The notes below the pieces were generated by a model that had not been told where the DNA came from, made no database searches, and worked only from the letters and a program-made list of their open reading frames with translations. The position numbers and the translations under genes were made by a program. From the NCBI GenBank assembly GCA_013213785.1, contig JABSPZ010000006.1, positions 310,001 to 374,000 on the forward strand: DNA of 64,000 bases, in the 5' to 3' direction. Below are positions 1-64,000 of the stretch, in pieces. The number at the start of each line of letters is the position of its first letter. The stretch's first letter is position 1. The DNA comes from Henriciella sp. Lineage in GTDB: Bacteria; Pseudomonadota; Alphaproteobacteria; Caulobacterales; Hyphomonadaceae.

Positions 1-1981
1 CGTCGTTCCGCTCGAAAAGTCAGCGACAGAGCCCCTGCCACCGCGCGAGGCAGATGTCACGCCGCATGCGCCTCGGCGGTTGAATCAGCCCGGGCGGGTA
101 GAAGTCTGGCCCCTTGAATTGCCGGATGCGGTTGAGGGAGAGGACAATGCCTGGACCGCGCCGACGGATCACGTACCTGCAGATGCCCCGCGCCGCCGAT
201 TAGCCCGGACCATTGCCCAGCAAGTGCGCGTCATGCTTGATCGCGGCGAAACCGTTTGGCGTGAGCAAGATGATCGCAGTTGGCGCCGTGAAGCACTCCA
301 GCCAGGAGATGTCCTCATCCTTGTTAGAAGCCGGAACGATCTCTTCGACGCTCTGATTGAGAGTTTGAAACAGGAAAACGTGCCGGTCGCGGGCGCAGAT
401 CGGCTAAGACTGCTCGACAATCTTGGCGTGCAGGATTGCTTGAACCTGATCCGATTTGCGCTTCAACCAAGCGATGACCTGACACTCGCGGAAATCTTGC
501 GCGGCCCATTCTGCGGACTGGTCGATGATAATCGACATTTGTTTGTGCTGGCGCATGGCCGCCCCAAGGACAGATCGCTTTGGGATCAGCTTTGGGCGAA
601 TGAGGACACAGATTTCCAAGCTGCGAAGCAGTTTTGTAATCGGTTAATACTAAATCGGAACTTACCTGTTTTTGAGTTCCTATCCAAAGCGCTCACAACG
701 CGTGATGCAGAACGCTTGAGCGGTTGGGACAAGCTGATTCAGCGGCTCGGCGAGCCGGTACGAGACCCTGTCCAAGCCCTGGTCTCTAAAGCGCTTGGGT
801 TCGACATGACCAGCGCCCGCAGCCTACAGCTGTTTCTTGCCGAAATCGAACGCCAGGACACGGTTCTAAAGCGCGAACTGGGCGAACCTGAAGGGGCCGT
901 TCGCGTCATGACCGTACACGGCGCGAAGGGCCTACAATCGCCTGTCGTGATCGTGCCGGACACAACCAGCGCTACCAAATCGGTTGGAGACGCTCTATTC
1001 TTCAACGCGGAGGGAGTCCCGCTCTACAGCCCATCGACGCGAACGGATGCCCCCGCCACCGCCGCTTTGCGAGACGCCGCCAACGAGGCTGCCGAGCGCG
1101 AATCCCGGCGCCTCCTTTATGTGGCACTGACCCGGGCGTCAGACCGCTTGATCATCGCCGGCGCCGGGGCGCGCAACAGCAAAAACGGGTTTGCGAAATC
1201 ATCCTGGTATCGCTGGTGTGCGGTCGCGATGCGTGAACTTTTGGGGTCCAACGCCCCAGATGAAGACGACACAGAAACTGTCATGACGTTTGGTCCAGAA
1301 CCGATGGTTGCGCCTAAGACCGCTACTGTGGACGACACCAAATCCGAAGCACCCCGATGGCTGAAACGCCCTGCGCCTGCAGCACACCCCCCCCAACGTC
1401 TCGCGGCACCATCTCGCCTGACCGAGGACCAATCCGCAGTGAGCGTGCCATTCGGCGCTGGACGCGCAGCGGCGCTGAGACGCGGACGGCTTATCCACGC
1501 ACTACTGCAAACCCTGCCAGAGGTCGCAGCAGAGCGGCGCGAACCGACCGGGCGACAATTCTTAGAGCGGGAGCCTGATATCTCACCGGACGAGATTGAG
1601 GAGATGCTGTCGGTCACGCTGAGCACTTTGGAGAACCCGAATTTTGCTAGCGTCTTTGCGCCGGAGGGGCGCAGTGAAGTGGCCATCGTCGGAACACTAC
1701 CGAACGGCCAAATGGTGAATGGCCGCGTGGACCGATTAATCATTCGCCCAGATGAGATCTTGATCATCGATTATAAAACGGATCGCCCAGCGCCACTCGA
1801 CGCCTCAGCGGTTGAGTTTGCCTATCGCGTTCAGCTCGCAGCGTACCGCGCCGTTCTGACAGATATTTATCCGGATCGCCCGGTCCGCTGCGCGCTTCTC
1901 TACACAGATGGACCACGTCTAATTGAAATCCCTGGCGACGAACTGTCAGAATCACTAAACCGTGTAGACAGCGGGGTTTGA
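1..1981 (+). CDS. addA: Double-strand break repair helicase-nuclease AddA, C-terminal part (5' end outside window)
   Basis: The reading frame is open from base 2 with no stop, so this is the C-terminal ~660 residues of a longer protein; the in-frame TTG at base 80 is internal. UvrD-type helicase motif V (VMTVHGAKGLQSP, about bases 905-945) and motif VI (RRLLYVALTRASDR, about 1106-1147) are clear. The C-terminus carries a RecB-type nuclease with GRVDRL, DYKTDR (1769-1786) and QLAAYR. AddA with AddB (expected upstream, out of view) resects double-strand ends to Chi-like sites for RecA loading. trxA follows by 54 bp, a common alphaproteobacterial order. Confidence 0.95.
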   Translation, partial: VVPLEKSATEPLPPREADVTPHAPRRLNQPGRVEVWPLELPDAVEGEDNAWTAPTDHVPADAPRRRLARTIAQQVRVMLDRGETVWREQDDRSWRREALQPGDVLILVRSRNDLFDALIESLKQENVPVAGADRLRLLDNLGVQDCLNLIRFALQPSDDLTLAEILRGPFCGLVDDNRHLFVLAHGRPKDRSLWDQLWANEDTDFQAAKQFCNRLILNRNLPVFEFLSKALTTRDAERLSGWDKLIQRLGEPVRDPVQALVSKALGFDMTSARSLQLFLAEIERQDTVLKRELGEPEGAVRVMTVHGAKGLQSPVVIVPDTTSATKSVGDALFFNAEGVPLYSPSTRTDAPATAALRDAANEAAERESRRLLYVALTRASDRLIIAGAGARNSKNGFAKSSWYRWCAVAMRELLGSNAPDEDDTETVMTFGPEPMVAPKTATVDDTKSEAPRWLKRPAPAAHPPQRLAAPSRLTEDQSAVSVPFGAGRAAALRRGRLIHALLQTLPEVAAERREPTGRQFLEREPDISPDEIEEMLSVTLSTLENPNFASVFAPEGRSEVAIVGTLPNGQMVNGRVDRLIIRPDEILIIDYKTDRPAPLDASAVEFAYRVQLAAYRAVLTDIYPDRPVRCALLYTDGPRLIEIPGDELSESLNRVDSGV

Positions 1982-2035
1982 CGCGCGCGAAGAGTCCCTA
2001 TTTTATGCCGCACGAAAGATTTAAAGGAGGTCACA

Positions 2036-2353
2036 ATGGCCGCTGAACATATTACCGACGAGACATTTGATGATGCCGTAGCCAGCGACACACCTGTCGT
2101 TGTCGACTTTTGGGCAGAGTGGTGTGGTCCATGTAAAGCCATGGCCCCTCACCTAGACGCTGTTGCTGATGAGCTCAGCGGCGACATCAAAGTTGCGAAG
2201 ATTAATGTTGATGACAATCCAATGGCCGCGTCCAAGTACGGCATTCGCGGATTGCCAACGCTGATGATCTTCAAGCAAGGCAAAGTGACGGCGACTCATC
2301 CGGGCGCGATGTCCAAGCAGAAAATCTCTGAGTGGATCAAAGAGAACACTTAA
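2036..2353 (+). CDS. trxA: Thioredoxin 1
   Basis: This 105-residue cytoplasmic dithiol-disulfide oxidoreductase has the canonical WCGPCK active site (about residues 29-34) and the cis-proline segment RGLPTLMIF. Its length is typical of TrxA. A strong ribosome binding site (AAAGGAGG, 2024-2031) lies just before the ATG. It reduces ribonucleotide reductase, methionine sulfoxide reductases and other targets, using electrons from thioredoxin reductase. A strong intrinsic terminator follows. Confidence 0.97.
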   Translation: MAAEHITDETFDDAVASDTPVVVDFWAEWCGPCKAMAPHLDAVADELSGDIKVAKINVDDNPMAASKYGIRGLPTLMIFKQGKVTATHPGAMSKQKISEWIKENT

Positions 2354-2394
2354 GGGTCGCGCACTGGCGCGACTTATAAGGCCTTATCTGAAAG

Positions 2395-2426
2395 AGTGCT
2401 CGGGAGAATTCCTGAGCACTTTTTTC
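2395..2426 (+). terminator. Rho-independent terminator of trxA
   Basis: AGTGCTCGGGA pairs with TCCTGAGCACT (11 bp, one G-T wobble, 4-nt loop) and is followed by a run of six T. It separates trxA from the convergent LysR gene and may also slow transcription from the other side. Confidence 0.88.
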
Positions 2427-2431
2427 ATGCG

Positions 2432-3301
2432 CTAAAGCCTGCCCTGAATGAGGTCGCCTTTTTCTTTTATCGCGGCCGCCAAGTGACCCATGAGGTGTTT
2501 GATCCGCGGCGTGTTTTTAAGGTCTGGATGAGTCAGCACCCAGAGGTCTTGCGCTTGGATAGGCTTTGCGCCTGGTAACCGCTCGAGATCAGGATCGGGA
2601 TCCGCCATATAGCAGGCGGTTCGGATCATGCCCGCCCCAGCTCTTGCGGCGCTGAGCAGCCACATCAGGTCATCTGATCGTAAGCCAATCGGCGCGTCGG
2701 GAACGGCACTGGTCGCAATCCAGTCAGGCCCTGAAACGCTCCGTGAAAAAGCCATCCATCGGCGATCTTCCGGGCGGGTTTTTTCCAAATAGCCGTTGGC
2801 CGCATATTCGCACAAATAGTAGGGAAACAATCGACGTCCAACGAGATGTTCTGGCGGGTTCTGGGTCGAGCGGATCACCACATCTGCCTCAGACCGATTG
2901 AGATCGACCAAATTGATCGAAGTCTCTATCGTCAGTTCGATATTCGGGTGCATGCGCGTGAATTGCAGCAGGGCGTCTTGGAGCAAGCATTGCGCAATGG
3001 GCTCGCCCATGGAGACACGGATCGGGCCGGAAAGATTGGCGCTCACAGCGCGGCTCTTGCGATCCGCAGCCAAGGCGATCAGCTCCATGTCCTCGGCCGC
3101 CGCGACAATCTCAAGACCAATTTCCGAGGCCTTGTATCCGCCTTTGACTTTGTCGAAGACAGGCGCATCAAACCCCCGCTCGATTTGCGTCAGCCTACGA
3201 GACACGGTGGCATGGTTCACGCCCAGTCGATCCGCGGCGCCGCGTATCGTCCCCGCTCGGTGAATGGCGAGAATAAACCGATACTGATCCCATTCGTTCA
3301 T
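2432..3301 (-). CDS. LysR-family transcriptional regulator
   Basis: A 289-residue protein with an N-terminal winged helix-turn-helix (residues ~4-62: GTIRGAADRLGVNHATVSRR) and a periplasmic-binding-like effector domain (~90-280). The start is the ATG of MNEWDQYRF, which places the HTH at the usual distance from the N-terminus; a longer frame upstream would add 28 non-family residues. It is divergent from the DUF1330 lipoprotein gene at 3402, so it plausibly controls that gene and itself. Effector unknown. Confidence 0.9.
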   Translation of the reverse strand: MNEWDQYRFILAIHRAGTIRGAADRLGVNHATVSRRLTQIERGFDAPVFDKVKGGYKASEIGLEIVAAAEDMELIALAADRKSRAVSANLSGPIRVSMGEPIAQCLLQDALLQFTRMHPNIELTIETSINLVDLNRSEADVVIRSTQNPPEHLVGRRLFPYYLCEYAANGYLEKTRPEDRRWMAFSRSVSGPDWIATSAVPDAPIGLRSDDLMWLLSAARAGAGMIRTACYMADPDPDLERLPGAKPIQAQDLWVLTHPDLKNTPRIKHLMGHLAAAIKEKGDLIQGRL

Positions 3302-3302
3302 T

Positions 3303-3318
3303 GGTGCATTTTTGCACC
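3303..3318. promoter_or_regulatory. Inverted repeat in the LysR/lipoprotein divergent promoter
   Basis: GGTGCA-TTTT-TGCACC is a perfect 6-bp inverted repeat lying 2 bp upstream of the LysR start codon, inside the 100-bp divergent intergenic region. Its position fits an autoregulatory operator. It is not an obvious T-N11-A LysR box, so the assignment is tentative. Confidence 0.35.
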
Positions 3319-3401
3319 GATAGAGCACAAAATCAATCCGCGACATATGTAAAATGCAAACGTATGGCGATGGTTCAAACTTCAAAAGAACCGGAGACTG
3401 T

Positions 3402-4202
3402 ATGCTCTTTCAATCCCCGCTCGAACGCGCCCTCAAAGCCCTATTGGCGTGCCTTATCACGACATCAATGGTGTCCTCTTGCGCCAGTCTCGCGCAAAGC
3501 TCTTCACTTCAAACCACTGTTGAAACAGCCGAACAGCCAGCAGCGCCAGTCGAGATCAATCTCAAGAAAGGCGAGCTGATTTCGATCATCTCCGTCATTC
3601 CGAAGACAGGAGAAGCTGCCGACGCTGCGCGGTCAGAATACTATGCGACAGCCTTTCCGCTGGCCGAGCAATATGGCTTGAAGCGCGAGGGCCAATTGCG
3701 GGTCGTCGCCGCTCCGGTTGGAAAGCACGACTCCAAGGGCATCATTTTCTTCTCTTGGCCGAGCAAAACCGCCGAGGAGGCCGTCGAACAAGAAGCCGCT
3801 TGGCCAGGGATCAAAGAGCTCCGCCCAAAAGCCTGGGAAGATTTGAGAATTTTCACCAAGGAGTTGGACGAAGACCTCAACTTGACCTTCAAAGCTGATA
3901 AAACCTACACAATCGCGATGGCTTGGACTAACCCAGACAATCCGAACGATTACGACACCTATATGGACGGCATCAAAGAGGCGGTATCGGACGTTGGCGG
4001 ACGCTTCATGTACAAAATGTTCGATCCAAAGTTTGAGTCTCACAAGCTGAAAGACGGCGCGCCGGGTCAAGTCACCCTGGTCGAGTGGGATACACAAGAA
4101 GGCCTGGCCAAGTTCGGCGACACCCAAGGCTTCAAAGACAATGTCAAATACTTATCAAGCGGCGTCACTCGATTTGAAATTCTCGCTCTCTCGGCGCAAT
4201 AG
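3402..4202 (+). CDS. Putative lipoprotein with two DUF1330-like dimeric alpha-beta-barrel domains
   Basis: 266 residues. The N-terminus looks like a lipoprotein signal (hydrophobic stretch then VSSC, lipobox-like, around residue 26). The body holds two ferredoxin-like modules of ~100 residues: the second (from KTYTIAMAWTNP) resembles DUF1330, and the first (from ELISIISVIP) has the same strand-helix pattern, so an internal duplication is likely. The ATG at 3402 has GGAG seven bases upstream. It is divergent from the LysR gene. Function unknown. Confidence 0.7.
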   Translation: MLFQSPLERALKALLACLITTSMVSSCASLAQSSSLQTTVETAEQPAAPVEINLKKGELISIISVIPKTGEAADAARSEYYATAFPLAEQYGLKREGQLRVVAAPVGKHDSKGIIFFSWPSKTAEEAVEQEAAWPGIKELRPKAWEDLRIFTKELDEDLNLTFKADKTYTIAMAWTNPDNPNDYDTYMDGIKEAVSDVGGRFMYKMFDPKFESHKLKDGAPGQVTLVEWDTQEGLAKFGDTQGFKDNVKYLSSGVTRFEILALSAQ

Positions 4203-4278
4203 CGCTCATTCAAATCGCACCGTTTCTCCGTTCGACGGATCGGTTGATCGCCCAAACTAAAAAATACTCCAAACAATT

Positions 4279-4306
4279 AGCCTCGCCCTACGGCGGGGCT
4301 TTTTTT
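4279..4306 (+). terminator. Rho-independent terminator downstream of the DUF1330 lipoprotein
   Basis: AGCCTCGCC-CTAC-GGCGGGGCT (9-bp stem, one wobble, CTAC loop) is followed by six further T residues. Confidence 0.9.
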
Positions 4307-4351
4307 GTGCGGCGTTTACGATAGCGTGCCGGAAAACTGAGGAGGTTCTTC

Positions 4352-5137
4352 ATGATCCCGTACCAAGACCTCGACCGTTCGGTCGCTGGAAAGACTGTTT
4401 TCATTACTGGCGCAGCGAGCGGGATGGGCCGCGCCACGGCACATCTATTTGCGCGCGAAGGCGCCAAAGTCATGGCCACCGACATGAACGCCGATGGCGT
4501 TGAAGCGGTTGCTGCAGAGATCCGCGAGGCTGGGTATAAAGACGTACGTGCCATGGCTTTAGATGTCAGCGACCACGACGCGATCAAAGCCGCCGTTGCC
4601 GCAACAGCGGACGCGTTTGGCGGACTGGATATCCTCATCAACAATGCTGGTTTTGCGCGCCTCACACAGCCTGCAGAGGATCAATATGAAGAGATCTGGC
4701 ACCACAGTGTGAACGTCATGCTGACCGCACACCAGCGCCTCATCCGAGCCGCCCTTCCGCATCTGAAAAAGACTGAAACCGGTGGCCGGATCGTGAACAT
4801 CTCCTCCACGGAAGGCCTGGGCGCGACGCCCGGCAATGGACCTTATGTGGCGGCGAAGCATGGTGTGATCGGCCTCACCCGCGCGATGGCGAACGATCTT
4901 GGGCGTGATGGCATTACGTGTAACTGCATCTGCCCAGGACCAATTGAGACGAACATCAACGCCTCCATTCCGGACGAACACAAAGTCATCTTTGCGAAGC
5001 GCCGCGTGCCACTCCGCCGGTACGGTATCCCGGAAGAAGTCGCACACATCACGCTGTCCTGCTGCTTACCAGCTGCGTCGTATCTCAATGGTGTTGCGAT
5101 CCCGGTAGATGGCGGGCTGACCATCAAAAACGCTTAA
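4352..5137 (+). CDS. Short-chain dehydrogenase/reductase (SDR)
   Basis: 261 residues, classical SDR fold. The cofactor motif TGAASGMG lies near residue 20 and NNAG near 92, with the catalytic Ser in NISSTEG and Tyr/Lys in YVAAK. The C-terminal PVDGGLT is typical of the FabG-like group. The Asp in ATDMN after beta-2 suggests NAD(H) preference (inference). AGGAGG lies seven bases before the ATG. The 3' end overlaps convergent folC by 4 bp. Substrate unknown. Confidence 0.9.
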   Translation: MIPYQDLDRSVAGKTVFITGAASGMGRATAHLFAREGAKVMATDMNADGVEAVAAEIREAGYKDVRAMALDVSDHDAIKAAVAATADAFGGLDILINNAGFARLTQPAEDQYEEIWHHSVNVMLTAHQRLIRAALPHLKKTETGGRIVNISSTEGLGATPGNGPYVAAKHGVIGLTRAMANDLGRDGITCNCICPGPIETNINASIPDEHKVIFAKRRVPLRRYGIPEEVAHITLSCCLPAASYLNGVAIPVDGGLTIKNA

Positions 5138-6375
5138 GTCGGCAGCTGCTCATTCTGTTCTAAGACCTCGCCTGCGAGATAGAGCGAGCCCCCGATCAGA
5201 ATACGGTCTGGCTTTTCCGCGGCTGCCGCGCGCATGGCGGCTACGAGTGAGTCATGGGCTGTCGCTATGGGCAAGAAAGCGCGCGCGGTATCCGCGAGCT
5301 CGGCCGGATCAGCGCCAGCATGTCCCGGCGCGTTAGGCATCGTATGGACGGCATCGATGACGCCTCTGTAGGCGTGGAAGAAACCGCCATGGTCTTTGCT
5401 CGCGATCATCGCCGTGACCATCACGGTACGACCGCCCATTTCGCGGAGCAGTTCTGCGATCGCGGTCGCCGCGTGGGGATTGTGTCCGCCGTCCAGCCAA
5501 AGCTCAGCGCCGCCCGCCATTTCTGTGACTGGACCCGGCGCAAGCTTCTGCATCCGGGCTGGCCACACCGCGGACTGAGCGCCTTCCCAAATCGCGCTCT
5601 CCGGGATCGTCGGCTGCTTCAAGGTTCGCATCGCGAGCCCAGCGAGCGCCGCATTGTAACGCTGATGCGTGCCCGGCAGGGCGACGTGTTCGGGGACTTT
5701 TTCAATGTCTTCCATACGCAGCACTGTGAGAGGCGCTTCAAGCTCTTCCGCCCGCGCGCGGATCACGTCGCCGCAGACCCGCGCTTGAATGGCGGAAACG
5801 GATGGCAGGCCAGGCTTGATGATCCCGGCTTTCTCGCCCGCAATCGCGGCGAGATCAGATCCGAGGAACTGTTTATGATCAAAATCGACGGGCGTGATCA
5901 CGCTGAGGGCAGGGCGCTCAATAACATTGGTGGCATCGAACCGGCCGCCCAAGCCGACCTCAAGGATCAACAGATCTGCGGGAACTTCACTAAAGGCGAG
6001 CAAGGCAGTTGCCGTTGTAGCCTCAAAGCGGGTGATCGGTCGCCCGTCCAAGGCGGCGTAAACGCGGTCGAGCCACTCAATCAAGGCTTCATCGGTGACA
6101 AGCTCGCCAGCCAGGCGGGTCCGTTCGTTGAAGCGAACCAGATGCGGTGATGTATAGACGTGGACTTTCAGCCCCGCCTGCTCAGCCATCGCGCGCAGAT
6201 AGGCACAGGTCGACCCTTTGCCGTTGGTTCCAGCAACATGGATGGTCGGCGGAAGCTTATCTTGCGGCCGCCCGAGCGTTTCTAAAAGGTCTTTGATACG
6301 ACCGAGCGACAGCTCGATCGTTTCTGGATACAGGCCCTCAAATTGGTCTAGGGCCGCATCAAGCGCGGCAGACAC
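5134..6375 (-). CDS. folC: Bifunctional folylpolyglutamate synthase/dihydrofolate synthase
   Basis: 413 residues, normal for FolC. The P-loop HVAGTNGKGST (~residue 47), the mobile-loop TSPHL and the Mur-ligase-type signatures EVGLGGRFDATN and LDGGHNPHA are present. It adds glutamate to dihydropteroate and to folates. The start is GTG at 6375, 5 nt after the accD stop, so it is the last gene of the trpF-to-folC run. The trp-acc-folC arrangement is common in alphaproteobacteria. Confidence 0.95.
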   Translation of the reverse strand: MSAALDAALDQFEGLYPETIELSLGRIKDLLETLGRPQDKLPPTIHVAGTNGKGSTCAYLRAMAEQAGLKVHVYTSPHLVRFNERTRLAGELVTDEALIEWLDRVYAALDGRPITRFEATTATALLAFSEVPADLLILEVGLGGRFDATNVIERPALSVITPVDFDHKQFLGSDLAAIAGEKAGIIKPGLPSVSAIQARVCGDVIRARAEELEAPLTVLRMEDIEKVPEHVALPGTHQRYNAALAGLAMRTLKQPTIPESAIWEGAQSAVWPARMQKLAPGPVTEMAGGAELWLDGGHNPHAATAIAELLREMGGRTVMVTAMIASKDHGGFFHAYRGVIDAVHTMPNAPGHAGADPAELADTARAFLPIATAHDSLVAAMRAAAAEKPDRILIGGSLYLAGEVLEQNEQLPT

Positions 6376-6380
6376 TGGAT

Positions 6381-7367
6381 TTAAGCCTTATCGGTTCTGG
6401 GCGCCGGCGCATCGGCAGATGGCGCCTCAACCGGTAGAGCCGAGACATCTTTATCCGCAGCGCTGCGGCTTGGCATTAGGTGGCCGAGCACTCGAGACAT
6501 GGTCGTTTTCAGCTCACGCCGATCGACGACGATATCGACAGCGCCTTTTTCCCGAAGGAATTCAGAGCGCTGGAAGCCTTCCGGCAATTTCTCGCGAATG
6601 GTCTGTTCGATCACGCGCGGGCCAGAAAAGGCGATCATTGCGCCAGGTTCAGCCATATGAACATCGCCGAGCATTGCGTATGAGGCAGAGACGCCGCCAG
6701 AGGTCGGATCACACAGCACGACGATGTAAGGCAGGCCAGCTTCTTTGACTTCTTGCACGGCTAGCGTTGAGCGCGGCATCTGCATCAGGGACAGCGTTCC
6801 CTCTTGCATGCGCGCACCGCCAGAAGCTGAGCAGACCACGAAAGCCGCTTTACGGGCAACTGCCATTTGCGCCGCCGCGATAAATGCTTCTCCTGCTGCC
6901 ATGCCGAGAGACCCACCCATGAAGGCGAAGTCCTGAACCAAGATCACAGTTGGAATACCGTCAACTTTGCCGAAGGCGGCGGCCATACAATCGTCTTGCG
7001 AAATCGGGGCAACCGCGCCGGAATCTGGCGCCTCTTCTTTATCGCGTTTCGCAATCTTGCTTTTCGCGCCCTTGATGCGGGACGGATAGGTCTTGTCGTC
7101 TTTGAACTTTAGAGGATCAGCCGGCACAGGCGGCAGCGGGATCGGCTCCCAACGTTCATTGTCGAAAAACAAACGGAAGCGTCTGCGCGGTGAAATCCGC
7201 AAATGCGCGCCAGCTGGCGTTACATACCAGCTTTCTTCCAGGTCGGACCGATATACGAGTTCACCGGAAATTGGGCACTTCACCCAAAGATTGTCCGGCG
7301 TGTCTTTTTTATTGCCTGACAACAGCCCTTTCAGGCCCGGTGTCCGGAAATTGGTCAGCCAGTTCAT
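6381..7367 (-). CDS. accD: Acetyl-CoA carboxylase carboxyltransferase subunit beta
   Basis: 328 residues. The carboxyltransferase core is well preserved (FMGGSLGMAAGEA, SASGGARMQEG, DPTSGGVSASYAM, GPRVIEQTI). It forms the malonyl-CoA-producing transferase with AccA, the first step of fatty acid synthesis. The N-terminal zinc ribbon is degenerate: the family's four Cys appear as C31, S34, T50 and G53. This gene lies between trpA and folC in the same direction. Confidence 0.95.
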   Translation of the reverse strand: MNWLTNFRTPGLKGLLSGNKKDTPDNLWVKCPISGELVYRSDLEESWYVTPAGAHLRISPRRRFRLFFDNERWEPIPLPPVPADPLKFKDDKTYPSRIKGAKSKIAKRDKEEAPDSGAVAPISQDDCMAAAFGKVDGIPTVILVQDFAFMGGSLGMAAGEAFIAAAQMAVARKAAFVVCSASGGARMQEGTLSLMQMPRSTLAVQEVKEAGLPYIVVLCDPTSGGVSASYAMLGDVHMAEPGAMIAFSGPRVIEQTIREKLPEGFQRSEFLREKGAVDIVVDRRELKTTMSRVLGHLMPSRSAADKDVSALPVEAPSADAPAPRTDKA

Positions 7368-7402
7368 TTCGTCACCATCCCTTTGCCCGATCTAGGACTT
7401 TG

Positions 7403-8230
7403 CTAGGTTGGCACTCCACCCTTCAGCGCCGTACTCAACTCAAGGGCCAATTCGCCCATCTTCTCTGCTATAATTTGTGGCGTTTTGGACACAGTTGCAA
7501 GTCTTGCTTGCTCGACAAATGCAGATCCAACCACAACACCGTCCGCAATTTTGGCCATTGCAGCCGCTTGTTCACCTGTTTTGATGCCAAATCCGACGCA
7601 GACTGGAAGGCCAGAAACGCGCTGCGCCATCTCCACACCCGCCCGAATATCTTCCGGATCGGCAGAGCCCGCACCAGTCACACCGGCCACAGCGACGTAG
7701 TAGAGAAACCCACTCGCGCCCTCTGCGACTTTCGCCATACGCGCCTCATTGGTTGTTGGGGTCGCGAGACGAATAACGGAGAGCTCGTGCTCAGCATAAG
7801 CGTCACGGATTGGCTGATCTTCTTCCGGCGGCAGATCTACGAGAATGGTCCCGTCGATCCCGGCATCTGCAGCGGCGGCGGCAAATTCCTCATAGCCAGT
7901 TGTATGCACAGGATTGGCATAGCCCATCAGGATGAGCGGCGTTTCCTGATCCTCTTCGCGAAAGCGTTTCGCGAGTGCGAGCACATCATTCAATGTGGTT
8001 TTGTTGGCAAGCGCGCGCAGCGCCGCTTTTTGGATCGCCGGGCCATCGGCCATAGGATCTGTGAACGGCGCCCCGAGCTCGATCAGGTCGGCGCCATTGT
8101 CGCGCAGCGCGCACAGCGCTTGATACGAAGTCTCAAGATCCGGATCGCCCGCCATCAGATACGAAACCAAGGCCGCGCGACCTTCGGCTTTAACCTTGTC
8201 AAAGCGCGTCACTATTCGGGAAGTAGGCAT
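7403..8230 (-). CDS. trpA: Tryptophan synthase alpha subunit
   Basis: 275 residues, TIM-barrel. Signatures ELGAPFTDPMADGP (with the catalytic Glu), LMGYANP and GFGIKT are all present. It cleaves indole-3-glycerol phosphate and channels indole to TrpB. The ATG overlaps the cutA stop by one base (TAATG), implying translational coupling. It is unusual only in that cutA separates it from trpB. Confidence 0.96.
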   Translation of the reverse strand: MPTSRIVTRFDKVKAEGRAALVSYLMAGDPDLETSYQALCALRDNGADLIELGAPFTDPMADGPAIQKAALRALANKTTLNDVLALAKRFREEDQETPLILMGYANPVHTTGYEEFAAAAADAGIDGTILVDLPPEEDQPIRDAYAEHELSVIRLATPTTNEARMAKVAEGASGFLYYVAVAGVTGAGSADPEDIRAGVEMAQRVSGLPVCVGFGIKTGEQAAAMAKIADGVVVGSAFVEQARLATVSKTPQIIAEKMGELALELSTALKGGVPT

Positions 8231-8553
8231 TATTCAGTGTCCGTATTCTCTAAAACCCAGGCCTGATAAGGGGCATTCACCTGCGTGCAGCCAAGGGCGA
8301 CAATCGCTGGCACATCGTAAGGATGGTGTTCGGCGACAATGGCTTCAATCTTGGCAAAATTCGCTGCGGGCGCTTTGAGCCAAAGGATAAATTCAAACGC
8401 CTGCTCAACCACGCCTTTCCAGCGATAGGTCGACGCGATTGGGCCCTCAATATTCGCACACGCTGCTGCGCGAGACTCCACCGCTTCATCGGCGATGGCG
8501 CGCGCCACGCGCTGACGCGGACAAGTTATGCGGTACAGCGTCAGCTCGGTCAC
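8230..8553 (-). CDS. cutA: CutA-type divalent-ion tolerance protein
   Basis: 107 residues, matching the small trimeric CutA1 fold: [27 protein letters not shown] and [11 protein letters not shown] are family hallmarks. The start is GTG, overlapping the trpB stop as GTGA, and the stop overlaps trpA. It therefore sits inside the trpB-trpA pair by two minimal overlaps. Its role is poorly defined (metal tolerance in E. coli); no link to tryptophan is known to me. Confidence 0.9.
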
Positions 8554-9761
8554 ATCGCCACTCCAAGCGCTTCCGCGACGGAGAAGACATCCTTATCGCC
8601 GCGACCACACATGTTCAGGATAAGCAGGCCATCTTTATCCAGCGTATCGATGACGTCACCAACGCGCGCGAGAGCGTGGCTAGGCTCCAGAGCCGGGATA
8701 ATGCCTTCCAGACGCGTACACAGCTGGAACGCCTCAAGCGCTTCACTATCGGTGCAGGTCAGATATTCCGCCCGTCCTGTATCTCGCAGGAAGCTGTGCT
8801 CTGGGCCAATGCCTGGATAATCGAGACCCGCAGAGATCGAGTGCGCATCAATGATCTGCCCATCGTCTGTCTGCAACAGATAGGTCTTATTGCCGTGGAG
8901 AATGCCTGGCGCACCGCCATTCAGCGCCGCAGCGTGTTGGCCGGTTTCAATCCCGTGGCCTGACGCCTCAACCCCAATCATGCGGACAGACTCGTCTTCA
9001 ATGAACGGATGGAACAGACCGATCGCATTGGATCCGCCGCCAATACACGCCATTACGGCATCCGGCAGACACCCTTCACGCTCTAGAATTTGAGCGCGCG
9101 CTTCTTTGCCAATGACGCTTTGGAAGTCGCGGACAAGTTCTGGGTAAGGATGCGGACCCGCCGCGGTGCCAATGCAATAGAACGTGTTCTCAACATTCGT
9201 GACCCAGTCGCGGAGCGCTTCATTCATCGCGTCCTTCAGCGTACCCGTCCCTGAGGAGACCGGGACGATCTCTGCGCCCAGCAGTCTCATCCGGAACACG
9301 TTGGGTTTTTGCCGCTCTACGTCGGTCTCGCCCATGAAGACGACGCACTTTAGCCCAAACCGGGCGCAGACGGTCGCCGTCGCGACGCCGTGCTGACCGG
9401 CGCCCGTTTCAGCGATGATCCGTGTTTTGCCCATACGCATCGCGAGCAGAACCTGGCCAAGGCAATTATTGATCTTGTGCGCGCCGGTATGGTTGAGCTC
9501 GTCGCGCTTTAAATAGATCTTCGCGCCGCCAAAATGCTCGGTCAGGCGTTCGGCGAAATAAAGCGGGCTCGGGCGACCAACATAATGCGCCCACAGATCA
9601 TCCATCTGCGCTTTAAAGGCCGGATCCTTTTTTGCTGCGCGGTATTCTTTTTCAAGATCGAGAATGAGCGGCATCAGGGTTTCGGCGACATAGCGTCCGC
9701 CAAACTCACCAAAACGCCCATTTTCATCGGGCCATTGATCCCAAGTGTTTCTCAAATCCAT
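8550..9761 (-). CDS. trpB: Tryptophan synthase beta subunit
   Basis: 403 residues, PLP-dependent. The PLP lysine lies in HTGAHKINN (~residue 93), with the phosphate-binding GGGSNAIG and the substrate loop [10 protein letters not shown]. It condenses indole with serine to form tryptophan. It starts 11 nt after trpF ends and overlaps cutA by 4 nt, so all four genes are probably co-transcribed. Confidence 0.97.
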
Positions 9762-9772
9762 TGTTTTGCTTT

Positions 9773-10432
9773 CTAGGCAGATTTGGCGGCGTCGATGAAC
9801 GCGCGAATTAAGTCCTCGTCCTTTATCCCTCGGGCCCGTTCGACGCCAGAGGAAACATCCACTGCGGTCGCACCTGTCGCACTTATCGCATCGTCAACAT
9901 TCTCAGGCGTTAAACCGCCTGCAAGCAACCAGGGTACGCCTGGATCAAAGTCTTCAAGCAGCGCCCAATTTATGCTGGTGCCGTTGCCGCCAGGATTGTC
10001 AGCATCTTCCGGGGGCTTGGCATCAACCAAAAAGCGATCCACGCGCCATTGGTCTAAGGCCTCAAGATCGTCTTCGTTCGCGATCCCAACGGCGCGCCAA
10101 AGTTCGCAAATCCCGGTACAGTCGCGCCACCAGCGCAGAACCTGATCAGGGGTTTCATTGCCATGCAGTTGGATCGCGTCCGGCTCAACCTCGTGGAGGA
10201 CGTCATCGAACAGATCCTCATCTGGATCGACCAGCAGGATGACAGATTGCAAACCAAGATCCTGAGCGAACTCCGATAGGCTGCACACTTCGTCTAATCT
10301 ATCTTCGCCCTCGCCAAGCAGATTGCGCGGACTTCTGGGAAACAAAACAAAGCCAACCCAATCGGCGCCAGCTTCAGCCGCTGCGCGAATATGGGCGGTA
10401 TCTGTGAGTCCGCAAATCTTTACCTGTGCCAT
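9773..10432 (-). CDS. trpF: Phosphoribosylanthranilate isomerase
   Basis: 219 residues. KICGLT at the N-terminus (catalytic Cys), QLHGNE, the catalytic-Asp segment FLVDAKPP and [10 protein letters not shown] are typical. I chose the ATG at 10432 because family members begin directly before VKICG; a longer frame to 10561 adds 43 unrelated residues. It is the first gene of the trp-acc-fol run. The 158 bp upstream (10433-10590) should hold the promoter; no Trp-rich leader peptide is visible there. Confidence 0.95.
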
Positions 10433-10590
10433 GGCGCGTCTGGTGCTTGCGGGACGACTATGAGTCAAGCGAATTTGGTACGGCGAAGCCGACTTCACCC
10501 ATCGCTCATCCGAATATAGCCTTCTCGCGAGACGTGGTGACGCCGTGGCCAGGAAAAGCAATAACCCTGTGTGTGTATTTCGTATTTTGA

Positions 10591-13500
10591 CTAATCTCTG
10601 TCGAATCCGAGAGATTGCAAAACATTTTTCGCGGTGTTTTGGTCGAACTTCGCTCTGAGTTTAATATACGGACCCTCGCTACGGTATTTCGCAGCTTCGA
10701 AGTCCTCGTCCTCGAACCCAGACACGTTATAGCCAACGCTGACCCAGACATTCTCTTTCGGCGTCACACCGATACTCGGGCCGAATGACCAGGCTTGCGT
10801 ACCCGATCCATCATGCGATGACCAAGTCGTTTGAAGACCAAGATCGACTTTCTTCGAGACGTCGTGGCGAACTTCTGCGCCAATCAGATGCGTCGTGCCG
10901 GATGCTTTAGCGCCCGCAAACTCAGCATCGACATGTTTGATGCCGTGATAGAGCGACACCTGAGTCTGATCGGTGACCATCGCATTGACAGCGAGATTAT
11001 TGACGATCTTCGAGCGGTCTTGAACACCTTCTTCTGTCGACTGCCCGATATCCAAACGGTTCAGGACGACCAGACCCTCGCCCTTCGGACGCCACACAGC
11101 ACCCACGCGCACATCGGTTTCTTTCAAGTCAGGCTGACCTTCGAGGGTTTCGTCCTGATGACGCGCCGCCGCTGAGAAGGAAAGCGTCTTCGTGATCTCG
11201 CGTGCGCCGCCGAGGACAGCGACGAGACGACGGCCGGAACTGCTATCACGAGCCTCTAACCGCGCAGACCCTGCCATGCTTTCAGTTTGGTAGCTCGCGC
11301 CAAAATAAGCCGATGTATAAGCCTCAGCTTGGGTCAGCGGGCTGCGCACTCCGTCTTCAAGCGGGCTGATGGCAGCGTCGGCAGTCGCATCGAGCGGCTG
11401 GTCGTCGCCATCAATGTTAGATCGACGCGCGAAACCACCGCCAAGCGTCCAAGCATCATTCACGCGCCAAACTTGATCCACACCTACTGTCGAGCCGATG
11501 CGGCGACCACTGTCATTGGTGATCATGTCCGTGCTCGCGCGAACCTGCGTCCCTGCGGTCGGCTCCCAGGTCAGACCCGCCACCGTGTTCTGGCCAGAGG
11601 CCGCTGTGCCATTGGTGACCTCATGGCGGACATTGGCTGTAACGCGCTTACCAAGCGTTTTATCTACGCCGAAGACCGTTCGCCCTGGGAACAAGGAGGC
11701 CTCGTCATTGGTTTCACCACCGACCTGAATCGGCTTTTCCCAAACCGCGCTGATCGACAGACCCTGGTCCACAAATGTCTTACGCAGACCTGCCAAGAGC
11801 AAGAGTGACTGGCGTGGCTCGGCAACATCTCCAAAGTCTTCAGACACCGCGCGAACGCCTGCGCTGACGCCGAAGGTCTGGCTTTCCTGCTGCACCACAA
11901 GATCTGCGACTTCGCGCTGTGAGCCCTGGCTCAAATTGGTTTCTTGATAGGCCTGTGCGGTCACACGGCGCTCAGAACGATCAGATCCGTCTTCATTGAT
12001 TTTAGATCCGATTTCCGCACTCAGTTCGGCGCCTATCCGGCGGATCGCATTGGTTGATGACGCTTGCTGGCCAAGCCCAAAACCTTCTTCTTCTTCGCGA
12101 ATGTAACCTGTCGCGAGGAGCTTCTCAGTGCGATGCTGCGCAATGAGCAAAACAGCATCCGCGGTCTCGGTTCCAGCATCTGTTCCCACGCTGGATTTGG
12201 CGACTTCGGCACGGATTTCGGTGCGATCGTTCAGACGCACGGTCAAATCCGCCGCTACCAGGTTAGACCCATCGGTTTCCAGAGAGGCTGCATCTTCCTC
12301 ATGGATTAAGGTTGCGCCTGCTTGCACGGCGCCGTCGAGGAAGCGCTTCTCGGCACGCAGCCCCGCCGTAATCCCGCGTTCTGCGGCCTCTGACGTTTCA
12401 TAGTCGATCACAATGACATTCGGGTTCAGCGCCGCATCTGTCGCCGGCACTGGCTGACGGAAGAAAAGCTCGCCCGTCGTGTAATCAATCTCATAGTCGT
12501 TGTATCGGTTGAGCAGACGCTCCCCAACAATCAGGTCAGGACGCAATCGGTCACGCGTCTCGATCTTGATGATCTCCGACGAGCGGACGAGCGGCGCGAC
12601 GCTCAATCGGAACGGGCCTGAAGTTCCATCTGCAGCGATTTCGTCCTTGATGAAACTTTGATTGGTCTCAGAGGCAAACGCGGTGACCGAGGCCTCTTCG
12701 CTTTCATAGTCTGCCTTCAGGCCCGAGAGGCGCCGCGTATACCGACCGAGCTCCGTTTCGGTAAAGCCAGTTTCATAGTCGCCAAACACGGCTTGGAACG
12801 TGTTTTTCTCAAGCTTCACGTAAACCGGGTACTGGCTCTCCGCATTGTTGTACTGCCAGGTACGATCACCGTACAAAGTGTAATGGGCATTGGGATCGAT
12901 CTCATCAAAGACTTCGCGGTCCTGACCGCCCCGACGCTTAGCGGTGTCGACCGCCAAGGTTAGCAACCAATCGCCTTTGATGACGCCCTTCGCAAAGAAC
13001 GCGACACGGCCATCGCTGGACAACTCATCAATGTTACGCCCCTGAGCATCTTCGAGCTTCGACGCCATACCCTCAATTTCGGCAACGCCGACCACGATCC
13101 AATCGCGTTTTTCAGGCGCGAGCCAAACATCAATGTCTTCGTAGCTACCATCCTGCAGAAGCACCTGCAGCCTGACACGCCCAGATTCCAGGGTCGGCTC
13201 AAGCTCGACATGGGCGATCCCATTAGCGCCGACGCGAACGCCAGACACCGCAGAGAAGGCGGCATTGACCGGAGACTCAAACTCTTCTTCTGCCTCTTGG
13301 GCGAGACGGTATGGGTCCGCGACACTGATTTCCGCGCGGCGACCTTCATGCACAGGATTCCCATCGGCATCTTCCAGTCGGATCGCAACGCGTGGCTTCG
13401 TACGCCCGTCTGCAACCAGGATCGATTGATCATCGACATGACTCGCGCGGCTAACTTCATCCACAAACCAGACTTTGCGAACGCTCTGCTCAATCAGCTC

Positions 13501-15657
13501 ACCCTCGGCATCATATAGACGCGCTACGAAAACGTTCTCACCGCGCTGAATATCGACGCCGGCCCAGCGCGAGATCGCAACTTCGCGAGTTGCAGAGAGA
13601 TCTTTGCCTGAATAGTTCAGTCCGGGCACAGGACGACCATTGAGATCGAGGCGCACGCGCCCTTTGGGTCCATGCAGAAGACCCAAATTCACAGAACGTC
13701 CTCGTGGGGTCTGATCTGTCAGCGGATAGACCCATTCCAGACCAGATGGCGTTTGCGAATTGAGCCATTTCTTATCGTACAGATCCTCGTCACGGGTCTT
13801 CGCGACCTCTAGGACTTCTGGTTTAGAAACAGCATCTGTGCGCTTCAGATAGAAATTCGCACGCCAGATCGTCCCGCCTTGAGCATCGACGAATTTCGAG
13901 AGCGCGCTGCCCGCATAGCGCGTGTTTTCCTCGCAAATAATTGGCTCATAGCCTGTCGGCAAAGTTGCCTCATCAACCTGAACCACATGCGTTCCTGGAC
14001 GAATGCCTTCAAAATGGAACTGGCCATTTTCATCGGTGACGACATAGCGGCCCGTTTCCATGTAAAGGCGAACACCCGGGACACCGTCGCCTTCCAAGAT
14101 AGACCGCGACCACTCACCATCCGGACGGCACGCGGCCTCGGCAACGCTGCCAATAATGGTCAAACGAGAGGTCAGCAGGTCTTCCTCTATGTAGACGGCC
14201 GCATCTGCGCGGTTTGAAATCGCTGCACCGCCGCCATTCACCGCGACAACTGTATTCACTGCCTCTCCGAGCGGTGCATCTGGGCCAACGGAGGTGAGGT
14301 AAGTGACCTGAACTTGGTCCCCCGGCGAAAGAACGCCAATGGCGATTGTGAGGACGTTGCCTCTCGCGGCAATAACCGGCTCGTCCGCCTTAGCGCCATT
14401 GATGCGCAGTGTTCCCGCCGCGTATCGAAAGCCTTTCGGCAGCGTGTCCTGAAGCAGAACGGGGGCTCCAAGCGCGCCAGCATTCTCGAGATCGATCGTG
14501 TAGCCAACAAAATCGCCGATCGCTGCTTGTGCAACGGATGCGCGTTTCGTGATGTTCAGATCCGTTGCTGGATCCAACGGAATATCCAGGCTCACTGGCC
14601 CAGTCATCGTGACTTCAAATTCCGCGGCGAAGGAGGCATCCTCCCAAATGTCGAATGGGGCGTTTGGAAGCGCCTGCAACTCACCCGCGCGCCGCGCCGA
14701 TGGGTAGTCATAACCACTCGGCGCTTCGACAAGCAATCGATAGCGACCAGGCGGCAGAATAGGGAAGAAGAACGTGCCCGGACCGGCTTCATAAGACACA
14801 CCCGTCGAATCAGAAACAGCGGCCCCCGACTCGACAGTTGATGGAAATGTTCCATTGCCATCAATCGCCATCACATTGGCAGGTTGCCCCGTCACTGCGT
14901 CGACGATCGTAACAGCTGCGCCATCCAGAAGAGCCCCTGTCGTACTGTCAAAAACACGCCCAAACGGGTCGATGAGCGCCGTATCCACCGACACTTCGGT
15001 CGCATCGAACGCATCGATATAGGTTGCGGTCAGCTGTGTGTTTTGCGGGGCTGTCAGCGTATCATCAAACCGCGGAGTAGCCCCGGCCGTACTTGGAAAG
15101 AAGCCATAGAACCGGCCAGAATCCGGTTCGTCTTCGTACAGTCGCAGCGTTATTTCATCGCCATTGTCTGCCGTCACTGTGATCACAACAGTTTCGATAC
15201 GGTCAGAATTGCCATTCTGGCCTGTATCCACAACTCGTACCACAATAAACTCACCAGAAAAATAGGTTTGCGCCGGAACCAATTGAACCGGCTGCGACGT
15301 GTCTAAGGGCTTCTGCTGAAACACGGAAAGCGCCCCAAAAGATCGAAACGGTCCATTGAGTTCGCCCGATGGACTGAAGTCGGATCCGTTCAGTCTTACA
15401 CTTATAGAATCAGGTGCATTTTGGACGATCCTGAAGAATTCAATCTCAGAGGGTGTTCGTCTTGGCTGAATCGTAAACTCGGCCGTGTTCGTCGGAAAAG
15501 ATAGCGTTCCAGCGCCGGCATCTTGTGAGATTATAGCTGTATTGGATACGCGATCGCCAATATCGGCTGTCGCCGAAGGCAATACTGCCGTCATTGCGAG
15601 GACAGCAAACGCAATCCACCGCAAACCGGCTACGATGCGCTTCCACCCGAAGCTCAT
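10591..15657 (-). CDS. Giant surface protein: DUF11 and carboxypeptidase-like domains fused to a probable C-terminal outer-membrane barrel
   Basis: 1688 residues. A signal peptide (ends ~residue 31, PSATA) is followed by beta-rich repeats. A DUF11 module (~370-495: NITKRASVAQAAIGD, NTVVAVNGGG) comes next, then a prealbumin/carboxypeptidase-regulatory-like insert (~515-575: GVPGVRLYMETGRYVVTDENG, FEGIRPGTH). The long C-terminal half is made of alternating short strands with many aromatic/Arg/Glu residues, as in an outer-membrane beta-barrel. The last strand (YIKLRAKF) is not at the extreme C-terminus. Probably a cell-surface or adhesion protein. The next gene upstream is also a DUF11 protein but is separated by a terminator. 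Confidence 0.7.
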   Translation of the reverse strand: MSFGWKRIVAGLRWIAFAVLAMTAVLPSATADIGDRVSNTAIISQDAGAGTLSFPTNTAEFTIQPRRTPSEIEFFRIVQNAPDSISVRLNGSDFSPSGELNGPFRSFGALSVFQQKPLDTSQPVQLVPAQTYFSGEFIVVRVVDTGQNGNSDRIETVVITVTADNGDEITLRLYEDEPDSGRFYGFFPSTAGATPRFDDTLTAPQNTQLTATYIDAFDATEVSVDTALIDPFGRVFDSTTGALLDGAAVTIVDAVTGQPANVMAIDGNGTFPSTVESGAAVSDSTGVSYEAGPGTFFFPILPPGRYRLLVEAPSGYDYPSARRAGELQALPNAPFDIWEDASFAAEFEVTMTGPVSLDIPLDPATDLNITKRASVAQAAIGDFVGYTIDLENAGALGAPVLLQDTLPKGFRYAAGTLRINGAKADEPVIAARGNVLTIAIGVLSPGDQVQVTYLTSVGPDAPLGEAVNTVVAVNGGGAAISNRADAAVYIEEDLLTSRLTIIGSVAEAACRPDGEWSRSILEGDGVPGVRLYMETGRYVVTDENGQFHFEGIRPGTHVVQVDEATLPTGYEPIICEENTRYAGSALSKFVDAQGGTIWRANFYLKRTDAVSKPEVLEVAKTRDEDLYDKKWLNSQTPSGLEWVYPLTDQTPRGRSVNLGLLHGPKGRVRLDLNGRPVPGLNYSGKDLSATREVAISRWAGVDIQRGENVFVARLYDAEGELIEQSVRKVWFVDEVSRASHVDDQSILVADGRTKPRVAIRLEDADGNPVHEGRRAEISVADPYRLAQEAEEEFESPVNAAFSAVSGVRVGANGIAHVELEPTLESGRVRLQVLLQDGSYEDIDVWLAPEKRDWIVVGVAEIEGMASKLEDAQGRNIDELSSDGRVAFFAKGVIKGDWLLTLAVDTAKRRGGQDREVFDEIDPNAHYTLYGDRTWQYNNAESQYPVYVKLEKNTFQAVFGDYETGFTETELGRYTRRLSGLKADYESEEASVTAFASETNQSFIKDEIAADGTSGPFRLSVAPLVRSSEIIKIETRDRLRPDLIVGERLLNRYNDYEIDYTTGELFFRQPVPATDAALNPNVIVIDYETSEAAERGITAGLRAEKRFLDGAVQAGATLIHEEDAASLETDGSNLVAADLTVRLNDRTEIRAEVAKSSVGTDAGTETADAVLLIAQHRTEKLLATGYIREEEEGFGLGQQASSTNAIRRIGAELSAEIGSKINEDGSDRSERRVTAQAYQETNLSQGSQREVADLVVQQESQTFGVSAGVRAVSEDFGDVAEPRQSLLLLAGLRKTFVDQGLSISAVWEKPIQVGGETNDEASLFPGRTVFGVDKTLGKRVTANVRHEVTNGTAASGQNTVAGLTWEPTAGTQVRASTDMITNDSGRRIGSTVGVDQVWRVNDAWTLGGGFARRSNIDGDDQPLDATADAAISPLEDGVRSPLTQAEAYTSAYFGASYQTESMAGSARLEARDSSSGRRLVAVLGGAREITKTLSFSAAARHQDETLEGQPDLKETDVRVGAVWRPKGEGLVVLNRLDIGQSTEEGVQDRSKIVNNLAVNAMVTDQTQVSLYHGIKHVDAEFAGAKASGTTHLIGAEVRHDVSKKVDLGLQTTWSSHDGSGTQAWSFGPSIGVTPKENVWVSVGYNVSGFEDEDFEAAKYRSEGPYIKLRAKFDQNTAKNVLQSLGFDRD

Positions 15658-15882
15658 CCCCGATTCTCCACCATCACGCGGCCGGCCTCTTTTTGGACCT
15701 ATCCGCTAGCTCACCAATTTTGGGCAGATCTATCGCTGCCCTATGCTGATGACCCTACCTGAGTATGGTTACCAAACACCTTACAAGGCTCTGATAATTC
15801 GATACATTTTAAGAAGTTTTGCATGAAAATTCACAGAAACACCTTCGATCACGAAGGGTTTGGGACGTGAGGTCCCAATACG

Positions 15883-15918
15883 AAAAAGGCCCTGGCATCG
15901 TATCGATACCAGGGCCTA
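15883..15918 (-). terminator. Rho-independent terminator of the DUF11 gene
   Basis: AGGCCCTGG pairs with CCAGGGCCT and, after an A-C mismatch, ATCG pairs with CGAT. On the minus strand a run of five T follows. It ends the 15938-17185 transcript before the giant surface protein gene. Two smaller perfect hairpins lie just downstream (CCTTCG/CGAAGG at 15842-15857 and TGGGAC/GTCCCA at 15861-15877), in the leader region of the next gene. Confidence 0.88.
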
Positions 15919-15937
15919 ATTGTTCAAAGGATAGCGC

Positions 15938-17185
15938 TTACTTTACTTCGGCGCGGATCACGATTTGACCGACTTCGCCCGCCGACAATGTCGCGTCCGA
16001 AAGCTGGATCACGCACGTCGTTGTGCCATTACAATCGCTCTGTGCAGGTGTGGTTGGGACGGTCAGTGTCGGACCTGCGCCCGCCACGCCGGCATCATCC
16101 TCAAATCCTGTCCCGGTGGTTGTCGCGAGGCTAGCCGCAACAAAGGTCACTTCTGCTGGCAGAATATCGTCGATGACCAGATTTGTGGCTGTCGCCGTCA
16201 CACCATTGTTTTGAACTTGGATGACGTATTCCACACAGGAGCCCGGGACCGCCTTGGCATTTGCCTCCGCCGTTGCCGTGGCACAGTCGGTAAGTCCAAC
16301 AAATGGATCGTCTGTTCCCGGCTCTTTAATGACCAGCACTGTTTTTGACGCGGTAAGATCCGCCGTTTCAACCTGGATGATACCGGTTGCAGCGAACAAA
16401 CCATCTGCAACGCCTGCCGCTTCAGCCGCAGCTACGCCGACGCCGTCAGCCAGAACGTTCTGCGCGGCGCCGGTTAGGACGTTCGCACCGCCAGATGCAG
16501 CCGTTACGGCACCCGGGGTCGCCGACGCTTCCAATAAGAAAGCCGTCGGATCTCGAACCTCAGCCACCAGAGTGATGTCATCGGAGGTCGTATCACCCAG
16601 CCCGGCTGGGACAGTTCCCTGGATTTGTACAAACACACGAACACCTTTCGGGACATCCGCCGTAAAAGAGGCTGATCCTGCCCCTGTCCCCGTAGGTGTT
16701 GCGGTTAGAACTGTATAAGCGCCATCATCATCAGTTCCATTATCGTTGGCATCGATGAGATACCGAACAATAAGACCTGTCGCATCAAAAGTCCCAGCAC
16801 CTGAGTCCAGATCCGCAATCGAGAAGGAATAGGCCGCCGTGTCGTTACCTTCGTTCAGCACTTCAAAGGTTAGAGTCGCGTCTACGCCCGCCGCCGTCGA
16901 TAGCGTGCTGTTCGTCGCGGTAACAATAAGATCGATCTTACGGTCAACCGTAAACAATGTCGGCGTCCCTTGAACGGTCGCCCCCGCTGGTGGGCTCACA
17001 CTGTCATTGGTAATGATTGGTTGCGCTGTGCCAGAGACACTATAGCTCAACTCAAATGTGTTCGAGACTGACGTCCCGGCTTCGGTTAAATCATTCGCTG
17101 CATGCGCAGCTCCGGCCAGGCCAAGGCATACCGCCGCAGCCAGGCTTGAACGGAGGGAAAACCCCCGCACCTGTGAATAGCTCAT
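15938..17185 (-). CDS. Secreted DUF11 repeat protein
   Basis: About 415 residues. A signal peptide (SLAAAVCLGLAGAAHA) is followed by ~160-residue beta-sandwich modules. The last (from ETADLTASKTVLVIKEPG to VIRAEVK) is a standard DUF11/conserved-repeat domain with NNGVTATATNLVIDDILP. Two Cys pairs (DCATA..GSCVEY and SDCNGTTTCVI) may form disulfides. I chose the ATG at 17185, which has GGAGCG nine bases upstream; an in-frame TTG five codons earlier has none. It probably acts at the cell surface together with the larger DUF11 protein next door. Confidence 0.8.
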   Translation of the reverse strand: MSYSQVRGFSLRSSLAAAVCLGLAGAAHAANDLTEAGTSVSNTFELSYSVSGTAQPIITNDSVSPPAGATVQGTPTLFTVDRKIDLIVTATNSTLSTAAGVDATLTFEVLNEGNDTAAYSFSIADLDSGAGTFDATGLIVRYLIDANDNGTDDDGAYTVLTATPTGTGAGSASFTADVPKGVRVFVQIQGTVPAGLGDTTSDDITLVAEVRDPTAFLLEASATPGAVTAASGGANVLTGAAQNVLADGVGVAAAEAAGVADGLFAATGIIQVETADLTASKTVLVIKEPGTDDPFVGLTDCATATAEANAKAVPGSCVEYVIQVQNNGVTATATNLVIDDILPAEVTFVAASLATTTGTGFEDDAGVAGAGPTLTVPTTPAQSDCNGTTTCVIQLSDATLSAGEVGQIVIRAEVK

Positions 17186-17283
17186 TTTCGCCCGCTCCAA
17201 TTATATTTTTTTAAAGCTCGACTGGAGCGTCGCACAGAACTCTTAACATCATCCAAAAGCTAATGCGAATGATGAAATTTGAC

Positions 17284-17784
17284 CTATCGGCACGAAGACG
17301 CGGCGCGATCAATCGCGGCGGAAGACCCTTTTAGGGAGAAGTGGTAGGTCACGCGTGTATTGCGCGAGGACGTCGCCTCAACGCGTAGCTCACTGCCGCG
17401 TTTGAGCTGACGAACGAGCCTTGCGTCGTCACTATCTTGGGCAAAGGCTTCGCGGCCAACCCCAAAGAGGGACCAGTCCGAGCGCCCAATTTTTGCCTTG
17501 CCCGGCAGATCGCCGCGTAATTCATAGCCAACTTTCAAGCTTGGCTGGTTTCGCGCCTTACCAGATTGCCAGTTCGAAACATAAAACCAAACATCGCCAT
17601 GATCCGCTGACTTTGGAGCCTTATCTGTCGCCTGGGTCGCAGCATAGCAGAGCCGCTCGCCGCCCACATTCTCCGTAAAGACAACCCAATCGGAGTATTG
17701 CCGCACCACAGTTGGGTTGGCGGAAGCCGCAAACATTTGCGCGCCGAGAACCGCACCTAGAAGGGCAAAAGCAAGCCGATGCAT
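17284..17784 (-). CDS. Invasion-associated locus B (IalB) family protein
   Basis: 166 residues with a cleavable signal peptide (ends ~ASA, residue 22). It matches the IalB pattern: an N-terminal YSDWVVF, a Cys in RLCYAA, a central beta-rich GYELRGDLPGKAKIG, TYHFSLKGSSAAID and a C-terminal Cys. Such periplasmic proteins are widespread in free-living alphaproteobacteria; the invasion role is from Bartonella and should not be assumed. A GGAG lies eight bases upstream of the ATG. It is divergent from the ECF sigma gene. Confidence 0.8.
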   Translation of the reverse strand: MHRLAFALLGAVLGAQMFAASANPTVVRQYSDWVVFTENVGGERLCYAATQATDKAPKSADHGDVWFYVSNWQSGKARNQPSLKVGYELRGDLPGKAKIGRSDWSLFGVGREAFAQDSDDARLVRQLKRGSELRVEATSSRNTRVTYHFSLKGSSAAIDRAASSCR

Positions 17785-17883
17785 ATAAATTCTCCTACAT
17801 GCAATAAAATATATAGCCAGGGGTCGAAATCTTATGTAACGTCCATAGGGCTGAAATAAGACACACTAGATTAACGGGCGATT

Positions 17884-18543
17884 ATGAGTTTGTTGTCTCG
17901 CAAAGGTTGCAATTCTTCTGGTTTAGGCGCTTTATACGAGTGTGAAGCGGCGCAGGGGAAACACGTGTCCCTCGAAACAACAGGTAGCGACCCGTCCGAA
18001 CGGGAGCGTTTGGCCGATTGCATTGAGCAAATCGCCAAGGTGCAATCACGTCCTGCCTTCGCTGAAGTCTTCGAGTATTTTGCGCCGCGCCTGAAAAGCT
18101 ATCTGATGCGGCTTGGCAGCGATTCCTCCAGCGCTGAAGAGATCATGCAGGAAGTCATGCTGAGTGTTTGGCGCAAGGCCAGCCAGTATGACCGACGCCA
18201 AGCCTCCGTTTCAACTTGGATATTCCGCATAGCTCGTAACCGCCGAATCGATACGCTGCGCCGAACGAATAAGCCGGAACTCGACGCTGAAGATCCGATG
18301 CTGCAACCCGCTCCAGCGGAACAACCCGATATTACCGTCAATCGCGCGCAGCTCGAAGCTAAAGTGCGGGACGTGATTGAAACCCTACCTGAGGAACAGC
18401 TCGTCCTCCTGAAAGCGGCCTTCTATGAGGGGCTTTCTCATTCCGAAATCGCAAAATCCTTTGGGCTCCCATTGGGTACCGTGAAGTCTCGTATTCGCCT
18501 GGCATTCATGCGTTTACGCGGGTCATTGGAACGCGATCACTGA
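17884..18543 (+). CDS. ECF RNA polymerase sigma factor (partner of the ChrR-like protein)
   Basis: 219 residues from the ATG. Sigma region 2 runs from FAEVFEYFAPRLKSYLMRLG through STWIFRIARNRRIDTLRR, and region 4 covers LPEEQLVLLKAAFYEGLSHSEIA and GTVKSRIRLAFMRLR. The order sigma-ChrR is the ECF11 (RpoE-ChrR) arrangement known from Rhodobacter singlet-oxygen response. A GTG at 17965 with AGGGGA seven bases upstream gives a protein of more usual length and may be the real start; the ATG at 17884 has no clear Shine-Dalgarno. Confidence 0.9.
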   Translation: MSLLSRKGCNSSGLGALYECEAAQGKHVSLETTGSDPSERERLADCIEQIAKVQSRPAFAEVFEYFAPRLKSYLMRLGSDSSSAEEIMQEVMLSVWRKASQYDRRQASVSTWIFRIARNRRIDTLRRTNKPELDAEDPMLQPAPAEQPDITVNRAQLEAKVRDVIETLPEEQLVLLKAAFYEGLSHSEIAKSFGLPLGTVKSRIRLAFMRLRGSLERDH

Positions 18544-18642
18544 GTATACGACTGCAATCTGGAGCTGCATTTGCTTGACGATAACCTTGATCCGACAATA
18601 TCGCCGAACAAGAGTGATAGTTTCGAGGAGTGCGCAACGCCA

Positions 18643-19320
18643 ATGGGCAAAGCGACGATCAATGATTTTGGCGAAGTCTACAGCAGTTATGCTGCAGGCT
18701 GTTTAGACCCGGCTTTCTGCCTTTTGGTAGAAACGCAGTCGGCTCTGCGCCCGGAAGTTGCGCGCGCAGTCGCACGTGCGGAAACGATTGCGGGTGTGTT
18801 TTTCGAGACAGAAGAACGCGCCGCGATTAGCGCGGGCGCCATGGATACGGCGCTCGCTATGATCGATGCGTTCGAAACTGGAGAGCGCTGCGAGACCCGA
18901 ACCCAAGCTGCAACGCTTGCCGGGGAAGGTTTGGACGAATTACTGGATCTCCCAGAACCACTCCGCGAAACCGCGCTGACATCGTTCCAAACCAATAAGT
19001 GGCAAGGGCTTACACAAGGCATTCGCCGCCTCAAGCTCGACGCTGGCAGTGATGCTGAAGTTGAACTTTATCGTATCGAACCTGGGTGCACCGTTCCAAA
19101 GCATAGCCATAAAGGCAGCGAGTTTACCTTGGTCGTATCTGGTGGCTTCACCGATGAGAGTGGCTCATTCGGTCCGGGCGATATCAGCCTGAAAGGCCCC
19201 AATGATACGCACCAGCCGACCGGCGATATGGACGGCGTCTGCTATGCGCTAGCGGTTCGGGATGGCGGGCTCAAATTCACCGGCGTGATGGGTCTGATCC
19301 AACGCTTGGTTGGTCAGTAA
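18643..19320 (+). CDS. ChrR-like cupin anti-sigma factor lacking the N-terminal zinc ligands
   Basis: 225 residues from the ATG. The N-terminal anti-sigma helix bundle and C-terminal cupin match ChrR. The cupin metal ligands are kept (PKHSHKGSE and DTHQP). The anti-sigma domain's ligands (H6, H31, C35, C38 in R. sphaeroides ChrR) appear as N7 or neighbour, Q32, R36 and V39, so none remains; C20 and C26 lie nearby. The ATG fits the family N-terminus (GAGGAG 12 bases upstream); an in-frame TTG at 18571 with GGAG six bases upstream is an alternative. It would normally hold the upstream sigma inactive until oxidative stress. Confidence 0.85.
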   Translation: MGKATINDFGEVYSSYAAGCLDPAFCLLVETQSALRPEVARAVARAETIAGVFFETEERAAISAGAMDTALAMIDAFETGERCETRTQAATLAGEGLDELLDLPEPLRETALTSFQTNKWQGLTQGIRRLKLDAGSDAEVELYRIEPGCTVPKHSHKGSEFTLVVSGGFTDESGSFGPGDISLKGPNDTHQPTGDMDGVCYALAVRDGGLKFTGVMGLIQRLVGQ

Positions 19321-19659
19321 CTAGCGAACAATCTCAAACTTACGCGTTTCGAACACGGTGAGCACCTGTTTGAGATCGCGTCCGCGTTTCAAAATTTGCC
19401 CCTGAGCTCCGTGAACAGAATACGCCCCCTGCATCCGCGCAAGAGACGGAGTTTTAACCACAGTCCAGTTCGGGGTTTCAGCATGCCGCCGAAAAATCGC
19501 AAAAACCGCTTGGTCTTTGTGTGCCCCAATCGCATAGTCTCTGGCCTGACCTGACATCACAAGACGTCCATAAACGTCGAGAATCAGGTTCATTTCATTG
19601 CGTTGAAACGCGATTTTTGGGCGTTGCTGCGTTTTTTTGAGTGGCGTTATTTTGCTCAT
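19321..19659 (-). CDS. DUF2794 family protein
   Basis: 112 residues. RNEMNLILDVYGRLVMSGQARDYAIG, AVFAIFRRHAE and GAYSVHGAQGQILKRGRDL match the DUF2794 family found almost only in alphaproteobacteria. No signal peptide or membrane segment. Function unknown. It is tail-to-tail with the ChrR-like gene with no bases between the stops. Confidence 0.85.
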   Translation of the reverse strand: MSKITPLKKTQQRPKIAFQRNEMNLILDVYGRLVMSGQARDYAIGAHKDQAVFAIFRRHAETPNWTVVKTPSLARMQGAYSVHGAQGQILKRGRDLKQVLTVFETRKFEIVR

Positions 19660-20014
19660 GAAGCGCGCATTCGTTACAGTGGGCCTTGTCGTGACGCATT
19701 TTTAATACGGAATTGGGCAGTTTTGCCTAATTCACGCCTTGCCGCGGTCACCGATTACGATCAGTTTGCAATTGTCGGGCGGCGAAGTCTAGCAGTCTTT
19801 CCGGACCCATCAGCCCCCCCAGCCCCCCGGGGCGACTGTTTTGAGCCGCTCGACACTCTATCCTTACAATCAAATCTGCTTCTAAGCGTCTGTTTTTAAG
19901 GCTGCATTCTCGCGCATGAACAGAAATTTAGCTGCATGGCCTTGGTGTTCCCTTTACTGGCCTGCGCTAACGAATGAGGTTAACCGACTTCTGGCAACAG
20001 ACTGCGATCCGTAA
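19660..20014. other. 355-bp divergent intergenic region without a gene
   Basis: This lies between the starts of DUF2794 (minus) and the ABC transporter operon (plus), so it should hold both promoters. A C-rich tract (19811-19830) is visible. The only open frames are unlike proteins in composition. I see no clear operator, RNA gene or strong sigma-70 promoter. Confidence 0.5.
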
Positions 20015-20743
20015 ATGCTTGAGCTTCAAAATCTAAAAAAAGCCTTTGAAGATCATGTCGCGGTCGCAGGATTGAGCTTCACGCTCCAAAAAGGCGAAGT
20101 GCTTGGATTTCTCGGCCAGAATGGCGCCGGCAAGTCGACCACAATGCGGATGATCGCGGGGGTCTTGGAACCAGAGTCTGGTGATGCGCTCGTCAATGGC
20201 CACTCAATCACAACGGCAAGACGCGCGGCGCAAAGCCAAATCGGCTATTTGCCAGAAGGCGCCCCGCTTTACCGTGATATGACGCCACTGACCTTTTTAC
20301 GGTTTATGGCCGATGCGCATGACCTCCGGCGGAGTGAGCGGAAGAACGCCGTCGATCGCGTGATCGCTGATGCGCGCATCGGCAATGTTACGGGCCAACC
20401 CATCGCTACACTCTCCAAGGGGTATCGCCGACGCGTTGGCCTCGCCGCAGCGCTCATTCATGATCCGCCGGTCCTCTTACTCGACGAACCGACCGACGGA
20501 CTCGATCCGATCCAAAAGCGTGCTGTACGGGCCTTGGTTGCCCGGATGGCACCCGAAAAGGCGATCCTGATCTCAACTCACACGCTAGATGAAGTGCCAG
20601 CCATGTGTTCGCGCGTCATTGTCATCGACAAAGGCCACATCGTCGCCGACGAAACCCCTACTGCCCTCGCTGAGAGCAAGCCGGGCGGCCTCGAAGAGGC
20701 GTTCATTGATCTGGCAGACAGCCGCGAGGCCGAGCCATGCTAG
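20015..20743 (+). CDS. ABC transporter ATP-binding protein (GldA/CcmA-like)
   Basis: 242 residues. Walker A GQNGAGKST (~residue 34), signature LSKGYRRRVGLA, Walker B VLLLDEPTDGLDP and a switch His (STHTLDE). It belongs to the ATPases that energise export-type ABC-2 permeases. It is first in a four-gene operon with start/stop contacts (permease, GldG-like, DUF4340), an arrangement known from gliding-motility-like and exopolymer export systems in Gram-negatives. Confidence 0.93.
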   Translation: MLELQNLKKAFEDHVAVAGLSFTLQKGEVLGFLGQNGAGKSTTMRMIAGVLEPESGDALVNGHSITTARRAAQSQIGYLPEGAPLYRDMTPLTFLRFMADAHDLRRSERKNAVDRVIADARIGNVTGQPIATLSKGYRRRVGLAAALIHDPPVLLLDEPTDGLDPIQKRAVRALVARMAPEKAILISTHTLDEVPAMCSRVIVIDKGHIVADETPTALAESKPGGLEEAFIDLADSREAEPC

Positions 20744-21501
20744 GGGTTGATTGGCACGGGCTAGTAACCGGCATACGTGCTGCCTGGCGGCGCGAGATCT
20801 CAGCCTATTTCGCGACCCCGCTCGCTTATGTGTTTGTGGCGATCTTTCTCTTAGTGCTCGGAATCTTCACTTGGGATCTATCGCGTTTCTTCGATACGGG
20901 CGCAGCTGACTTGGGACCATTCTTCTACTGGCACCCATGGCTGTTCTTGCTGTTTATGCCCGCGCTCGCCATGCGCTTATGGGCCGAGGAGGCAAGCCAA
21001 GGCACATCGGAGCTTCTGCTCTCACTCCCGGTAAGCCTCTCTGGGCTCGTGATTGGAAAACTTTTGGCCGCATGGACCGTCGCGGCAATTGCGCTTGTGC
21101 TGACCTTCCCCTGGTGGATCACCGTCAACATACTCGGACCTGCGGACAATCCCGCCATCGCCCTCACCTATTTCGTAAGCCTGATCATGGCGGGCGGATA
21201 CCTGGCGATTGGCGCAGCTGTTTCGGCGCTGACAAGAAGCGCGGTCCTAGCCTTCGTGATCGGCGTCTTGGTCGCCTTTATCCTGACCGCAGCGGGTTGG
21301 CCGCTGGTCTCGGGCGCGATCGCTGAAGTTCTAGGACCGGCTGCAGGAGACGCGGTAGCGCAATTCTCATTCGTCACACATTTTGAAACCGCGCAGCGCG
21401 GCGTCCTGGAGCTGCGAGGCCTGTTCTTCTTTTTCGGCTTTATCGCGCTTTGTGTGACGCTCAATACGCTCTTCATCAGCCAACGCCGCGGGAGCACCTA
21501 A
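20737..21501 (+). CDS. ABC-2 type transporter permease
   Basis: 254 residues with about six membrane segments: near residues 25-47 (LAYVFVAIFLLVLGIF), 63-83, 105-130, 140-162, 168-190 and 222-244. The start overlaps the ATPase stop by 7 bp, so the two are translationally coupled. It resembles GldF-like permeases. The substrate cannot be told from sequence. Confidence 0.9.
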   Translation: MLGVDWHGLVTGIRAAWRREISAYFATPLAYVFVAIFLLVLGIFTWDLSRFFDTGAADLGPFFYWHPWLFLLFMPALAMRLWAEEASQGTSELLLSLPVSLSGLVIGKLLAAWTVAAIALVLTFPWWITVNILGPADNPAIALTYFVSLIMAGGYLAIGAAVSALTRSAVLAFVIGVLVAFILTAAGWPLVSGAIAEVLGPAAGDAVAQFSFVTHFETAQRGVLELRGLFFFFGFIALCVTLNTLFISQRRGST

Positions 21502-23394
21502 ATGAGTCCGCGCCGCTACCTACTCGCCGCCTCGATCTTGCTCGTTGCCATCTTCGCAGCGGCAAACCTCCTGGCGCAGTCGCTGCTGTCTGGTGCCCGC
21601 GCAGATTTCACCGAGAACAGTCTCTACACGCTCTCAGACGGAACAAAGTCGACGCTGACAAACCTGTCTGAGCCGATCGATCTGACCTTTGTGTACACGC
21701 GAAGCGTCGGCCAGGAATTTCCTGCCGTCCGCGCATACGCCGTTCGTGTCCGAGAATTGCTCGACGCCTACGAAACCCTGGGCGGCGCCAATATTCGCTT
21801 GCGTGAGATTGATCCAGCACCCTTCTCTGAAGCAGAAGACGAAGCCCTCGCCGCAGGACTCGTCGCCGTCGACACCAATGGCGGCGATCCACTCTATTTC
21901 GGACTAATTGGCCGAAACGCAGTCGACGATGAACGCGTCATTCCGTTCTTAGCCCCGGAACAAGAAACCAGTCTCGAATACGACATTACGCGAATGATCG
22001 CCCGCCTCGATCGGCCGGAGCCCGCCCGGGTCGGGCTTCTCTCAACTTTGCCAGGTATGAGCGCACTCACCGATGAAGCGGGATATTCGCTCCGCCGCGA
22101 AATGGGCAAGACATTTACCGTTGAACTGATCGAAGAGAATTTCGTCGAACTGCCGGCAGAAATCGATGTTCTTATGTTGGTGCACCCGCCCGAGTTCACG
22201 CCCTGGCAGCTTTGGCAGATTGATCAATTCATCCTCAGAACAGGACGGGCCCTTATTCTGCTCGACCCCGCTGCAAAGACCGCGCAGGGCACGGGCCCCT
22301 TCAACATGACCAACCGCCAAATTCGATCTGACCTCGATCAGTTTGCGCCGGTCTGGGGCGTACGCTTGGATGAGGACGCCATCGCTGACACCGAAACAGC
22401 CCTTTCCATCGAAGCGGATGCCGGGGAAGGCCGAACGACCGTGTTGCAGCACCCGCTCTTCTTGGCAGTGCCGCCCGGACTGATGTCACGCGATAGCATT
22501 GTGACCGCCGATCTAGGACGGACGGTCAATCTTGGCGCCCCCGGAAGACTGATCCTATCCGATAATGCGCCCGGTACCCGCGAAGTTCTGATGCAAACGG
22601 GGCCAGCGCCTAGTGCCATTCCTGCAGAGCGCGCCGCTGTTGAGATCTCAGCTGGCGATACGGTTGGCCTTTATCAGGCAAGCGATATCGGCCCAGCGCC
22701 TTTGGCGGTTCGTGTGTCAGGCCCCCTGATCAGCGCTTTCGCAGACGGTGCGCCGCAGCCCGATATTCCCGATGACCCGATCTATGCGGAGCTCGCTCGC
22801 GCTGCGGCCGCTGAAGCACCGCCGCACATGACGACGAGCGCGGTCGACGCTGATATCATTATCCTCTCAGACGCAGATATGTTGGATGATGGCCTCTATC
22901 TCGACCTGCAGAGCGGGATCGCGTTTGCCGACAACGCGACCTTCATTCTGAACGCGCTCGATAGCCTGTCTGGGGGATCAGAATTGATGAGCCTGCGGGC
23001 CCGCGCACCGGGCCGCCGTCCAATGGAAACCGTAGACCGGATGCGAGAAGAAGCCCAATCCCGCTTCTTCAGTGAACAAGCTCGCCTAGAAGCACGTTTG
23101 TCGACCTCTCAGCAAAGACTGGAAGAATTGCAGACAGTCGGGGCGACCGGGGGGTTCTTTGATGGCGATATCAGTGCGGAGCTCAGCGCAGGCGAACGTG
23201 AAGAACTCGCACGCCTGAGAGAGGATATCGTCACCACGCGCAGCCGTTTGCGGCAGATTGAACGAGACTTCCGATCGGATATCGATCAGTTAGAACTTAA
23301 TCTGCGTCTATTCACGATACTTACGGGTCCACTCTTAATGGGTGGCCTCGGTCTTTTGCTCTATATCCGGAACCGGCGGAGGTCGGCAGTATGA
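21502..23394 (+). CDS. GldG-like ABC-associated periplasmic/membrane protein
   Basis: 630 residues, anchored by an N-terminal helix (LLAASILLVAIFAAANLLAQ) and a C-terminal helix (LLMGGLGLLLYIRNRRR). The body includes the family's DLTFVYTRS and NIRLREIDPAPF near the N-terminus and a coiled coil at ~530-600 (EEAQSRFFSEQARLEARL). It directly abuts the permease stop (TAA then ATG). By family precedent it works with the ATPase and permease at the inner membrane. Confidence 0.85.
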   Translation: MSPRRYLLAASILLVAIFAAANLLAQSLLSGARADFTENSLYTLSDGTKSTLTNLSEPIDLTFVYTRSVGQEFPAVRAYAVRVRELLDAYETLGGANIRLREIDPAPFSEAEDEALAAGLVAVDTNGGDPLYFGLIGRNAVDDERVIPFLAPEQETSLEYDITRMIARLDRPEPARVGLLSTLPGMSALTDEAGYSLRREMGKTFTVELIEENFVELPAEIDVLMLVHPPEFTPWQLWQIDQFILRTGRALILLDPAAKTAQGTGPFNMTNRQIRSDLDQFAPVWGVRLDEDAIADTETALSIEADAGEGRTTVLQHPLFLAVPPGLMSRDSIVTADLGRTVNLGAPGRLILSDNAPGTREVLMQTGPAPSAIPAERAAVEISAGDTVGLYQASDIGPAPLAVRVSGPLISAFADGAPQPDIPDDPIYAELARAAAAEAPPHMTTSAVDADIIILSDADMLDDGLYLDLQSGIAFADNATFILNALDSLSGGSELMSLRARAPGRRPMETVDRMREEAQSRFFSEQARLEARLSTSQQRLEELQTVGATGGFFDGDISAELSAGEREELARLREDIVTTRSRLRQIERDFRSDIDQLELNLRLFTILTGPLLMGGLGLLLYIRNRRRSAV

Positions 23395-24425
23395 GCATGG
23401 TCCATCACCAATCGCGCAGAAAATCAGCGCTAACACTGCTCGCGATTGCGGTCGGACTTTGGGTCTTACTGGGCCTAATGGGATTGGCGACAAACGGACC
23501 TGGTGCTTCGCATAGCCGTATGGGGTCTGCCGTTTTGGAAGACTTCGGCGCGGCACGCGTCGATGCAAGCCGGATCCGGTTCACGCTAGCGGATGAAAGT
23601 TACACTTTGGAGCGCTCCTCGAGAGGCTGGGTTATGGCTGAAACAGGCGGCTACCCAGTTCGCCTGGATCGCATTGCCGATTTGGCGAGCGGGCTCGAAA
23701 CATTGAGTTATGACGAACGCCGCACCGATGACCCTTATAAGCATGATCGCCTTGGCCTCGGGGACCCAACTGAAGGTGGAAACGGCGTTTTGGTTGAAGT
23801 GTTTGGTCCCAATAACGACCTTTCTCACGCCGTTATTATCGGACGAAAGAACGAGGATCTTTATGTGCGTGATCCCGGTAATACCCAGTCATACCGAGCC
23901 GATGGCTCTCTGTCGCCCTTCTATAATCGGCGCGCATGGTTGGATTTAGACATTGTAAATATAGAACCCGCCGCAATTCGCTCAGTTCGTATAACAGACT
24001 CACGAAGTCGGACACTTTACTTGAGGCGTGCCGAAGGAAGCGACTCGCGCAGCTTCGCACCGGCGCCGCCAAATCAAAACGACAGACTTATTTCACGCCT
24101 CGCGGCCTCTGCGACAGCACTCGCGATCACGCGCCTTACGCCACAAGATGTGAAACCGGCCGAGGATCTGATCAACGGACCGATCGCACGACACATCAGC
24201 GAGACCTTCGATGGGCTAGAGATCAACCTCCAAGCCTACCGCGAACCAAACGGGTTTTGGGTCACACTCCGCGCCATCGAAGCCGGCGAAGGGGCGCGTC
24301 GCGCTGAAGTCATCAATGAGAAAGCCGAAGGCTGGGCGTTTCGGATTTCTGACTATGATTTCCAGGATTTTACGCCGAGCGTCACCAGTATCGTGGAACC
24401 GGCGCCAGAACCTTCAACGCCCTGA
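23391..24425 (+). CDS. DUF4340 domain protein of the ABC operon
   Basis: 344 residues. One N-terminal membrane helix (ALTLLAIAVGLWVLLGLMGL) is followed by a periplasmic DUF4340-type region (SYTLERSSRGWVMAE, YPVRLDRIADLASGLETL, DRLGLGDP). The ATG overlaps the GldG-like stop by 4 nt (ATGA), so it is the last coupled gene of the operon. The 3' end overlaps the convergent glycosyltransferase gene by 12 bp. Role unknown beyond association with such exporters. Confidence 0.85.
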   Translation: MSMVHHQSRRKSALTLLAIAVGLWVLLGLMGLATNGPGASHSRMGSAVLEDFGAARVDASRIRFTLADESYTLERSSRGWVMAETGGYPVRLDRIADLASGLETLSYDERRTDDPYKHDRLGLGDPTEGGNGVLVEVFGPNNDLSHAVIIGRKNEDLYVRDPGNTQSYRADGSLSPFYNRRAWLDLDIVNIEPAAIRSVRITDSRSRTLYLRRAEGSDSRSFAPAPPNQNDRLISRLAASATALAITRLTPQDVKPAEDLINGPIARHISETFDGLEINLQAYREPNGFWVTLRAIEAGEGARRAEVINEKAEGWAFRISDYDFQDFTPSVTSIVEPAPEPSTP

Positions 24426-25232
24426 CACCCAAAGCGCCAAGCGCATGACCGGCATCGCTATGGAAACGGCAAGCGTTTCGAACGGTCCGGCAGCAAATTT
24501 CCGAAAGTAGCGCGCCAGGCTGTCTGCTTTATGGGCCGCAACCTCACGACTCGGGGCATCAGATGTCGAGCCATAATGAAGCGCGGACGCTGCCGGGTCG
24601 TACCATACGGTACCCCCGGCTTCGCGGCATCGACGGCAGAGATCCACATCTTCGGCGTGTAGAAAGTAGGCTTCATCAAAACCGTTTAGGCGCGCCATAC
24701 TGGCTTTGGACGTTAGAAAGAACGCCCCCGAAATGACCGGCATTTCGATGGCTTGTGCGGGGGGTGTTGTTTTCTCGAGTGTCCAGGTGTTCCAGCCCAA
24801 CATGCTGGTCACGGCACGCCATAAAGTCAGCTCGCGTCGCCGCGGGCCGCGCGTTTCAACGCCAAAGAGATCGAAGATCTTACCTCCGATAATCCACGGG
24901 TCAGCGCGATCCTGAGCCGTCTTTTGGAGTGATGCCACGGATCCACGTCGTAGCACGGCATCTGGATTGATGACCAAGATATGGTCGCCCGCTGCTGCGT
25001 CGGCACCGCGATTCACGCCGGCTCCAAACCCAACATTTCCATGACCCGTGAGCAATTTTGATTTGGGACGATGCGCGCAGAACGCGGCCAGCCAGTTCTG
25101 CATGTCGACCGGGTTTCCATTGTCCACGATCACGGTCTCGTTGATGTCTGGGTCCGCGCTGAGGGCGTAAAGACACTCTTTGAGCCGCTGCCCCGTGTGG
25201 TACGTCACGATGATTGCGGAGACCTTCGTCAT
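24414..25232 (-). CDS. Family 2 glycosyltransferase (rhamnosyltransferase-like)
   Basis: 272 residues. The N-terminal SAIIVTYHTGQRLKECL, IVDNGNP, the NPDA metal-binding motif (equivalent to DXD) and FLHAEDVDLCRRCREAG match the GT2 group that adds sugars to surface polysaccharides. The start overlaps the O-antigen ligase stop by 4 nt, linking it to polysaccharide assembly. A C-terminal hydrophobic stretch (LAVSIAMPVMRLALWV) may associate with the membrane. Confidence 0.9.
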   Translation of the reverse strand: MTKVSAIIVTYHTGQRLKECLYALSADPDINETVIVDNGNPVDMQNWLAAFCAHRPKSKLLTGHGNVGFGAGVNRGADAAAGDHILVINPDAVLRRGSVASLQKTAQDRADPWIIGGKIFDLFGVETRGPRRRELTLWRAVTSMLGWNTWTLEKTTPPAQAIEMPVISGAFFLTSKASMARLNGFDEAYFLHAEDVDLCRRCREAGGTVWYDPAASALHYGSTSDAPSREVAAHKADSLARYFRKFAAGPFETLAVSIAMPVMRLALWVSGR

Positions 25233-26503
25233 TCCGATTTGCCATCATGGCGCGCCTGAACAAACACGACAGCAGCGGCCAATATGGCAGAGGCCCAAAA
25301 AGCTTCATTCCACATGCTGTAAGCGAAACTACAAATCGCGACGCAGGCGCCGATGAGGCCCGCCGCGGCATATCTCGCAATCGGCGACCAGTCGGACGGC
25401 GCCTTCAGTCTTGAACCGAGGAAGAATAAGAAAGCTGCCGCCAAGGCAGCCCCGATAAAGCCCGTCTCAGCCCAAATTTGCAAAGGCATATTATGCGGGT
25501 GCACCGGAATGATGGGGTAAACCTCCCAAGCAAATTCAACGCCGTACCGCGCGCTTGCATCAGCCAACCATTCCGGATGATCACCATATTTATCGCGCCA
25601 AGACTGTGATGCCTCAAGGCCATGGCCAATGATCGGAGACTCGCTGATTTTTCGGCCAACAAGCTCCCATGAATAAGATCTTGAGAAGAAGGATTGCGGC
25701 AATGGCGCTCCAAGATCCCTTAAGGTCGGGACCAACCACGCAAAAATGATCGGTGAGGCCAAAACATAGGCGGCGAGCGACCTAAAGATGATCGCGAATC
25801 CATTGCTCGGATAGCGCTTCACAATGACCATTGCGACACTCATCAAGATCACACCGAAAAGCGCAGTTTGCGTACCGGTCAAAATAAAGGCGACCAGCGA
25901 CAAGATCCCAAGACATATGGCGGCATAGGTCCATTGCGGATCGTCTTCACGGTGCCAAATCCAGGCGAGCAAGAACGGGAGAAGCATCAAAAACGCGTTC
26001 GCATTGCGCATAAGATTTTGAGGCATCTCACTGACCGGATGACTGATCGGTGCGAGAAGCGCGAGGATCTGCGCCATGAAGAGCGCGGTGATCAACATGG
26101 CGCCAAATTGCACTAGGCATGCACCCATCATCACATTCAAGCTTCGAATACTGGACCCAGGATGCACGGATTGAATGGCGACGAATATACCCAGTCCCGC
26201 AAGCGCTGTGAGGGCGAACCGAAACCCGGGCATATCGAGAGAAAACGAGCCCGCCCCAAGGTTTCCGATAAAGAACCCATCGGTTGCAGGCCCCCAAAAC
26301 CCAGCAAGAACGCACCAGAGTGCGAACCCTAGGCCCGCGAGGAACAGCCGATCTATCTCTGGGCGACGAGCGAAGAAGATACTCAGCAATCCCGCGATCG
26401 CGATGGCGCCTGAATAGCCTTGGGCGCCCATATAGGCGATGATGGGCCAGAGAACGAGCATGGCCGCAAGGATCGGCGCAAACGTTCTCTGGCCCATAGT
26501 CAT
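25229..26503 (-). CDS. O-antigen ligase/polymerase family membrane protein
   Basis: 424 residues with roughly ten to twelve membrane segments and a periplasmic loop (~residues 280-345) holding RSYSWELVGRKISESPIIGHGLEAS and HPHNMPLQIWAETG. The latter is the H-[P]-H-N motif of the WaaL/Wzy family (PF04932). It ligates or polymerises O-antigen or related glycans in the inner membrane. It starts on the base next to the thrS stop and overlaps the glycosyltransferase. Confidence 0.88.
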   Translation of the reverse strand: MTMGQRTFAPILAAMLVLWPIIAYMGAQGYSGAIAIAGLLSIFFARRPEIDRLFLAGLGFALWCVLAGFWGPATDGFFIGNLGAGSFSLDMPGFRFALTALAGLGIFVAIQSVHPGSSIRSLNVMMGACLVQFGAMLITALFMAQILALLAPISHPVSEMPQNLMRNANAFLMLLPFLLAWIWHREDDPQWTYAAICLGILSLVAFILTGTQTALFGVILMSVAMVIVKRYPSNGFAIIFRSLAAYVLASPIIFAWLVPTLRDLGAPLPQSFFSRSYSWELVGRKISESPIIGHGLEASQSWRDKYGDHPEWLADASARYGVEFAWEVYPIIPVHPHNMPLQIWAETGFIGAALAAAFLFFLGSRLKAPSDWSPIARYAAAGLIGACVAICSFAYSMWNEAFWASAILAAAVVFVQARHDGKSE

Positions 26504-28441
26504 TTATGCGTTTGCTTTACGCTGAAGGTCTGGATCGAGCGCTTCATAGGCAAGCATCGCTTTGCCTTCCTCGAGCGTCACAATCTCTTGTGCTTTCGAC
26601 CCGAAACGACGCAGCGCCATTTTGCGCTCTTCCGCCTCACGCTGACCGACCACAGCAATCACAGGCACTTTTTGTAGCGAGTGCTCGCGGACCTTGTAAT
26701 TGATCTTCTCTGATCGGAGATCGACTTCGACCCGAAGCCCAGAGGCGCGTAGTTCTTCCGCCACTTCAAGGGCATAAGCGTCTGTGCTCTCAGAGATTGT
26801 CGCAACAACCACTTGCACCGGTGCCAGCCAGACTGGGAACGCCCCGGCATAATGCTCGATCAAGATCCCTGTGAACCGCTCCAGCGACCCAAACAACGCG
26901 CGGTGCAGCATAACCGGGCGATGGCGCTCGCCATCTTCACCGACATAAGTTGCATCAAAGCGTTCCGGCAGTGTGAAATCGACTTGTAGTGTTCCACATT
27001 GCCAATCGCGGCCAATCGCATCGCGGAGGACGAATTCCAGTTTCGGGCCATAGAACGCCCCTTCCCCTGGATTGACCCCGTAAGGCAAGCCTGTCGCTTC
27101 GAGCGCGTGCATGAGCGCAGCCTCTGACTTGTCCCAGACGTCATCGTCGCCAATACGTGCTTCTGGGCGATCGGAGAACTTGATGCGAACGTCCTCGAAC
27201 CCGAAATCCTTGTAGATATCGAGCACCAAATCGACGACTTTCAAACACTCGTCTTGCAGTTGCTCTGGGGTGCAGAAAATGTGAGCGTCATCTTGTGTGA
27301 AGTGCCGCACGCGCATCATGCCATGAAGCGCCCCTGAAGGCTCATAGCGGTGCACTTTCCCAAACTCTCCCATGCGCAACGGAAGTTCGCGATAAGACCG
27401 CTGCCCGTAATTAAAAACCTGCATGCCGCCAGGGCAGTTCATCGGTTTTAGAGCATATTTGCGGTCATCGGGCATCACTGTGGAATACATGTTCTCGCCA
27501 AATTTTTCGGCGTGACCAGATGTTTCCCAAAGCGAGTAATCCAACAGATCCGGCGTATTGATTTCAACATAGCCAGCTTGTTCCTGACGCCGACGCATAT
27601 AGGAAATCAGCATCTGGAACAGCGTCCAACCTTTTGGGTGCCAGAAAATGGACCCAGGCCCTTCTTCTTGCATGTGGAAGAGGTCCATTTGGCGCGCCAG
27701 TTTCCGGTGATCACGCTTTTCAGCTTCCTCGAGACGCGTGAGATAGGCTTTGAGCTCTTTCTCATTCGTCCAGGCTGTGCCGTACATCCGCTGTAGCATT
27801 TCATTATTGCTATCGCCGCGCCAGTAGGCGCCGGCGAGCTTCATCAGCTTGAATGCTTTTGGAAGTTTACCTGTGCTCGGCAAGTGTGGGCCGCGGCAGA
27901 GATCGAACCAGTCCCCTTGTTTATAGACCGTGATCGCCTCACCCGGTGGAATGATGTCATCGATGATCTGGGCTTTGTAATCCTCACCGATCGATTTGAA
28001 TGTTTCGATGGCTTGGTCCTTTTCCCAGACTTCGCGCACGATCGGATAGTCGGCGTCGACAATCTCGGCCATTTTCTTTTCGATCTTTTCAAAATCATCC
28101 GTCGAGAAGGGCTCTTCTCGTGCGAAATCGTAGTAAAAGCCATCATCGATCACTGGTCCGATTGTGACCTGTGTGCCTGGAAACAGCTCTTGAACGGCTT
28201 GCGCCAAAATATGCGCAGCATCGTGACGGATCAGTTCTAGACCCTCAGGATCCTTGGCGGTGATCAATGCGAGCTCAACATCGCCCTCAAGCGGGCGCGT
28301 GAGATCATACAATTCCCCGTCAACTTTTGCCGCAAGGGCTTTCTTTGCCAATGAGTTAGAAATACTCACGGCCACATCATAAGCGCTAGAACCGTTTTCA
28401 TATTCTCGGACTGCGCCATCTGGAAGCGTGACTTTAATCAT
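26504..28441 (-). CDS. thrS: Threonyl-tRNA synthetase
   Basis: 645 residues with the full class II layout: N-terminal TGS domain (1-62), editing domain with [11 protein letters not shown] (~73), catalytic core with MNCPGG (zinc Cys), [29 protein letters not shown], and a C-terminal anticodon-binding domain (from ~540). It charges tRNA-Thr. The start overlaps the yidD stop by 8 bp. IscU-like-yidD-thrS order is common in this group. Confidence 0.97.
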
Positions 28442-28781
28442 CTTCGTCTTCTTTTAATTTCTCGCTAGGCCCATGATCAGGAAATGGGCGTTCTGTCAAA
28501 GCCCAATCGCCGTAGCGCCATGGTGCCCAAAATGGGATTTGTGGTGTTTCCAAGGGAGCAGGATCATACCCTCTCGATCCGCCGGGGCGACATCGCTGGA
28601 AGCGGGCAAGTGACATCCACCCACCTTTCCAAAAGCCATGACGCGAGACACATTCGGCGCAATACTGACTGCAAGTCGGTTGATGCCGGCAGCGAATGCC
28701 AAACAGCATAAAGACTGGCGATAATGTCAGTTTATAGACTCTCAAAAGCCCATACATGAAAGAACGACGAAGCGCGGACAT
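28434..28781 (-). CDS. yidD: Membrane protein insertion efficiency factor YidD
   Basis: 115 residues. [15 protein letters not shown] and [36 protein letters not shown] match the YidD family, including its conserved Cys residues. It is a small inner-membrane-associated protein that assists YidC-dependent insertion. A charged acidic C-tail (KLKEDEDD) extends beyond the core. It overlaps thrS. Confidence 0.93.
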
Positions 28782-28869
28782 AAAAGGGGTGTCCCAGTGA
28801 ATCCTTGAAAACGGGTTTAAACGCTTTGACCTCAGGCGAATAGGGCGTCAGCCCCGAGCGTGCTCTGAG

Positions 28870-29334
28870 TTAGGCCGCGGGCAGCGCGTCAGCTGCCGCA
28901 GCCCGACTGGTTCGGGCCGTCTCTATAGCTTCCAATATCGCCTCATAAGCGAGCATCGTAGACGCATGGCGCGGAGGATAGTCCCGTACGCCTTCGAGGT
29001 GACGCAGCTCCCAGAACCGATCTTGTGGAGGTTCTGCGCCATCTTTCAGCATGGCCCGCAATTGATCGCGTACAGCGAGGAGCTCTTCATAGGTCGCGCC
29101 CACCGCATGCTCGGACAGAATAGCTGTCGCCGCCTGGCCGAGGGCGCAGGCTTTCGGATCAACCGCAATGGCTGAGACGGTCTCGCCATCATCAGCGAGC
29201 TTTACGTCGACGCGGACAGTGGACCCGCAAATCCGGGATACTTTTGTGGCTGACCCATGCGCATCAGCAAGGCTTCCGACATGCGGAATGTCGGCTGCAA
29301 GCTCTAAGACGCGGTTGTGGTATAGGTCGACCAT
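28870..29334 (-). CDS. IscU/NifU-like iron-sulfur cluster scaffold family protein
   Basis: 154 residues. The fold pattern fits the IscU/SufU N-terminal family (VSRICGSTVRVDVKL, DPKACALGQAATAIL, RFWELRHLEGVRDYPPRHAS). Two of the usual cluster-ligand cysteines are visible (C36 in ICGS and C62 in KACAL). The third sits in LEGVRDYPPRH, where IscU has Cys, so it is a divergent, perhaps non-scaffolding member. An Ala-rich C-tail follows. Upstream of yidD and thrS. Confidence 0.75.
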   Translation of the reverse strand: MVDLYHNRVLELAADIPHVGSLADAHGSATKVSRICGSTVRVDVKLADDGETVSAIAVDPKACALGQAATAILSEHAVGATYEELLAVRDQLRAMLKDGAEPPQDRFWELRHLEGVRDYPPRHASTMLAYEAILEAIETARTSRAAAADALPAA

Positions 29335-29431
29335 GGCTGCTAAATGGGCATTATAGAAATCTTCGTCAACCTTAGCTTGATGCAGAGGCGCTGATGAGTA
29401 TAGTCAAAACATTCAAAGCGAGGTCGAGCAG

Positions 29432-30034
29432 ATGAAATCAATTCTAATACTTGGTGTTCTCTTAAGTGGTACGGCTTTCTCTGCGAATGCGGATACAAAA
29501 ATTGCTCCGTCTACATACGTTTTAGAAGTCTCTAGTAATCTGGACTGCGCGCAATTGGAAATCGAGATGGTTTCCCGTGATCAGAAAACGTCCGCGGAGC
29601 TGGTCTTCGGAAACGGCGCCTTCAGCGCAACGGATCTGTCTCCCGGCGAATACACATTTGGAGACATCACCTGCGTGGACGGACATCGCGGCACAGAGAC
29701 GTTCGATCTTCTCTCGAAATCAGCCGCGTCTATATCGCTACAGGCGGGTCAGGCCTATTACGGTGGGCGTTTGGTCATCAAAGAAGCGGTCGACGAAACA
29801 GCGAGCGCGCCGCGCGTACTAGATAATTGTATTCGCGGGACTGGACGGTTTAGCAAAGAACAGCGTGACGATTGCCGCGATGGTGTCGGGGTTAATGGCG
29901 AGCCAGCCGTCGCAATGTCCGTAAGCCTTTATACGCCGCAGCTTGAACAAGCAGAAATTGATCGGGTTCGCGGCGCGCTGAATGCCACCGAAGAGCAACT
30001 TATCTATATGCCGATTGAAACCTCACAGGGTTAA
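29432..30034 (+). CDS. Hypothetical secreted protein
   Basis: 200 residues with a signal peptide (SILILGVLLSGTAFSANA). The mature part is beta-rich with four Cys residues (NLDCAQLE, DITCVDG, NCIRGT, DDCRDG) that could form two disulfides. GGTC/GAGG-like bases precede the ATG. I do not recognise the family. The 3' end overlaps the convergent exoD gene by 4 bp. Confidence 0.6.
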   Translation: MKSILILGVLLSGTAFSANADTKIAPSTYVLEVSSNLDCAQLEIEMVSRDQKTSAELVFGNGAFSATDLSPGEYTFGDITCVDGHRGTETFDLLSKSAASISLQAGQAYYGGRLVIKEAVDETASAPRVLDNCIRGTGRFSKEQRDDCRDGVGVNGEPAVAMSVSLYTPQLEQAEIDRVRGALNATEEQLIYMPIETSQG

Positions 30035-30624
30035 ACGAACGGCAGGACGGCCCACACACGCATTAAGACATAGCAGGCGCCGGCCAAACTGGCGCCTGCT
30101 AGAATGATGACGAATCCGTCTCGCGCGGTGATCGCCAGGCCAAACAGCAAAATGGCGAGGCTCGGGATAACCGGCCCAAACGGGATGAAGGACAGAGGCA
30201 GCGTCACCAAAGCTGCACCGACGCAAGCGAGCGCGACCAAATTCACAAAAGGCGGGCGCGTCAGGAACCCAAGACGCGGCTTCAAGAAGCGGTCAATTTG
30301 GACGACATACTTGTCCGCCATCTCGACCCCAGAGACCATATGCTTACGAGGAAAGCTAAACTCCAGGGCCTTCTTCGGAATCCACGGATAGGGGCGCCCG
30401 AACACCATCTGCATGGTGAAGATGAGCGTGATCAAAGCGACCAAAACGCTCGCGCCTGGAATGATGGTGAGGGGACTGATCGCAATGAACCCTAGAAGTA
30501 AGATGACCGGCCCATAAGACCTGCGCCCGACTGCATTCAACAAGTCGCCCACCGAAACGCTTTCGCCCTCTGTTTCGGAGCAGAGCGATTGCAACAAAGT
30601 GCGAAGGTTTCGAACTTGGGTCAT
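30031..30624 (-). CDS. ExoD family membrane protein
   Basis: 197 residues. A cytoplasmic N-terminus with SVGDLLNAVGRRSYGPVILLLGFIAISPLTIIPG and several membrane segments match the ExoD family (exopolysaccharide synthesis). I chose ATG 30624 (MTQVRNLR) because family members start near there; six more residues are possible. ExoD was linked to exopolysaccharide in Sinorhizobium, but its biochemical role is unclear. Confidence 0.8.
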   Translation of the reverse strand: MTQVRNLRTLLQSLCSETEGESVSVGDLLNAVGRRSYGPVILLLGFIAISPLTIIPGASVLVALITLIFTMQMVFGRPYPWIPKKALEFSFPRKHMVSGVEMADKYVVQIDRFLKPRLGFLTRPPFVNLVALACVGAALVTLPLSFIPFGPVIPSLAILLFGLAITARDGFVIILAGASLAGACYVLMRVWAVLPFV

Positions 30625-30841
30625 GTGACTCTGTAAGGCCAAGGGGAGCGTTCTGACAATTTATTTCAGCCCGAAGCTGTAGAATGCTCAACAGTGACAG
30701 TCCATCCGGACCAGCGGCTTAATGATATATCCTAACCGCAATTAGTCGCAAAATTCTGCAAAATATCTGTTTCGCTTTCTACGGGAAACTTGTAGGGGGC
30801 CCGTCGCTATTGAGGCGAAAAGGTTCGCCGAGGAAAAACAA

Positions 30842-31033
30842 ATGAATGAGCAAGTATTGGGCTCGACCGATATAGAATATATCGCAGACATGCTGCGCGC
30901 GGTTGTTTGGGCCAAGGATGATCTTTTGCAGGTTTCGGATGAAACACTCCAAGATCTCGAAACCAGTCTTAGCACTGCCGAAGCTGCACTTCGACGCGCC
31001 GCACTCGAAATGCGCGAACCCCGCCGCGCTTAG
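30842..31033 (+). CDS. Small hypothetical protein
   Basis: 63 residues, acidic helical composition (IEYIADMLRAVVWAKDDLLQV, TLQDLETSLSTAEAAL), no signal peptide. GAGG at 30830-30833 precedes the ATG. It is divergent from exoD across a 217-bp region and convergent with the methyltransferase, whose stop lies 2 bp away. Family unknown. Confidence 0.5.
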   Translation: MNEQVLGSTDIEYIADMLRAVVWAKDDLLQVSDETLQDLETSLSTAEAALRRAALEMREPRRA

Positions 31034-31034
31034 C

Positions 31035-31613
31035 TTAAGCCTTACGCGCGCTGTAATAGTGCGACTGACCTCGGTCTATCAGGCTTTCGATCTGATCGAA
31101 CCCCGTCTCCGTCAAAATCGACCTGTAAGTGTCGTCGCCGAGCGACTTCGATTGGTGTTTGGTAAGGACGTCTTCCCAGTCGCATTGCTCCTTCGGCGCG
31201 GAGAATAGGAAGCTGCCGCCCGGGCGAAGCGCCTCCGAGACGTTTCGAATAAGCTGTCGCTGCACCGTTTCAGGCAACAGGAACATCAAGCCAATTGCCA
31301 ACACGCCCTCGAAACGACGCTCAAAAAACGCGGAATGCTCAACAGCTTCGCAAGCCGCCTCGACTTCAGGAAACTTGGCACGGAACGCCGCAAGCAGACG
31401 CGGCGACGCATCAATCGCAGAAACCTTCAAGCCTGCGCCCAATAGCAAGGGAATGTTGGGGTCTCCATGCCCGCAGCCAAGGTCGAGCACACTCGAACCT
31501 TGCTCGAACTGGGCCGCCCAAATCCGGACAATGTCGCTCCCGATATCAGAGCGCGCCTGAATGAACTCCGCCGCAATCGCCTCATACCCGTTGGAGGGAT
31601 CAGACGCGGTCAT
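31035..31613 (-). CDS. Class I SAM-dependent methyltransferase
   Basis: 192 residues. Motif I VLDLGCGHGDP (~residue 43), post-I SAIDAS, and FEGVLAIGLMFLLP with ALRPGGSFLFSAP correspond to motifs II-III. It resembles small-molecule methyltransferases of the UbiE/Tam group. It follows cysS by 9 nt, so it is probably co-transcribed with it. Substrate unknown. Confidence 0.85.
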   Translation of the reverse strand: MTASDPSNGYEAIAAEFIQARSDIGSDIVRIWAAQFEQGSSVLDLGCGHGDPNIPLLLGAGLKVSAIDASPRLLAAFRAKFPEVEAACEAVEHSAFFERRFEGVLAIGLMFLLPETVQRQLIRNVSEALRPGGSFLFSAPKEQCDWEDVLTKHQSKSLGDDTYRSILTETGFDQIESLIDRGQSHYYSARKA

Positions 31614-31622
31614 GGCAGCGCT

Positions 31623-33008
31623 CTAAACCCGGCGCCAGGTGGCTCCGGACGCGCCATCCATAATCTCAATACCTTCTGCCGCGAGTTCATCGCGAAGACG
31701 GTCAGCTTCCGCCCAGTTCTTATCGGCGCGCGCCTGCACGCGTGCGGCGACCATTGCATCGATGCGCGCATTCTCGTCGCTATCGCTGCCCTGCTCCCAC
31801 TCCGCTGGCGTCCGTGTCAGCATGCCCAGCAGGGCACCTGCCGCCAACAGCTCTGCGCGAGCTTCCGCCATGCCTGCCATATCTTTGCGATCGGCGGCAC
31901 CATTCGCAGCGCCCGCAAGCCGAGAGAGCTCAGCCAGTGCGATCGGCGTGTTTAGATCATCGCTCAGCGCATCACGCACACCACGGTCCTGAGCAATTCC
32001 GCCTTCAGCGTCCCAGACGCGGCGCAGCGCCCCATAAATACGGTTGAGCGTCGCTTTGGCTTGCTCAAGCAAATCCTTGGTCCAATCGAGCGGTGCGCGG
32101 TAATGCCCGCTCAGCATAGCGAACCGGATCACCTCGCCATCCCAATCTTCCAGCAGATCATTCAGCAGAACAACATTGCCGAGGGATTTTGACATCTTCT
32201 CGCCGCCCATATCGAGGAAGCCATTGTGCATCCAGTAATTCGCCCAAGTCTGACCGTGCGCACACTCTGATTGGGCAATTTCGTTTTCGTGGTGCGGGAA
32301 TTGGAGATCTACGCCGCCGCCATGAATATCGACGGTCTTGCCGAGATGCTTGGTCGCCATGGCAGAACACTCGATATGCCAGCCTGGTCGGCCGCGGCCC
32401 CATTTACTGTCCCAGATGGCGTCTTCTGGCTCGCCCGGTTTTGCGAACTTCCAAAGCGCAAAATCAGACGGGTCGCGTTTGCCCAGATCGACATCGACAC
32501 GGGCCCCAGCTTGATTGTCTTCCGGCTTACGTTTCGCAAGGCGGCCATAGTCTTCCATTTGCGGAACATTGAAGAAGACGCCCGCGTCGGTGGCATAGGC
32601 GTAACCTTTGCGCTCCAGCGTTTCGATGATGTCGAGCATTTCACCAACGTGATCGGTTGCCCATGGGACGATCGTTGGCGGCAGCGCGTTCACTGCAGCA
32701 GCGTCTTCATCATAGATCTTCGCGTACTTGGTCGTGATCTCTTCGATCGACTCGCCCGTCTCTTGGCTCGCCGTGATGATCTTATCTTCAATATCGGTAA
32801 CGTTGCGCGCATAGACCACGGCGTCCTCACCATAGGTGGAGCGCAAAAGACGAAACAGAGTGTCAAACACCATTACTGGCCGGAAGTTACCAATATGGGC
32901 GCGGTTATAAACGGTTGGCCCGCAGACATACATGGTCACGCGGGAAGGATCTTGGGGCTCAAAAACGCGTTTTTCGCGGTTCAGCGAATCGTAAAGGCGG
33001 ATAGACAT
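31623..33008 (-). CDS. cysS: Cysteinyl-tRNA synthetase
   Basis: 461 residues, class I. The zinc-site and HIGH-like motifs (YVCGPTVYNRAHIGNFRP), the GWHIECSAM motif and the KMSKS loop (GEKMSKSLGN) are all present. It charges tRNA-Cys. The ATG has no good Shine-Dalgarno sequence. Upstream lies a 13-residue peptide ORF with four Cys codons (33069-33110), suggesting control by cysteine availability. The methyltransferase gene follows. Confidence 0.97.
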   Translation of the reverse strand: MSIRLYDSLNREKRVFEPQDPSRVTMYVCGPTVYNRAHIGNFRPVMVFDTLFRLLRSTYGEDAVVYARNVTDIEDKIITASQETGESIEEITTKYAKIYDEDAAAVNALPPTIVPWATDHVGEMLDIIETLERKGYAYATDAGVFFNVPQMEDYGRLAKRKPEDNQAGARVDVDLGKRDPSDFALWKFAKPGEPEDAIWDSKWGRGRPGWHIECSAMATKHLGKTVDIHGGGVDLQFPHHENEIAQSECAHGQTWANYWMHNGFLDMGGEKMSKSLGNVVLLNDLLEDWDGEVIRFAMLSGHYRAPLDWTKDLLEQAKATLNRIYGALRRVWDAEGGIAQDRGVRDALSDDLNTPIALAELSRLAGAANGAADRKDMAGMAEARAELLAAGALLGMLTRTPAEWEQGSDSDENARIDAMVAARVQARADKNWAEADRLRDELAAEGIEIMDGASGATWRRV

Positions 33009-33068
33009 GTCGAACTCATCTGTCAGGGAAAAAGAGGTAAAGCGAAGGCTGGCTAAGGCGGGTGGGCC

Positions 33069-33110
33069 CTAGCCGCAAATACAGACGCAACAGATGACGT
33101 GCTTTTGCAT
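33069..33110 (-). CDS. Putative cysteine-rich leader peptide upstream of cysS
   Basis: The ORF encodes MQKHVICCVCICG and stops with TAG. GAGGAG lies six bases before its ATG, a better ribosome site than that of cysS itself. Four of 13 codons are Cys (TGT, TGC, TGT, TGC), a composition unlikely by chance. Just past the last Cys codon, GGCTAGG pairs with CCTTAGCC (one bulged T), a hairpin covering the stop codon. A pyrimidine tract (CTCTTTTTCCC on the minus strand, about 33036-33026) follows before cysS. The layout resembles amino-acid attenuators; the mechanism is inference. Confidence 0.7.
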   Translation of the reverse strand: MQKHVICCVCICG

Positions 33111-33169
33111 CGCCGACTCCTCAATCTAGCGCTGACTTAGGCGTCTAAACGGGATTTGGCAATGGCAGG

Positions 33170-34186
33170 TTAAAGCTCTCCGAGATCAATCAGAGAATTG
33201 GTGCTCGCTAAGACTGCCTCTTTGGCCGGAATATAGTCCAACCCTAGCACGCGCTTCGATTTCTCGTTCGAAAAGGATCGTTCTTTTTCGAGCTCTGGCA
33301 AGATTTGTTTGAGCGTTGGATTTACCAGCGTCAACATGCGCACCAACCAACTCGGCAACTCTCCCTTTGGAAGCTTGCGGTCCGGATAGGCCTCTCGAAG
33401 GATTTCGCCAATCCGCGCAAAGCTCAGAATTTTGTCACCGACAAGGAACCGCTCGCCAGCGGCTTCCGGGGCTTCCATCGCTGCAACATGGGCATGCGCG
33501 ACATCGCGAACATCGACGATACCGAAGGTCAATTTCGGGAATGCTGGAACCTTGTTCAACATTGGCTGCGTGACAAGCTCCAATGAAGCCGACACGTCAG
33601 CGCTCATGGCGGGTCCAAGCACAGCCACCGGGTTAATGGTCGCCAGCTCCAACCCTGCGCCATCGCCTTCAATATAGTCCCAGGCTGCCTTTTCGGCGAT
33701 CGCCTTCGACCGCGTATAAGCTGTATTGTCTTTGAGATTGTCCGGGTTTGACCAGTGTGTTTCGTCCAAAACCGGTGGACGGCTATCGCCCCACCCATAA
33801 GCGATTGAGGCCATAGAGGACGTCATCACGGCACGCTTCACACCCGCGGCTTTTGCAGCTTTGAGTGCACGAAGGGCGCCTTCTTTTGCCGGAATGATCA
33901 AATCATTTGGATCTTTGGGAAGATTGCTCGGGATGGGAGAAGCAAGGTGCTGGAGATAAGTCACACCCTCCATGGCTTTGGCCCACCCCTCATCCTTTGT
34001 CAGGTCGGCGCTGACCAGTTCAATCTCAATCGGTTTACCCGAATATTTGCTCAAGGTGGCATTCAGCTGCTCGGCTTTACTAGCGGAGCGCGCGGTACCG
34101 CGGACTTCATAGCCCTTATTGATCAGCGCGAGAATTGTGTGCGACGCGATAAAACCGGTGGCGCCGGTAACGAGAACTTTGGTCAT
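33170..34186 (-). CDS. NAD(P)-dependent epimerase/dehydratase (dihydroflavonol-reductase-like, extended SDR)
   Basis: 338 residues. N-terminal GATGFIASHTILALINKG binds the dinucleotide. The catalytic Ser lies in MTSSMASIAYG and Tyr/Lys in AYTRSK. The sequence resembles the DFR/cinnamoyl-CoA-reductase-like branch that reduces carbonyls. AGGAGG-like bases (AGGAGGCC) precede the ATG. It is transcribed toward the cysS leader; 59 bp separate its stop from the leader ATG. Confidence 0.88.
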   Translation of the reverse strand: MTKVLVTGATGFIASHTILALINKGYEVRGTARSASKAEQLNATLSKYSGKPIEIELVSADLTKDEGWAKAMEGVTYLQHLASPIPSNLPKDPNDLIIPAKEGALRALKAAKAAGVKRAVMTSSMASIAYGWGDSRPPVLDETHWSNPDNLKDNTAYTRSKAIAEKAAWDYIEGDGAGLELATINPVAVLGPAMSADVSASLELVTQPMLNKVPAFPKLTFGIVDVRDVAHAHVAAMEAPEAAGERFLVGDKILSFARIGEILREAYPDRKLPKGELPSWLVRMLTLVNPTLKQILPELEKERSFSNEKSKRVLGLDYIPAKEAVLASTNSLIDLGEL

Positions 34187-34246
34187 GAGAAGGCCTCCTT
34201 GTGGAATTCTGAACGATTTGTTCGATATTCACAAGAGATCGCCTGA

Positions 34247-35203
34247 TCACGATTTTGGATTTGCGCTCCGTCGCTCGCGCCAGCCAATGTAGAATGTAGA
34301 CACAACGATGATCGCCGCACCGACCCAAACGCTCACGCCAGGGATCAAGCGAAACACCCAGAAGTCGGCAACCGCTGACATGGGCAGGCGGAGATAGTCG
34401 ATCGGCGATAAGAAAGACGCATCACCGATGCTCATCGCGTAGATGAAGCAAAATTGCGACGCGAACCCGAACGCACTCATCGCCAAGATGAGCATCCAAT
34501 CCTGCAGCGAGACTTCGTGCCAAAACACATAGAGAAACGGCGCCAGCAAAATACTCGAGAACATGTTCGCATAAAGCAAGAGCACCATGGCGGGCAGCTC
34601 AGCGCTTAGGAATTTCACCATAACGATCGCGGCTGCCAAACTGAAGGCGCTGATCAGCGCTACCAGACTGCCGAGATCAAAGCCGCTCATGTCGAGCGCG
34701 CCCGGCTGCCAAAAGAAAAACAGGCCCGGCATGACCATGATTAGAACCCCTAAGAATCCAACAATCAGCGCGGCCCAGCGATGCGGTCCCACAAACTCGC
34801 GCAGGGCCAGCGCGGCAAGCAGGGTTACGAAGAGTGGGCGCGTAAAACTTATCGCGTTGAACTGCGCCAAGGTCAGCATGAAGAAATCAGAGACCGCGAC
34901 AATGGCGAGGGTAAAGCCAAGCGTTCCGAACAGACTTCGCCAAATGAGCAACCAAGGCCGCTTCGTCTTCATCTTGTCAAAGCCGATCGCCGCCACGAAT
35001 GGCAGCGCCATAGTCATTCCGAAAAACGCCCGCCAAAAGGCTAGGAAAACGGGATGAACATCCGCCGATAAGAGCTTGTTGAGCAGAAGGTAGAAGGTAA
35101 ACCCGACCCCAGACAGAACCATGACAAAAGCGCCGCGCAGATTGCCTGAGAGCCCCGTCCTGTTAACCTGTTCGTAACCGGATCCTTCCCCCTTATCTGA
35201 CAT
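34247..35203 (-). CDS. EamA/DMT superfamily transporter
   Basis: 318 residues with ten predicted membrane segments in two EamA repeats (residues ~25-150 and ~165-305), e.g. GAFVMVLSGVGFTFYLLLN and WAALIVGFLGVLIMVMPGLFFF. Probably exports a metabolite; substrate unknown. The likely start is ATG 35203. This ATG and that of the plus-strand gene at 35202 share the palindrome CATG, so the two divergent genes touch at their start codons. Confidence 0.88.
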   Translation of the reverse strand: MSDKGEGSGYEQVNRTGLSGNLRGAFVMVLSGVGFTFYLLLNKLLSADVHPVFLAFWRAFFGMTMALPFVAAIGFDKMKTKRPWLLIWRSLFGTLGFTLAIVAVSDFFMLTLAQFNAISFTRPLFVTLLAALALREFVGPHRWAALIVGFLGVLIMVMPGLFFFWQPGALDMSGFDLGSLVALISAFSLAAAIVMVKFLSAELPAMVLLLYANMFSSILLAPFLYVFWHEVSLQDWMLILAMSAFGFASQFCFIYAMSIGDASFLSPIDYLRLPMSAVADFWVFRLIPGVSVWVGAAIIVVSTFYIGWRERRSANPKS

Positions 35204-35474
35204 GAACAATTTCTCCGCAGCCGATTTAGACGCTATAGACCGCCTTTGGCGATCTGTTCCAGCGGATCATGTTTGGACCGGCTGGTCGGCCAGCGGAGAG
35301 GAACCAAAAGAGATCACCCTCTACCGCACACAGGCGCACTGGCGCCGCTTTCCCTTACGCAAGTCAAACGGCGAATTTGTACTCTTTGACGATCGCGGCA
35401 CGGAGGTCGCCAGGTCGGCCACGCCTGAGGATCTTTTGCAACAAGTTGAGGCGATTCCAGGCCTGACAGCCTAG
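35202..35474 (+). CDS. Small hypothetical protein
   Basis: 90 residues with the look of a real soluble alphaproteobacterial protein: LWRSVPADHVWTGWSAS, ITLYRTQAHWRRFPLRKSNG, FVLFDDRG. No signal peptide. The ATG overlaps the divergent EamA start. It is convergent with the SDR gene, whose stop is 1 bp away. Family unnamed to me. Confidence 0.65.
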   Translation: MNNFSAADLDAIDRLWRSVPADHVWTGWSASGEEPKEITLYRTQAHWRRFPLRKSNGEFVLFDDRGTEVARSATPEDLLQQVEAIPGLTA

Positions 35475-35475
35475 A

Positions 35476-36363
35476 TCAGCTGCCCTGCCCACCGCGCATC
35501 GCCTCAGCCATTTGTTCGGCTTGTTCTGGCGTGATCCCCAGCGCGTCCAAGATGGGGCCGCCGAGTTGCTCATTCCAGCTATGCGGCGGTCCCACGGTAA
35601 TGCCGCCATCCACAACGAACTCGCCGCCAGTGACAAATCCAGCCGCATCCGAACTTAAGAACGCTGCCATATTTGCAATATCTTCGCCTTTCCCAGTCCG
35701 GCCAACAGGCTGCATGGCCCCGCCAGCCTGGGCGACCATCTCCGCCATCTGATCGGCTTGTTCACGCGGTAATCCTAAGGACGCCCCGAAGATCGACGTG
35801 GCGATAAACCCAGGCAGGATCGCATTCACCCGAATCTGGTGCTTGGAAAGTTCAGCAGCCGCCAGCTTCGAGAAATGCGCCACCGCTTTCTTTGCGACAG
35901 AGTAAGTGATTGGGGCGTATCCCGCGCACACCGCTGAGATGGAAGATGTGTTGATGACGCTGCCGCCCCCGCGCGCTTTCATATGTGGCACCGCGAAATG
36001 CGTTCCCGCAAAAACAGACTTTAACAGCAAGTCCATGGTGAAACTGTAGCCATCAAGGTCGAGCTCTTCCACGGAACTCGAGGTCCCGCCGCTTCCAGCA
36101 TTGTTCCAGAGAATGTCGAGCCCCCCAAACGTATCGACCGCTGACTGCATCAAAGCTTCTAATGCTTTCATGTCGGTCACGTCGCAATGCTGGTAGGCGA
36201 CTTTGTCTTCGCCAAACCGCGCAACAAGCGCAGCGCCTTTATCATCTTGAAGATCAGCGGCGACGACTTGCGCGCCAGCCTCGACGAAAACCTCAACCCC
36301 GGACGCGCCAATCCCGCTCGCGGCGCCGGTGATGACTGCCACTTTGCCTGTTAAGTCCGTCAT
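35476..36363 (-). CDS. Short-chain dehydrogenase/reductase (SDR)
   Basis: 295 residues. TGAASGIG cofactor motif, DLQD after beta-2 (NAD preference), NNAG, catalytic SSIS and Tyr/Lys as YSVAK. I chose ATG 36363, which has AGGAGG six bases upstream; a longer frame lacks this. A ~45-residue C-terminal tail beyond FVVDGG is Met/Gln/Glu-rich. Substrate unknown. Confidence 0.9.
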   Translation of the reverse strand: MTDLTGKVAVITGAASGIGASGVEVFVEAGAQVVAADLQDDKGAALVARFGEDKVAYQHCDVTDMKALEALMQSAVDTFGGLDILWNNAGSGGTSSSVEELDLDGYSFTMDLLLKSVFAGTHFAVPHMKARGGGSVINTSSISAVCAGYAPITYSVAKKAVAHFSKLAAAELSKHQIRVNAILPGFIATSIFGASLGLPREQADQMAEMVAQAGGAMQPVGRTGKGEDIANMAAFLSSDAAGFVTGGEFVVDGGITVGPPHSWNEQLGGPILDALGITPEQAEQMAEAMRGGQGS

Positions 36364-36524
36364 GAAGATCCTCCTGAATTTTGTTTTGCGCATGGGGCGG
36401 GATGGTAACGCGCGCGTCAAGGCGGTTCGCCGCGTCAATCGAGACTCAAATCGGATCCTGACAAAGTTTGGCAGGAGCCTCTGTTAGGGTCAGAGCCTCA
36501 ACCAATCACAGAAGGAGCCCTCCC

Positions 36525-36899
36525 ATGACTTTCACACCTAACCACTTTGCTTGCTGGTTCGAAATCCCGGTGTCCGATCTCGAAGCTTCCCGGGATTTCT
36601 ACGCCAAAGTCTTCGATATGGAGCTTAAGATCGAAGATGGCGGACCCAATGATTTGGTGATGTTTCCGGTCGGGGACGAAGCCGGCGGCGTCTCTGGGCA
36701 TCTCTATCCAGGAACACCGTCCGAGAATGGCCCGACCATTCACCTCGTGGTTCCAGACAGTCTCGCAGCGGCGCGCCCTCGGCTCGAAGCCGCCGGTGGA
36801 AAGGTCGAATCTGAGAATATTGAGATCCCTACCGGACACTTTTGCTATGCCCGCGATTTAGATGGCAATTCGATCGGTCTGTTCGAATTCAAATCCTAA
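36525..36899 (+). CDS. VOC (glyoxalase/bleomycin-resistance) family protein
   Basis: 124 residues. ACWFEIPVSDLEASRDFYAKVF is the standard beta-alpha-beta start of a single VOC module, and GHFCYARDLDGNSIGLFEF its end, with Glu/His positions consistent with metal binding. The ATG at 36525 has GAAGGAG ten bases upstream. It could be a lyase, dioxygenase or binding protein; no substrate can be assigned. Confidence 0.85.
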   Translation: MTFTPNHFACWFEIPVSDLEASRDFYAKVFDMELKIEDGGPNDLVMFPVGDEAGGVSGHLYPGTPSENGPTIHLVVPDSLAAARPRLEAAGGKVESENIEIPTGHFCYARDLDGNSIGLFEFKS

Positions 36900-36909
36900 A
36901 CCAAAGACC

Positions 36910-36942
36910 GCCGCCTTTAGCCCCTGTTTTGCTGAAGGCGGC
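36910..36942 (+). terminator. Hairpin after the VOC gene (weak terminator)
   Basis: GCCGCCTT pairs with AAGGCGGC, with an inner AGC/GCT pair inside a 17-nt interval. It has no long T tract, so termination may be partial. A possible rpsD promoter (TTGACT at 36945-36950, then TTTTAC after 17 bp) follows. Confidence 0.5.
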
Positions 36943-37067
36943 GCTTGACTCTTGGCGTCTAATCTTGTTTTACACGCCGCTTCAGGACGGGTCGGTGTGG
37001 CGCTGCCGTTGTAATCGTTACTTTCACGAAGAGAGTGACCAGCCCACGTCAAAAATTGAGGTCTAAT

Positions 37068-37685
37068 ATGTCACGTCGTCACTCGGCGAAGTACAAGATT
37101 GATCGCCGTGTCGGCGAGAACATCTGGGGACGCCCCAAATCACCAGTTAACAAGCGCCCAAACAAGCCAGGTCAGCACGGTCCAAACCGCCGTGGTAAAG
37201 TTTCTGACTTCGGTATGCAGCTGATGGCCAAGCAGAAACTCAAGTTTCACTATGGCGACATCACTGAGAAACAGTTCCGCGCGACGTTTGTTGAAGCAGC
37301 TCGCCGTAAAGGCAACACCGCTGAGAACCTGATCGGTCTGCTCGAGTCTCGTCTCGACGCATTCGTTTACCGTTCGAAGTTCGTACCAACAATCTTCGCA
37401 GCACGTCAGTTCGTGAACCACGGTCACGTCACTGTAAACGGAGTGAAGACAAATATCGGGTCTTACCGCCTCAAGCCAGGCGACGTTGTTCAAGTTCGCG
37501 AAAAGTCTCGCAACATGGCGCTCGTTCTTGAAGCCCTCGGCTCTCCAGAGCGCGACCTGCCGGAATATATTGAAGTCGACCCAAAAGCGATGACGGCAAC
37601 ATATATCCGCATGCCAGAACTTTCCGACGTCCCATACCCGGTTCAAATGGAACCAGCCCAGGTCGTCGAATACTATTCTTCATAA
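37068..37685 (+). CDS. rpsD: 30S ribosomal protein S4
   Basis: 205 residues beginning [14 protein letters not shown]. The S4 core with [33 protein letters not shown] (S4 RNA-binding domain) is unmistakable. It nucleates 30S assembly. ATG 37068 has GAGG ten bases upstream. It is a monocistronic unit with its own terminator, as in many alphaproteobacteria where rpsD is apart from the alpha operon. Confidence 0.98.
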
Positions 37686-37710
37686 CAAGTTTAACTTGTT
37701 AAAATTTAGA

Positions 37711-37743
37711 AGCCGCGCTTTCTTGGCGCGGCTTTTTCTTTTT
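37711..37743 (+). terminator. Rho-independent terminator of rpsD
   Basis: AGCCGCGC pairs with GCGCGGCT around a 7-nt loop and is followed by TTTTTCTTTTT. A small AACAAGTT/AACTTGTT palindrome lies just after the stop codon (37684-37700). Confidence 0.92.
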
Positions 37744-37753
37744 GGAGAAACAG

Positions 37754-38387
37754 ATGAGAAATATTGCGCTCGCGAGTTCGCTAATCTGTATTTCAGGGTG
37801 TCAGCTTTCGTATGCAGACCCAATGCAGCGGTTCGAGGCGTTTGGCTGCGAAATCGAGGATTTAAGGCGCTGAATCTCAACCAGTTGAAGATCGAGCAGA
37901 GGAGATCTATGCCGCAGAGCTTTGGATTAGTTTGGGAAGGTTGTCCCCAACTTCGATTATTCTCTCCGGCCAGAACGGCAGGTGGCAACTCAACAGTTTT
38001 GTCGGGCGTTCGGATCTTGAGAAGACTACATCGGGCGTCTTTGCTGGTGAGTACAGATCAGTCTTCTTCGAGGTTCCCGCAGACCGGGTTATTCAGTTCA
38101 AACAGGCTCTATCAGAGCAGAACTTAAGTACTCTGCCGGCGCCAAAGCCCTCCGTTACGAATACACCGAACAGCAACGGTGTGGTTGGCAAAATATGCCT
38201 CGACGGCGCTAGGCTTCAGGCCAAGTACCTTTCTCCCGAAACGGTTTGGGCCGTGGACCAACATCAGTGCCACGGACGATCGGATATCGATGCTTTCGCA
38301 GACGTCCTGTTTGATCTCGCCTTGGAGTTTGACCCCAAACTGGAAGCTTATCGTTTCACGCTGCCAAGCCGCGACGGATCCGATTAG
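37754..38387 (+). pseudogene. Lipoprotein gene interrupted by a frameshift
   Basis: An ATG with GGAG upstream starts a 39-codon frame with a lipobox (LICISGCQLS) that ends at TGA 37871-37873. The +1 frame is open from 37866 to 38387 and continues with protein-like sequence (AESQPVEDRAEEIYAAELW, then WQLNSFVGRSDLEK). It has no start codon of its own with a ribosome site (only a bare TTG at 37932). Dropping one base near the TTTAAGG at 37861-37867 joins both parts into a ~210-residue lipoprotein. Either a pseudogene or a sequencing error. Family unknown. Confidence 0.6.
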
Positions 38388-38484
38388 AAACCCCTTAAAA
38401 GCCGCATTCGCAACAGCTTACCCGCTTGTTTTCAAAGCAGAACCATGCTCGGTATTGCGAAAACTAGGGGGAGAAACTGCGTCC

Positions 38485-39381
38485 ATGATTAAACGCCTTA
38501 TCACTGCTGCACTCATATCCGGCCTTGCCGTTACGTCTGCAGCGATCGCCGATAACACTGAATACGTTTCGATTATCACCAAACAACTCGATGATGTTGA
38601 GACGCGCATGAAACCCGTCATGGAAAGCTCTGATCGGCAGATGCTCCGCGTTGGTGAGATTATCAGCCTAACCGATAAAGAACGGAATGGTGCTTATTAT
38701 CTGACCGAGCTCGAACCGAATACGAACTATCTCATCGTCGGCGTTTGCGATGGCGACTGCGGGGATCTGGATCTTCAAATTGACGACCCATCGGGCACGA
38801 CCCTCGACACAGACGTTGAGGATGACGACGCCCCGGTCCTCGAATTCAAAACTGACGCAGATACGTTCTATTACAAACTTCTAGTAGACATGGTGACCTG
38901 TAAGACAGACGCCTGTTTCTACGGCGTTGGTATTTTCAAAACAGACGCCGAGCCAGCTTCGAATAGCTCTAGTGATTATTCGGGCGTGATCGATCGTCAA
39001 TTGGCCGCCATCCGCCAACAAGTCACCGAAGCTGCGAACCAAAACGGACGAGAAGTCACGCAAATCTTTGAGCATAGAAGCATGCTAACGACAGGTTCTG
39101 AGGACGTGATCGCCCTCGACGATATCAAAACACTTGAGCGCTATGTTGCGGTCGCGGTCTGCGATCAGGATTGCGATGCTCTCGATCTTCAAATCGACAT
39201 AACGATGGTTGGCACAGAACCTGACCCGATTGCGGAAACCAACGAGCGAACTGATTTCCCAATGCTCGAATTTGTGGGTCGCCCATTTTCGGAGCACAGT
39301 GCGACTGTACGTATGACTGAGTGCTCCAGCGAGCCTTGCTTCTATGGCATGGTTGTCTATGCCCTCAGCGACAAAAGCTAG
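38485..39381 (+). CDS. Secreted protein with two tandem copies of an unrecognised domain
   Basis: 298 residues with a signal peptide (LITAALISGLAVTSAAIA). Two ~125-residue repeats follow, each with a helical start (ITKQLDDVETRMKPV; IDRQLAAIRQQVTEA). The same Cys signatures occur in both: VGVCDGDCGDLDLQID versus VAVCDQDCDALDLQID, and MVTCKTDACFYGVGIF versus MTECSSEPCFYGMVVY. Four Cys per repeat suggest two disulfides each. ATG 38485 is chosen for the signal peptide, with GGGGGAG upstream. Function unknown. Confidence 0.75.
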   Translation: MIKRLITAALISGLAVTSAAIADNTEYVSIITKQLDDVETRMKPVMESSDRQMLRVGEIISLTDKERNGAYYLTELEPNTNYLIVGVCDGDCGDLDLQIDDPSGTTLDTDVEDDDAPVLEFKTDADTFYYKLLVDMVTCKTDACFYGVGIFKTDAEPASNSSSDYSGVIDRQLAAIRQQVTEAANQNGREVTQIFEHRSMLTTGSEDVIALDDIKTLERYVAVAVCDQDCDALDLQIDITMVGTEPDPIAETNERTDFPMLEFVGRPFSEHSATVRMTECSSEPCFYGMVVYALSDKS

Positions 39382-39404
39382 GCGCCCAAGAACGGAGTTC
39401 TCCA

Positions 39405-40232
39405 ATGTCCCAACCCAAGATTGATGACGTCCGCAACGCTATAATTGCAACGCCGGGGGCGGCCTTCGATTTGTCGAAACGCGATTCGGGCGACCGCTCG
39501 CTCTTTCCGGACAAGAAAGACGCGCGGGCCAGCCTCAAAGACGATGCTGAGGCCATCAACGAGTTGCAGGACAAACTCTACGCCAATCGTGACCAAGCGC
39601 TCTTGGTCGTTCTGCAAGGCATGGATACGGCTGGTAAAAGCGGCGTCATTCGCAACGTCTTTGCCGACACAAGCCCGCTTGGTATGCAAGTCCGCGCGTT
39701 CAAAGCACCCAGTAAGACAGAGCTCGCCCATGACTATCTTTGGCGTATCCATGACGCCGTCCCGCGCAAGGGCCGGATCGGCATCTTTGATCGCTCGCAC
39801 TATGAGGATGTCCTGGTCGTAAAGGTTCGAAACTTCGCGCCGGACGAAAAAGTTGAGCAGCGCTATGACCAGATCAATGCGTTCGAAAAGCACTTGTCAG
39901 AGAACGGCGTGAAGATCCTAAAATTCATGCTGAATGTTGGCTATGAAGAGCAGGGCATTCGCCTACGCGAACGCCTCACCGAAGAGCATAAGCTTTGGAA
40001 GTTTAATCCGGGCGATCTTGAGGATCGAAAGCTTTGGCCAGACTTTATGTCGGCCTATGAAACCGCAGTGCAGCGGTGTTCAACGCCGCATGCGCCTTGG
40101 TATATTGTTCCAGCGGATAGCCGAACCCGTCGGAATGCGATGATAGCCCGGATCGTTCGCGGCGCGCTGGAGGATATGAACCTCTCATGGCCAGACCCGG
40201 GCTACAAAGCTGATGATTTTCAGTTCGACTAG
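39405..40232 (+). CDS. ppk2: Polyphosphate kinase 2 family protein (polyphosphate:nucleotide phosphotransferase)
   Basis: 275 residues. Walker A GMDTAGKSG (~residue 70), the lid region and Walker B FDRSHYEDVLV (~132) mark a one-domain PPK2. FMLNVGYEEQGIRLRERLTE and WKFNPGDLEDRKLW are typical of the class III-like group that phosphorylates nucleotides from polyphosphate. The start is ATG 39405 with CGGAG upstream. It probably helps recycle nucleotides and energy from polyP. Confidence 0.9.
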   Translation: MSQPKIDDVRNAIIATPGAAFDLSKRDSGDRSLFPDKKDARASLKDDAEAINELQDKLYANRDQALLVVLQGMDTAGKSGVIRNVFADTSPLGMQVRAFKAPSKTELAHDYLWRIHDAVPRKGRIGIFDRSHYEDVLVVKVRNFAPDEKVEQRYDQINAFEKHLSENGVKILKFMLNVGYEEQGIRLRERLTEEHKLWKFNPGDLEDRKLWPDFMSAYETAVQRCSTPHAPWYIVPADSRTRRNAMIARIVRGALEDMNLSWPDPGYKADDFQFD

Positions 40233-40237
40233 CCCGT

Positions 40238-40933
40238 CTAACCGCGGATCGACACAGAACCGCCACTAGACTTATCTGAGGTCACATCGGTTGGACCGCC
40301 ATAAACGTCTACATCGGCGCCGCTAGATGCTTCCGCATTGACGCTGCTGGTGACGTGAATGGAAATATCAGAGCCGCTAGACGCATCGGCCATACCATTT
40401 TGGCAAACCAGGTCTTGCGCTTCGATATCAGAGCCAGAAGATGAATCCGCGCGAACGGTCTCGCATTTCCCTGAGACGGAGGCATCTGAGCCGCTCGACG
40501 TTTCGATCGTGACGGTGCCACCCTCAACGCCTGTGAGCGTTACATCAGACCCTGAAGATACATCGATCGAGATTTGAGAGCCGGTCATGCCGCGGCCGAT
40601 TACATCAGACCCTGAAGAAGCCTCAACGCTGCTAATCGCTGGTGCGCTGACGGTGATGTCATAACGTTGGCGCTTACGACCCCAGCCCCAATTATTCTTC
40701 TTACGCTTCAGAACGAGCGTATCGCCTCTCACTTCAACGACGATATCGCTGAAGTCGCCTTTCTTATTCTCAACTGTGACAGGCCCAGCTGCGCCTTGTT
40801 CAAAATTGAGATCGAGACCGGCTGAAATGTCGATCGCGGTAAAGCTTCCAACATCATAGGTACGGGTTTCAGCACTGGCGGCGCCAGCAAAGCCAAGCGC
40901 AATTAGGCTGGCGACAGGAAAAGTGCGGATCAT
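40238..40933 (-). CDS. GIN-domain (DUF2807) secreted beta-helix protein
   Basis: About 231 residues. A signal peptide (FPVASLIALGFAGAASA) is followed by a DUF2807-type parallel beta-helix with repeated ASSGSD/SSGSD turns about every 18-22 residues (at least six copies). Surface or periplasmic location is likely. ATG 40933 gives a clean signal peptide; an ATG five codons upstream is possible. It is divergent from the esterase gene. Function unknown. Confidence 0.85.
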   Translation of the reverse strand: MIRTFPVASLIALGFAGAASAETRTYDVGSFTAIDISAGLDLNFEQGAAGPVTVENKKGDFSDIVVEVRGDTLVLKRKKNNWGWGRKRQRYDITVSAPAISSVEASSGSDVIGRGMTGSQISIDVSSGSDVTLTGVEGGTVTIETSSGSDASVSGKCETVRADSSSGSDIEAQDLVCQNGMADASSGSDISIHVTSSVNAEASSGADVDVYGGPTDVTSDKSSGGSVSIRG

Positions 40934-41002
40934 GAGGGTTCGCTCCATAAAACGGTGTTAGAGATCCTGAACGTCCCCCTTCTTACATATCGAAAAACAA
41001 TA

Positions 41003-41020
41003 AGTCAAACACTTTTGACT
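41003..41020. promoter_or_regulatory. Inverted repeat in a divergent promoter region
   Basis: AGTCAAA-CACT-TTTGACT is a perfect 7-bp inverted repeat in the 199-bp region between the GIN-domain gene and the esterase gene. It could be an operator for either or both genes; no cognate regulator is nearby. Confidence 0.4.
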
Positions 41021-41132
41021 ACATTTGTGGTCTTTATCGCTCGTCGCGAATTCCGACCAAAAGTGAGTCCATAGCGACGGAGCGGGGGGATCGGATCGTT
41101 ACAAGACCGTTCGAGGCTATCTGGGGTCGTAT

Positions 41133-42113
41133 ATGAAAAGAATATCCATCACTATTGCGGCTGCGCTTTGTGCCGCTTGCTCGGGCGGAGGCGGCAGCAC
41201 GCCTGCGGAGCAACCCGTAACCATCAGTCCACCTCCACCGCCGCCGCCGGCCAGTGCGCCTTCTTTAGAAAGCGAAACCGATATCGTTTATGGCAGCGGA
41301 CTCGTTGAGAATAGCGCCGTCGATCTGCTGCTCGACATTTACCAACCTGAGGGAGAGTGTACCGATCCGCGCCCTTTCGTGCTCGGCATTCATGGCGGCG
41401 GATTCACCGGCGGCTCTAAAAGTGCAGCGCCCTGGATAACCAATATGGAAGCGGTGGCGGGCCGCGGACTCATAGGGCTCTCAATAGACTATCGCCTTGT
41501 CGGAGATCTACCGCTGGTATCGGCAGAATTTCAGCCCCTACTTGATGAATTGCTCACATTGGCAGATCAAATAAACCTCGATGATCGCCAGCGCGACCAG
41601 CTCAATGCCGCTGTCGCTGCGTTTGAAGACACCACAGTCGCACTAGAATGGGCGCGCGAGAATGCCGAGGCGCGCTGTCTTGATATTGACCGCTTTGCGA
41701 TTTGGGGATCATCCGCCGGGGCAATAACGGCGTTGCACGTTTCATACGCGCTAGATGATTTCTTCATCGACCGTCCAGATCCGCTCGTGACAGTGGATTA
41801 TTGGGGGAGCCTCTTCCTGCCGGGGCTGATCGATGCCAATGGCCCGCCGCTCTATATCCTTCATGGAACGAATGATACAACGCAAGTCTATGAAGACACG
41901 GCCGTACCATTGGCTGCAGAAGCGGATGCTGCTGGGATACCGTACACGTTCTACACCATTGAAAATGGCCCGCACGGATTCGGCAGTGTCGACCCCAGCC
42001 GTGTTCATATCAACGGCAATGATCCGACCGAAGTGACGGTCGATTTCATTGAGGCTCATTTGACCGACGGAACACCGCTTTACGAAATCCAAACGGTAGA
42101 GCGGGCGCCCTAG
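41133..42113 (+). CDS. Lipoprotein esterase/lipase of the alpha/beta-hydrolase fold
   Basis: 326 residues. A lipobox (AALCAAC, Cys ~16) is followed by a Gly/Pro-rich linker (PPPPPPPAS). The oxyanion HGGGF (~residue 85), nucleophile elbow GSSAG (~191), the GTNDTT acid region and the C-terminal NGPHG His make a complete hormone-sensitive-lipase-like catalytic set. It probably hydrolyses short esters at the outer membrane or periplasm. The 3' end overlaps convergent DUF3137 by 4 bp. Confidence 0.88.
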   Translation: MKRISITIAAALCAACSGGGGSTPAEQPVTISPPPPPPPASAPSLESETDIVYGSGLVENSAVDLLLDIYQPEGECTDPRPFVLGIHGGGFTGGSKSAAPWITNMEAVAGRGLIGLSIDYRLVGDLPLVSAEFQPLLDELLTLADQINLDDRQRDQLNAAVAAFEDTTVALEWARENAEARCLDIDRFAIWGSSAGAITALHVSYALDDFFIDRPDPLVTVDYWGSLFLPGLIDANGPPLYILHGTNDTTQVYEDTAVPLAAEADAAGIPYTFYTIENGPHGFGSVDPSRVHINGNDPTEVTVDFIEAHLTDGTPLYEIQTVERAP

Positions 42114-43243
42114 TCGCGAATTCCAAACACATCCGCGACGATTTCAACAAGGTCCAGCATTTCGCCGATTTGCTGAATTGCGAGCCGGATGGCGGCATCG
42201 CTGTCTAGGCCAGTGTCCTGACTGGTCAGATCGAAACGGTTCGGACCCTCTAATGCGACAACTAAGTGATCGCCTTGAGCGGTTGCGCGCACTTGATCGC
42301 CATGCGCCAGATCGATCACGCGCGCCATGACATCAGGAGTGAACACGAACCGCGCTTCAACCTGATCATTGGACCGGACTTGAAAGTCGTCTTCAAAATC
42401 ATTGGATTCCAATCGCACCCGTTCCAAGCGGTCTGCTTCGCCGGGTTTATGCCAGCCAATTTTCTTCGATCTCAACTGTGTCGTGCTTTGTAAGGGTCGC
42501 GGCAATTCCAGGACGATGAGAAGCGCGTGTTCGGCTTCATAGACGGTGCCGTCGTCTGTGCGGCGCAGCGCGCGAACGACTTCGAACGCATCAAAATGCA
42601 AACCCGCATGATCGCCAGCGAAGCCATCCTCGAGCCGGGTAAGTCCGGTTTCTCTTGCTTTCTTGGTCTCTTCATCGGCACCGCCAATGTGGATCACGGT
42701 GGCGAGCTCGACCAGGCCAGACGCCCGCGCCGCCGCGACCGCTTTATCTTGCCCGTTAAATTCTTCCAGCGCTTCATGAAGCCGTTTGAAGCTGTCCTGG
42801 AAAAAACCTTCTCTGCTCTGCTGCGCCACAATCCCCTGACCGCCGCCGGGCGCGGCGACATATCTAAGTCCGACATGGTTTGCCAGTGGCGCAAAGACGG
42901 AATCGCGAAAGCTGAGGTCCGCAATCATGCGATCAATCTGAATCTTCGCGATTTTCGCAATCGAAGGCCGGGCCATGAAGAACGCAATGACCAGCCCTAT
43001 GACAAAGCCGAATATGCCGAAGGTAGAACTGAAACCGATCAAGATCAGGAGGCCGATAAAGGCCACGAAACAGCCTCCGCCATAGAGCGCATTGATCGGA
43101 CTCGGATTCGCCAGTCTCGGTTTTGCGTCTTTCAACTTTGGAAGCGTATCCCGCTCTGCGATGTCTCGCAGTCCGGCGAACCCATATCGACGCTCTAGCG
43201 CGTCCCAGCTCTTAGGTTCTGCCTGTCCCGAAGTTCCGCTCAT
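42110..43243 (-). CDS. DUF3137 domain membrane protein
   Basis: 377 residues. Two adjacent membrane helices (GGGCFVAFIGLLILIGFSS and IFGFVIGLVIAFFMA) near residues 55-95 precede a cytosolic DUF3137 region (VFEVVRALRRTD-like stretch, LLIVLELPRPL, FTPDVMARVIDLAHG). ATG 43243 (MSGTSGQ) is the better start; 11 more residues are in frame. Function unknown. Confidence 0.8.
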   Translation of the reverse strand: MSGTSGQAEPKSWDALERRYGFAGLRDIAERDTLPKLKDAKPRLANPSPINALYGGGCFVAFIGLLILIGFSSTFGIFGFVIGLVIAFFMARPSIAKIAKIQIDRMIADLSFRDSVFAPLANHVGLRYVAAPGGGQGIVAQQSREGFFQDSFKRLHEALEEFNGQDKAVAAARASGLVELATVIHIGGADEETKKARETGLTRLEDGFAGDHAGLHFDAFEVVRALRRTDDGTVYEAEHALLIVLELPRPLQSTTQLRSKKIGWHKPGEADRLERVRLESNDFEDDFQVRSNDQVEARFVFTPDVMARVIDLAHGDQVRATAQGDHLVVALEGPNRFDLTSQDTGLDSDAAIRLAIQQIGEMLDLVEIVADVFGIRD

Positions 43244-43293
43244 GCCTGCATCCTTAACGTCCCACACATTGGGCACACTAAGTCGATCGGGAC

Positions 43294-43325
43294 AAAAAAA
43301 AAGCCCGCCCCAGACGGGACGAGCT
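43294..43325 (-). terminator. Rho-independent terminator of rpmE
   Basis: On the minus strand AGCTCGTCCC-GTCT-GGGGCGGGCT (10-bp stem with three wobbles) is followed by nine T. On the plus strand the same stem is followed by TTTTT, so it can act in both directions. Confidence 0.9.
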
Positions 43326-43357
43326 TTTTAAACTCAATTCGCCGTTTGGCGAGCGGC

Positions 43358-43576
43358 TTACATAAAGCCTTTGAACTTGTCTTTGAAGCGAGACACGCGG
43401 CCACCGCGGTCCAGGTTCGCATTGCGATCACCGGTCCAAGCTGGGTGCGAGCTAGAGTCAATGTCGAGGACGAGCTTATCGCCTTCGCTGCCCCAAGTTG
43501 AGCGGGTTTGATACTCCGTTCCGTCAGTCATGACGACGGTGATGAAGTGATAATCTGGATGGCCTTCGGCTTTCAT
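43358..43576 (-). CDS. rpmE: 50S ribosomal protein L31, zinc-free form
   Basis: 72 residues. [24 protein letters not shown] and [24 protein letters not shown] identify L31. There are no cysteines, so this is the C-minus type that does not bind zinc, the usual sole form in alphaproteobacteria. Monocistronic, with its own terminator. The 201 bp upstream (43577-43777) hold its promoter and that of the divergent secreted-protein cluster; nothing else recognised. Confidence 0.95.
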
Positions 43577-43777
43577 CGCGGGTGCCTCTTTGAGTGTGTT
43601 GCGGACCGATTACTGACCGGCCCTAAAATCTCGAAAGCGCGGACATACAGGAAGGGCGATGTAAGCGCAAGCCAATTGAGTCAGGCCGCAGCTTGGATGG
43701 GCTCACTGGCGGATCTGACAGTTTCGGTCAGGCGAGCACTCTGATGTCTTGATCGAAAAACATCGAGGTTCCCCCGA

Positions 43778-44290
43778 ATGCGTTTAGACTCTTTCATAAC
43801 TGCTACACTCATCACCAGCGCGATCGTCACGACCCCCGTCGCCCGCGCTGAATGCGACATCTCTCAAACCAAGTGAGCCTTGAATGGCGGGAAGTGCAAT
43901 ATTCACTTCACCAACCGAACAGCGGATGCTGGCGGACTGGATGGCAAATCTAACATCAATCAGACGACCGCTATTCAAGCGGTGCGCGTGAAAGCCGTAG
44001 ATTCGAAGGATAATAAGGTTGGCAACAAGCTGATCATCCAAGCCGGCGACACAAAAACGATGAACTTGGATAAGAAGGCGAAGAAGCACTTCCACGCCAT
44101 TCATCTTCGATCTGAAAATGCGGGCTTCATGTTTGGGGCCAGCACGATGCACTGTGACGATGTGGTCGCCGTCCTGAACGGCAATGGGAAATGCAAGCTC
44201 TTCCATGGCAACCGCAAAGTTGGCGGGAATCTGATCACCCATATCGGGTACAAATGTGATGGTGGAAACGTGGGAGGTCCAAATGCCTAG
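43778..44290 (+). pseudogene. Secreted-family paralogue 1, interrupted by an in-frame TGA
   Basis: The frame starts with a signal peptide (FITATLITSAIVTTPVARA) and ECDISQTK, then meets TGA at 43874-43876 and continues to 44290 (LNGGKCNI, KVGNKLIIQAG, MNLDKKAKKHF, VLNGNGKCKLF). The TGA aligns exactly with the second Cys of ECDISQTKC in paralogue 2, so a TGC-to-TGA change is the simplest explanation. The downstream frame is well preserved, so the mutation looks recent. The 3' end overlaps paralogue 2 by 8 bp. A readthrough or selenocysteine role is possible but unsupported. Confidence 0.7.
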
Positions 44291-44798
44291 ACGTCCAGCG
44301 ACCTATTTGGCGATTGCCAGCTTAGCAACCATTCCTCTCTTCATGGCGCCAAACGCCAGCGCAGAATGCGATATCTCGCAGACCAAGTGCGCCGTGAATG
44401 GCGGCAAGTGTAACATCAAGTTCCGCAATATTACCGGCGTCTCGACCGGGTCCGGCAAAGATACGAGTATCAACCAGACCGCAGAGGCGAAGATCATTAG
44501 GGTCAAGGCCGTCAAACAGAATGGCAAAAAGGTCGGCAATGCGTTGACCATTAATTCTAGCGCCAACAAGTCGCTAAATCTCGACAAGAAGGCGAAAAAA
44601 GACTTCGCCAAGATCCATATCACCTCTCCCGCTGACAAAGCGGTCCGCGGTATCACCATGAGCTGTGAACACGTCAAAGCCGTCCTGAATGGGACCGGAA
44701 CGTGCAAGGTTTTCTACGGCTACATGAAATATGACCACAGCAATTACCGGCTCGGCTACACCTGTAGCGGAGACCGCGTCGTCAAACCAGAAACATAA
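44283..44798 (+). CDS. Secreted-family paralogue 2 (intact)
   Basis: 171 residues. Signal peptide (ATYLAIASLATIPLFMAPNASA), then a Cys-rich N-module (ECDISQTKCAVNGGKCNIKF, SINQTAEA), a Lys-rich centre (KVGNALTINS, LNLDKKAKKDFAKIHI) and a C-module with Cys pairs (MSCEHVKAVLNGTGTCKVF, GYTCSGD). I recognise no known family. Its start lies within the end of copy 1, implying translational coupling. Probably a disulfide-bonded secreted protein. Confidence 0.75.
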   Translation: MPRRPATYLAIASLATIPLFMAPNASAECDISQTKCAVNGGKCNIKFRNITGVSTGSGKDTSINQTAEAKIIRVKAVKQNGKKVGNALTINSSANKSLNLDKKAKKDFAKIHITSPADKAVRGITMSCEHVKAVLNGTGTCKVFYGYMKYDHSNYRLGYTCSGDRVVKPET

Positions 44799-44804
44799 GA
44801 CCCC

Positions 44805-45191
44805 ATGATTAGAAGACTCGCCCTCTCTGCTCTCGCTTTAGGCATGCTGACCCCATCCGCTCAGGAAGTGAACGTGAAAGCGCGCAAGCGAAATGGGGAT
44901 AAAGCGGGCAACAAACTGATCATCAATGCTGGCGCGAGCGGGACGATGAATTTTGACAAAAAGGCGAAGAAAAATTTCCAGGATGTTCGGCTCTACTCTA
45001 AAATGAACCGAGGTCATGTCGGCAGCATTATCATGAGCTGCGAAGAAATCGTCACGGTGCTTGATGGCAGCGGTGTCTGCAAAATCTTCCAAGGATATCG
45101 GCACAACTCGAAGAGCTCGAAGGAATTTTTCTTGGGCTATAGGTGCGATGGTCGGAGTGTTTATGGACCAACGGGCGACCCGAGCATGTAG
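44805..45191 (+). CDS. Secreted-family paralogue 3, lacking the N-terminal Cys module
   Basis: 128 residues. A signal peptide (LALSALALGMLTPSA) runs straight into the middle of the family (EVNVKARKRNGDKAGNKLIINAG, MNFDKKAKKNF, IMSCEEIVTVLDGSGVCKIFQGY). Relative to paralogue 2, about 45 residues from ECDISQTKC to SINQT are missing, consistent with an internal deletion. It follows paralogue 2 by 6 nt. Whether it is functional is unknown. Confidence 0.65.
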   Translation: MIRRLALSALALGMLTPSAQEVNVKARKRNGDKAGNKLIINAGASGTMNFDKKAKKNFQDVRLYSKMNRGHVGSIIMSCEEIVTVLDGSGVCKIFQGYRHNSKSSKEFFLGYRCDGRSVYGPTGDPSM

Positions 45192-45195
45192 GTGT

Positions 45196-45906
45196 TTAGA
45201 CACCATTCTCCGCGACGCCAGTGGCAAGCTCCGGGTCGAGATAATCCGCCGTGATCCGCTTATCTGCTTTATCCAAACGCCAAGTATAGTAGGCAAAAGC
45301 CATCCAGCTCAGATGGAATACAAAGCCTGAAATCAGGGCAATCCAGCCGGGGATCGGCCCGATATGCGCGCGGTGCAAGAACTCCGACCAGGACGTCACA
45401 TCGCTTGGATGCATCCCAATTTTGGCATAATAGGCGGCGCCCTGGATCAGGAATAACCAACCATAATTGCGTCTGAGCCGCCGGCCAATCGCTCGCATCG
45501 CTGAGATCCGATGCCGCGGGCGCATATAGTCATCAGACAGAGCCGTGCCCTTATCCATAGCGATCTGGGCGCCGCGACCGCGCAAGATCGGAACGTAATT
45601 GGTGATTTCGATCATCCGTGCGCGAAACTTCCAAACATAGAAATAGCGATACCGGCGCGCTTCCAGAATGAGGAACATCGCAGACAGCAAACCCACAAGG
45701 ACGATCGGCAAAGGAGATGCCTGCTCATTTGCGAAGCTGACGGAAAACGCGATCCCGGTCGACACCACCGCCCAATTGGTCGTCATGTCGAGTCGCTGGC
45801 GCCAAATCGTCGAGCGATAGACTTCTGCACGGTACAAGTGCGCGAGCGCGCCAACTTCGGCGCTGCCGCAAATCGCTTCTGGTGGATCCTGATCAGCCTC
45901 TATCAT
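45196..45906 (-). CDS. DUF2270 family membrane protein
   Basis: 236 residues. LYRAEVYRSTIWRQRLDMTTNWAVVSTGIAFSVSF and RRYRYFYVWKFRARMIEITNYVPIL match DUF2270. About four membrane segments are visible (near residues 44-58, 66-82, 148-164 and 188-210). Function unknown. Convergent with paralogue 3 (4 bp between stops). Confidence 0.85.
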   Translation of the reverse strand: MIEADQDPPEAICGSAEVGALAHLYRAEVYRSTIWRQRLDMTTNWAVVSTGIAFSVSFANEQASPLPIVLVGLLSAMFLILEARRYRYFYVWKFRARMIEITNYVPILRGRGAQIAMDKGTALSDDYMRPRHRISAMRAIGRRLRRNYGWLFLIQGAAYYAKIGMHPSDVTSWSEFLHRAHIGPIPGWIALISGFVFHLSWMAFAYYTWRLDKADKRITADYLDPELATGVAENGV

Positions 45907-45930
45907 GGTCGGAAGTATAAGCTGAATCGC

Positions 45931-46680
45931 TCAGCCGCCAATCAAGCTTTTCTGTCCATCGCAGTAGCCATGCTCCAGGATCGCGCGGTACCCATCGAGA
46001 ACACGGCGAATATCACGCGTATCATCTTCGTTTCTGATCGACCGAACCCGGCTTAGAAGACTCGTTGCATCGCCATGAATTCGGGCCTTCCAAAACGCAT
46101 AGCGAATATTATCTGGTGCATCCGTAGAGCGCAGCGCCTGTTGAAGCAGCGCCGCGTCGCAGCGCGCCATCGCAAGTTCTGCAGCCGCGTGCGCGAGGTT
46201 GGGTCTCTCGAACTTCGAGGCCGAACCAAGCATACCCAGCATAGCCGAATTGATTCTGAGCGCCGCTGCCGCGTCCGTGGCGTGTAAACGCTTACCGGCT
46301 GAAAGCAGCACGTCAGCGCGCCCAAAATTTAGCGGATCTGCCCGCCGCTCCGCCAATGTTAAAAGAGACTCGACGCCTCCATCAGCGAGGATCGGTTCTG
46401 CGACCTGCCAGCCATAATCTGCATAGGCCGGTACATCGTCGGCGCTTTGATCAAAACGAGCTTCCCATTTGTTGATGACGGCTTCATTGCCCGACAGCGC
46501 TGCGATTTCTAAAAACGCGCCTGCGAGCCGCTGCCGCTTGTCGTCTGGCAAGAGCAAAGCCGCGCTCCAGGCCGCGCCCAAGACACATGCCGTTTCTTCC
46601 TGATCACAGCCAAGCGGGTCTGCCATCACCTGCGGCGCGCCCAAAAGCAGTCCAGATATCAAAGAGACCAACCATTTCAT
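45931..46680 (-). CDS. Hypothetical secreted helical-repeat protein
   Basis: 249 residues. Signal peptide (WLVSLISGLLLGAPQVMA) then an alpha-helical protein with TPR/Sel1-like amphipathic repeats (ALLLPDDKRQRLAGAFLEIA, LAHAAAELAMARCDAALLQQAL). I chose ATG 46680 for the signal peptide; a start seven codons earlier is possible. Family not recognised. Confidence 0.6.
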   Translation of the reverse strand: MKWLVSLISGLLLGAPQVMADPLGCDQEETACVLGAAWSAALLLPDDKRQRLAGAFLEIAALSGNEAVINKWEARFDQSADDVPAYADYGWQVAEPILADGGVESLLTLAERRADPLNFGRADVLLSAGKRLHATDAAAALRINSAMLGMLGSASKFERPNLAHAAAELAMARCDAALLQQALRSTDAPDNIRYAFWKARIHGDATSLLSRVRSIRNEDDTRDIRRVLDGYRAILEHGYCDGQKSLIGG

Positions 46681-46740
46681 GTGGACTGGATATCGGAACA
46701 AGACTGAACGGGAGCTGAGTAAATGAAAGATTTCAGAGAT

Positions 46741-47208
46741 TTAGCCGCGGCCGCGATACGGAGCGACGCCCGTATCCGGCACATAGAGTCCTTCTGGAAC
46801 CGCACCGGTTTGCCAAAACACATCGATCGGAATTCCGCCGCGCGGGTACCAATATCCGCTGATCCGAAGCCAACGCGGTTGAAGCAGATCTGCGATATCT
46901 TTACCGACCCGAAGCGTACAATCCTCATGGAAACCGCCATGGTTACGGAAGCTTGTCAGGAAGAGTTTGAGGCTTTTACTTTCGACCAGCCAGTCGCCTG
47001 GCGCGTAATCTATGACCAGATGCGCAAAGTCAGGCTGTCCGGTCACCGGACAAAGTGAGGTAAATTCCGGGGCAACAAAGCGCGCCAGATAGAGCGTGTC
47101 AGGGTGAGGATTCAGCACGCGCTCAAGCTTCGCCTCATCCGGCGAGTTTGGCGCTCCGATCTGCTGGCCGAGTTGATCCAGGCCGTCATAGATAGACTTC
47201 TCAGACAT
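46741..47208 (-). CDS. queF: NADPH-dependent 7-cyano-7-deazaguanine (preQ0) reductase
   Basis: 155 residues, single-domain (type I) QueF. The catalytic Cys lies in [12 protein letters not shown] (C53) with Asp60 nearby, and the family ESKSLKLF motif is present. It converts preQ0 to preQ1 in queuosine tRNA synthesis. ATG 47208; a GTG two codons upstream overlaps the exchanger gene's stop. Other queuosine genes are outside the window. Confidence 0.95.
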
Positions 47209-47210
47209 GG

Positions 47211-48242
47211 TCACCCCAAGACTGTTGGAATGAGATCAAACCGCATTCCGATATAAAGAACATAAGCCGTCAGCAAAACGCCGCCTTCCCAGCGCGCGAG
47301 CTTGCGACCGGTAAAGGCAAACACGAAGAGCAAGAAGACAGATAGGAACAGCGCGCCCATATCCGTCCAAGTGACAATGCTTGCCGCTTGGCCAAATTGC
47401 ATGGCTGCGATCTCAAGCGGAACGCCGGCTGCCGCGCCAGGTTCGATCAGCGTGAATGGGAAAACAATCGCTGAAACGCCGAGAATGCCCAAAATGTTGA
47501 AAACGTTCGAGCCAAGCACATTGCCGAGCGCGACGTCTGCCTTGCCCTTACGTGCCGCCACAATCGACGTGACCAGCTCTGGAAGACTGGTGCCGATCGC
47601 CACGATCGAAATCCCGATAACGGTTTCTGAAACCCCAAACAGTCTCGCTGCATCTGATCCACCAGACACGAGGAATCGAGCGCCGACGATCACGCCGACA
47701 ATCCCGCCAATCGTCATGACGATTGAAAGCCATGTTGGGTCATCATGCTCAAATTCTTCTGCTTCTTCGCCGTGCATCTCTCCAGCGGCGCTATTCGCGC
47801 GGCGGTCTAGAATGACGGAAACGACGAGATACGCAATGAGCAGCGCGGTGAAGGCAACCCCGGTTGTTCGGGTAAAACCATCGATCCACACAATCACTGC
47901 AAAGAGGACGGTGACGCCCACCATGAAAGCACCGTCCCGGGCCAATGCTGCCGGGTTGGTGGTGATCGCCCGAACGAATGCCGCAGCGCCGATAACAAGC
48001 AAAATGTTAGCGACGTTTGAGCCGATAACATTCCCAATTGAGAGGCCCGTTGCCCCTTCGCTTAAGGCCTGAAGACTCGTGACCATCTCTGGCAGACTGG
48101 TTCCGAACCCGACCAAAGTCAGACCAATCACCAATTCCGACATGCCAACTTTTCGAGCGATACCGACAGATCCACGGACCAGCGCTTCACCTCCGATGAA
48201 CAGGAGAAAGAAACCGCCAAGGATCAAGAGGGTCATCATCAT
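47211..48242 (-). CDS. Calcium/sodium antiporter (CaCA family, YrbG-like)
   Basis: 343 residues with two inverted halves of about five membrane helices each. Both ion-binding alpha-repeats are clear: [12 protein letters not shown] with [11 protein letters not shown], and [12 protein letters not shown] with [11 protein letters not shown], with an acidic cytosolic loop ([12 protein letters not shown]) between. Expected to exchange Ca2+ for Na+ (or K+) across the inner membrane. ATG 48242 has GGAG eleven bases upstream. queF follows directly. Confidence 0.92.
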
Positions 48243-48347
48243 GGAACATTGCTCCGAAAATCTAGGCGCTGATATGGACGCACTTGCCAAGATGTCCAAG
48301 CGGGTAAATGATTTCTCCCGAGAGATATAGTCCTGAGGGAGGCCTGG

Positions 48348-48824
48348 ATGCAGTTGAAAACGATTCTGACAGTCATTGTATTGGCGTGCGCGCTGCCAGC
48401 ATGTGCGGTCAATGTGAACGTCAATGATACACAGCTTATCGGGAGCTCGGAAACCGATGAAGACAGAATCCTTAGTGTGTTATCGACACAGCAATCAGCC
48501 TGGAATGCCGGCGACATCGACACGTTCATGGCCGGCTATTGGCAGTCTCCGGAGCTGCGCTTTGCCTCGGGAGGGTCCGTGACCAAGGGCTGGCAAGAAA
48601 CGCGCGACCGATATCATGCCAACTATTCAGATCGCGCTTTGATGGGCGAGCTCTCTTTTTCGGATTTAGATGTCAATATGGTGAGCTCTGACGCCGCTGT
48701 GGTGCATGGGGCCTGGTCGCTCGCCCGCGCCGAGGACAATCCATCCGGACTCTTCACACTCGTATTCCGCGATTTGGACGGCGGGTGGAAAATCGTCAGC
48801 GACACAACTACGTCGGCGGACTGA
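48348..48824 (+). CDS. Lipoprotein with an NTF2-like (DUF4440) domain
   Basis: 158 residues. Lipobox ALPAC (~residue 19), then an NTF2-like cone fold (ILSVLSTQQSAWNAGDIDTFMAGYW, ELRFASGGSVTKGWQETRDRY, AAVVHGAWSL, TLVFRDLDGGWKIVSDTTT). Such domains bind or process small molecules; none can be assigned. GAGGGAGG lies upstream. The VOC gene starts 2 nt after its stop. Confidence 0.82.
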   Translation: MQLKTILTVIVLACALPACAVNVNVNDTQLIGSSETDEDRILSVLSTQQSAWNAGDIDTFMAGYWQSPELRFASGGSVTKGWQETRDRYHANYSDRALMGELSFSDLDVNMVSSDAAVVHGAWSLARAEDNPSGLFTLVFRDLDGGWKIVSDTTTSAD

Positions 48825-48826
48825 TC

Positions 48827-49567
48827 ATGGCACTGCCTCGCATCCGCCAACTCGTCTTCGCGTCTTACGATTCGGAAGACATTGAGCGCCTTCGTCATGT
48901 CTTAGATCTCGGCGCCGGTTTTGTAGATCCGGGTGTTGGCGAGTTTGGGCTCACCAATAGAGTCTTCTCATTAGGAAATCAGTTTCTGGAGGTTGTTGTT
49001 CCTGTTGAGGAGAAGACAGCCGCGGGTCGGTTTCTCGATCGAAGCCAAGGACTCGGGGGCTATATGGCGATTTTCCAGACCGATGATCTAGCGCGTGTCC
49101 GAGCTCATGCAGACGAAAATAAGATTCGCCGCGTCTGGGATATCGATCTGAAGGATATCTCAGCCAGTCATCTGCACCCAGCTGATATCGGCGCGGCCAT
49201 CGTCTCTATCGATGAAGCGCGCCCGGCAGGGTCTTGGAGATGGGGCGGACCGGACTGGGAAAAGAATTCTGCGCCGGGCACGCTGCAAGAGCTCGAAATC
49301 ACAGCCGCTGACCCGCAATCCCTCGCGCAGCGGTGGGGCGGCGTTCTGAATGTCGCGCCAGAATCAGTCGGACACGACATTTGGGAATTGCAGCTCGCGG
49401 TAGGGATCGTTCGGATCATTTCGGGTGATCGTGATCATTTGAGCAAATACACTCTTATCCATCCCGAGCCCGAAGCCTGTTTGGAGCGCGCGCGGGTGGC
49501 AGGATTACCCGTCCAAGACGCAAGCTTTCAATTCGCCGGCGTGCAGATCGCACTTATGACAGATTGA
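48827..49567 (+). CDS. VOC-like protein (two-module, glyoxalase-related)
   Basis: 246 residues from ATG 48827. Two VOC half-modules are visible: IRQLVFASYDSEDIERLRHVLDLG with FLEVVVPVEEKTAAGRFL, and GTLQELEITAADPQSLAQRWGGVL with IRIISG-like strands. It resembles glyoxalase-like proteins (Glyoxalase_3 type). It follows the NTF2-like lipoprotein by 2 nt, so the two probably form an operon. Substrate unknown. Confidence 0.75.
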   Translation: MALPRIRQLVFASYDSEDIERLRHVLDLGAGFVDPGVGEFGLTNRVFSLGNQFLEVVVPVEEKTAAGRFLDRSQGLGGYMAIFQTDDLARVRAHADENKIRRVWDIDLKDISASHLHPADIGAAIVSIDEARPAGSWRWGGPDWEKNSAPGTLQELEITAADPQSLAQRWGGVLNVAPESVGHDIWELQLAVGIVRIISGDRDHLSKYTLIHPEPEACLERARVAGLPVQDASFQFAGVQIALMTD

Positions 49568-49640
49568 TCGGTTCGTGTTGGGCGCTACAAGGCGAGGTTA
49601 GGGATTCGCCAGAGCAAATGGCGCGATAAGGGTTTTTGCA

Positions 49641-50525
49641 ATGAAACAGGGCACGCTCGATCTCGAGACCAGCAATTCGCGCATTGAGAGCTTCATTGAA
49701 GGCAAGTTGTTTCGGAATTTCATCACGACTTTGATCATCGTGAATGCGATTATCTTAGGAGTGCTGACCTATGAGCGCTCAATGCCTGAAGGGCTCGTAT
49801 CTTCACTAAGCTGGTTCGATCAGGCCGTAACTTTCGTCTTTTGTATCGAAATTGCACTGAAAATCTCCGTCTACCGGTTCAGCTTTTTCAAATCAGGATG
49901 GAACTGGTTTGACTTCCTCGTTGTCGCTATTTCGCTGATCCCAGGTGGCGCAGCGTTCTCAGTCCTCCGTGCCATGCGGGTGCTGCGCATTTTGCGGCTG
50001 CTGCACATCGTTCCGATGATGCGCAGGATCACGGAAGCTCTTCTGAACGCCCTCCCAGGAATGGGGGCGATCCTCGCAGTGCTGGCGCTCCTCACTTATG
50101 TTGGCGCGGTCATGGCGACCAATCTGTTTGGCGACACGACCAATGAAGAAGTGCTGCAGCTGTTTGGCGACCTGCCCAGCTCTGCCTATTCATTATTCCA
50201 AGTTATGACGATGGATGGCTGGCGCTTTGAAGTGGTGCAAAAAGTCGTCGATGACGGAAATCCATACGCGCCATTTTTCTTCCTGATCTTCATTTTCATC
50301 GCAAGCTTCGCGGTCTTGAACTTGTTTATCGCCTTGATCGTAGATGCACTCGCGGCCGAGCAGCGCGCCGCCACCGAAGAGCATCTCGATGAAATCGAAG
50401 AAGACATGGATGAGGAATTCGATTCCGCCGACAAAGAGCGCGATGAGATTATTGCGCTCTTGCAAGAGCTGAAAGCTGAGATCGCGGACCTCAAAGCCGA
50501 AAAAGCGAAATCCGCCTCCAAATAA
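49641..50525 (+). CDS. One-repeat voltage-gated cation channel (BacNav/BacCav-like)
   Basis: 294 residues. S1-S4 voltage sensor: S1 ~27-43, S2 with E70, S3 with D91, and S4 with Arg at 110, 113, 116 and 119. The pore (S5 ~139-163, pore helix, S6 ~210-238) has the filter T190-M-D192-G193-W194. Known sodium-selective homologues have TLESW. Gly after the acidic residue and Met in second place resemble eukaryotic Cav repeat I (TMEGW). A long acidic neck and C-terminal coiled coil (~240-288) should hold the tetramer. Ion selectivity cannot be decided by eye. Confidence 0.9.
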   Translation: MKQGTLDLETSNSRIESFIEGKLFRNFITTLIIVNAIILGVLTYERSMPEGLVSSLSWFDQAVTFVFCIEIALKISVYRFSFFKSGWNWFDFLVVAISLIPGGAAFSVLRAMRVLRILRLLHIVPMMRRITEALLNALPGMGAILAVLALLTYVGAVMATNLFGDTTNEEVLQLFGDLPSSAYSLFQVMTMDGWRFEVVQKVVDDGNPYAPFFFLIFIFIASFAVLNLFIALIVDALAAEQRAATEEHLDEIEEDMDEEFDSADKERDEIIALLQELKAEIADLKAEKAKSASK

Positions 50526-50529
50526 AGAT

Positions 50530-50556
50530 GTCCCGCCAGTGCAAGTCTGGCGGGAC
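50530..50556 (+). terminator. Perfect hairpin after the channel gene (no T tract)
   Basis: GTCCCGCCAG pairs perfectly with CTGGCGGGAC (10 bp, 7-nt loop) starting 4 bp after the channel stop. No T run follows on either strand, so it may be a Rho-dependent stop point or a 3'-end stabiliser. Confidence 0.5.
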
Positions 50557-50616
50557 GATGGGAAGCGTAGGATGGGGGGACGCAAGCGCTTCCCACTTAT
50601 TTTACCGGATCGTGGC

Positions 50617-51186
50617 TTAGCCGGCTGGTAGCAGAACTGTATCGATCACGTGGATGATGCCGTTAGACGCGGCGACATCTGCAGCGACGACCGTTGCTGT
50701 TGAACCCGGTGCGGTGAGCACAACACCATCTGTGCCATCAACATTCAAATCACCGTTTAGTGTGGTCGCAGTGATCGTTTGACCTGCGAGGTCTCCAGAC
50801 TTCACTTTTGAGCCTGCAATCACGTGCAGTTTCAGAACGCCTGCAAGGGCGTCTTTGTTTTCTGGCATTAGCAAAGTTTCGACTGTGCCAGCTGGAAGTG
50901 CAGCAAACGCTTCGTCTGTAGGAGCAAATACAGTCAAAGGTCCGTCACCTTTCAGCGCGCCAACCAGACCAGCGGCTTCAGCGGCTGCAAGCAAAGTTGA
51001 GAAAGAGCCCGCAGCAGCGGCAGTATCAACAATGTCAGCTTTGGCTTTGGTGTAACCTTCGCCTGCAATGGCGGTTGTGTAGCTCGCATCGACGCGGTGT
51101 GTCGCGTCTTTTTTAGAGGAGCAAGTATCGGCAAATGCTGGAGCAGCAAGTAGACCGGCTGAGATTACGAGAGTTGCGAATTTCAC
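50617..51186 (-). CDS. Fasciclin (FAS1) domain secreted protein
   Basis: 189 residues. A GTG start has GGAG seven bases upstream. Signal peptide ([14 protein letters not shown]), then one FAS1 domain: [37 protein letters not shown], the H-motif LKLHVIAG and [13 protein letters not shown]. Adhesion-type secreted protein. A short Cys/Lys stretch ([11 protein letters not shown]) precedes the domain. Confidence 0.92.
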
Positions 51187-51364
51187 GGGTTTTCTCCGTC
51201 ACAAATTACGACCCGAACCATATCGGTGTCATATTAGGTACGATATCGTATATAAAATAGATTTTCGGATGACTCGATTTTAATGAATCAAAATCCGACC
51301 CCTTAAGGGGCGTGTCAGTTTCGCTCACTCACACTTTTAAGGAATACGCGCTATAGGTGTGCTC

Positions 51365-52066
51365 ATGAATATGTGGCAGCGCCTGATTGAGAGCGGAAAA
51401 CGCTTGTTCGATGTCGACGTCGAGGATGAACCTCTTCCGGCCGACCTCGAATGCGCGCCAGATCCGAATGATGTCGGTTTTACCGCTGCGGTTGTCGGCC
51501 TCGGTGCAAAAATGGCGAAAGCTGATGGCCGTGTCACAGATGACGAGATCATGGTCTTCTCGCGGGTTTTCCAGACTGCCCCGAAAGATGCGGCCGCCGT
51601 GCGGCGCGTGTTCAACCTCGCCCAGCAGACGGTCAGAGGCTACGAATCCTATGCTCGCAAGATTGGACGGAAGTACGCCGCGCGCCCCTGTTTGTTAGAA
51701 GGGGTTCTTGATGGACTGTTTATGATTGCCACCGCTGATGGTGTCGTCACAGAAGATGAGATGACTTATCTGCAGACCGTCGCAACGGCTTTTGGATTTA
51801 GCGAAGCCACGTTCAGACGGATCAAAGCAGGCCATATGGGGCCTGACCGCGATGATCCTTACCATGTCTTGGGCGTCGCACATGATGCCGAGTTTGATGA
51901 AATTCGGCGCGTTTATCGCCGGCTCATGGCGGACAACCATCCCGATCGTGTCATCCAGAACGGCGCCCCCCGCGAATTTGAAACCGCCGCGCACGAGAAA
52001 GCTGCAACCATTACGAGCGCCTATGCTCGGATTCGAGCAGAACGCGGCCTGATCGCCGCAAATTGA
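51365..52066 (+). CDS. TerB-DnaJ (DjlA-like) co-chaperone
   Basis: 233 residues. The N-terminal TerB-like helical domain (GFTAAVVGLGAKMAKADGRVTDDEI, LFMIATADGVVTEDEMTYL) and a C-terminal J-domain (DPYHVLGV, RRVYRRLMADNHPDRV with the HPD motif) have the DjlA layout without its N-terminal membrane helix. It probably stimulates DnaK ATPase. ATG 51365 is used; GTG 51359 and ATG 51371 are alternatives. Confidence 0.88.
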   Translation: MNMWQRLIESGKRLFDVDVEDEPLPADLECAPDPNDVGFTAAVVGLGAKMAKADGRVTDDEIMVFSRVFQTAPKDAAAVRRVFNLAQQTVRGYESYARKIGRKYAARPCLLEGVLDGLFMIATADGVVTEDEMTYLQTVATAFGFSEATFRRIKAGHMGPDRDDPYHVLGVAHDAEFDEIRRVYRRLMADNHPDRVIQNGAPREFETAAHEKAATITSAYARIRAERGLIAAN

Positions 52067-52136
52067 TCGATGGTCATCATCTAGACATTGACGGCACCCC
52101 TCTTGCACGCCATCTAAAGGGGGTAAGAGGCAAAAC

Positions 52137-52430
52137 ATGACCGCAACGCATTCCGCTCCGTTTGGATTCCCACACAATCTGTTCGCGCTTTTGCGCCGAA
52201 TGGGGAACCTTTTCATGAAAGGTGTGCTCGGTTTTGCGATCATTATGATGGCGGGCATTCTGGCCGTTGCAACAGCCGCCGCGGGCATCGCGCTCGCTGC
52301 ATACGCTCTCATTCTACGCCTGTCTGGATCCAGCTCAGAGCGGGGCCAAACCCGCTATGAAGAAACCGCCGAGAACGGCACCATTACACTGGAAGCCAAA
52401 AAGACACCGCGCGGCTGGACCGTAGAGTAA
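52137..52430 (+). CDS. Small membrane protein
   Basis: 97 residues. One long hydrophobic stretch (VLGFAIIMMAGILAVATAAAGIALAAYALIL, ~residues 30-60) may form one or two helices. It is followed by a polar C-tail (TRYEETAENGTITLEAKK). A 17-bp palindrome (AATCCGCT-A-AGCGGATT) covers its stop codon and ends inside the convergent mscS stop. Family not recognised. Confidence 0.6.
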   Translation: MTATHSAPFGFPHNLFALLRRMGNLFMKGVLGFAIIMMAGILAVATAAAGIALAAYALILRLSGSSSERGQTRYEETAENGTITLEAKKTPRGWTVE

Positions 52431-52434
52431 TCCG

Positions 52435-53628
52435 CTAAGCGGATTTCTCAGCCATTCCCTCAATAAACAGAGTCTGCGTCGGATAGGCGAACTCTAAGCC
52501 ATGTTCCTGCAGTCCGCGGAAGAGCGCGAGCAATACTCGCGACCGCGCAGCCATAGAACGATTAAAGTCAGGCTGCAGCGAATAGAAGACCAGCTCATAG
52601 TCGAGCGAACTCGGTCCGAACGCGGCCATGCCGCAATAGTCAAAATCAACAGCCGGAACGTCTTTGACGATCTCCGCGACAATTTCGGGGACCCTGTCAG
52701 CGAGCTCAGGATTGGTTTGATAGATCACACCAAACACCGTCTCGATCCGGCGCCGCGACATGCGCTGCATATTATGGATCTCATAGTCTAAGAGATTGGT
52801 GTTTGAGATGATCATTTGCTCGCCGGACTTGGAGCGAATGCGCGTCGTCTTCAGCCCGATATCCTCAATGATCCCCCAGCTATCGCCGTAGCGAACCGTG
52901 TCACCAACCTGAAACGGCTTATCGATAACGATCGATAGAGATGAGAAAAGGTCCCGGAAGATCCCTTGGGCCGCAATACCGATGGCGATACCACCAATAC
53001 CAAGACCCGCGAGCAGCGCGGTTACGTCGGCGCCGACATTGTCGAGGATAAGCAGGAGTGCAACCGACCAAACCGCAACTGAAATGAACCACTTGATGAT
53101 GTTGAACGCAGACGCCAGCGCGCGCGCATCTCCGCTTGATCGCGCAACGTTCCGGCGGATGAAGGACACCGCGAACTCTTGAACCCATTCCGCGATTTGC
53201 AGAATTGCTGCGAGCACGAAGAAAATTTTCACGATCACCGAGACCGCTTGCGGCAGGCCAAGCATCGCATCGGTCAGCGCAAACGCGATCATGATCATGA
53301 AATAGGTATGGAAGCTTTTTACGACCCGCTGCAGCAGCGCCGTAAATGAAAACTCATCGCCTTGAGGCAGCCGCACAATCCCTTTCAGGATGGCCCAGCG
53401 GGCACAGAGCTGCGCTAGGGTTATGGTGACCACGAGGCCGAGGGCAATCAGGGCCTCAAGCTCTCCAGAGCCGATCCAGTCGACAAACTCGGTCGCAGCT
53501 TCGGTGGCTTGCGCCGTGGTTTCGGTGATCGCTTCAATCGGATCCGGGGCGGAAGATGGGGTCTCTTGAGGCGCGGTTTCTTGCGCGCGCTGCAAAACCG
53601 GTCCGTTTATCCAATGCCAGATGCTCAT
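52435..53628 (-). CDS. Mechanosensitive ion channel, MscS family
   Basis: 397 residues. Four membrane helices (~58-80, 103-125, 128-150, 175-200) then TM3/pore and beta domain with LAGLGIGGIAIGIAAQGIFRDLFSSLSIVIDKPFQVGDTV and the following RTKSG-type IISNTNLL. It opens on membrane tension to release osmolytes. An extended N-terminal Thr/Glu-rich segment precedes TM1. It is coupled by an ATGA overlap with the NUDIX gene. Confidence 0.93.
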   Translation of the reverse strand: MSIWHWINGPVLQRAQETAPQETPSSAPDPIEAITETTAQATEAATEFVDWIGSGELEALIALGLVVTITLAQLCARWAILKGIVRLPQGDEFSFTALLQRVVKSFHTYFMIMIAFALTDAMLGLPQAVSVIVKIFFVLAAILQIAEWVQEFAVSFIRRNVARSSGDARALASAFNIIKWFISVAVWSVALLLILDNVGADVTALLAGLGIGGIAIGIAAQGIFRDLFSSLSIVIDKPFQVGDTVRYGDSWGIIEDIGLKTTRIRSKSGEQMIISNTNLLDYEIHNMQRMSRRRIETVFGVIYQTNPELADRVPEIVAEIVKDVPAVDFDYCGMAAFGPSSLDYELVFYSLQPDFNRSMAARSRVLLALFRGLQEHGLEFAYPTQTLFIEGMAEKSA

Positions 53629-54089
53629 TCTGCGCCCTCTCGCTTTAGTCCAAGACGACCAGCCGCGGCGTCGATGACGCGCAGCGTCTCATCCCACAAG
53701 TCTAACGAGGCTAGGTCGGAAAGATGAAAAAACCGTGCGTCAGCGGCGTCGTCGCCCGCGGCCGGTTCGCCGCTTTGCCACTGCGCAACGAAATCAATCA
53801 ACACGTAATGCCGCGTAATCAGGTCCCCGCTGCGGTTTTCAAACACCGCATCGACCACGTCGACGAGGTCCACCAAGACGGCGTCGACCCCGGTCTCTTC
53901 TTTGAGCTCGCGCAACGCTGCGGCGCGTACGGGTTCGCCCGGTTCAACCCGGCCGCCCGGCATGGACCATTCGCCTTGCTTTGGTGGTGTGCCACGGCGG
54001 ATGAGCAGAACCTCTTCATCCCGAAAACACACCACACCCACAGCCGGGACGGGTCGTAGATCTTTCACGGGTTTCGCTGTCGCACGCAT
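53625..54089 (-). CDS. NUDIX hydrolase
   Basis: 154 residues. The Nudix box (GGRVEPGEPVRAAALRELKEETGV, ~residues 45-68) is complete. The C-terminal part lacks the marks of a known subfamily; MutT/ADP-ribose-type activity is possible. ATGA overlap with mscS suggests co-transcription. Substrate unknown. Confidence 0.9.
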   Translation of the reverse strand: MRATAKPVKDLRPVPAVGVVCFRDEEVLLIRRGTPPKQGEWSMPGGRVEPGEPVRAAALRELKEETGVDAVLVDLVDVVDAVFENRSGDLITRHYVLIDFVAQWQSGEPAAGDDAADARFFHLSDLASLDLWDETLRVIDAAAGRLGLKREGAE

Positions 54090-54171
54090 GGCAGGCAGAT
54101 TGCACAGAATGTCTTGAAGACCTCGTAAACAGTTTGTGCCAAAGGGGGTCGCTCATCTACGAAAGCGCGTC

Positions 54172-55197
54172 ATGGCGAAGCGAAAAGACAGATCGATCAG
54201 TCTTGCCTTGCAAGGCGGCGGCGCGCACGGGGCCTTTACCTGGGGCGTCCTCGATCGGTTGATCGAAGAGACCGGTCTGACCATCAAAGCCATTACCGCA
54301 ACCTCAGCCGGCGCCACCAACGCTGTGGCCTTTGCCGCTGGATTAGCGCAAGGCGGTCCCGATGGCGCCAAGGAGGCACTGGAGCGTTATTGGCGGACGG
54401 TCTCGCAGAAAGGTGCACCGTTTTCAGCGTTTTCCTGGGCCAACTCACCTTTCACCGCCCTGCCCTTCGGACCTTTCCAAGCCGCGATGGCGTTTACCAG
54501 CATAGCCAGCCCCTATGAATTCAACCCGTTCGATATCAATCCCCTCCGGGATGCGTTGGATGAAGCGGTCGACTTTGAAGCGGTTCACGCCGCGCCCGTG
54601 GACCTGTTCCTCTCCGCGACCAATGTCGAAACCGGACGGGTCAAAGTCTTTCAGGGCGACGAAATTTCTCGAGACGCCGTTCTAGCGTCAGCCTGTCTCC
54701 CACAGACCTTTCGCGCGGTTGAGATCAATGGCCAAGCCTATTGGGATGGCGGTTATATGGGCAATCCTAGCCTATTTCCTTTGATCTATGCGAAAGCACC
54801 TCGTGACGTTTTGCTCGTGCTCTTAAACCCGATCTCGCGGCTCGGCGTGCCAAAGCGGGTTCCTGAGATTATGGATCGCCTAAACGAGATCAGCTTTAAT
54901 GCGTCACTGATTGGCGAGCTGCGCGCCATCGCCTTTGTACAGAAGCTGCTGGATGACGGCATGCTGAAAGAGACTGCGATGAAGGAATATCGCCGCCTCA
55001 CTGTACATGCTGTGCGCGGTGGGCAGGTTCTGCGCGATCTGTCTCTACAGACCAAATACGATACGAGCTGGACCTTCTTGACCGATCTACGCGACAAAGG
55101 CCGTGCGGAAGCTGAGCGCTGGCTCGGATCCTGTTCGAAATATCTGGGCACGGGCGAGTCGAGCGTCGACCTCCAGAAAGAGTTCCTGCAGGATTAA
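54172..55197 (+). CDS. Patatin-like phospholipase
   Basis: 341 residues. Oxyanion hole LQGGGAHGAF near the N-terminus, nucleophile elbow ATSAG, and the catalytic Asp motif DGGYMGN complete a Ser-Asp dyad of the patatin fold. The ATG at 54172 fits family N-termini; an in-frame GTG at 54136 is possible. It probably hydrolyses membrane phospholipids or related esters. Convergent overlap of 4 bp with rsmD. Confidence 0.9.
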   Translation: MAKRKDRSISLALQGGGAHGAFTWGVLDRLIEETGLTIKAITATSAGATNAVAFAAGLAQGGPDGAKEALERYWRTVSQKGAPFSAFSWANSPFTALPFGPFQAAMAFTSIASPYEFNPFDINPLRDALDEAVDFEAVHAAPVDLFLSATNVETGRVKVFQGDEISRDAVLASACLPQTFRAVEINGQAYWDGGYMGNPSLFPLIYAKAPRDVLLVLLNPISRLGVPKRVPEIMDRLNEISFNASLIGELRAIAFVQKLLDDGMLKETAMKEYRRLTVHAVRGGQVLRDLSLQTKYDTSWTFLTDLRDKGRAEAERWLGSCSKYLGTGESSVDLQKEFLQD

Positions 55198-55754
55198 GCG
55201 CGCGTCAGGAACCACATTTGCGCGGCGCCGATTTTTCGGTCTGCGAGGATTGTCCACCCATCCAAGTCGACCACCTCACCTTCCGCTGTCTCCGCAACAA
55301 TCAAAGCACCCTGCGCCAGCCAACCACCAGCACTCAAAGCCTTTAGGCAAGGCTCGACTAAACCTTTGCGATAAGGCGGGTCCATAAAAGCAATCTCAAA
55401 AGGTGCGCCCAAGCCTGCGGGCAAATCCCCTAGATCGGTTGCGCTACGTCTGTGGATTCGCGTCGCTCCGAACAGCTGCAATGCGTCTACATTTTCGCGG
55501 ATGGCCCCGCGCGCGGCGTGGGCTGTATCGACGAAGAGGCAAAACGCGCCGCCGCGTGAGATAGCTTCGAGTCCCAAGGCACCGGACCCGGCGAACAAAT
55601 CAATCACCCGCGCGCCGTCTAGGTCGGGCGCCCAGTCTGCATGGGCGAGAATGTTAAATAGACTTTCCCGCGCGCGATCAGACGTTGGCCGCGTCGCGTC
55701 GGTCTTTGGCGCCTTAATCGGCCGCCCTTTGAACTGTCCTGCTACGATCCGCAT
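55194..55754 (-). CDS. rsmD: 16S rRNA (guanine966-N2)-methyltransferase
   Basis: 186 residues. Motif I VIDLFAGSGALGLEAISRG and the catalytic FMDPPY are typical of RsmD, with the N-terminal RIVAGQFKGRPIKAPKT and RPTSDRARESLFNIL. It methylates G966 during 30S assembly. Divergent from tadA (38 bp between starts). Confidence 0.93.
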   Translation of the reverse strand: MRIVAGQFKGRPIKAPKTDATRPTSDRARESLFNILAHADWAPDLDGARVIDLFAGSGALGLEAISRGGAFCLFVDTAHAARGAIRENVDALQLFGATRIHRRSATDLGDLPAGLGAPFEIAFMDPPYRKGLVEPCLKALSAGGWLAQGALIVAETAEGEVVDLDGWTILADRKIGAAQMWFLTRA

Positions 55755-55792
55755 GGCTTGCCTTTATGCGCTCATAGCGCGATGGGGAAGAG

Positions 55793-56266
55793 ATGACCGC
55801 CACTTCTGACCCTATGCAACGTGCCATCACCCTGGCAAAAGACGCCGCAGCGCGCGGAGAAGTGCCCGTTGGTGCGGTCGTTTTCGATCCTGCTGCAGGC
55901 GAAATTGTTGCGGACGGTCACAATCAACCGATCGCGGATCATGACCCCACAGCGCATGCCGAAATCAAAGCACTACGGGCGGCAGCGGCGAAGATCGGCA
56001 ACTACCGCCTCAACGGATTACACCTCTATGTGACGTTAGAACCATGCGCGATGTGCGCCGGCGCGATCAGCCTCGCGCGGATTGAGAAACTCATCTTCGC
56101 TGCCGACGATCCAAAAGGCGGCGCGATCTTTCACGGCCCGAAATTCTTCGAGCAAGAGACCTGTCACTGGCGCCCAGAGGTCGAGCAAGATGAAACCTAT
56201 GCCGAGGAGGCCGGAGCACTGCTCACTGATTTCTTCCGCGCCCGCCGGAAATCCAAAAAGCGCTAG
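55793..56266 (+). CDS. tadA: tRNA-specific adenosine deaminase
   Basis: 157 residues. Zinc and catalytic motifs HAEIKAL (~residue 55) and PCAMCAGA (~83-90) are complete. It deaminates A34 of tRNA-Arg(ACG) to inosine. The C-terminus is slightly long and basic (ARRKSKKR). Overlaps the convergent SnoaL-like gene by 4 bp. Confidence 0.94.
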   Translation: MTATSDPMQRAITLAKDAAARGEVPVGAVVFDPAAGEIVADGHNQPIADHDPTAHAEIKALRAAAAKIGNYRLNGLHLYVTLEPCAMCAGAISLARIEKLIFAADDPKGGAIFHGPKFFEQETCHWRPEVEQDETYAEEAGALLTDFFRARRKSKKR

Positions 56267-56625
56267 TCGCGCTTAAGCTCCCCGAAAAAACCAACCACTT
56301 TCACAATCTTTCCGGCATCGTTGATTTCGGTCATGTCGAAGCCCGGCATGATCAGTTTTCCATTTTGATGGATGGCCCAGTGATACCGGTAATGATTGTT
56401 CTGAATATCAACCTCACTTGCGCGGGCATAATCTGAGCCGGGGATTTCGGCCTGGACTTGATCGACCATTCGTAAGAACGCTTCGCGGCCGATAATGTTG
56501 TGATTGGGGTCAACGAAGTGGACATTGTGCTCCATGCAGAGCTCCGTCAGACGGCGTTTCTCAGCGCTGTCCGTCGTGTTCCAAATCTGCATCATTTGCC
56601 CCAAGCTTTCTGGATACTCAGACAT
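56263..56625 (-). CDS. SnoaL-like (NTF2-fold) protein
   Basis: 120 residues with an NTF2-like pattern: LGQMMQIWNTTDSAEKRRLTELCMEHNVHFVDPNHNIIG, HYRYHWAIHQNGKLIMPGFDMTEINDAGKIVKVVGFFG. Possibly an isomerase or hydrolase-like binding protein. It is divergent from a TetR gene, with a palindromic operator between them, so it is probably the regulated target. Confidence 0.8.
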   Translation of the reverse strand: MSEYPESLGQMMQIWNTTDSAEKRRLTELCMEHNVHFVDPNHNIIGREAFLRMVDQVQAEIPGSDYARASEVDIQNNHYRYHWAIHQNGKLIMPGFDMTEINDAGKIVKVVGFFGELKRD

Positions 56626-56643
56626 GGTATGCTCCTTCTATAT

Positions 56644-56660
56644 AAACCGACCGTCGGTTT
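56644..56660. promoter_or_regulatory. Palindromic operator between the SnoaL-like and TetR genes
   Basis: AAACCGAC-C-GTCGGTTT is a perfect 17-bp palindrome in the 70-bp divergent region. Symmetry and half-site length fit a TetR-family dimer. It lies 19 bp from the SnoaL-like start and 35 bp from the TetR start, so it could repress both. Confidence 0.75.
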
Positions 56661-56695
56661 GTTTACATTTCTTGGCGGATCTGTAAAGAGGGAGC

Positions 56696-57274
56696 ATGGT
56701 CACTCAGCAACAACGCTCTGATTCAACGCGCGAAAAACTTCTGGCCGCGTTTAGAACCTCGTTTTTGAAACGGGGATTTGAGCAAACAACGGTGCAGTCA
56801 GTGCTCACCGAGACAGGCCTGAGCAAAGGGGCCATGTACCATCACTTCCGAAGCAAGTCTGAGATCATCGAAGCGCTCTACGAACATGAATCCCGATCTG
56901 CGATCGCCAAAGTCTTCGCGGCGCCAACTGAAAACACATCCGCACTGTCTCGTCTCAAGTCCGCCTATCTGGAATGGACCAAGATCGTAAAAGACCCGAA
57001 CATCGCGAGAATTCTGTTCGAGATTGGCCCCGCCGCAATCGGCGAGCAAAGGGCGAGAGAAATAGAAGATACTGCCAGTCGAAAATCGATTAGACGGCTT
57101 CTCGACAAAGCCGTCGAGGCTGGAGAAATCACGCCGCCAGATCCCGACCTACTGATCTCGCTGCTAAACGCTTTGGTCGCGGAGGCGGCGCTCTATCAAT
57201 TGCGCTCCGGTGATGATGCCCAAGCCTCTTTGGAGCTCTCAATCGACGGCATGTTCCAAGCCATGCGCGGTTAG
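56696..57274 (+). CDS. TetR/AcrR-family transcriptional regulator
   Basis: 192 residues. The N-terminal HTH (STREKLLAAFRTSFLKRGFEQTTVQSVLTETGLSKGAMYHHFRSKSEI) is standard TetR_N; the C-terminal helical ligand domain is specific to this protein. The ribosome site is AGAGGGAGC. It probably represses the divergent SnoaL-like gene via the palindrome. It is the last clearly chromosomal gene before the mobilization island. Confidence 0.93.
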   Translation: MVTQQQRSDSTREKLLAAFRTSFLKRGFEQTTVQSVLTETGLSKGAMYHHFRSKSEIIEALYEHESRSAIAKVFAAPTENTSALSRLKSAYLEWTKIVKDPNIARILFEIGPAAIGEQRAREIEDTASRKSIRRLLDKAVEAGEITPPDPDLLISLLNALVAEAALYQLRSGDDAQASLELSIDGMFQAMRG

Positions 57275-57308
57275 CGCGCTACGCCGCAAAATTTACGTTT
57301 TAAGAAAA

Positions 57309-57416
57309 ATGGTGGATCACAATGATCCACACTTGAACCAATTCTTTGAGAACTTAGCAGCTTGGGAAGAACAACTAAAGGACGAAAATATCGACTTTGA
57401 GGAGCTGGGACTATGA
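57309..57416 (+). CDS. Small ORF at the start of the mobilization module
   Basis: 35 residues (MVDHNDPHLNQFFENLAAWE then acidic). Its TGA overlaps the ATG of mobC by 4 nt, and its amphipathic, acidic composition looks protein-like. Ribosome site is weak (AAGAAAA). It may be an accessory relaxosome peptide, or only a coupling ORF for mobC translation. Low certainty. Confidence 0.4.
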   Translation: MVDHNDPHLNQFFENLAAWEEQLKDENIDFEELGL

Positions 57417-57874
57417 GGCGGCCCGGTGGAACCAAAGTTTATGAGACATTCTCCCATGCAGCAGCGGGTGATGTCTATATCCGGCCATCCCGTAAACGAG
57501 AGAAGCCCTCGGGGCATCGTTTGTCCGTTCGATTAAATGAAGCTGAGCATGCCTATCTGCTTACCCAGGCAGGCGTTCAAACTCTAAGTAATTACGTGCG
57601 AGATGTGCTTCTCGGTGAGTTTGCATCGAACTCACGATCACGTCCATTGAAGCGCAAACGCTCCCCGAAGACGGATACTAAAGCAGTCGCGAAGGCATTA
57701 GCTTTACTCGGTCAGTCTCGCTTAGCTGCAAACGTCAATCAAATTGCGAAACTCGCCCATATGGGCGCTCTGCCGGTCACAGATGATTTAACTGAGGAGC
57801 TGCACTCCGCCTGCGCTGATATCGCAGCGATGCGAGCAGCTCTAATGAAAGCGCTGCATGGAGCTTCAAAGTGA
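57413..57874 (+). CDS. mobC: Plasmid mobilization relaxosome protein MobC
   Basis: 153 residues. The central KREKPSGHRLSVRLNEAEHAYLLTQAGVQTLSNYVRDVLLG is a ribbon-helix-helix-like region of MobC proteins, and LAANVNQIAKLAHMGALP is the conserved MobC C-terminal motif. MobC binds oriT and assists strand opening by the relaxase. It overlaps the relaxase start (GTG overlapping TGA) by 4 nt. Confidence 0.85.
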   Translation: MRRPGGTKVYETFSHAAAGDVYIRPSRKREKPSGHRLSVRLNEAEHAYLLTQAGVQTLSNYVRDVLLGEFASNSRSRPLKRKRSPKTDTKAVAKALALLGQSRLAANVNQIAKLAHMGALPVTDDLTEELHSACADIAAMRAALMKALHGASK

Positions 57875-59097
57875 TCTTGGTCGGCAATTCACGTGGCGGA
57901 GCGAGAGAGCTCGCGGCGCATCTGCTCAAAGATGAAAATGATCATGTTGAGATACATGAGCTACGTGGTTTTGCTTCAGAAGGTTTGAAGGATGCCCTGT
58001 CGGAAATTCAAGCGATCAGCAAAGGTACGCAATGCCGTCAATTTATGTTCGCGCTTTCTATGAACCCGCCAGAGGAGGAGACTGTTAGCATTGAAGTCTT
58101 TGAGTCAGCCATCGAGCAAATCGAGTTGCGCCTTGGTTTAGTAGACCAACCTCGAGCCATCGTCTTCCACGAGAAAGAGGGGCGTCGTCATGCTCATGTT
58201 GTTTGGTCACGCATAAAGGCCGATGAGATGAAAGCAATCCATTTACCCTACTTTAAGCGAAAACTGAATTCTATCGCGAGGGATTTATACCTAGAGCACG
58301 ATTGGCAAATGCCAGACGGGTTTCGTGACCCGAGCTTAAGTAACCCCCTGAACTTCACGCACGCCGAATGGCAGCAAGCTAAACGCTCATATATCGATCC
58401 GAGAGAGATCAAACAGGTATTCCAAAAGGCTTGGGAAAGATCAGACTCCAAGGCCGCGTTCATTGCAGCACTAGAAGACAAAGGTTATCGCCTTGCCCGG
58501 GGGAGGAAGAGCTTTGTCGCTGTCGATGTCCATGGTGAAATCTACTCTGTTGCCAGGCAAGCGAAGGTCAAAGTGCGTGATCTTAAAGCGCGCTTGGGCG
58601 ACCCGAATGACTTGCCAAGCATTGAGTCTGTTCAGGCTGAGTACAAAGCAGACATGGCTCAAAAGCTCGGGGCATTCCAAAGAGACTTGATCGCTCAATC
58701 GTCGAGACACGCCTATGATTTCAAAAAGCGCCACACCGCACTAATTGATCGTCAAAGGGAAGAGCGTCTGCGCCTTTCAGAGAATCAAAAGACGAGATGG
58801 ATACAAGAAACGAAAAGGCGTCAGTCGCGTTTCCGGAACGGCCTTAAAGGCCTTTGGGATCGGTTACGGGGTGAACATGGCCGGATTGCCAAACAGAACA
58901 CTGAAGAAGCCGCGTACGCTTTGAACCGCGATCACCGCGAAAAGGCTGATCTATCCAAGCGGCATCTCTCCGAAAAGAGGTCCTTGAAAGCTCAAGTTCA
59001 AACCCTGCGTGAGGAATATGCCGAGCAGCACCGAACTCTAAGTCAAGATATTGAGCACTTACGAGCTCGACTAAGTTCTCCAACCTTGGAACCATAG
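57871..59097 (+). CDS. Relaxase/mobilization nuclease without an N-terminal tyrosine
   Basis: 408 residues, GTG start. The HUH metal motif HEKEGRRHAHVVWSR (H100, H107, H109) and the N-terminal NSRGGARELAAHLLK with NDHVEIHELRGF match the relaxase family (PF03432) found on rhizobial/rhodobacterial mobile elements. No Tyr occurs before residue 127, downstream of the HUH motif. His17, His25 and His29 are candidates for a nucleophile, as His is used in MOBV enzymes. The C-terminal ~150 residues are highly charged and helical. Confidence 0.85.
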   Translation: MILVGNSRGGARELAAHLLKDENDHVEIHELRGFASEGLKDALSEIQAISKGTQCRQFMFALSMNPPEEETVSIEVFESAIEQIELRLGLVDQPRAIVFHEKEGRRHAHVVWSRIKADEMKAIHLPYFKRKLNSIARDLYLEHDWQMPDGFRDPSLSNPLNFTHAEWQQAKRSYIDPREIKQVFQKAWERSDSKAAFIAALEDKGYRLARGRKSFVAVDVHGEIYSVARQAKVKVRDLKARLGDPNDLPSIESVQAEYKADMAQKLGAFQRDLIAQSSRHAYDFKKRHTALIDRQREERLRLSENQKTRWIQETKRRQSRFRNGLKGLWDRLRGEHGRIAKQNTEEAAYALNRDHREKADLSKRHLSEKRSLKAQVQTLREEYAEQHRTLSQDIEHLRARLSSPTLEP

Positions 59098-59100
59098 ACG

Positions 59101-59379
59101 ATGTCACCTGAAGATAAGAAACGGCTGGAACGCGAAGCAGAGATCGCCAAGGCTACCCGCGGGCCGAATTATTCCAGACTTCTCGAGTCGATCTCACGCA
59201 ACAAAGCGGAATATCAAAAACGTAAACAGGCTCAGGAAGTAGTGAATGCCAAAGCTCGCATAAGACTGGTCCATGGTTACGTCCCACAAGACACAAGTGC
59301 TGCGCAGCGCTTAGATGCGTCCAGAAGACAGACTACCGCTCGTGTGCACGCCATGCGCCGGTCTGCGCCTAAAATCTAA
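59101..59379 (+). CDS. Small hypothetical protein of the mobilization module
   Basis: 92 residues, very basic (many Lys/Arg) and helical (EDKKRLEREAEIAKATRG, RNKAEYQKRKQAQEVV). It starts 3 nt after the relaxase stop. It could be a DNA-binding accessory. Family unknown. Confidence 0.5.
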   Translation: MSPEDKKRLEREAEIAKATRGPNYSRLLESISRNKAEYQKRKQAQEVVNAKARIRLVHGYVPQDTSAAQRLDASRRQTTARVHAMRRSAPKI

Positions 59380-59387
59380 TGTAGACT

Positions 59388-59527
59388 GGGTTCCATACAG
59401 GAATTCCTGCCTCGTGGCGAACAGCGGGTGTGCAAACGGAAGGACAGAATCGTTGGCGGGCGCAGGCGCTGGCGCCGAGCCTCGGGAGACCAGCGATTCT
59501 GATCATAGTGCGCCGAGGGTGGAACCC
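59388..59527 (+). other. Highly self-complementary element (possible structured RNA or DNA site)
   Basis: Nested inverted repeats fold the stretch into one compact structure. The outer arm GGGTTCCA (59388-59395) pairs with TGGAACCC (59520-59527). CCTC-GT-GGCG (59410-59419) pairs with CGCCGAGG (59511-59518). CAGAATCGTTGG (59445-59456) pairs with CCAGCGATTCTG (59490-59501, one wobble). A 12-nt palindrome CAGGAATTCCTG sits inside the outer arm, and a GC-rich apical part (GGCGC...GCGCC) closes it. It contains no protein-like ORF. It lies between the mobilization genes and the peptide precursor. Not recognised as attC, RNase P, tmRNA or SRP RNA. Confidence 0.65.
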
Positions 59528-59690
59528 TAAGACTTTTGAAATTCAATAAGGAGCCCAGACCCAAGAAGTTTGTGCTTTCCAATTATCCTTTGTCGGTTAT
59601 TGTAACACCAGCGATCAAGGTAGTGGTGAAGCGCTACCCGCGTCGTTGTCGGCGTTAGTGCCGAAGTGAAAAGATATGTGGAGATATCAA
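59528..59690 (+). promoter_or_regulatory. Leader region of precursor 1 with two hairpins, the first with a GTGAAG loop
   Basis: Hairpin 1 (59619-59638) is GGTAGTG-GTGAAG-CGCTACC, a 7-bp stem with one wobble. Hairpin 2 (59649-59664) is TCGGC-GTTAGT-GCCGA. They are followed by ATGTGGAGATATCAA just before the start codon. The minus-strand precursor has a hairpin with the identical loop and nearly the same start context. No strong promoter is visible in this stretch. Confidence 0.6.
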
Positions 59691-59924
59691 ATGCGTGACA
59701 TTAAACACGACGAATTGGATTTGGTGGGCGGAGGACGTAAGGTCAGCCTATTTTTTGGATTTCAGCCCGGTAACCCGCGCGGTGAGATTCTGCCTGAAAT
59801 TCAAGATTTGCAGATTCAAACAGGAAACAGAGCGATCACGCGCGGTGGACTTCCGAACTTGTTCGGATTGCGTGGATCAACCAGAGCCGATTGGTCGATC
59901 AGTCACCTAAGCGACCTGTTTTAG
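59691..59924 (+). CDS. Double-glycine leader peptide precursor 1 (microcin-like)
   Basis: 77 residues from ATG 59691. The leader MRDIKHDELDLVGGG fits the double-glycine type cut by C39 peptidase-ABC exporters. The core (~62 residues) has no Cys and is rich in Gly, Leu and Arg (NRAITRGGLPNLFG, DWSISHLSDLF). The ribosome site is GGAG at 59680. It lies upstream of the HlyD-type adaptor in the same direction. It could be a microcin or a signalling peptide. Confidence 0.7.
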   Translation: MRDIKHDELDLVGGGRKVSLFFGFQPGNPRGEILPEIQDLQIQTGNRAITRGGLPNLFGLRGSTRADWSISHLSDLF

Positions 59925-59956
59925 TTCTACGGAAGAAACTCAGTTTAAATTTAAGA

Positions 59957-60011
59957 GGCGTGTGGCTCAGCAGTTTGGGGTTTTCTAACCCCGAGTGAAG
60001 AAGCACACGCC
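59957..60011 (+). other. Nested inverted repeat between precursor 1 and the adaptor gene
   Basis: GGCGTGTG (59957-59964) pairs with CACACGCC (60004-60011), and inside it GGGGTT-TTCT-AACCCC (59977-59992) forms a second hairpin. There is no strong T run, so it looks like an attenuator, processing site or partial terminator that lets more precursor than adaptor mRNA accumulate (inference). Confidence 0.5.
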
Positions 60012-60045
60012 CATCAGCTTTTAACCCAACTGGTGGAGCACTTGC

Positions 60046-61287
60046 ATGTCCTCAGATTTGTTTCGTGAGGAGGCGCTGGAGTTTCAGAGCGCTTCCAATT
60101 CTCGTTTCGGAAAACCCACAGGAGTGTTGCCGCCCTCTTGGGTATTGATCACCCTATTTTTGGCGGCCTTCATGGCGGCACTTATCATTTTCCTGCTTTC
60201 GGTAGATTTCGCTCGCAAGGAAACCGTGCGAGGTAAGCTGCGTGTAGATGGAGCAGAGGCTAAGCTATATGCCCTTGAGCCTGGCCTCATTACCAAAGTG
60301 ATGGTGGAAGATGGCCAGGCGGTGAATGCGGGTGATCCAATCGCCGAGATCACTTCTGAGCGTTATATGAGCGATGGTGGCGCGCTAAGTGAAGCCACGT
60401 TAAAGCAGCTGGAGCGGGAGCAGACGACGCTTCAGCGCCGCAAGGCTGCCATTGAAACCGCATCGGACTTAAGCATCCGCGCCGCTGAACAACGATACAA
60501 TGATGCCAAGCGACAAGAGCGTGAACTAAAAGACCAACTCACCGTCGTGAAAAGACGCTTAGAGATTGCTCGAAATCGCGCAAAGGATGCTGAACAGTTC
60601 TTGGCGGAACAGTTGATCGCAGAACCGCAACTCAATGAGCGTCTAGAGGCAGCGGCCTCGCTGGAACAAATGGTGCTTCAAACCAACGGTCAAGTAAACG
60701 AAGCCGTTGCGGCCCAATCCCGCGCGGCGCTCGAAAAGCGACAGCTGCAAGCCAACCGAGATCGAGACTTAGCTGACATTGATCAACGCCTGGAGCAGAT
60801 GAACGCGCAGATCCAACGCGCGGATGCAGAAACGGTCCATATTGTTCGCTCGCCGATCGAAGGCAGGATCACGGGACTTCAGGCGAGAACTGGGGAACAG
60901 GCCCTTAATAGCATTCCGCTCGGGATCGTCTTACCTGTGGACAGCGAGCTCATCGCGGAAGTTTATCTACCGTCTAGAGCAATTGGCTTCGTAGAGCCTG
61001 GGCAGATTGTGAAGCTCCAATACGATGCGTTCCCATATCAGAAATTCGGAATTGCGTTTGGTGAAATACAGGGCGTTGCGAGCACGGCTCAGTTACCGCA
61101 AGAGCTGAATGTGGCAAGTCAAACGAGTGAGCCGCTCTACCGAGTATCCATAACTCTAGCTGAGCAAACTGTTGAGGCGTTCTCTAGAGAAATGCCTTTG
61201 CAAACGGGAATGGAATTTACGGCAGATATTGTTCTGGAAAACCGTAGACTCCTCGAGTGGTTATTGGAGCCGTTGGCGAGCAAATAG
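60046..61287 (+). CDS. HlyD/CvaA-family periplasmic adaptor for peptide export
   Basis: 413 residues. One N-terminal membrane helix (VLITLFLAAFMAALIIFLLS, ~34-53), a lipoyl/beta-barrel segment (LEPGLITKVMVEDGQAVNAGDPI), a long coiled coil (~115-270) and the second lipoyl half (SPIEGRITGLQARTGE). This is the layout of adaptors that join C39-type ABC exporters to TolC. GGAG precedes the ATG. Together with the ABC transporter on the other strand it should export the double-glycine peptides. Confidence 0.9.
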   Translation: MSSDLFREEALEFQSASNSRFGKPTGVLPPSWVLITLFLAAFMAALIIFLLSVDFARKETVRGKLRVDGAEAKLYALEPGLITKVMVEDGQAVNAGDPIAEITSERYMSDGGALSEATLKQLEREQTTLQRRKAAIETASDLSIRAAEQRYNDAKRQERELKDQLTVVKRRLEIARNRAKDAEQFLAEQLIAEPQLNERLEAAASLEQMVLQTNGQVNEAVAAQSRAALEKRQLQANRDRDLADIDQRLEQMNAQIQRADAETVHIVRSPIEGRITGLQARTGEQALNSIPLGIVLPVDSELIAEVYLPSRAIGFVEPGQIVKLQYDAFPYQKFGIAFGEIQGVASTAQLPQELNVASQTSEPLYRVSITLAEQTVEAFSREMPLQTGMEFTADIVLENRRLLEWLLEPLASK

Positions 61288-61510
61288 GCGCAAAAGTACT
61301 CATTGATGTCGCTGCTAGGCGCTTTCGGCCTGAATATTCCAAACGGCCTGAAAACTAGCTTTCTTGGAATAAATGCCCGCACTTTGAGCACCAATAATTC
61401 CAATGTTTTTTGCTGCAAAAAACCTTTGAGAACAAGATCCGGAGGGCTAACGTCGTTAGGTGCGAGAAATCGCTAACCCCTGCTGACGTGGTATGTTTCT
61501 CCAGGGAAAT
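61288..61510. other. Convergent intergenic region with repeats
   Basis: This lies between the ends of the adaptor gene (plus) and the small secreted protein gene (minus). It holds the direct repeat CGGCCTGAA (61326, 61344), an inverted repeat TATTCCAA/TTGGAATA (61335-61342, 61364-61371) and a 19-bp palindrome GTTTTTTGCTGCAAAAAAC (61405-61423). No gene is seen. One or more of these may act as terminators for the two transcripts. Confidence 0.5.
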
Positions 61511-61912
61511 TCACCCAACGGCATTGGGTTGGCATTGGTTAATGTTATCTTGCACTACCGTGAAGTGCCTTTCCCTGCCGTTGCTGCTTATAGTTATGCC
61601 TTGGAGTTGGGTCGATGCATACTCAGCTCGAATTTCAAAACACTCTTCTTTTATTTCGTGTTCGACACAAAGACGTTTGCCATCGAACGAAAGAACTTGT
61701 CCACTCACTTTATAACCATCTATATCCCAAATCATATTTCCAACTGAGTCGAAGCACAGTGACCAGTATGACGCTAAAGCGATACTGGTCCCAGGTACCG
61801 TTGCTTCGCTAAATGTGCCGTAGAAAAAAGGTCTTGGTTCTTGGGCCACCGAAGCGGCACCGATCAACAGACCTATCACAGAAATTATGATACTGCGCGA
61901 AGTTGAATTCAT
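61511..61912 (-). CDS. Small secreted protein of the peptide locus
   Basis: 133 residues from ATG 61912. Signal peptide (SIIISVIGLLIGAASVAQ) then a compact beta-rich domain with four Cys residues (SLCFDS, RLCVEH, EECFEI, NQCQPN), probably disulfide-bonded in the periplasm. It is the last minus-strand gene, 35 bp after the two-helix membrane protein. It could contribute to immunity or be cargo. No recognised family. Confidence 0.55.
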   Translation of the reverse strand: MNSTSRSIIISVIGLLIGAASVAQEPRPFFYGTFSEATVPGTSIALASYWSLCFDSVGNMIWDIDGYKVSGQVLSFDGKRLCVEHEIKEECFEIRAEYASTQLQGITISSNGRERHFTVVQDNINQCQPNAVG

Positions 61913-61947
61913 AGCATTTTCTCTAGAAGAGAGAGACGAAAGTGATT

Positions 61948-62106
61948 TCATCCCCTTCCATTGGAAGATATGAGTGACAGAATTGTAAGGGCGACGCCAA
62001 GCGTCGCCCCTACCACGTAAACACCGCTAAGCTCTTGAAACATCCATAAGTATACGGTGCCAGCGATCAGTGCCAAGCATATAAATATGGTGATCTTGAG
62101 CTTCAT
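61948..62106 (-). CDS. Small two-helix membrane protein next to precursor 2 (candidate immunity protein)
   Basis: 52 residues that start 4 nt after the precursor 2 stop. A basic start (MKLK) leads into a hydrophobic helix (ITIFICLALIAGTVYLWMF), a short polar turn (QELSG) and a second helix (VYVVGATLGVALTILSLI) ending in SSNGRG. Size, topology and position match immunity proteins of bacteriocin operons. The ribosome site is weak (GGAC), so translation is probably coupled to the precursor. Immunity function is inference. Confidence 0.65.
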   Translation of the reverse strand: MKLKITIFICLALIAGTVYLWMFQELSGVYVVGATLGVALTILSLISSNGRG

Positions 62107-62110
62107 TGAA

Positions 62111-62560
62111 CTAGTCCAGAACTGAATTGCAGTATGCTGCGGCAGTAGTCACAACCATGCTCACACCTTGCGTTACAGGACCAGCTCCTACAGAACCGAG
62201 CCAAATCAGGTCACATGCTGTACTTCCCCAATCCACGTCATCGCCAGGAGTGTTCCCAGTTGTTTCGCCGTGTACCGTTCCATTGATGACATAGTTGCCA
62301 CTCGGAAGTTGACACGGCCCGAAATCACTGGCGCCGCAGGCGCCGACTTGCATTTGGCCAGTAGAAATCATCCCATGAACTGCCCCGCTGTTATTGTTGC
62401 CGAGGTAACCCGTATTTGCGTTACCAAGCGGGTCAGCTAGACCGATAACTGGCGCACCTCCTGGATCGTTAACAGATCGGCCGCCGTCGGTGACGCGATG
62501 ATCGAGCCAACCCGTTCCACCTGCTACAGTTCCAATTTCTGAAGTTTTTAGTTCTCTCAT
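62111..62560 (-). CDS. Double-glycine leader peptide precursor 2 (large, Cys-containing)
   Basis: 149 residues from ATG 62560, which has GGAG eight bases upstream. The leader MRELKTSEIGTVAGG is of the microcin class (compare MRELTLNEI-type leaders) and ends in GG. The ~134-residue core is Gly/Asn/Ser-rich with four Cys (GACGASDFGPCQ, STACDLIW, AAYCNSVLD) and a hydrophobic C-terminal stretch (GPVTQGVSMVVTTAAAY). It is larger than most class IIb microcins. It precedes the small membrane protein and follows the ABC transporter. Confidence 0.75.
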   Translation of the reverse strand: MRELKTSEIGTVAGGTGWLDHRVTDGGRSVNDPGGAPVIGLADPLGNANTGYLGNNNSGAVHGMISTGQMQVGACGASDFGPCQLPSGNYVINGTVHGETTGNTPGDDVDWGSTACDLIWLGSVGAGPVTQGVSMVVTTAAAYCNSVLD

Positions 62561-62593
62561 TTGCATATCTCCACATGCAGTTTTCAATAAAAT

Positions 62594-62646
62594 GGGGATT
62601 TGCAAAGCTTGCTTATCCCCTCTCAAAACCGGTGCTTCACCACCGG
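62594..62646 (-). promoter_or_regulatory. Leader region of precursor 2 with two hairpins, the first with a GTGAAG loop
   Basis: On the minus strand the first hairpin is CCGGTG-GTGAAG-CACCGG followed by TTTT (62646-62625). The second is GGGGAT with ATCCCC, inner GCAA/TTGC and a symmetric TT/TT internal loop (62620-62594). The start context ATGTGGAGATATGCAAATG is nearly that of precursor 1. The first hairpin plus T run could be an attenuator. Confidence 0.6.
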
Positions 62647-62667
62647 ATGCCCAAAGGCATGAATGAG

Positions 62668-62695
62668 AGGTTAACCAAGACAAAAACTGTGTCAA
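62668..62695 (-). promoter_or_regulatory. Probable sigma-70 promoter of precursor 2
   Basis: On the minus strand a perfect -35 TTGACA (62695-62690) is followed after 16 bp by TAACCT (62673-62668). It lies between the ABC transporter stop and the precursor leader, so the precursor can be transcribed separately from the transporter. Confidence 0.55.
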
Positions 62696-62729
62696 CTCAG
62701 ATATTTATGAAAGAACAATAATGGAACAT

Positions 62730-64000
62730 TTATCTGTGAAAAAGTTTGAAAAATCTACTTTTCGCGCTCTCAAGAAGTGCACTCACACCCTCAAGTTGAA
62801 TTATTCCATTCTGTGCGGGTGTAGCTTCACAAATCGCGGTCGCTGAGAGATCTTTATTTTCAATATCGACATTTGATTTGACCGTCGCTTGTTTTACTAC
62901 ATCCACGGGCCGAGGCTTAAGCTCAATCGGCCGCAGCTGCCCTTGATGCAGCGCAAAAACCTTATCCGCTGCTGCCAAAGTTTCAGGTCGATGCGCCGCG
63001 ATGATGCGGGTTATGGATAGTTTCTTTAGCTGAGCATTGATATGGCGCTCCGTATTCACATCGAGCGCGCTTGTCCCCTCATCCATCACAAGCAATCGAG
63101 GCTTTCGATAGAGCGCCCGCGCCAGCATCACCCGTTGTTGTTGCCCACCAGAGAGCGTGGTTCCCATATCGCCAACGAGGGATCGATATCCCATAGGCAT
63201 CGCTTCAATATCATCATGGATTGCGGCGATCCGTGCAACCTCCCGAATACGGTCTCGGTCGGGTTTCTCGTCGAAAAGGCTAATGTTCTCCTCGATAGAT
63301 CCACCGAGCAGCGTGTCGTCCTGCATGACGACACCCATCTGCTGACGCAAGCTCGATATCCCCCATTTGCTGGCTTCAAGGCCGTCATAGAGGATCTTTC
63401 CGTGTGATGGCTCGTAGAGCCCCAGGATCAATCGAAGCAATGTTGATTTTCCTTCGCCCGATGGGGCTGCCAGCGCTACGAATTCACCGGGCTCAACTTC
63501 AAGGTTGGCCCCTTTCAGGATGTCTGTTTCAAACTTGGCGTATCTAAAGTGCAAGTTTTGAAGTGTGATCCGGCCTTCAAGCTCTCGATTGGAAGGCGGC
63601 GCTTGCAGGCCTGCTTCCTTCTTATGGAGCGCGATATCGGACACGCGCTCTAGGTGCACATCAAGCAGCTTGAAATTCACATAGGTTTCAAGCAGCGCCA
63701 TGAGCTTTTGTTCGAATTGTCCTTTGTAAGCGATAAAGGCTGTGATCATCCCGATGGTCATCGCGCCGCCGATCGCGTTACTTGCGGCCAGATATATAAC
63801 CAGGATGTTAGACAGCCCCATCAAGGTTTGGCTCACCGCGCCATATCCAATGTTGACATTGCCCATGCGGATTTGCGCATTCAGTGTATCAGCCGCGAGA
63901 TTGCGCCAGAGGCCTTCGCGCTCATTCTCTATGCCTGCCACTTTAACGGTCTGCATAGCGCGCAAGGTCTCGAGGAACTTGGTGTTCTCTTTGGCGTCGG
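62730..64000 (-). CDS. CvaB-like peptide exporter ABC transporter (N-terminus outside window)
   Basis: The frame is open to the window edge, so the start and the expected N-terminal C39 peptidase are not visible. Seen are the end of the membrane domain (from AKENTKFLETLRAMQTVK), then the nucleotide-binding domain: Walker A APSGEGKST, signature LSGGQQQRVMLARAL, Walker B RLLVMDEGTSALD and His switch AAHRPE. A ~75-residue C-terminal tail follows. The FLETLRxxQT segment is typical of colicin V-type exporters. It should cut the GG leaders and export the precursors with the HlyD adaptor. Confidence 0.88.
   Translation of the reverse strand, partial: DAKENTKFLETLRAMQTVKVAGIENEREGLWRNLAADTLNAQIRMGNVNIGYGAVSQTLMGLSNILVIYLAASNAIGGAMTIGMITAFIAYKGQFEQKLMALLETYVNFKLLDVHLERVSDIALHKKEAGLQAPPSNRELEGRITLQNLHFRYAKFETDILKGANLEVEPGEFVALAAPSGEGKSTLLRLILGLYEPSHGKILYDGLEASKWGISSLRQQMGVVMQDDTLLGGSIEENISLFDEKPDRDRIREVARIAAIHDDIEAMPMGYRSLVGDMGTTLSGGQQQRVMLARALYRKPRLLVMDEGTSALDVNTERHINAQLKKLSITRIIAAHRPETLAAADKVFALHQGQLRPIELKPRPVDVVKQATVKSNVDIENKDLSATAICEATPAQNGIIQLEGVSALLESAKSRFFKLFHR

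What the first reader, a model, noticed from the sequence alone, without database searches (positions are those of the whole stretch)
57309..64000. Microcin-like double-glycine peptide locus beside a mobilization module
Two precursor genes with GG leaders, a HlyD/CvaA-type adaptor, a CvaB-like ABC exporter, a tiny two-helix membrane protein and a small secreted protein sit together and follow mobC and a relaxase. The precursors are on opposite strands, one of 77 residues without Cys and one of 149 residues with four Cys. I do not recognise either core. The seen parts are the leaders, adaptor and exporter motifs; the antibacterial role is inference.
Basis: partly seen in the sequence, partly recalled or inferred. 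Interest (0 to 1): 0.88.

Follow-up and report, generated by a model that had tools for sequence, protein, structure and literature searches.

The report
Peptide-export cassette with exchangeable cargo
A bacterium, probably a marine Henriciella, carries a gene cassette that looks built to export a toxin-like protein, has a second copy of the same exporter with different cargo, and has matching RNA hairpins in front of its genes that were not found in the RNA-family library searched; that it kills or regulates anything is still untested.

Summary
The exporter, cut at base 64000, continues to a 760-aa protein with an N-terminal C39 peptidase (E 9.8e-35) and the Cys/His/Asp triad at CvaB spacing. 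Precursors A (77 aa) and B (149 aa), the HlyD-type adaptor, a 52-aa two-helix protein and a 133-aa probably secreted protein are present. "Microcin-like" is fair, not a proven membership.

(2) B, a two-helix ORF and a secreted protein recur in the same order in Ponticaulis, suggesting a toxin plus protection module. (3) All three transcripts (A-adaptor, B, exporter) of both cassettes carry GGUGAAGC, usually as a hairpin with loop GUGAAG, then AUGUGGAGA, which in A and B holds the ribosome-binding site. First-hairpin stems covary. Rfam shows no family; a distant relative of the B leader precedes a GA-leader peptide beside an ATP-grasp maturase in another genome of the order.

Best explanation: a mobile, RNA-controlled bacteriocin cassette with interchangeable toxin modules. 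Killing and regulation are inferred.

The parts
57413..57874 (+). MobC-like mobilization protein (153 aa)
   Evidence: PF05713 E 2e-4, 22.2 bits, just below the 23.2 cut-off
57871..59097 (+). MobA/VirD2-type relaxase (408 aa)
   Evidence: PF03432 E 1.8e-12
59101..59379 (+). small ORF after the relaxase (92 aa), unknown
   Evidence: no family over its cut-off
59619..59638 (+). RNA hairpin 1 of the A-adaptor leader: 7-bp stem, hexaloop GUGAAG
   Evidence: one of only two GUGAAG hairpins with a stem of 6 bp or more in the 64-kb window; stem covaries with those of B and exporter
59673..59688 (+). hairpin 2 of the A leader, 5-bp stem, loop GUGGAG holding the ribosome-binding site
   Evidence: AUGUGGAGA invariant in 8 leaders
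59691..59924 (+). precursor A, GG leader plus about 62-aa basic core (pI 10.6), no Cys
   Evidence: relatives only in this genome's two cassettes among 150 genomes
60046..61287 (+). HlyD/CvaA-type membrane-fusion adaptor (413 aa)
   Evidence: HlyD_3 E 2.3e-13; match in 18 of 150 genomes, own included
61511..61912 (-). probably secreted protein (133 aa), candidate periplasmic protection or accessory protein
   Evidence: hydrophobic N-terminus; Ponticaulis relative at 27% over 92 residues, E 4e-10 for that single comparison
61948..62106 (-). two-helix membrane protein (52 aa), candidate immunity protein
   Evidence: two hydrophobic segments; a 54-aa two-helix ORF holds the same place in Ponticaulis, without detectable sequence similarity
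62111..62560 (-). precursor B, GG leader plus 134-aa four-Cys core, the variable cargo (candidate toxin)
   Evidence: relatives in G045 (Ponticaulis koreensis), G030 and G029
62561..62675 (-). structured 5' leader of B
   Evidence: folding z -5.1 (relatives -4.0 and -3.7); consensus structure; model R1 hits 3 of 378 genomes, own included
62629..62646 (-). hairpin 1 of the B leader: CCGGUG/CACCGG stem, loop GUGAAG
62562..62579 (-). hairpin 2 of the B leader: UGCAU/AUGCA stem, GGAG in the loop
62730..64000 (-). C39-peptidase ABC exporter, C-terminal 422 of 760 aa (the rest lies right of the window, to G000:C2:375012)

Best explanation
A mobile bacteriocin cassette that works like a class II microcin system and has exchangeable cargo. 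The C39-ABC exporter and the HlyD adaptor, probably with a TolC-like channel encoded elsewhere, cut the leaders of precursors A and B after GG and secrete the cores. Core B is the toxin. It has four Cys and a hydrophobic, Gly/Ala-rich C-terminal third that probably acts on membranes. The 52-aa two-helix protein, the 133-aa secreted protein or both protect the producer. The exporter and adaptor arms are kept while the module between them (B core plus protection genes) is replaced, so related elements carry different toxins. Expression of all three transcripts is tuned after transcription by paired 5'-leader elements (loops GUGAAG and GUGGAG). In A and B the second one contains the ribosome-binding site, and in the B leaders the 5' end can also pair with the first codons, so a binding factor or refolding would switch translation. 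Shown by sequence: gene content, the two cassettes and their borders, the recurring gene order, the conserved leader motifs and the covarying stem of hairpin 1. Inferred: toxicity, immunity, membrane action, exchange as the cause of the difference, and the regulatory effect.
For: C39 exporter with C23/H96/D112 invariant in 5 aligned exporters; spacing 73 and 16 as in CvaB C32/H105/D121 (passage of PMC9746304). HlyD adaptor; outer-membrane efflux family PF02321, 9 domain matches in five ORFs of the genome. Second cassette on G000:C17 with 88.1% and 84.5% identical arms and no blastn match between them at E <= 1e-3; the two B cores are no more alike than shuffled sequence (508 of 1000 shuffles as good; the weak whole-protein match, E 0.006, comes from the leader). 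Order B, two-helix ORF, secreted protein repeated in Ponticaulis (window and Ponticaulis B cores: 0 of 1000 shuffles as good). Relatives of the exporter carry other GG-leader cargo. Leader RNA. Mobility genes.
Against: No toxin or bacteriocin family over its cut-off for A or B in Pfam or NCBIfam, none for B in PHROGs (A was not in the PHROGs call). The two-helix ORFs of Henriciella and Ponticaulis share no detectable sequence. H97 and E99 of B, conserved in Ponticaulis, are missing in the G029 relative, so no catalytic site is indicated. The G029 relative has no ATG/GTG/TTG where its leader should start. Structure models are useless for B (pLDDT 31) and weak for the secreted protein (pLDDT 44, no PDB match at E <= 0.001). 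Stem covariation rests on three leader types; C17_A has two broken pairs of six and each Parvularcula leader one; two of the five covariation measures are reached by 41 and 131 of 500 shuffles. The A leaders do not fold much better than shuffles (z -2.1 and -0.9), and in C17_A hairpin 2 has almost no stem. In C17_B and Parv_B the start codon is only partly paired.
Confidence: 0.64

Rival explanations
1. The exported peptides are signals, not toxins: A (and perhaps B) is a pheromone secreted by the C39 exporter, used by the mobile element to sense its own carriers.
For: A is small, basic and kept at 86% identity between the two cassettes while the cargo changes. Its leader shares the RNA motif with those of the exporter and B.
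Against: B is large, differs completely between the cassettes and sits with candidate membrane and secreted protection genes, as toxins do. By eye I recognised no sensor kinase among the ORFs listed, but I did not search for one.
Confidence: 0.14
2. The cargo proteins are exported surface or secreted effectors with no antibacterial role (adhesion, aggregation, action on eukaryotic neighbours), and the small genes are chaperones or accessories.
For: Cargo of relatives is large and varied: a RadC/JAB-like HNHP motif (E about 0.01, below cut-off), HEIAH/HEVGH motifs, Asp-rich cores.
Against: In the cassettes looked at closely the cargo mostly has a neighbouring gene that looks exported or membrane-bound (by eye), whole modules differ between otherwise matching cassettes, and the adaptor is sporadic (18 of 150 genomes). 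This fits toxin and protection pairs better, but is not proof.
Confidence: 0.11
3. The conserved hairpins are DNA features used for recombination or replication (extruded cruciforms), not RNA regulators; they mark where the cargo is swapped.
For: The B hairpin lies close to the cargo border, and small serine resolvases lie on the same stretches.
Against: The exporter and A hairpins are not at exchange borders. The second element carries the ribosome-binding site of A and B. The loop is constant while the stem sequence changes, which fits recognition of a folded single strand.
Confidence: 0.11

Closest known systems
Class II microcin systems (microcin V type)
   Same: GG-leader precursor, C39-ABC exporter with the triad at the same spacing, membrane-fusion adaptor, TolC-type channel not in the cluster, a 52-aa neighbour within the 51-216 aa range of confirmed immunity proteins (PMC9746304, passages read)
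   Different: Core B is 13.3 kDa and acidic; two precursors on opposite strands; whole-module difference between two cassettes of one genome; shared leader-RNA motif; alphaproteobacterial host
Cdz contact-dependent bacteriocin of Caulobacter crescentus (PMC5380434, passages read)
   Same: Alphaproteobacterial type I secretion, two small exported proteins, a membrane immunity protein (three predicted helices), toxins more variable than the secretion genes
   Different: CdzC and CdzD are 86 and 84 aa glycine-zipper proteins; here A and B are unlike each other and on opposite strands, and no glycine-zipper family matched, although B's tail is Gly/Ala-rich
Polymorphic toxin systems (PMC3482391, two passages read)
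   Same: Conserved delivery part with variable toxin and protection cargo (general idea recalled)
   Different: The difference starts just after the start codon of a short precursor, not as a C-terminal domain of one long protein (recalled contrast); no recognised toxin domain in the window
ATP-grasp ribosomal peptide loci (MvdC/MvdD/GRASP type)
   Same: In genome G572 a related 5' leader precedes a GA-leader ORF next to an ATP-grasp maturase-like gene
   Different: None of the 20 proteins scanned around the Henriciella cassettes matched an ATP-grasp family; G572 keeps the stems and hairpin 2 but its first loop is CUUUGU

Membership tests
class II microcin system | precursor with GG or GA leader | tested here: met
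   A and B leaders read directly
class II microcin system | C39-peptidase ABC exporter with catalytic triad | tested here: met
   PF03412 E 9.8e-35; C23, H96, D112 invariant in 5 exporters, spacing as CvaB
class II microcin system | membrane-fusion adaptor | tested here: met
   HlyD_3 E 2.3e-13
class II microcin system | TolC-type outer-membrane channel | tested here: inconclusive
   PF02321 has 9 domain matches in five ORFs of the genome; which one serves this exporter is unknown
class II microcin system | mature core under about 10 kDa (limit recalled) | tested here: not met
   core B 13.3 kDa; core A 6.9 kDa would fit
class II microcin system | cognate immunity protein | tested here: inconclusive
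   52-aa two-helix ORF next to B, positional counterpart in Ponticaulis, no sequence similarity
class II microcin system | antibacterial activity | not testable with these tools
   needs a killing assay
Cdz system | small (about 5-10 kDa) glycine-zipper toxins | tested here: not met
   no glycine-zipper family for A or B at E <= 0.1 in Pfam or E <= 1 in NCBIfam; B core is 13.3 kDa
Cdz system | killing needs cell contact | not testable with these tools
   needs co-culture
polymorphic toxin system | conserved delivery part with different toxin plus protection cargo | tested here: inconclusive
   two cassettes in one genome, arms 88.1% and 84.5% identical, cargo without similarity beyond the leader; that the cargo is toxin plus protection is inferred
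polymorphic toxin system | recognised toxin domain | tested here: not met
CsrA/RsmA-controlled leader | GGA in the hairpin loops (recalled) and a csrA gene in the genome | tested here: not met
   first loop is GUGAAG; PF02599 has 0 matches in the genome
any Rfam 15 family | covariance-model match in the leader regions | tested here: not met
   no match in L003, L004 or L040 at E <= 2; window 59400-62800 at E <= 5 gives two matches far below gathering score, one (SNORA7, E 4.5, 16.3 against 100 bits) lying over the B leader

The most novel reading that the evidence does not exclude
The cassette carries a cis-acting RNA element not in Rfam: twin elements with GUGRAG loops in front of every transcript (adaptor, toxin and exporter). 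A trans-acting protein or small RNA reads them to switch on toxin and exporter translation together, with the second hairpin and a helix closing the start codon as the off state. The element travels with the cassette, and a related leader precedes a precursor of another peptide class (next to an ATP-grasp maturase), which would make it a more general switch for double-glycine peptides in these Alphaproteobacteria.
Probability: 0.42. Interest if true: 0.78.

Novelty: new variant of a known kind. Interest (0 to 1): 0.6.

Why it matters
One genome holds two copies of the same exporter and adaptor with different cargo and sharp borders, a direct snapshot of toxin-module exchange if the cargo is toxic. 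The shared leader motif gives a testable link between RNA control and bacteriocin export, and a sequence handle for finding cassettes whose peptides belong to no known family.

Tried and rejected
Catalytic reading of B: H97 and E99 are conserved with Ponticaulis, but the G029 relative lacks them while keeping four Cys and CQLP.G; a JAB-like or other enzyme reading was dropped. Structure prediction of B (pLDDT 31) and of the secreted protein (pLDDT 44) gave nothing usable.

Lysozyme-like reading of the Sphingomonas cargo in L045: no Pfam or PDB match, not claimed. A first impression that the L068 cargo resembles a polymorphic-toxin domain found no Pfam match, not claimed.

CsrA control: loop 1 lacks GGA and the genome has no csrA match. 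Known RNA family: none. Terminator reading of the exporter hairpin: by eye no T-run follows it; the terminator scan was not run.

Wider spread of the leader: the loose two-part pattern hits 24 of 150 genomes (control, pattern read backwards: 4 of 150). In the own genome 6 of 7 hits are cassette leaders; the hits in other genomes I read only in the listing, not one by one. The second-hairpin pattern with up to 1 mismatch hits 1 of 190 class genomes, the own one. Two viral-contig hits lie in a phage-type ORF. Model R2 hits 4 of 188 relatives of G572: G572 itself and three weak ones (G800, G148, G612) in whose stretches I saw no GG-leader ORF at the place. The other C39 exporter of G572 and two of G704 (apparently the Parvularcula genome, same contig coordinates and score) showed no such element in front. 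B-family model: 8 of 398 genomes of the order; I accept 4 (own, G030, G045, G029) and dropped 4 weak ones, E 2.5e-4 to 0.0098, after looking at the places. In the class sample 2 of 385: own, and one dropped (G186, E 0.006).

Plasmid searches: no relative of B at E <= 0.1; exporter: 869 records, all under 60% identity; B leader: one 37-base chance-level match at E 0.1; exporter leader: none.

Papers: 'Henriciella' with 'bacteriocin' 0 papers. One search (bacteriocin, untranslated region, riboswitch, double-glycine leader, at least 3 of 4) found 30 papers, of which 8 were listed; none of those 8 is about such a leader by title and abstract start. Searches gave listings only, apart from passages read in PMC5380434, PMC9746304, PMC3482391 and PMC6393860. 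No paper was read whole, and most subscription journals are not held, so 'not in print' is not claimed.
Full report
Setting. The window is bases 310001-374000 of contig C2 of a 3.36-Mb genome. Its same-genus relative G009 has a 25129-base contig of the same length as the Henriciella aquimarina record that encodes the nearest exporter from a named isolate (72%); a Parvularcula MAG has an 84% one. The host is therefore probably a Henriciella (Alphaproteobacteria, Hyphomonadaceae; taxonomy). No tool names it.

Anatomy. Left to right: mobC-like and relaxase genes, precursor A and the HlyD adaptor on the + strand, then on the - strand a 133-aa probably secreted protein, a 52-aa two-helix protein, precursor B and the exporter. 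The exporter is cut by the window but complete in the genome: 760 aa with C39 peptidase, membrane and ATPase domains. C23, H96 and D112 are invariant in five aligned exporters and have the spacing given for CvaB's triad (passage of PMC9746304). Five ORFs of the genome hold outer-membrane efflux domains.

A second cassette. The genome search gives one other C39 exporter, on contig C17. DNA comparison of the two regions gives exactly two homologous blocks: exporter plus leaders down to the first 14 bases of gene B (88.1%), and the A leader through the adaptor stop codon (84.5%). Between them blastn finds nothing at E <= 1e-3. C17 has there a 131-aa precursor with an Asp-rich core, a 392-aa protein with two DTG motifs, a hydrophobic N-terminus and a weak PDZ match, and a 79-aa protein. 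The two B proteins match weakly as wholes (E 0.006), but this is the leader: the cores score like shuffled sequence (508 of 1000 shuffles as good). C17 also has a large serine recombinase beside a lipoyl-ligase-type gene and a tRNA-Leu, and a conjugative coupling protein of the T4SS-DNA_transf family. Small resolvases lie under 1 kb from the C17 exporter, next to B in Ponticaulis, and 7 kb from the window's exporter. Both cassettes therefore sit among mobile-element genes.

The window's cargo module. In Ponticaulis the order B, two-helix ORF (54 aa), secreted protein is the same. The secreted proteins are related (27% over 92 residues, E 4e-10 for that comparison); the two-helix ORFs are not detectably so. 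The shared part of B is C..S...G.CQLP.G..VI.G, then DW and DL, before a hydrophobic Gly/Ala-rich tail; the window and G029 have four Cys, Ponticaulis two. G029 reads RALTEAEMEMVSGG in frame before its core but has no ATG, GTG or TTG at the expected start, so it may be non-functional or start otherwise. A disulfide-held, membrane-active core is my inference. A has relatives only in this genome's two cassettes among 150 genomes.

Cargo of related exporters. The adaptor matches in 18 of 150 genomes, own included. Near related exporters in Hyphomonadaceae and Sphingomonadales, GG-leader ORFs are about 56-290 aa long and of many kinds: a RadC/JAB-like HNHP motif in H. aquimarina (E about 0.01, below cut-off), HEIAH and HEVGH motifs in Sphingomonas naasensis and Sphingosinicella (read from the sequence; Peptidase_M91 only E 0.13), a Gly-rich tail in G033 (Gly-zipper E 0.017, below cut-off) with a 69-aa hydrophobic neighbour. 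In more distant gammaproteobacterial loci the automatic leader search mostly shows small, often Gly-rich cores (79 loci, 45 ORFs, several clearly not precursors). Many loci gave no leader ORF at all, so this is a survey, not a census.

The leader RNA. In front of each of the three transcripts stand GGUGAAGC and, 24-58 nt later, AUGUGGAGA: A, B and exporter leaders of both Henriciella cassettes and the B and exporter leaders of the Parvularcula contig, 8 of 8 leaders looked at; that contig shows no A gene. H. aquimarina, Ponticaulis, Hirschia and G033 lack the motif in front of their precursors, so it is confined to the closest cassettes. The first element forms a hairpin with loop GUGAAG. Its stems differ between leader types yet stay paired: 90.5% of cells, 4 of 6 pairs with changes on both sides, covariation score above all 500 shuffles and all slid versions; the number of such pairs is reached by 41 and the number of pair types by 131 of 500 shuffles. 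Caveats: there are only three leader types, and the set was gathered by its loop, so loop identity is not itself evidence. C17_A has only four unbroken pairs. Elsewhere, a GUGAAG loop on a stem of 6 bp or more occurs 4 times in 3.54 Mb (both strands of 92 other loci, some overlapping); in the 64-kb window it occurs exactly twice, in the A and B leaders. Folding z-scores are -5.1, -4.0 and -3.7 for the B leaders, -2.1 and -0.9 for the A leaders (7 and 39 of 200 shuffles as good), and -5.1 to -6.1 for the exporter leaders. In the B leaders the 5' CUCUC stretch pairs with the first codons in the best fold; freeing the start region costs 8.1, 4.1 and 4.4 kcal/mol, but the start codon itself is firmly paired only in the window. 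In C2_B and C17_B the alternative pairs the same stretch with an upstream GAGAG. This is switch-like on paper only. It might also explain why the first 14 bases of gene B belong to the conserved arm.

Spread of the leader. A model of the three B leaders (R1) hits 3 of 378 genomes of the order: the own genome (two copies), G704 (apparently the Parvularcula genome) and G572 at E 2.5e-10. In G572 it precedes a GA-leader ORF next to a gene matching ATP-grasp peptide maturases (GRASP_SAV_5884 E 7.9e-71, below that model's cut-off). Two outer pairs of the small first stem change on both sides there (41 of 500 shuffles reach this), but the GUGAAG loop is replaced by CUUUGU. This is the main reason to think of a more general element, and also the main limit, because it is one locus. 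No Rfam family reaches its threshold, and no csrA was found in the genome.

Verdict. The export system is a variant of the class II microcin/Cdz kind with differing cargo modules. B does not meet the recalled size limit of class II microcins, so it is called microcin-like. The RNA element is the most surprising part. Toxicity, protection and RNA control remain to be tested.

Noticed in passing
L026:10378-11133 and L040:6434-7231: Fic/DOC-domain proteins (E 5.9e-9 and 8.2e-12) lie directly downstream of the adaptor in Henriciella aquimarina and Parvularcula, a possible modifier or second cargo; not seen in the window's cassette.
   Followed up: partly
L004:9175-10353 (G000:C17): Protein with two DTG motifs and a weak PDZ match (E 0.0025, below cut-off) beside cargo B'; might be a protease acting on, or protecting against, B'.
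   Followed up: partly
L004:13007-15661 (G000:C17): Protein matching the candidate defence family PDC-S06 (E 1.1e-199), close to the second cassette.
   Followed up: partly
L003:9913-13858 (right of the window): Three neighbouring genes, one with an NPHP3_N/NACHT-type ATPase domain (E 2.4e-9), downstream of the exporter region; PADLOC gave only a weak PtuA match (E 0.0011) for one of them.
   Followed up: partly
L003:8109-8133 -, exporter leader: The second element is followed by GGAG, six bases, TTG TGA (a possible start codon followed at once by a stop), the same in all three exporter leaders, about 100 bases before the exporter start.
   Followed up: no
L160:6725-6809 (G000:C17): tRNA-Leu overlaps the 3' end of a 561-aa serine recombinase ORF, a likely integration site of the element carrying the second cassette.
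   Followed up: partly
L158 (G029:C319) 492-935 -: B relative without a nearby exporter or adaptor in the 6.4-kb contig (by eye) and without a usual start codon: perhaps an orphan or decayed cargo.
   Followed up: partly
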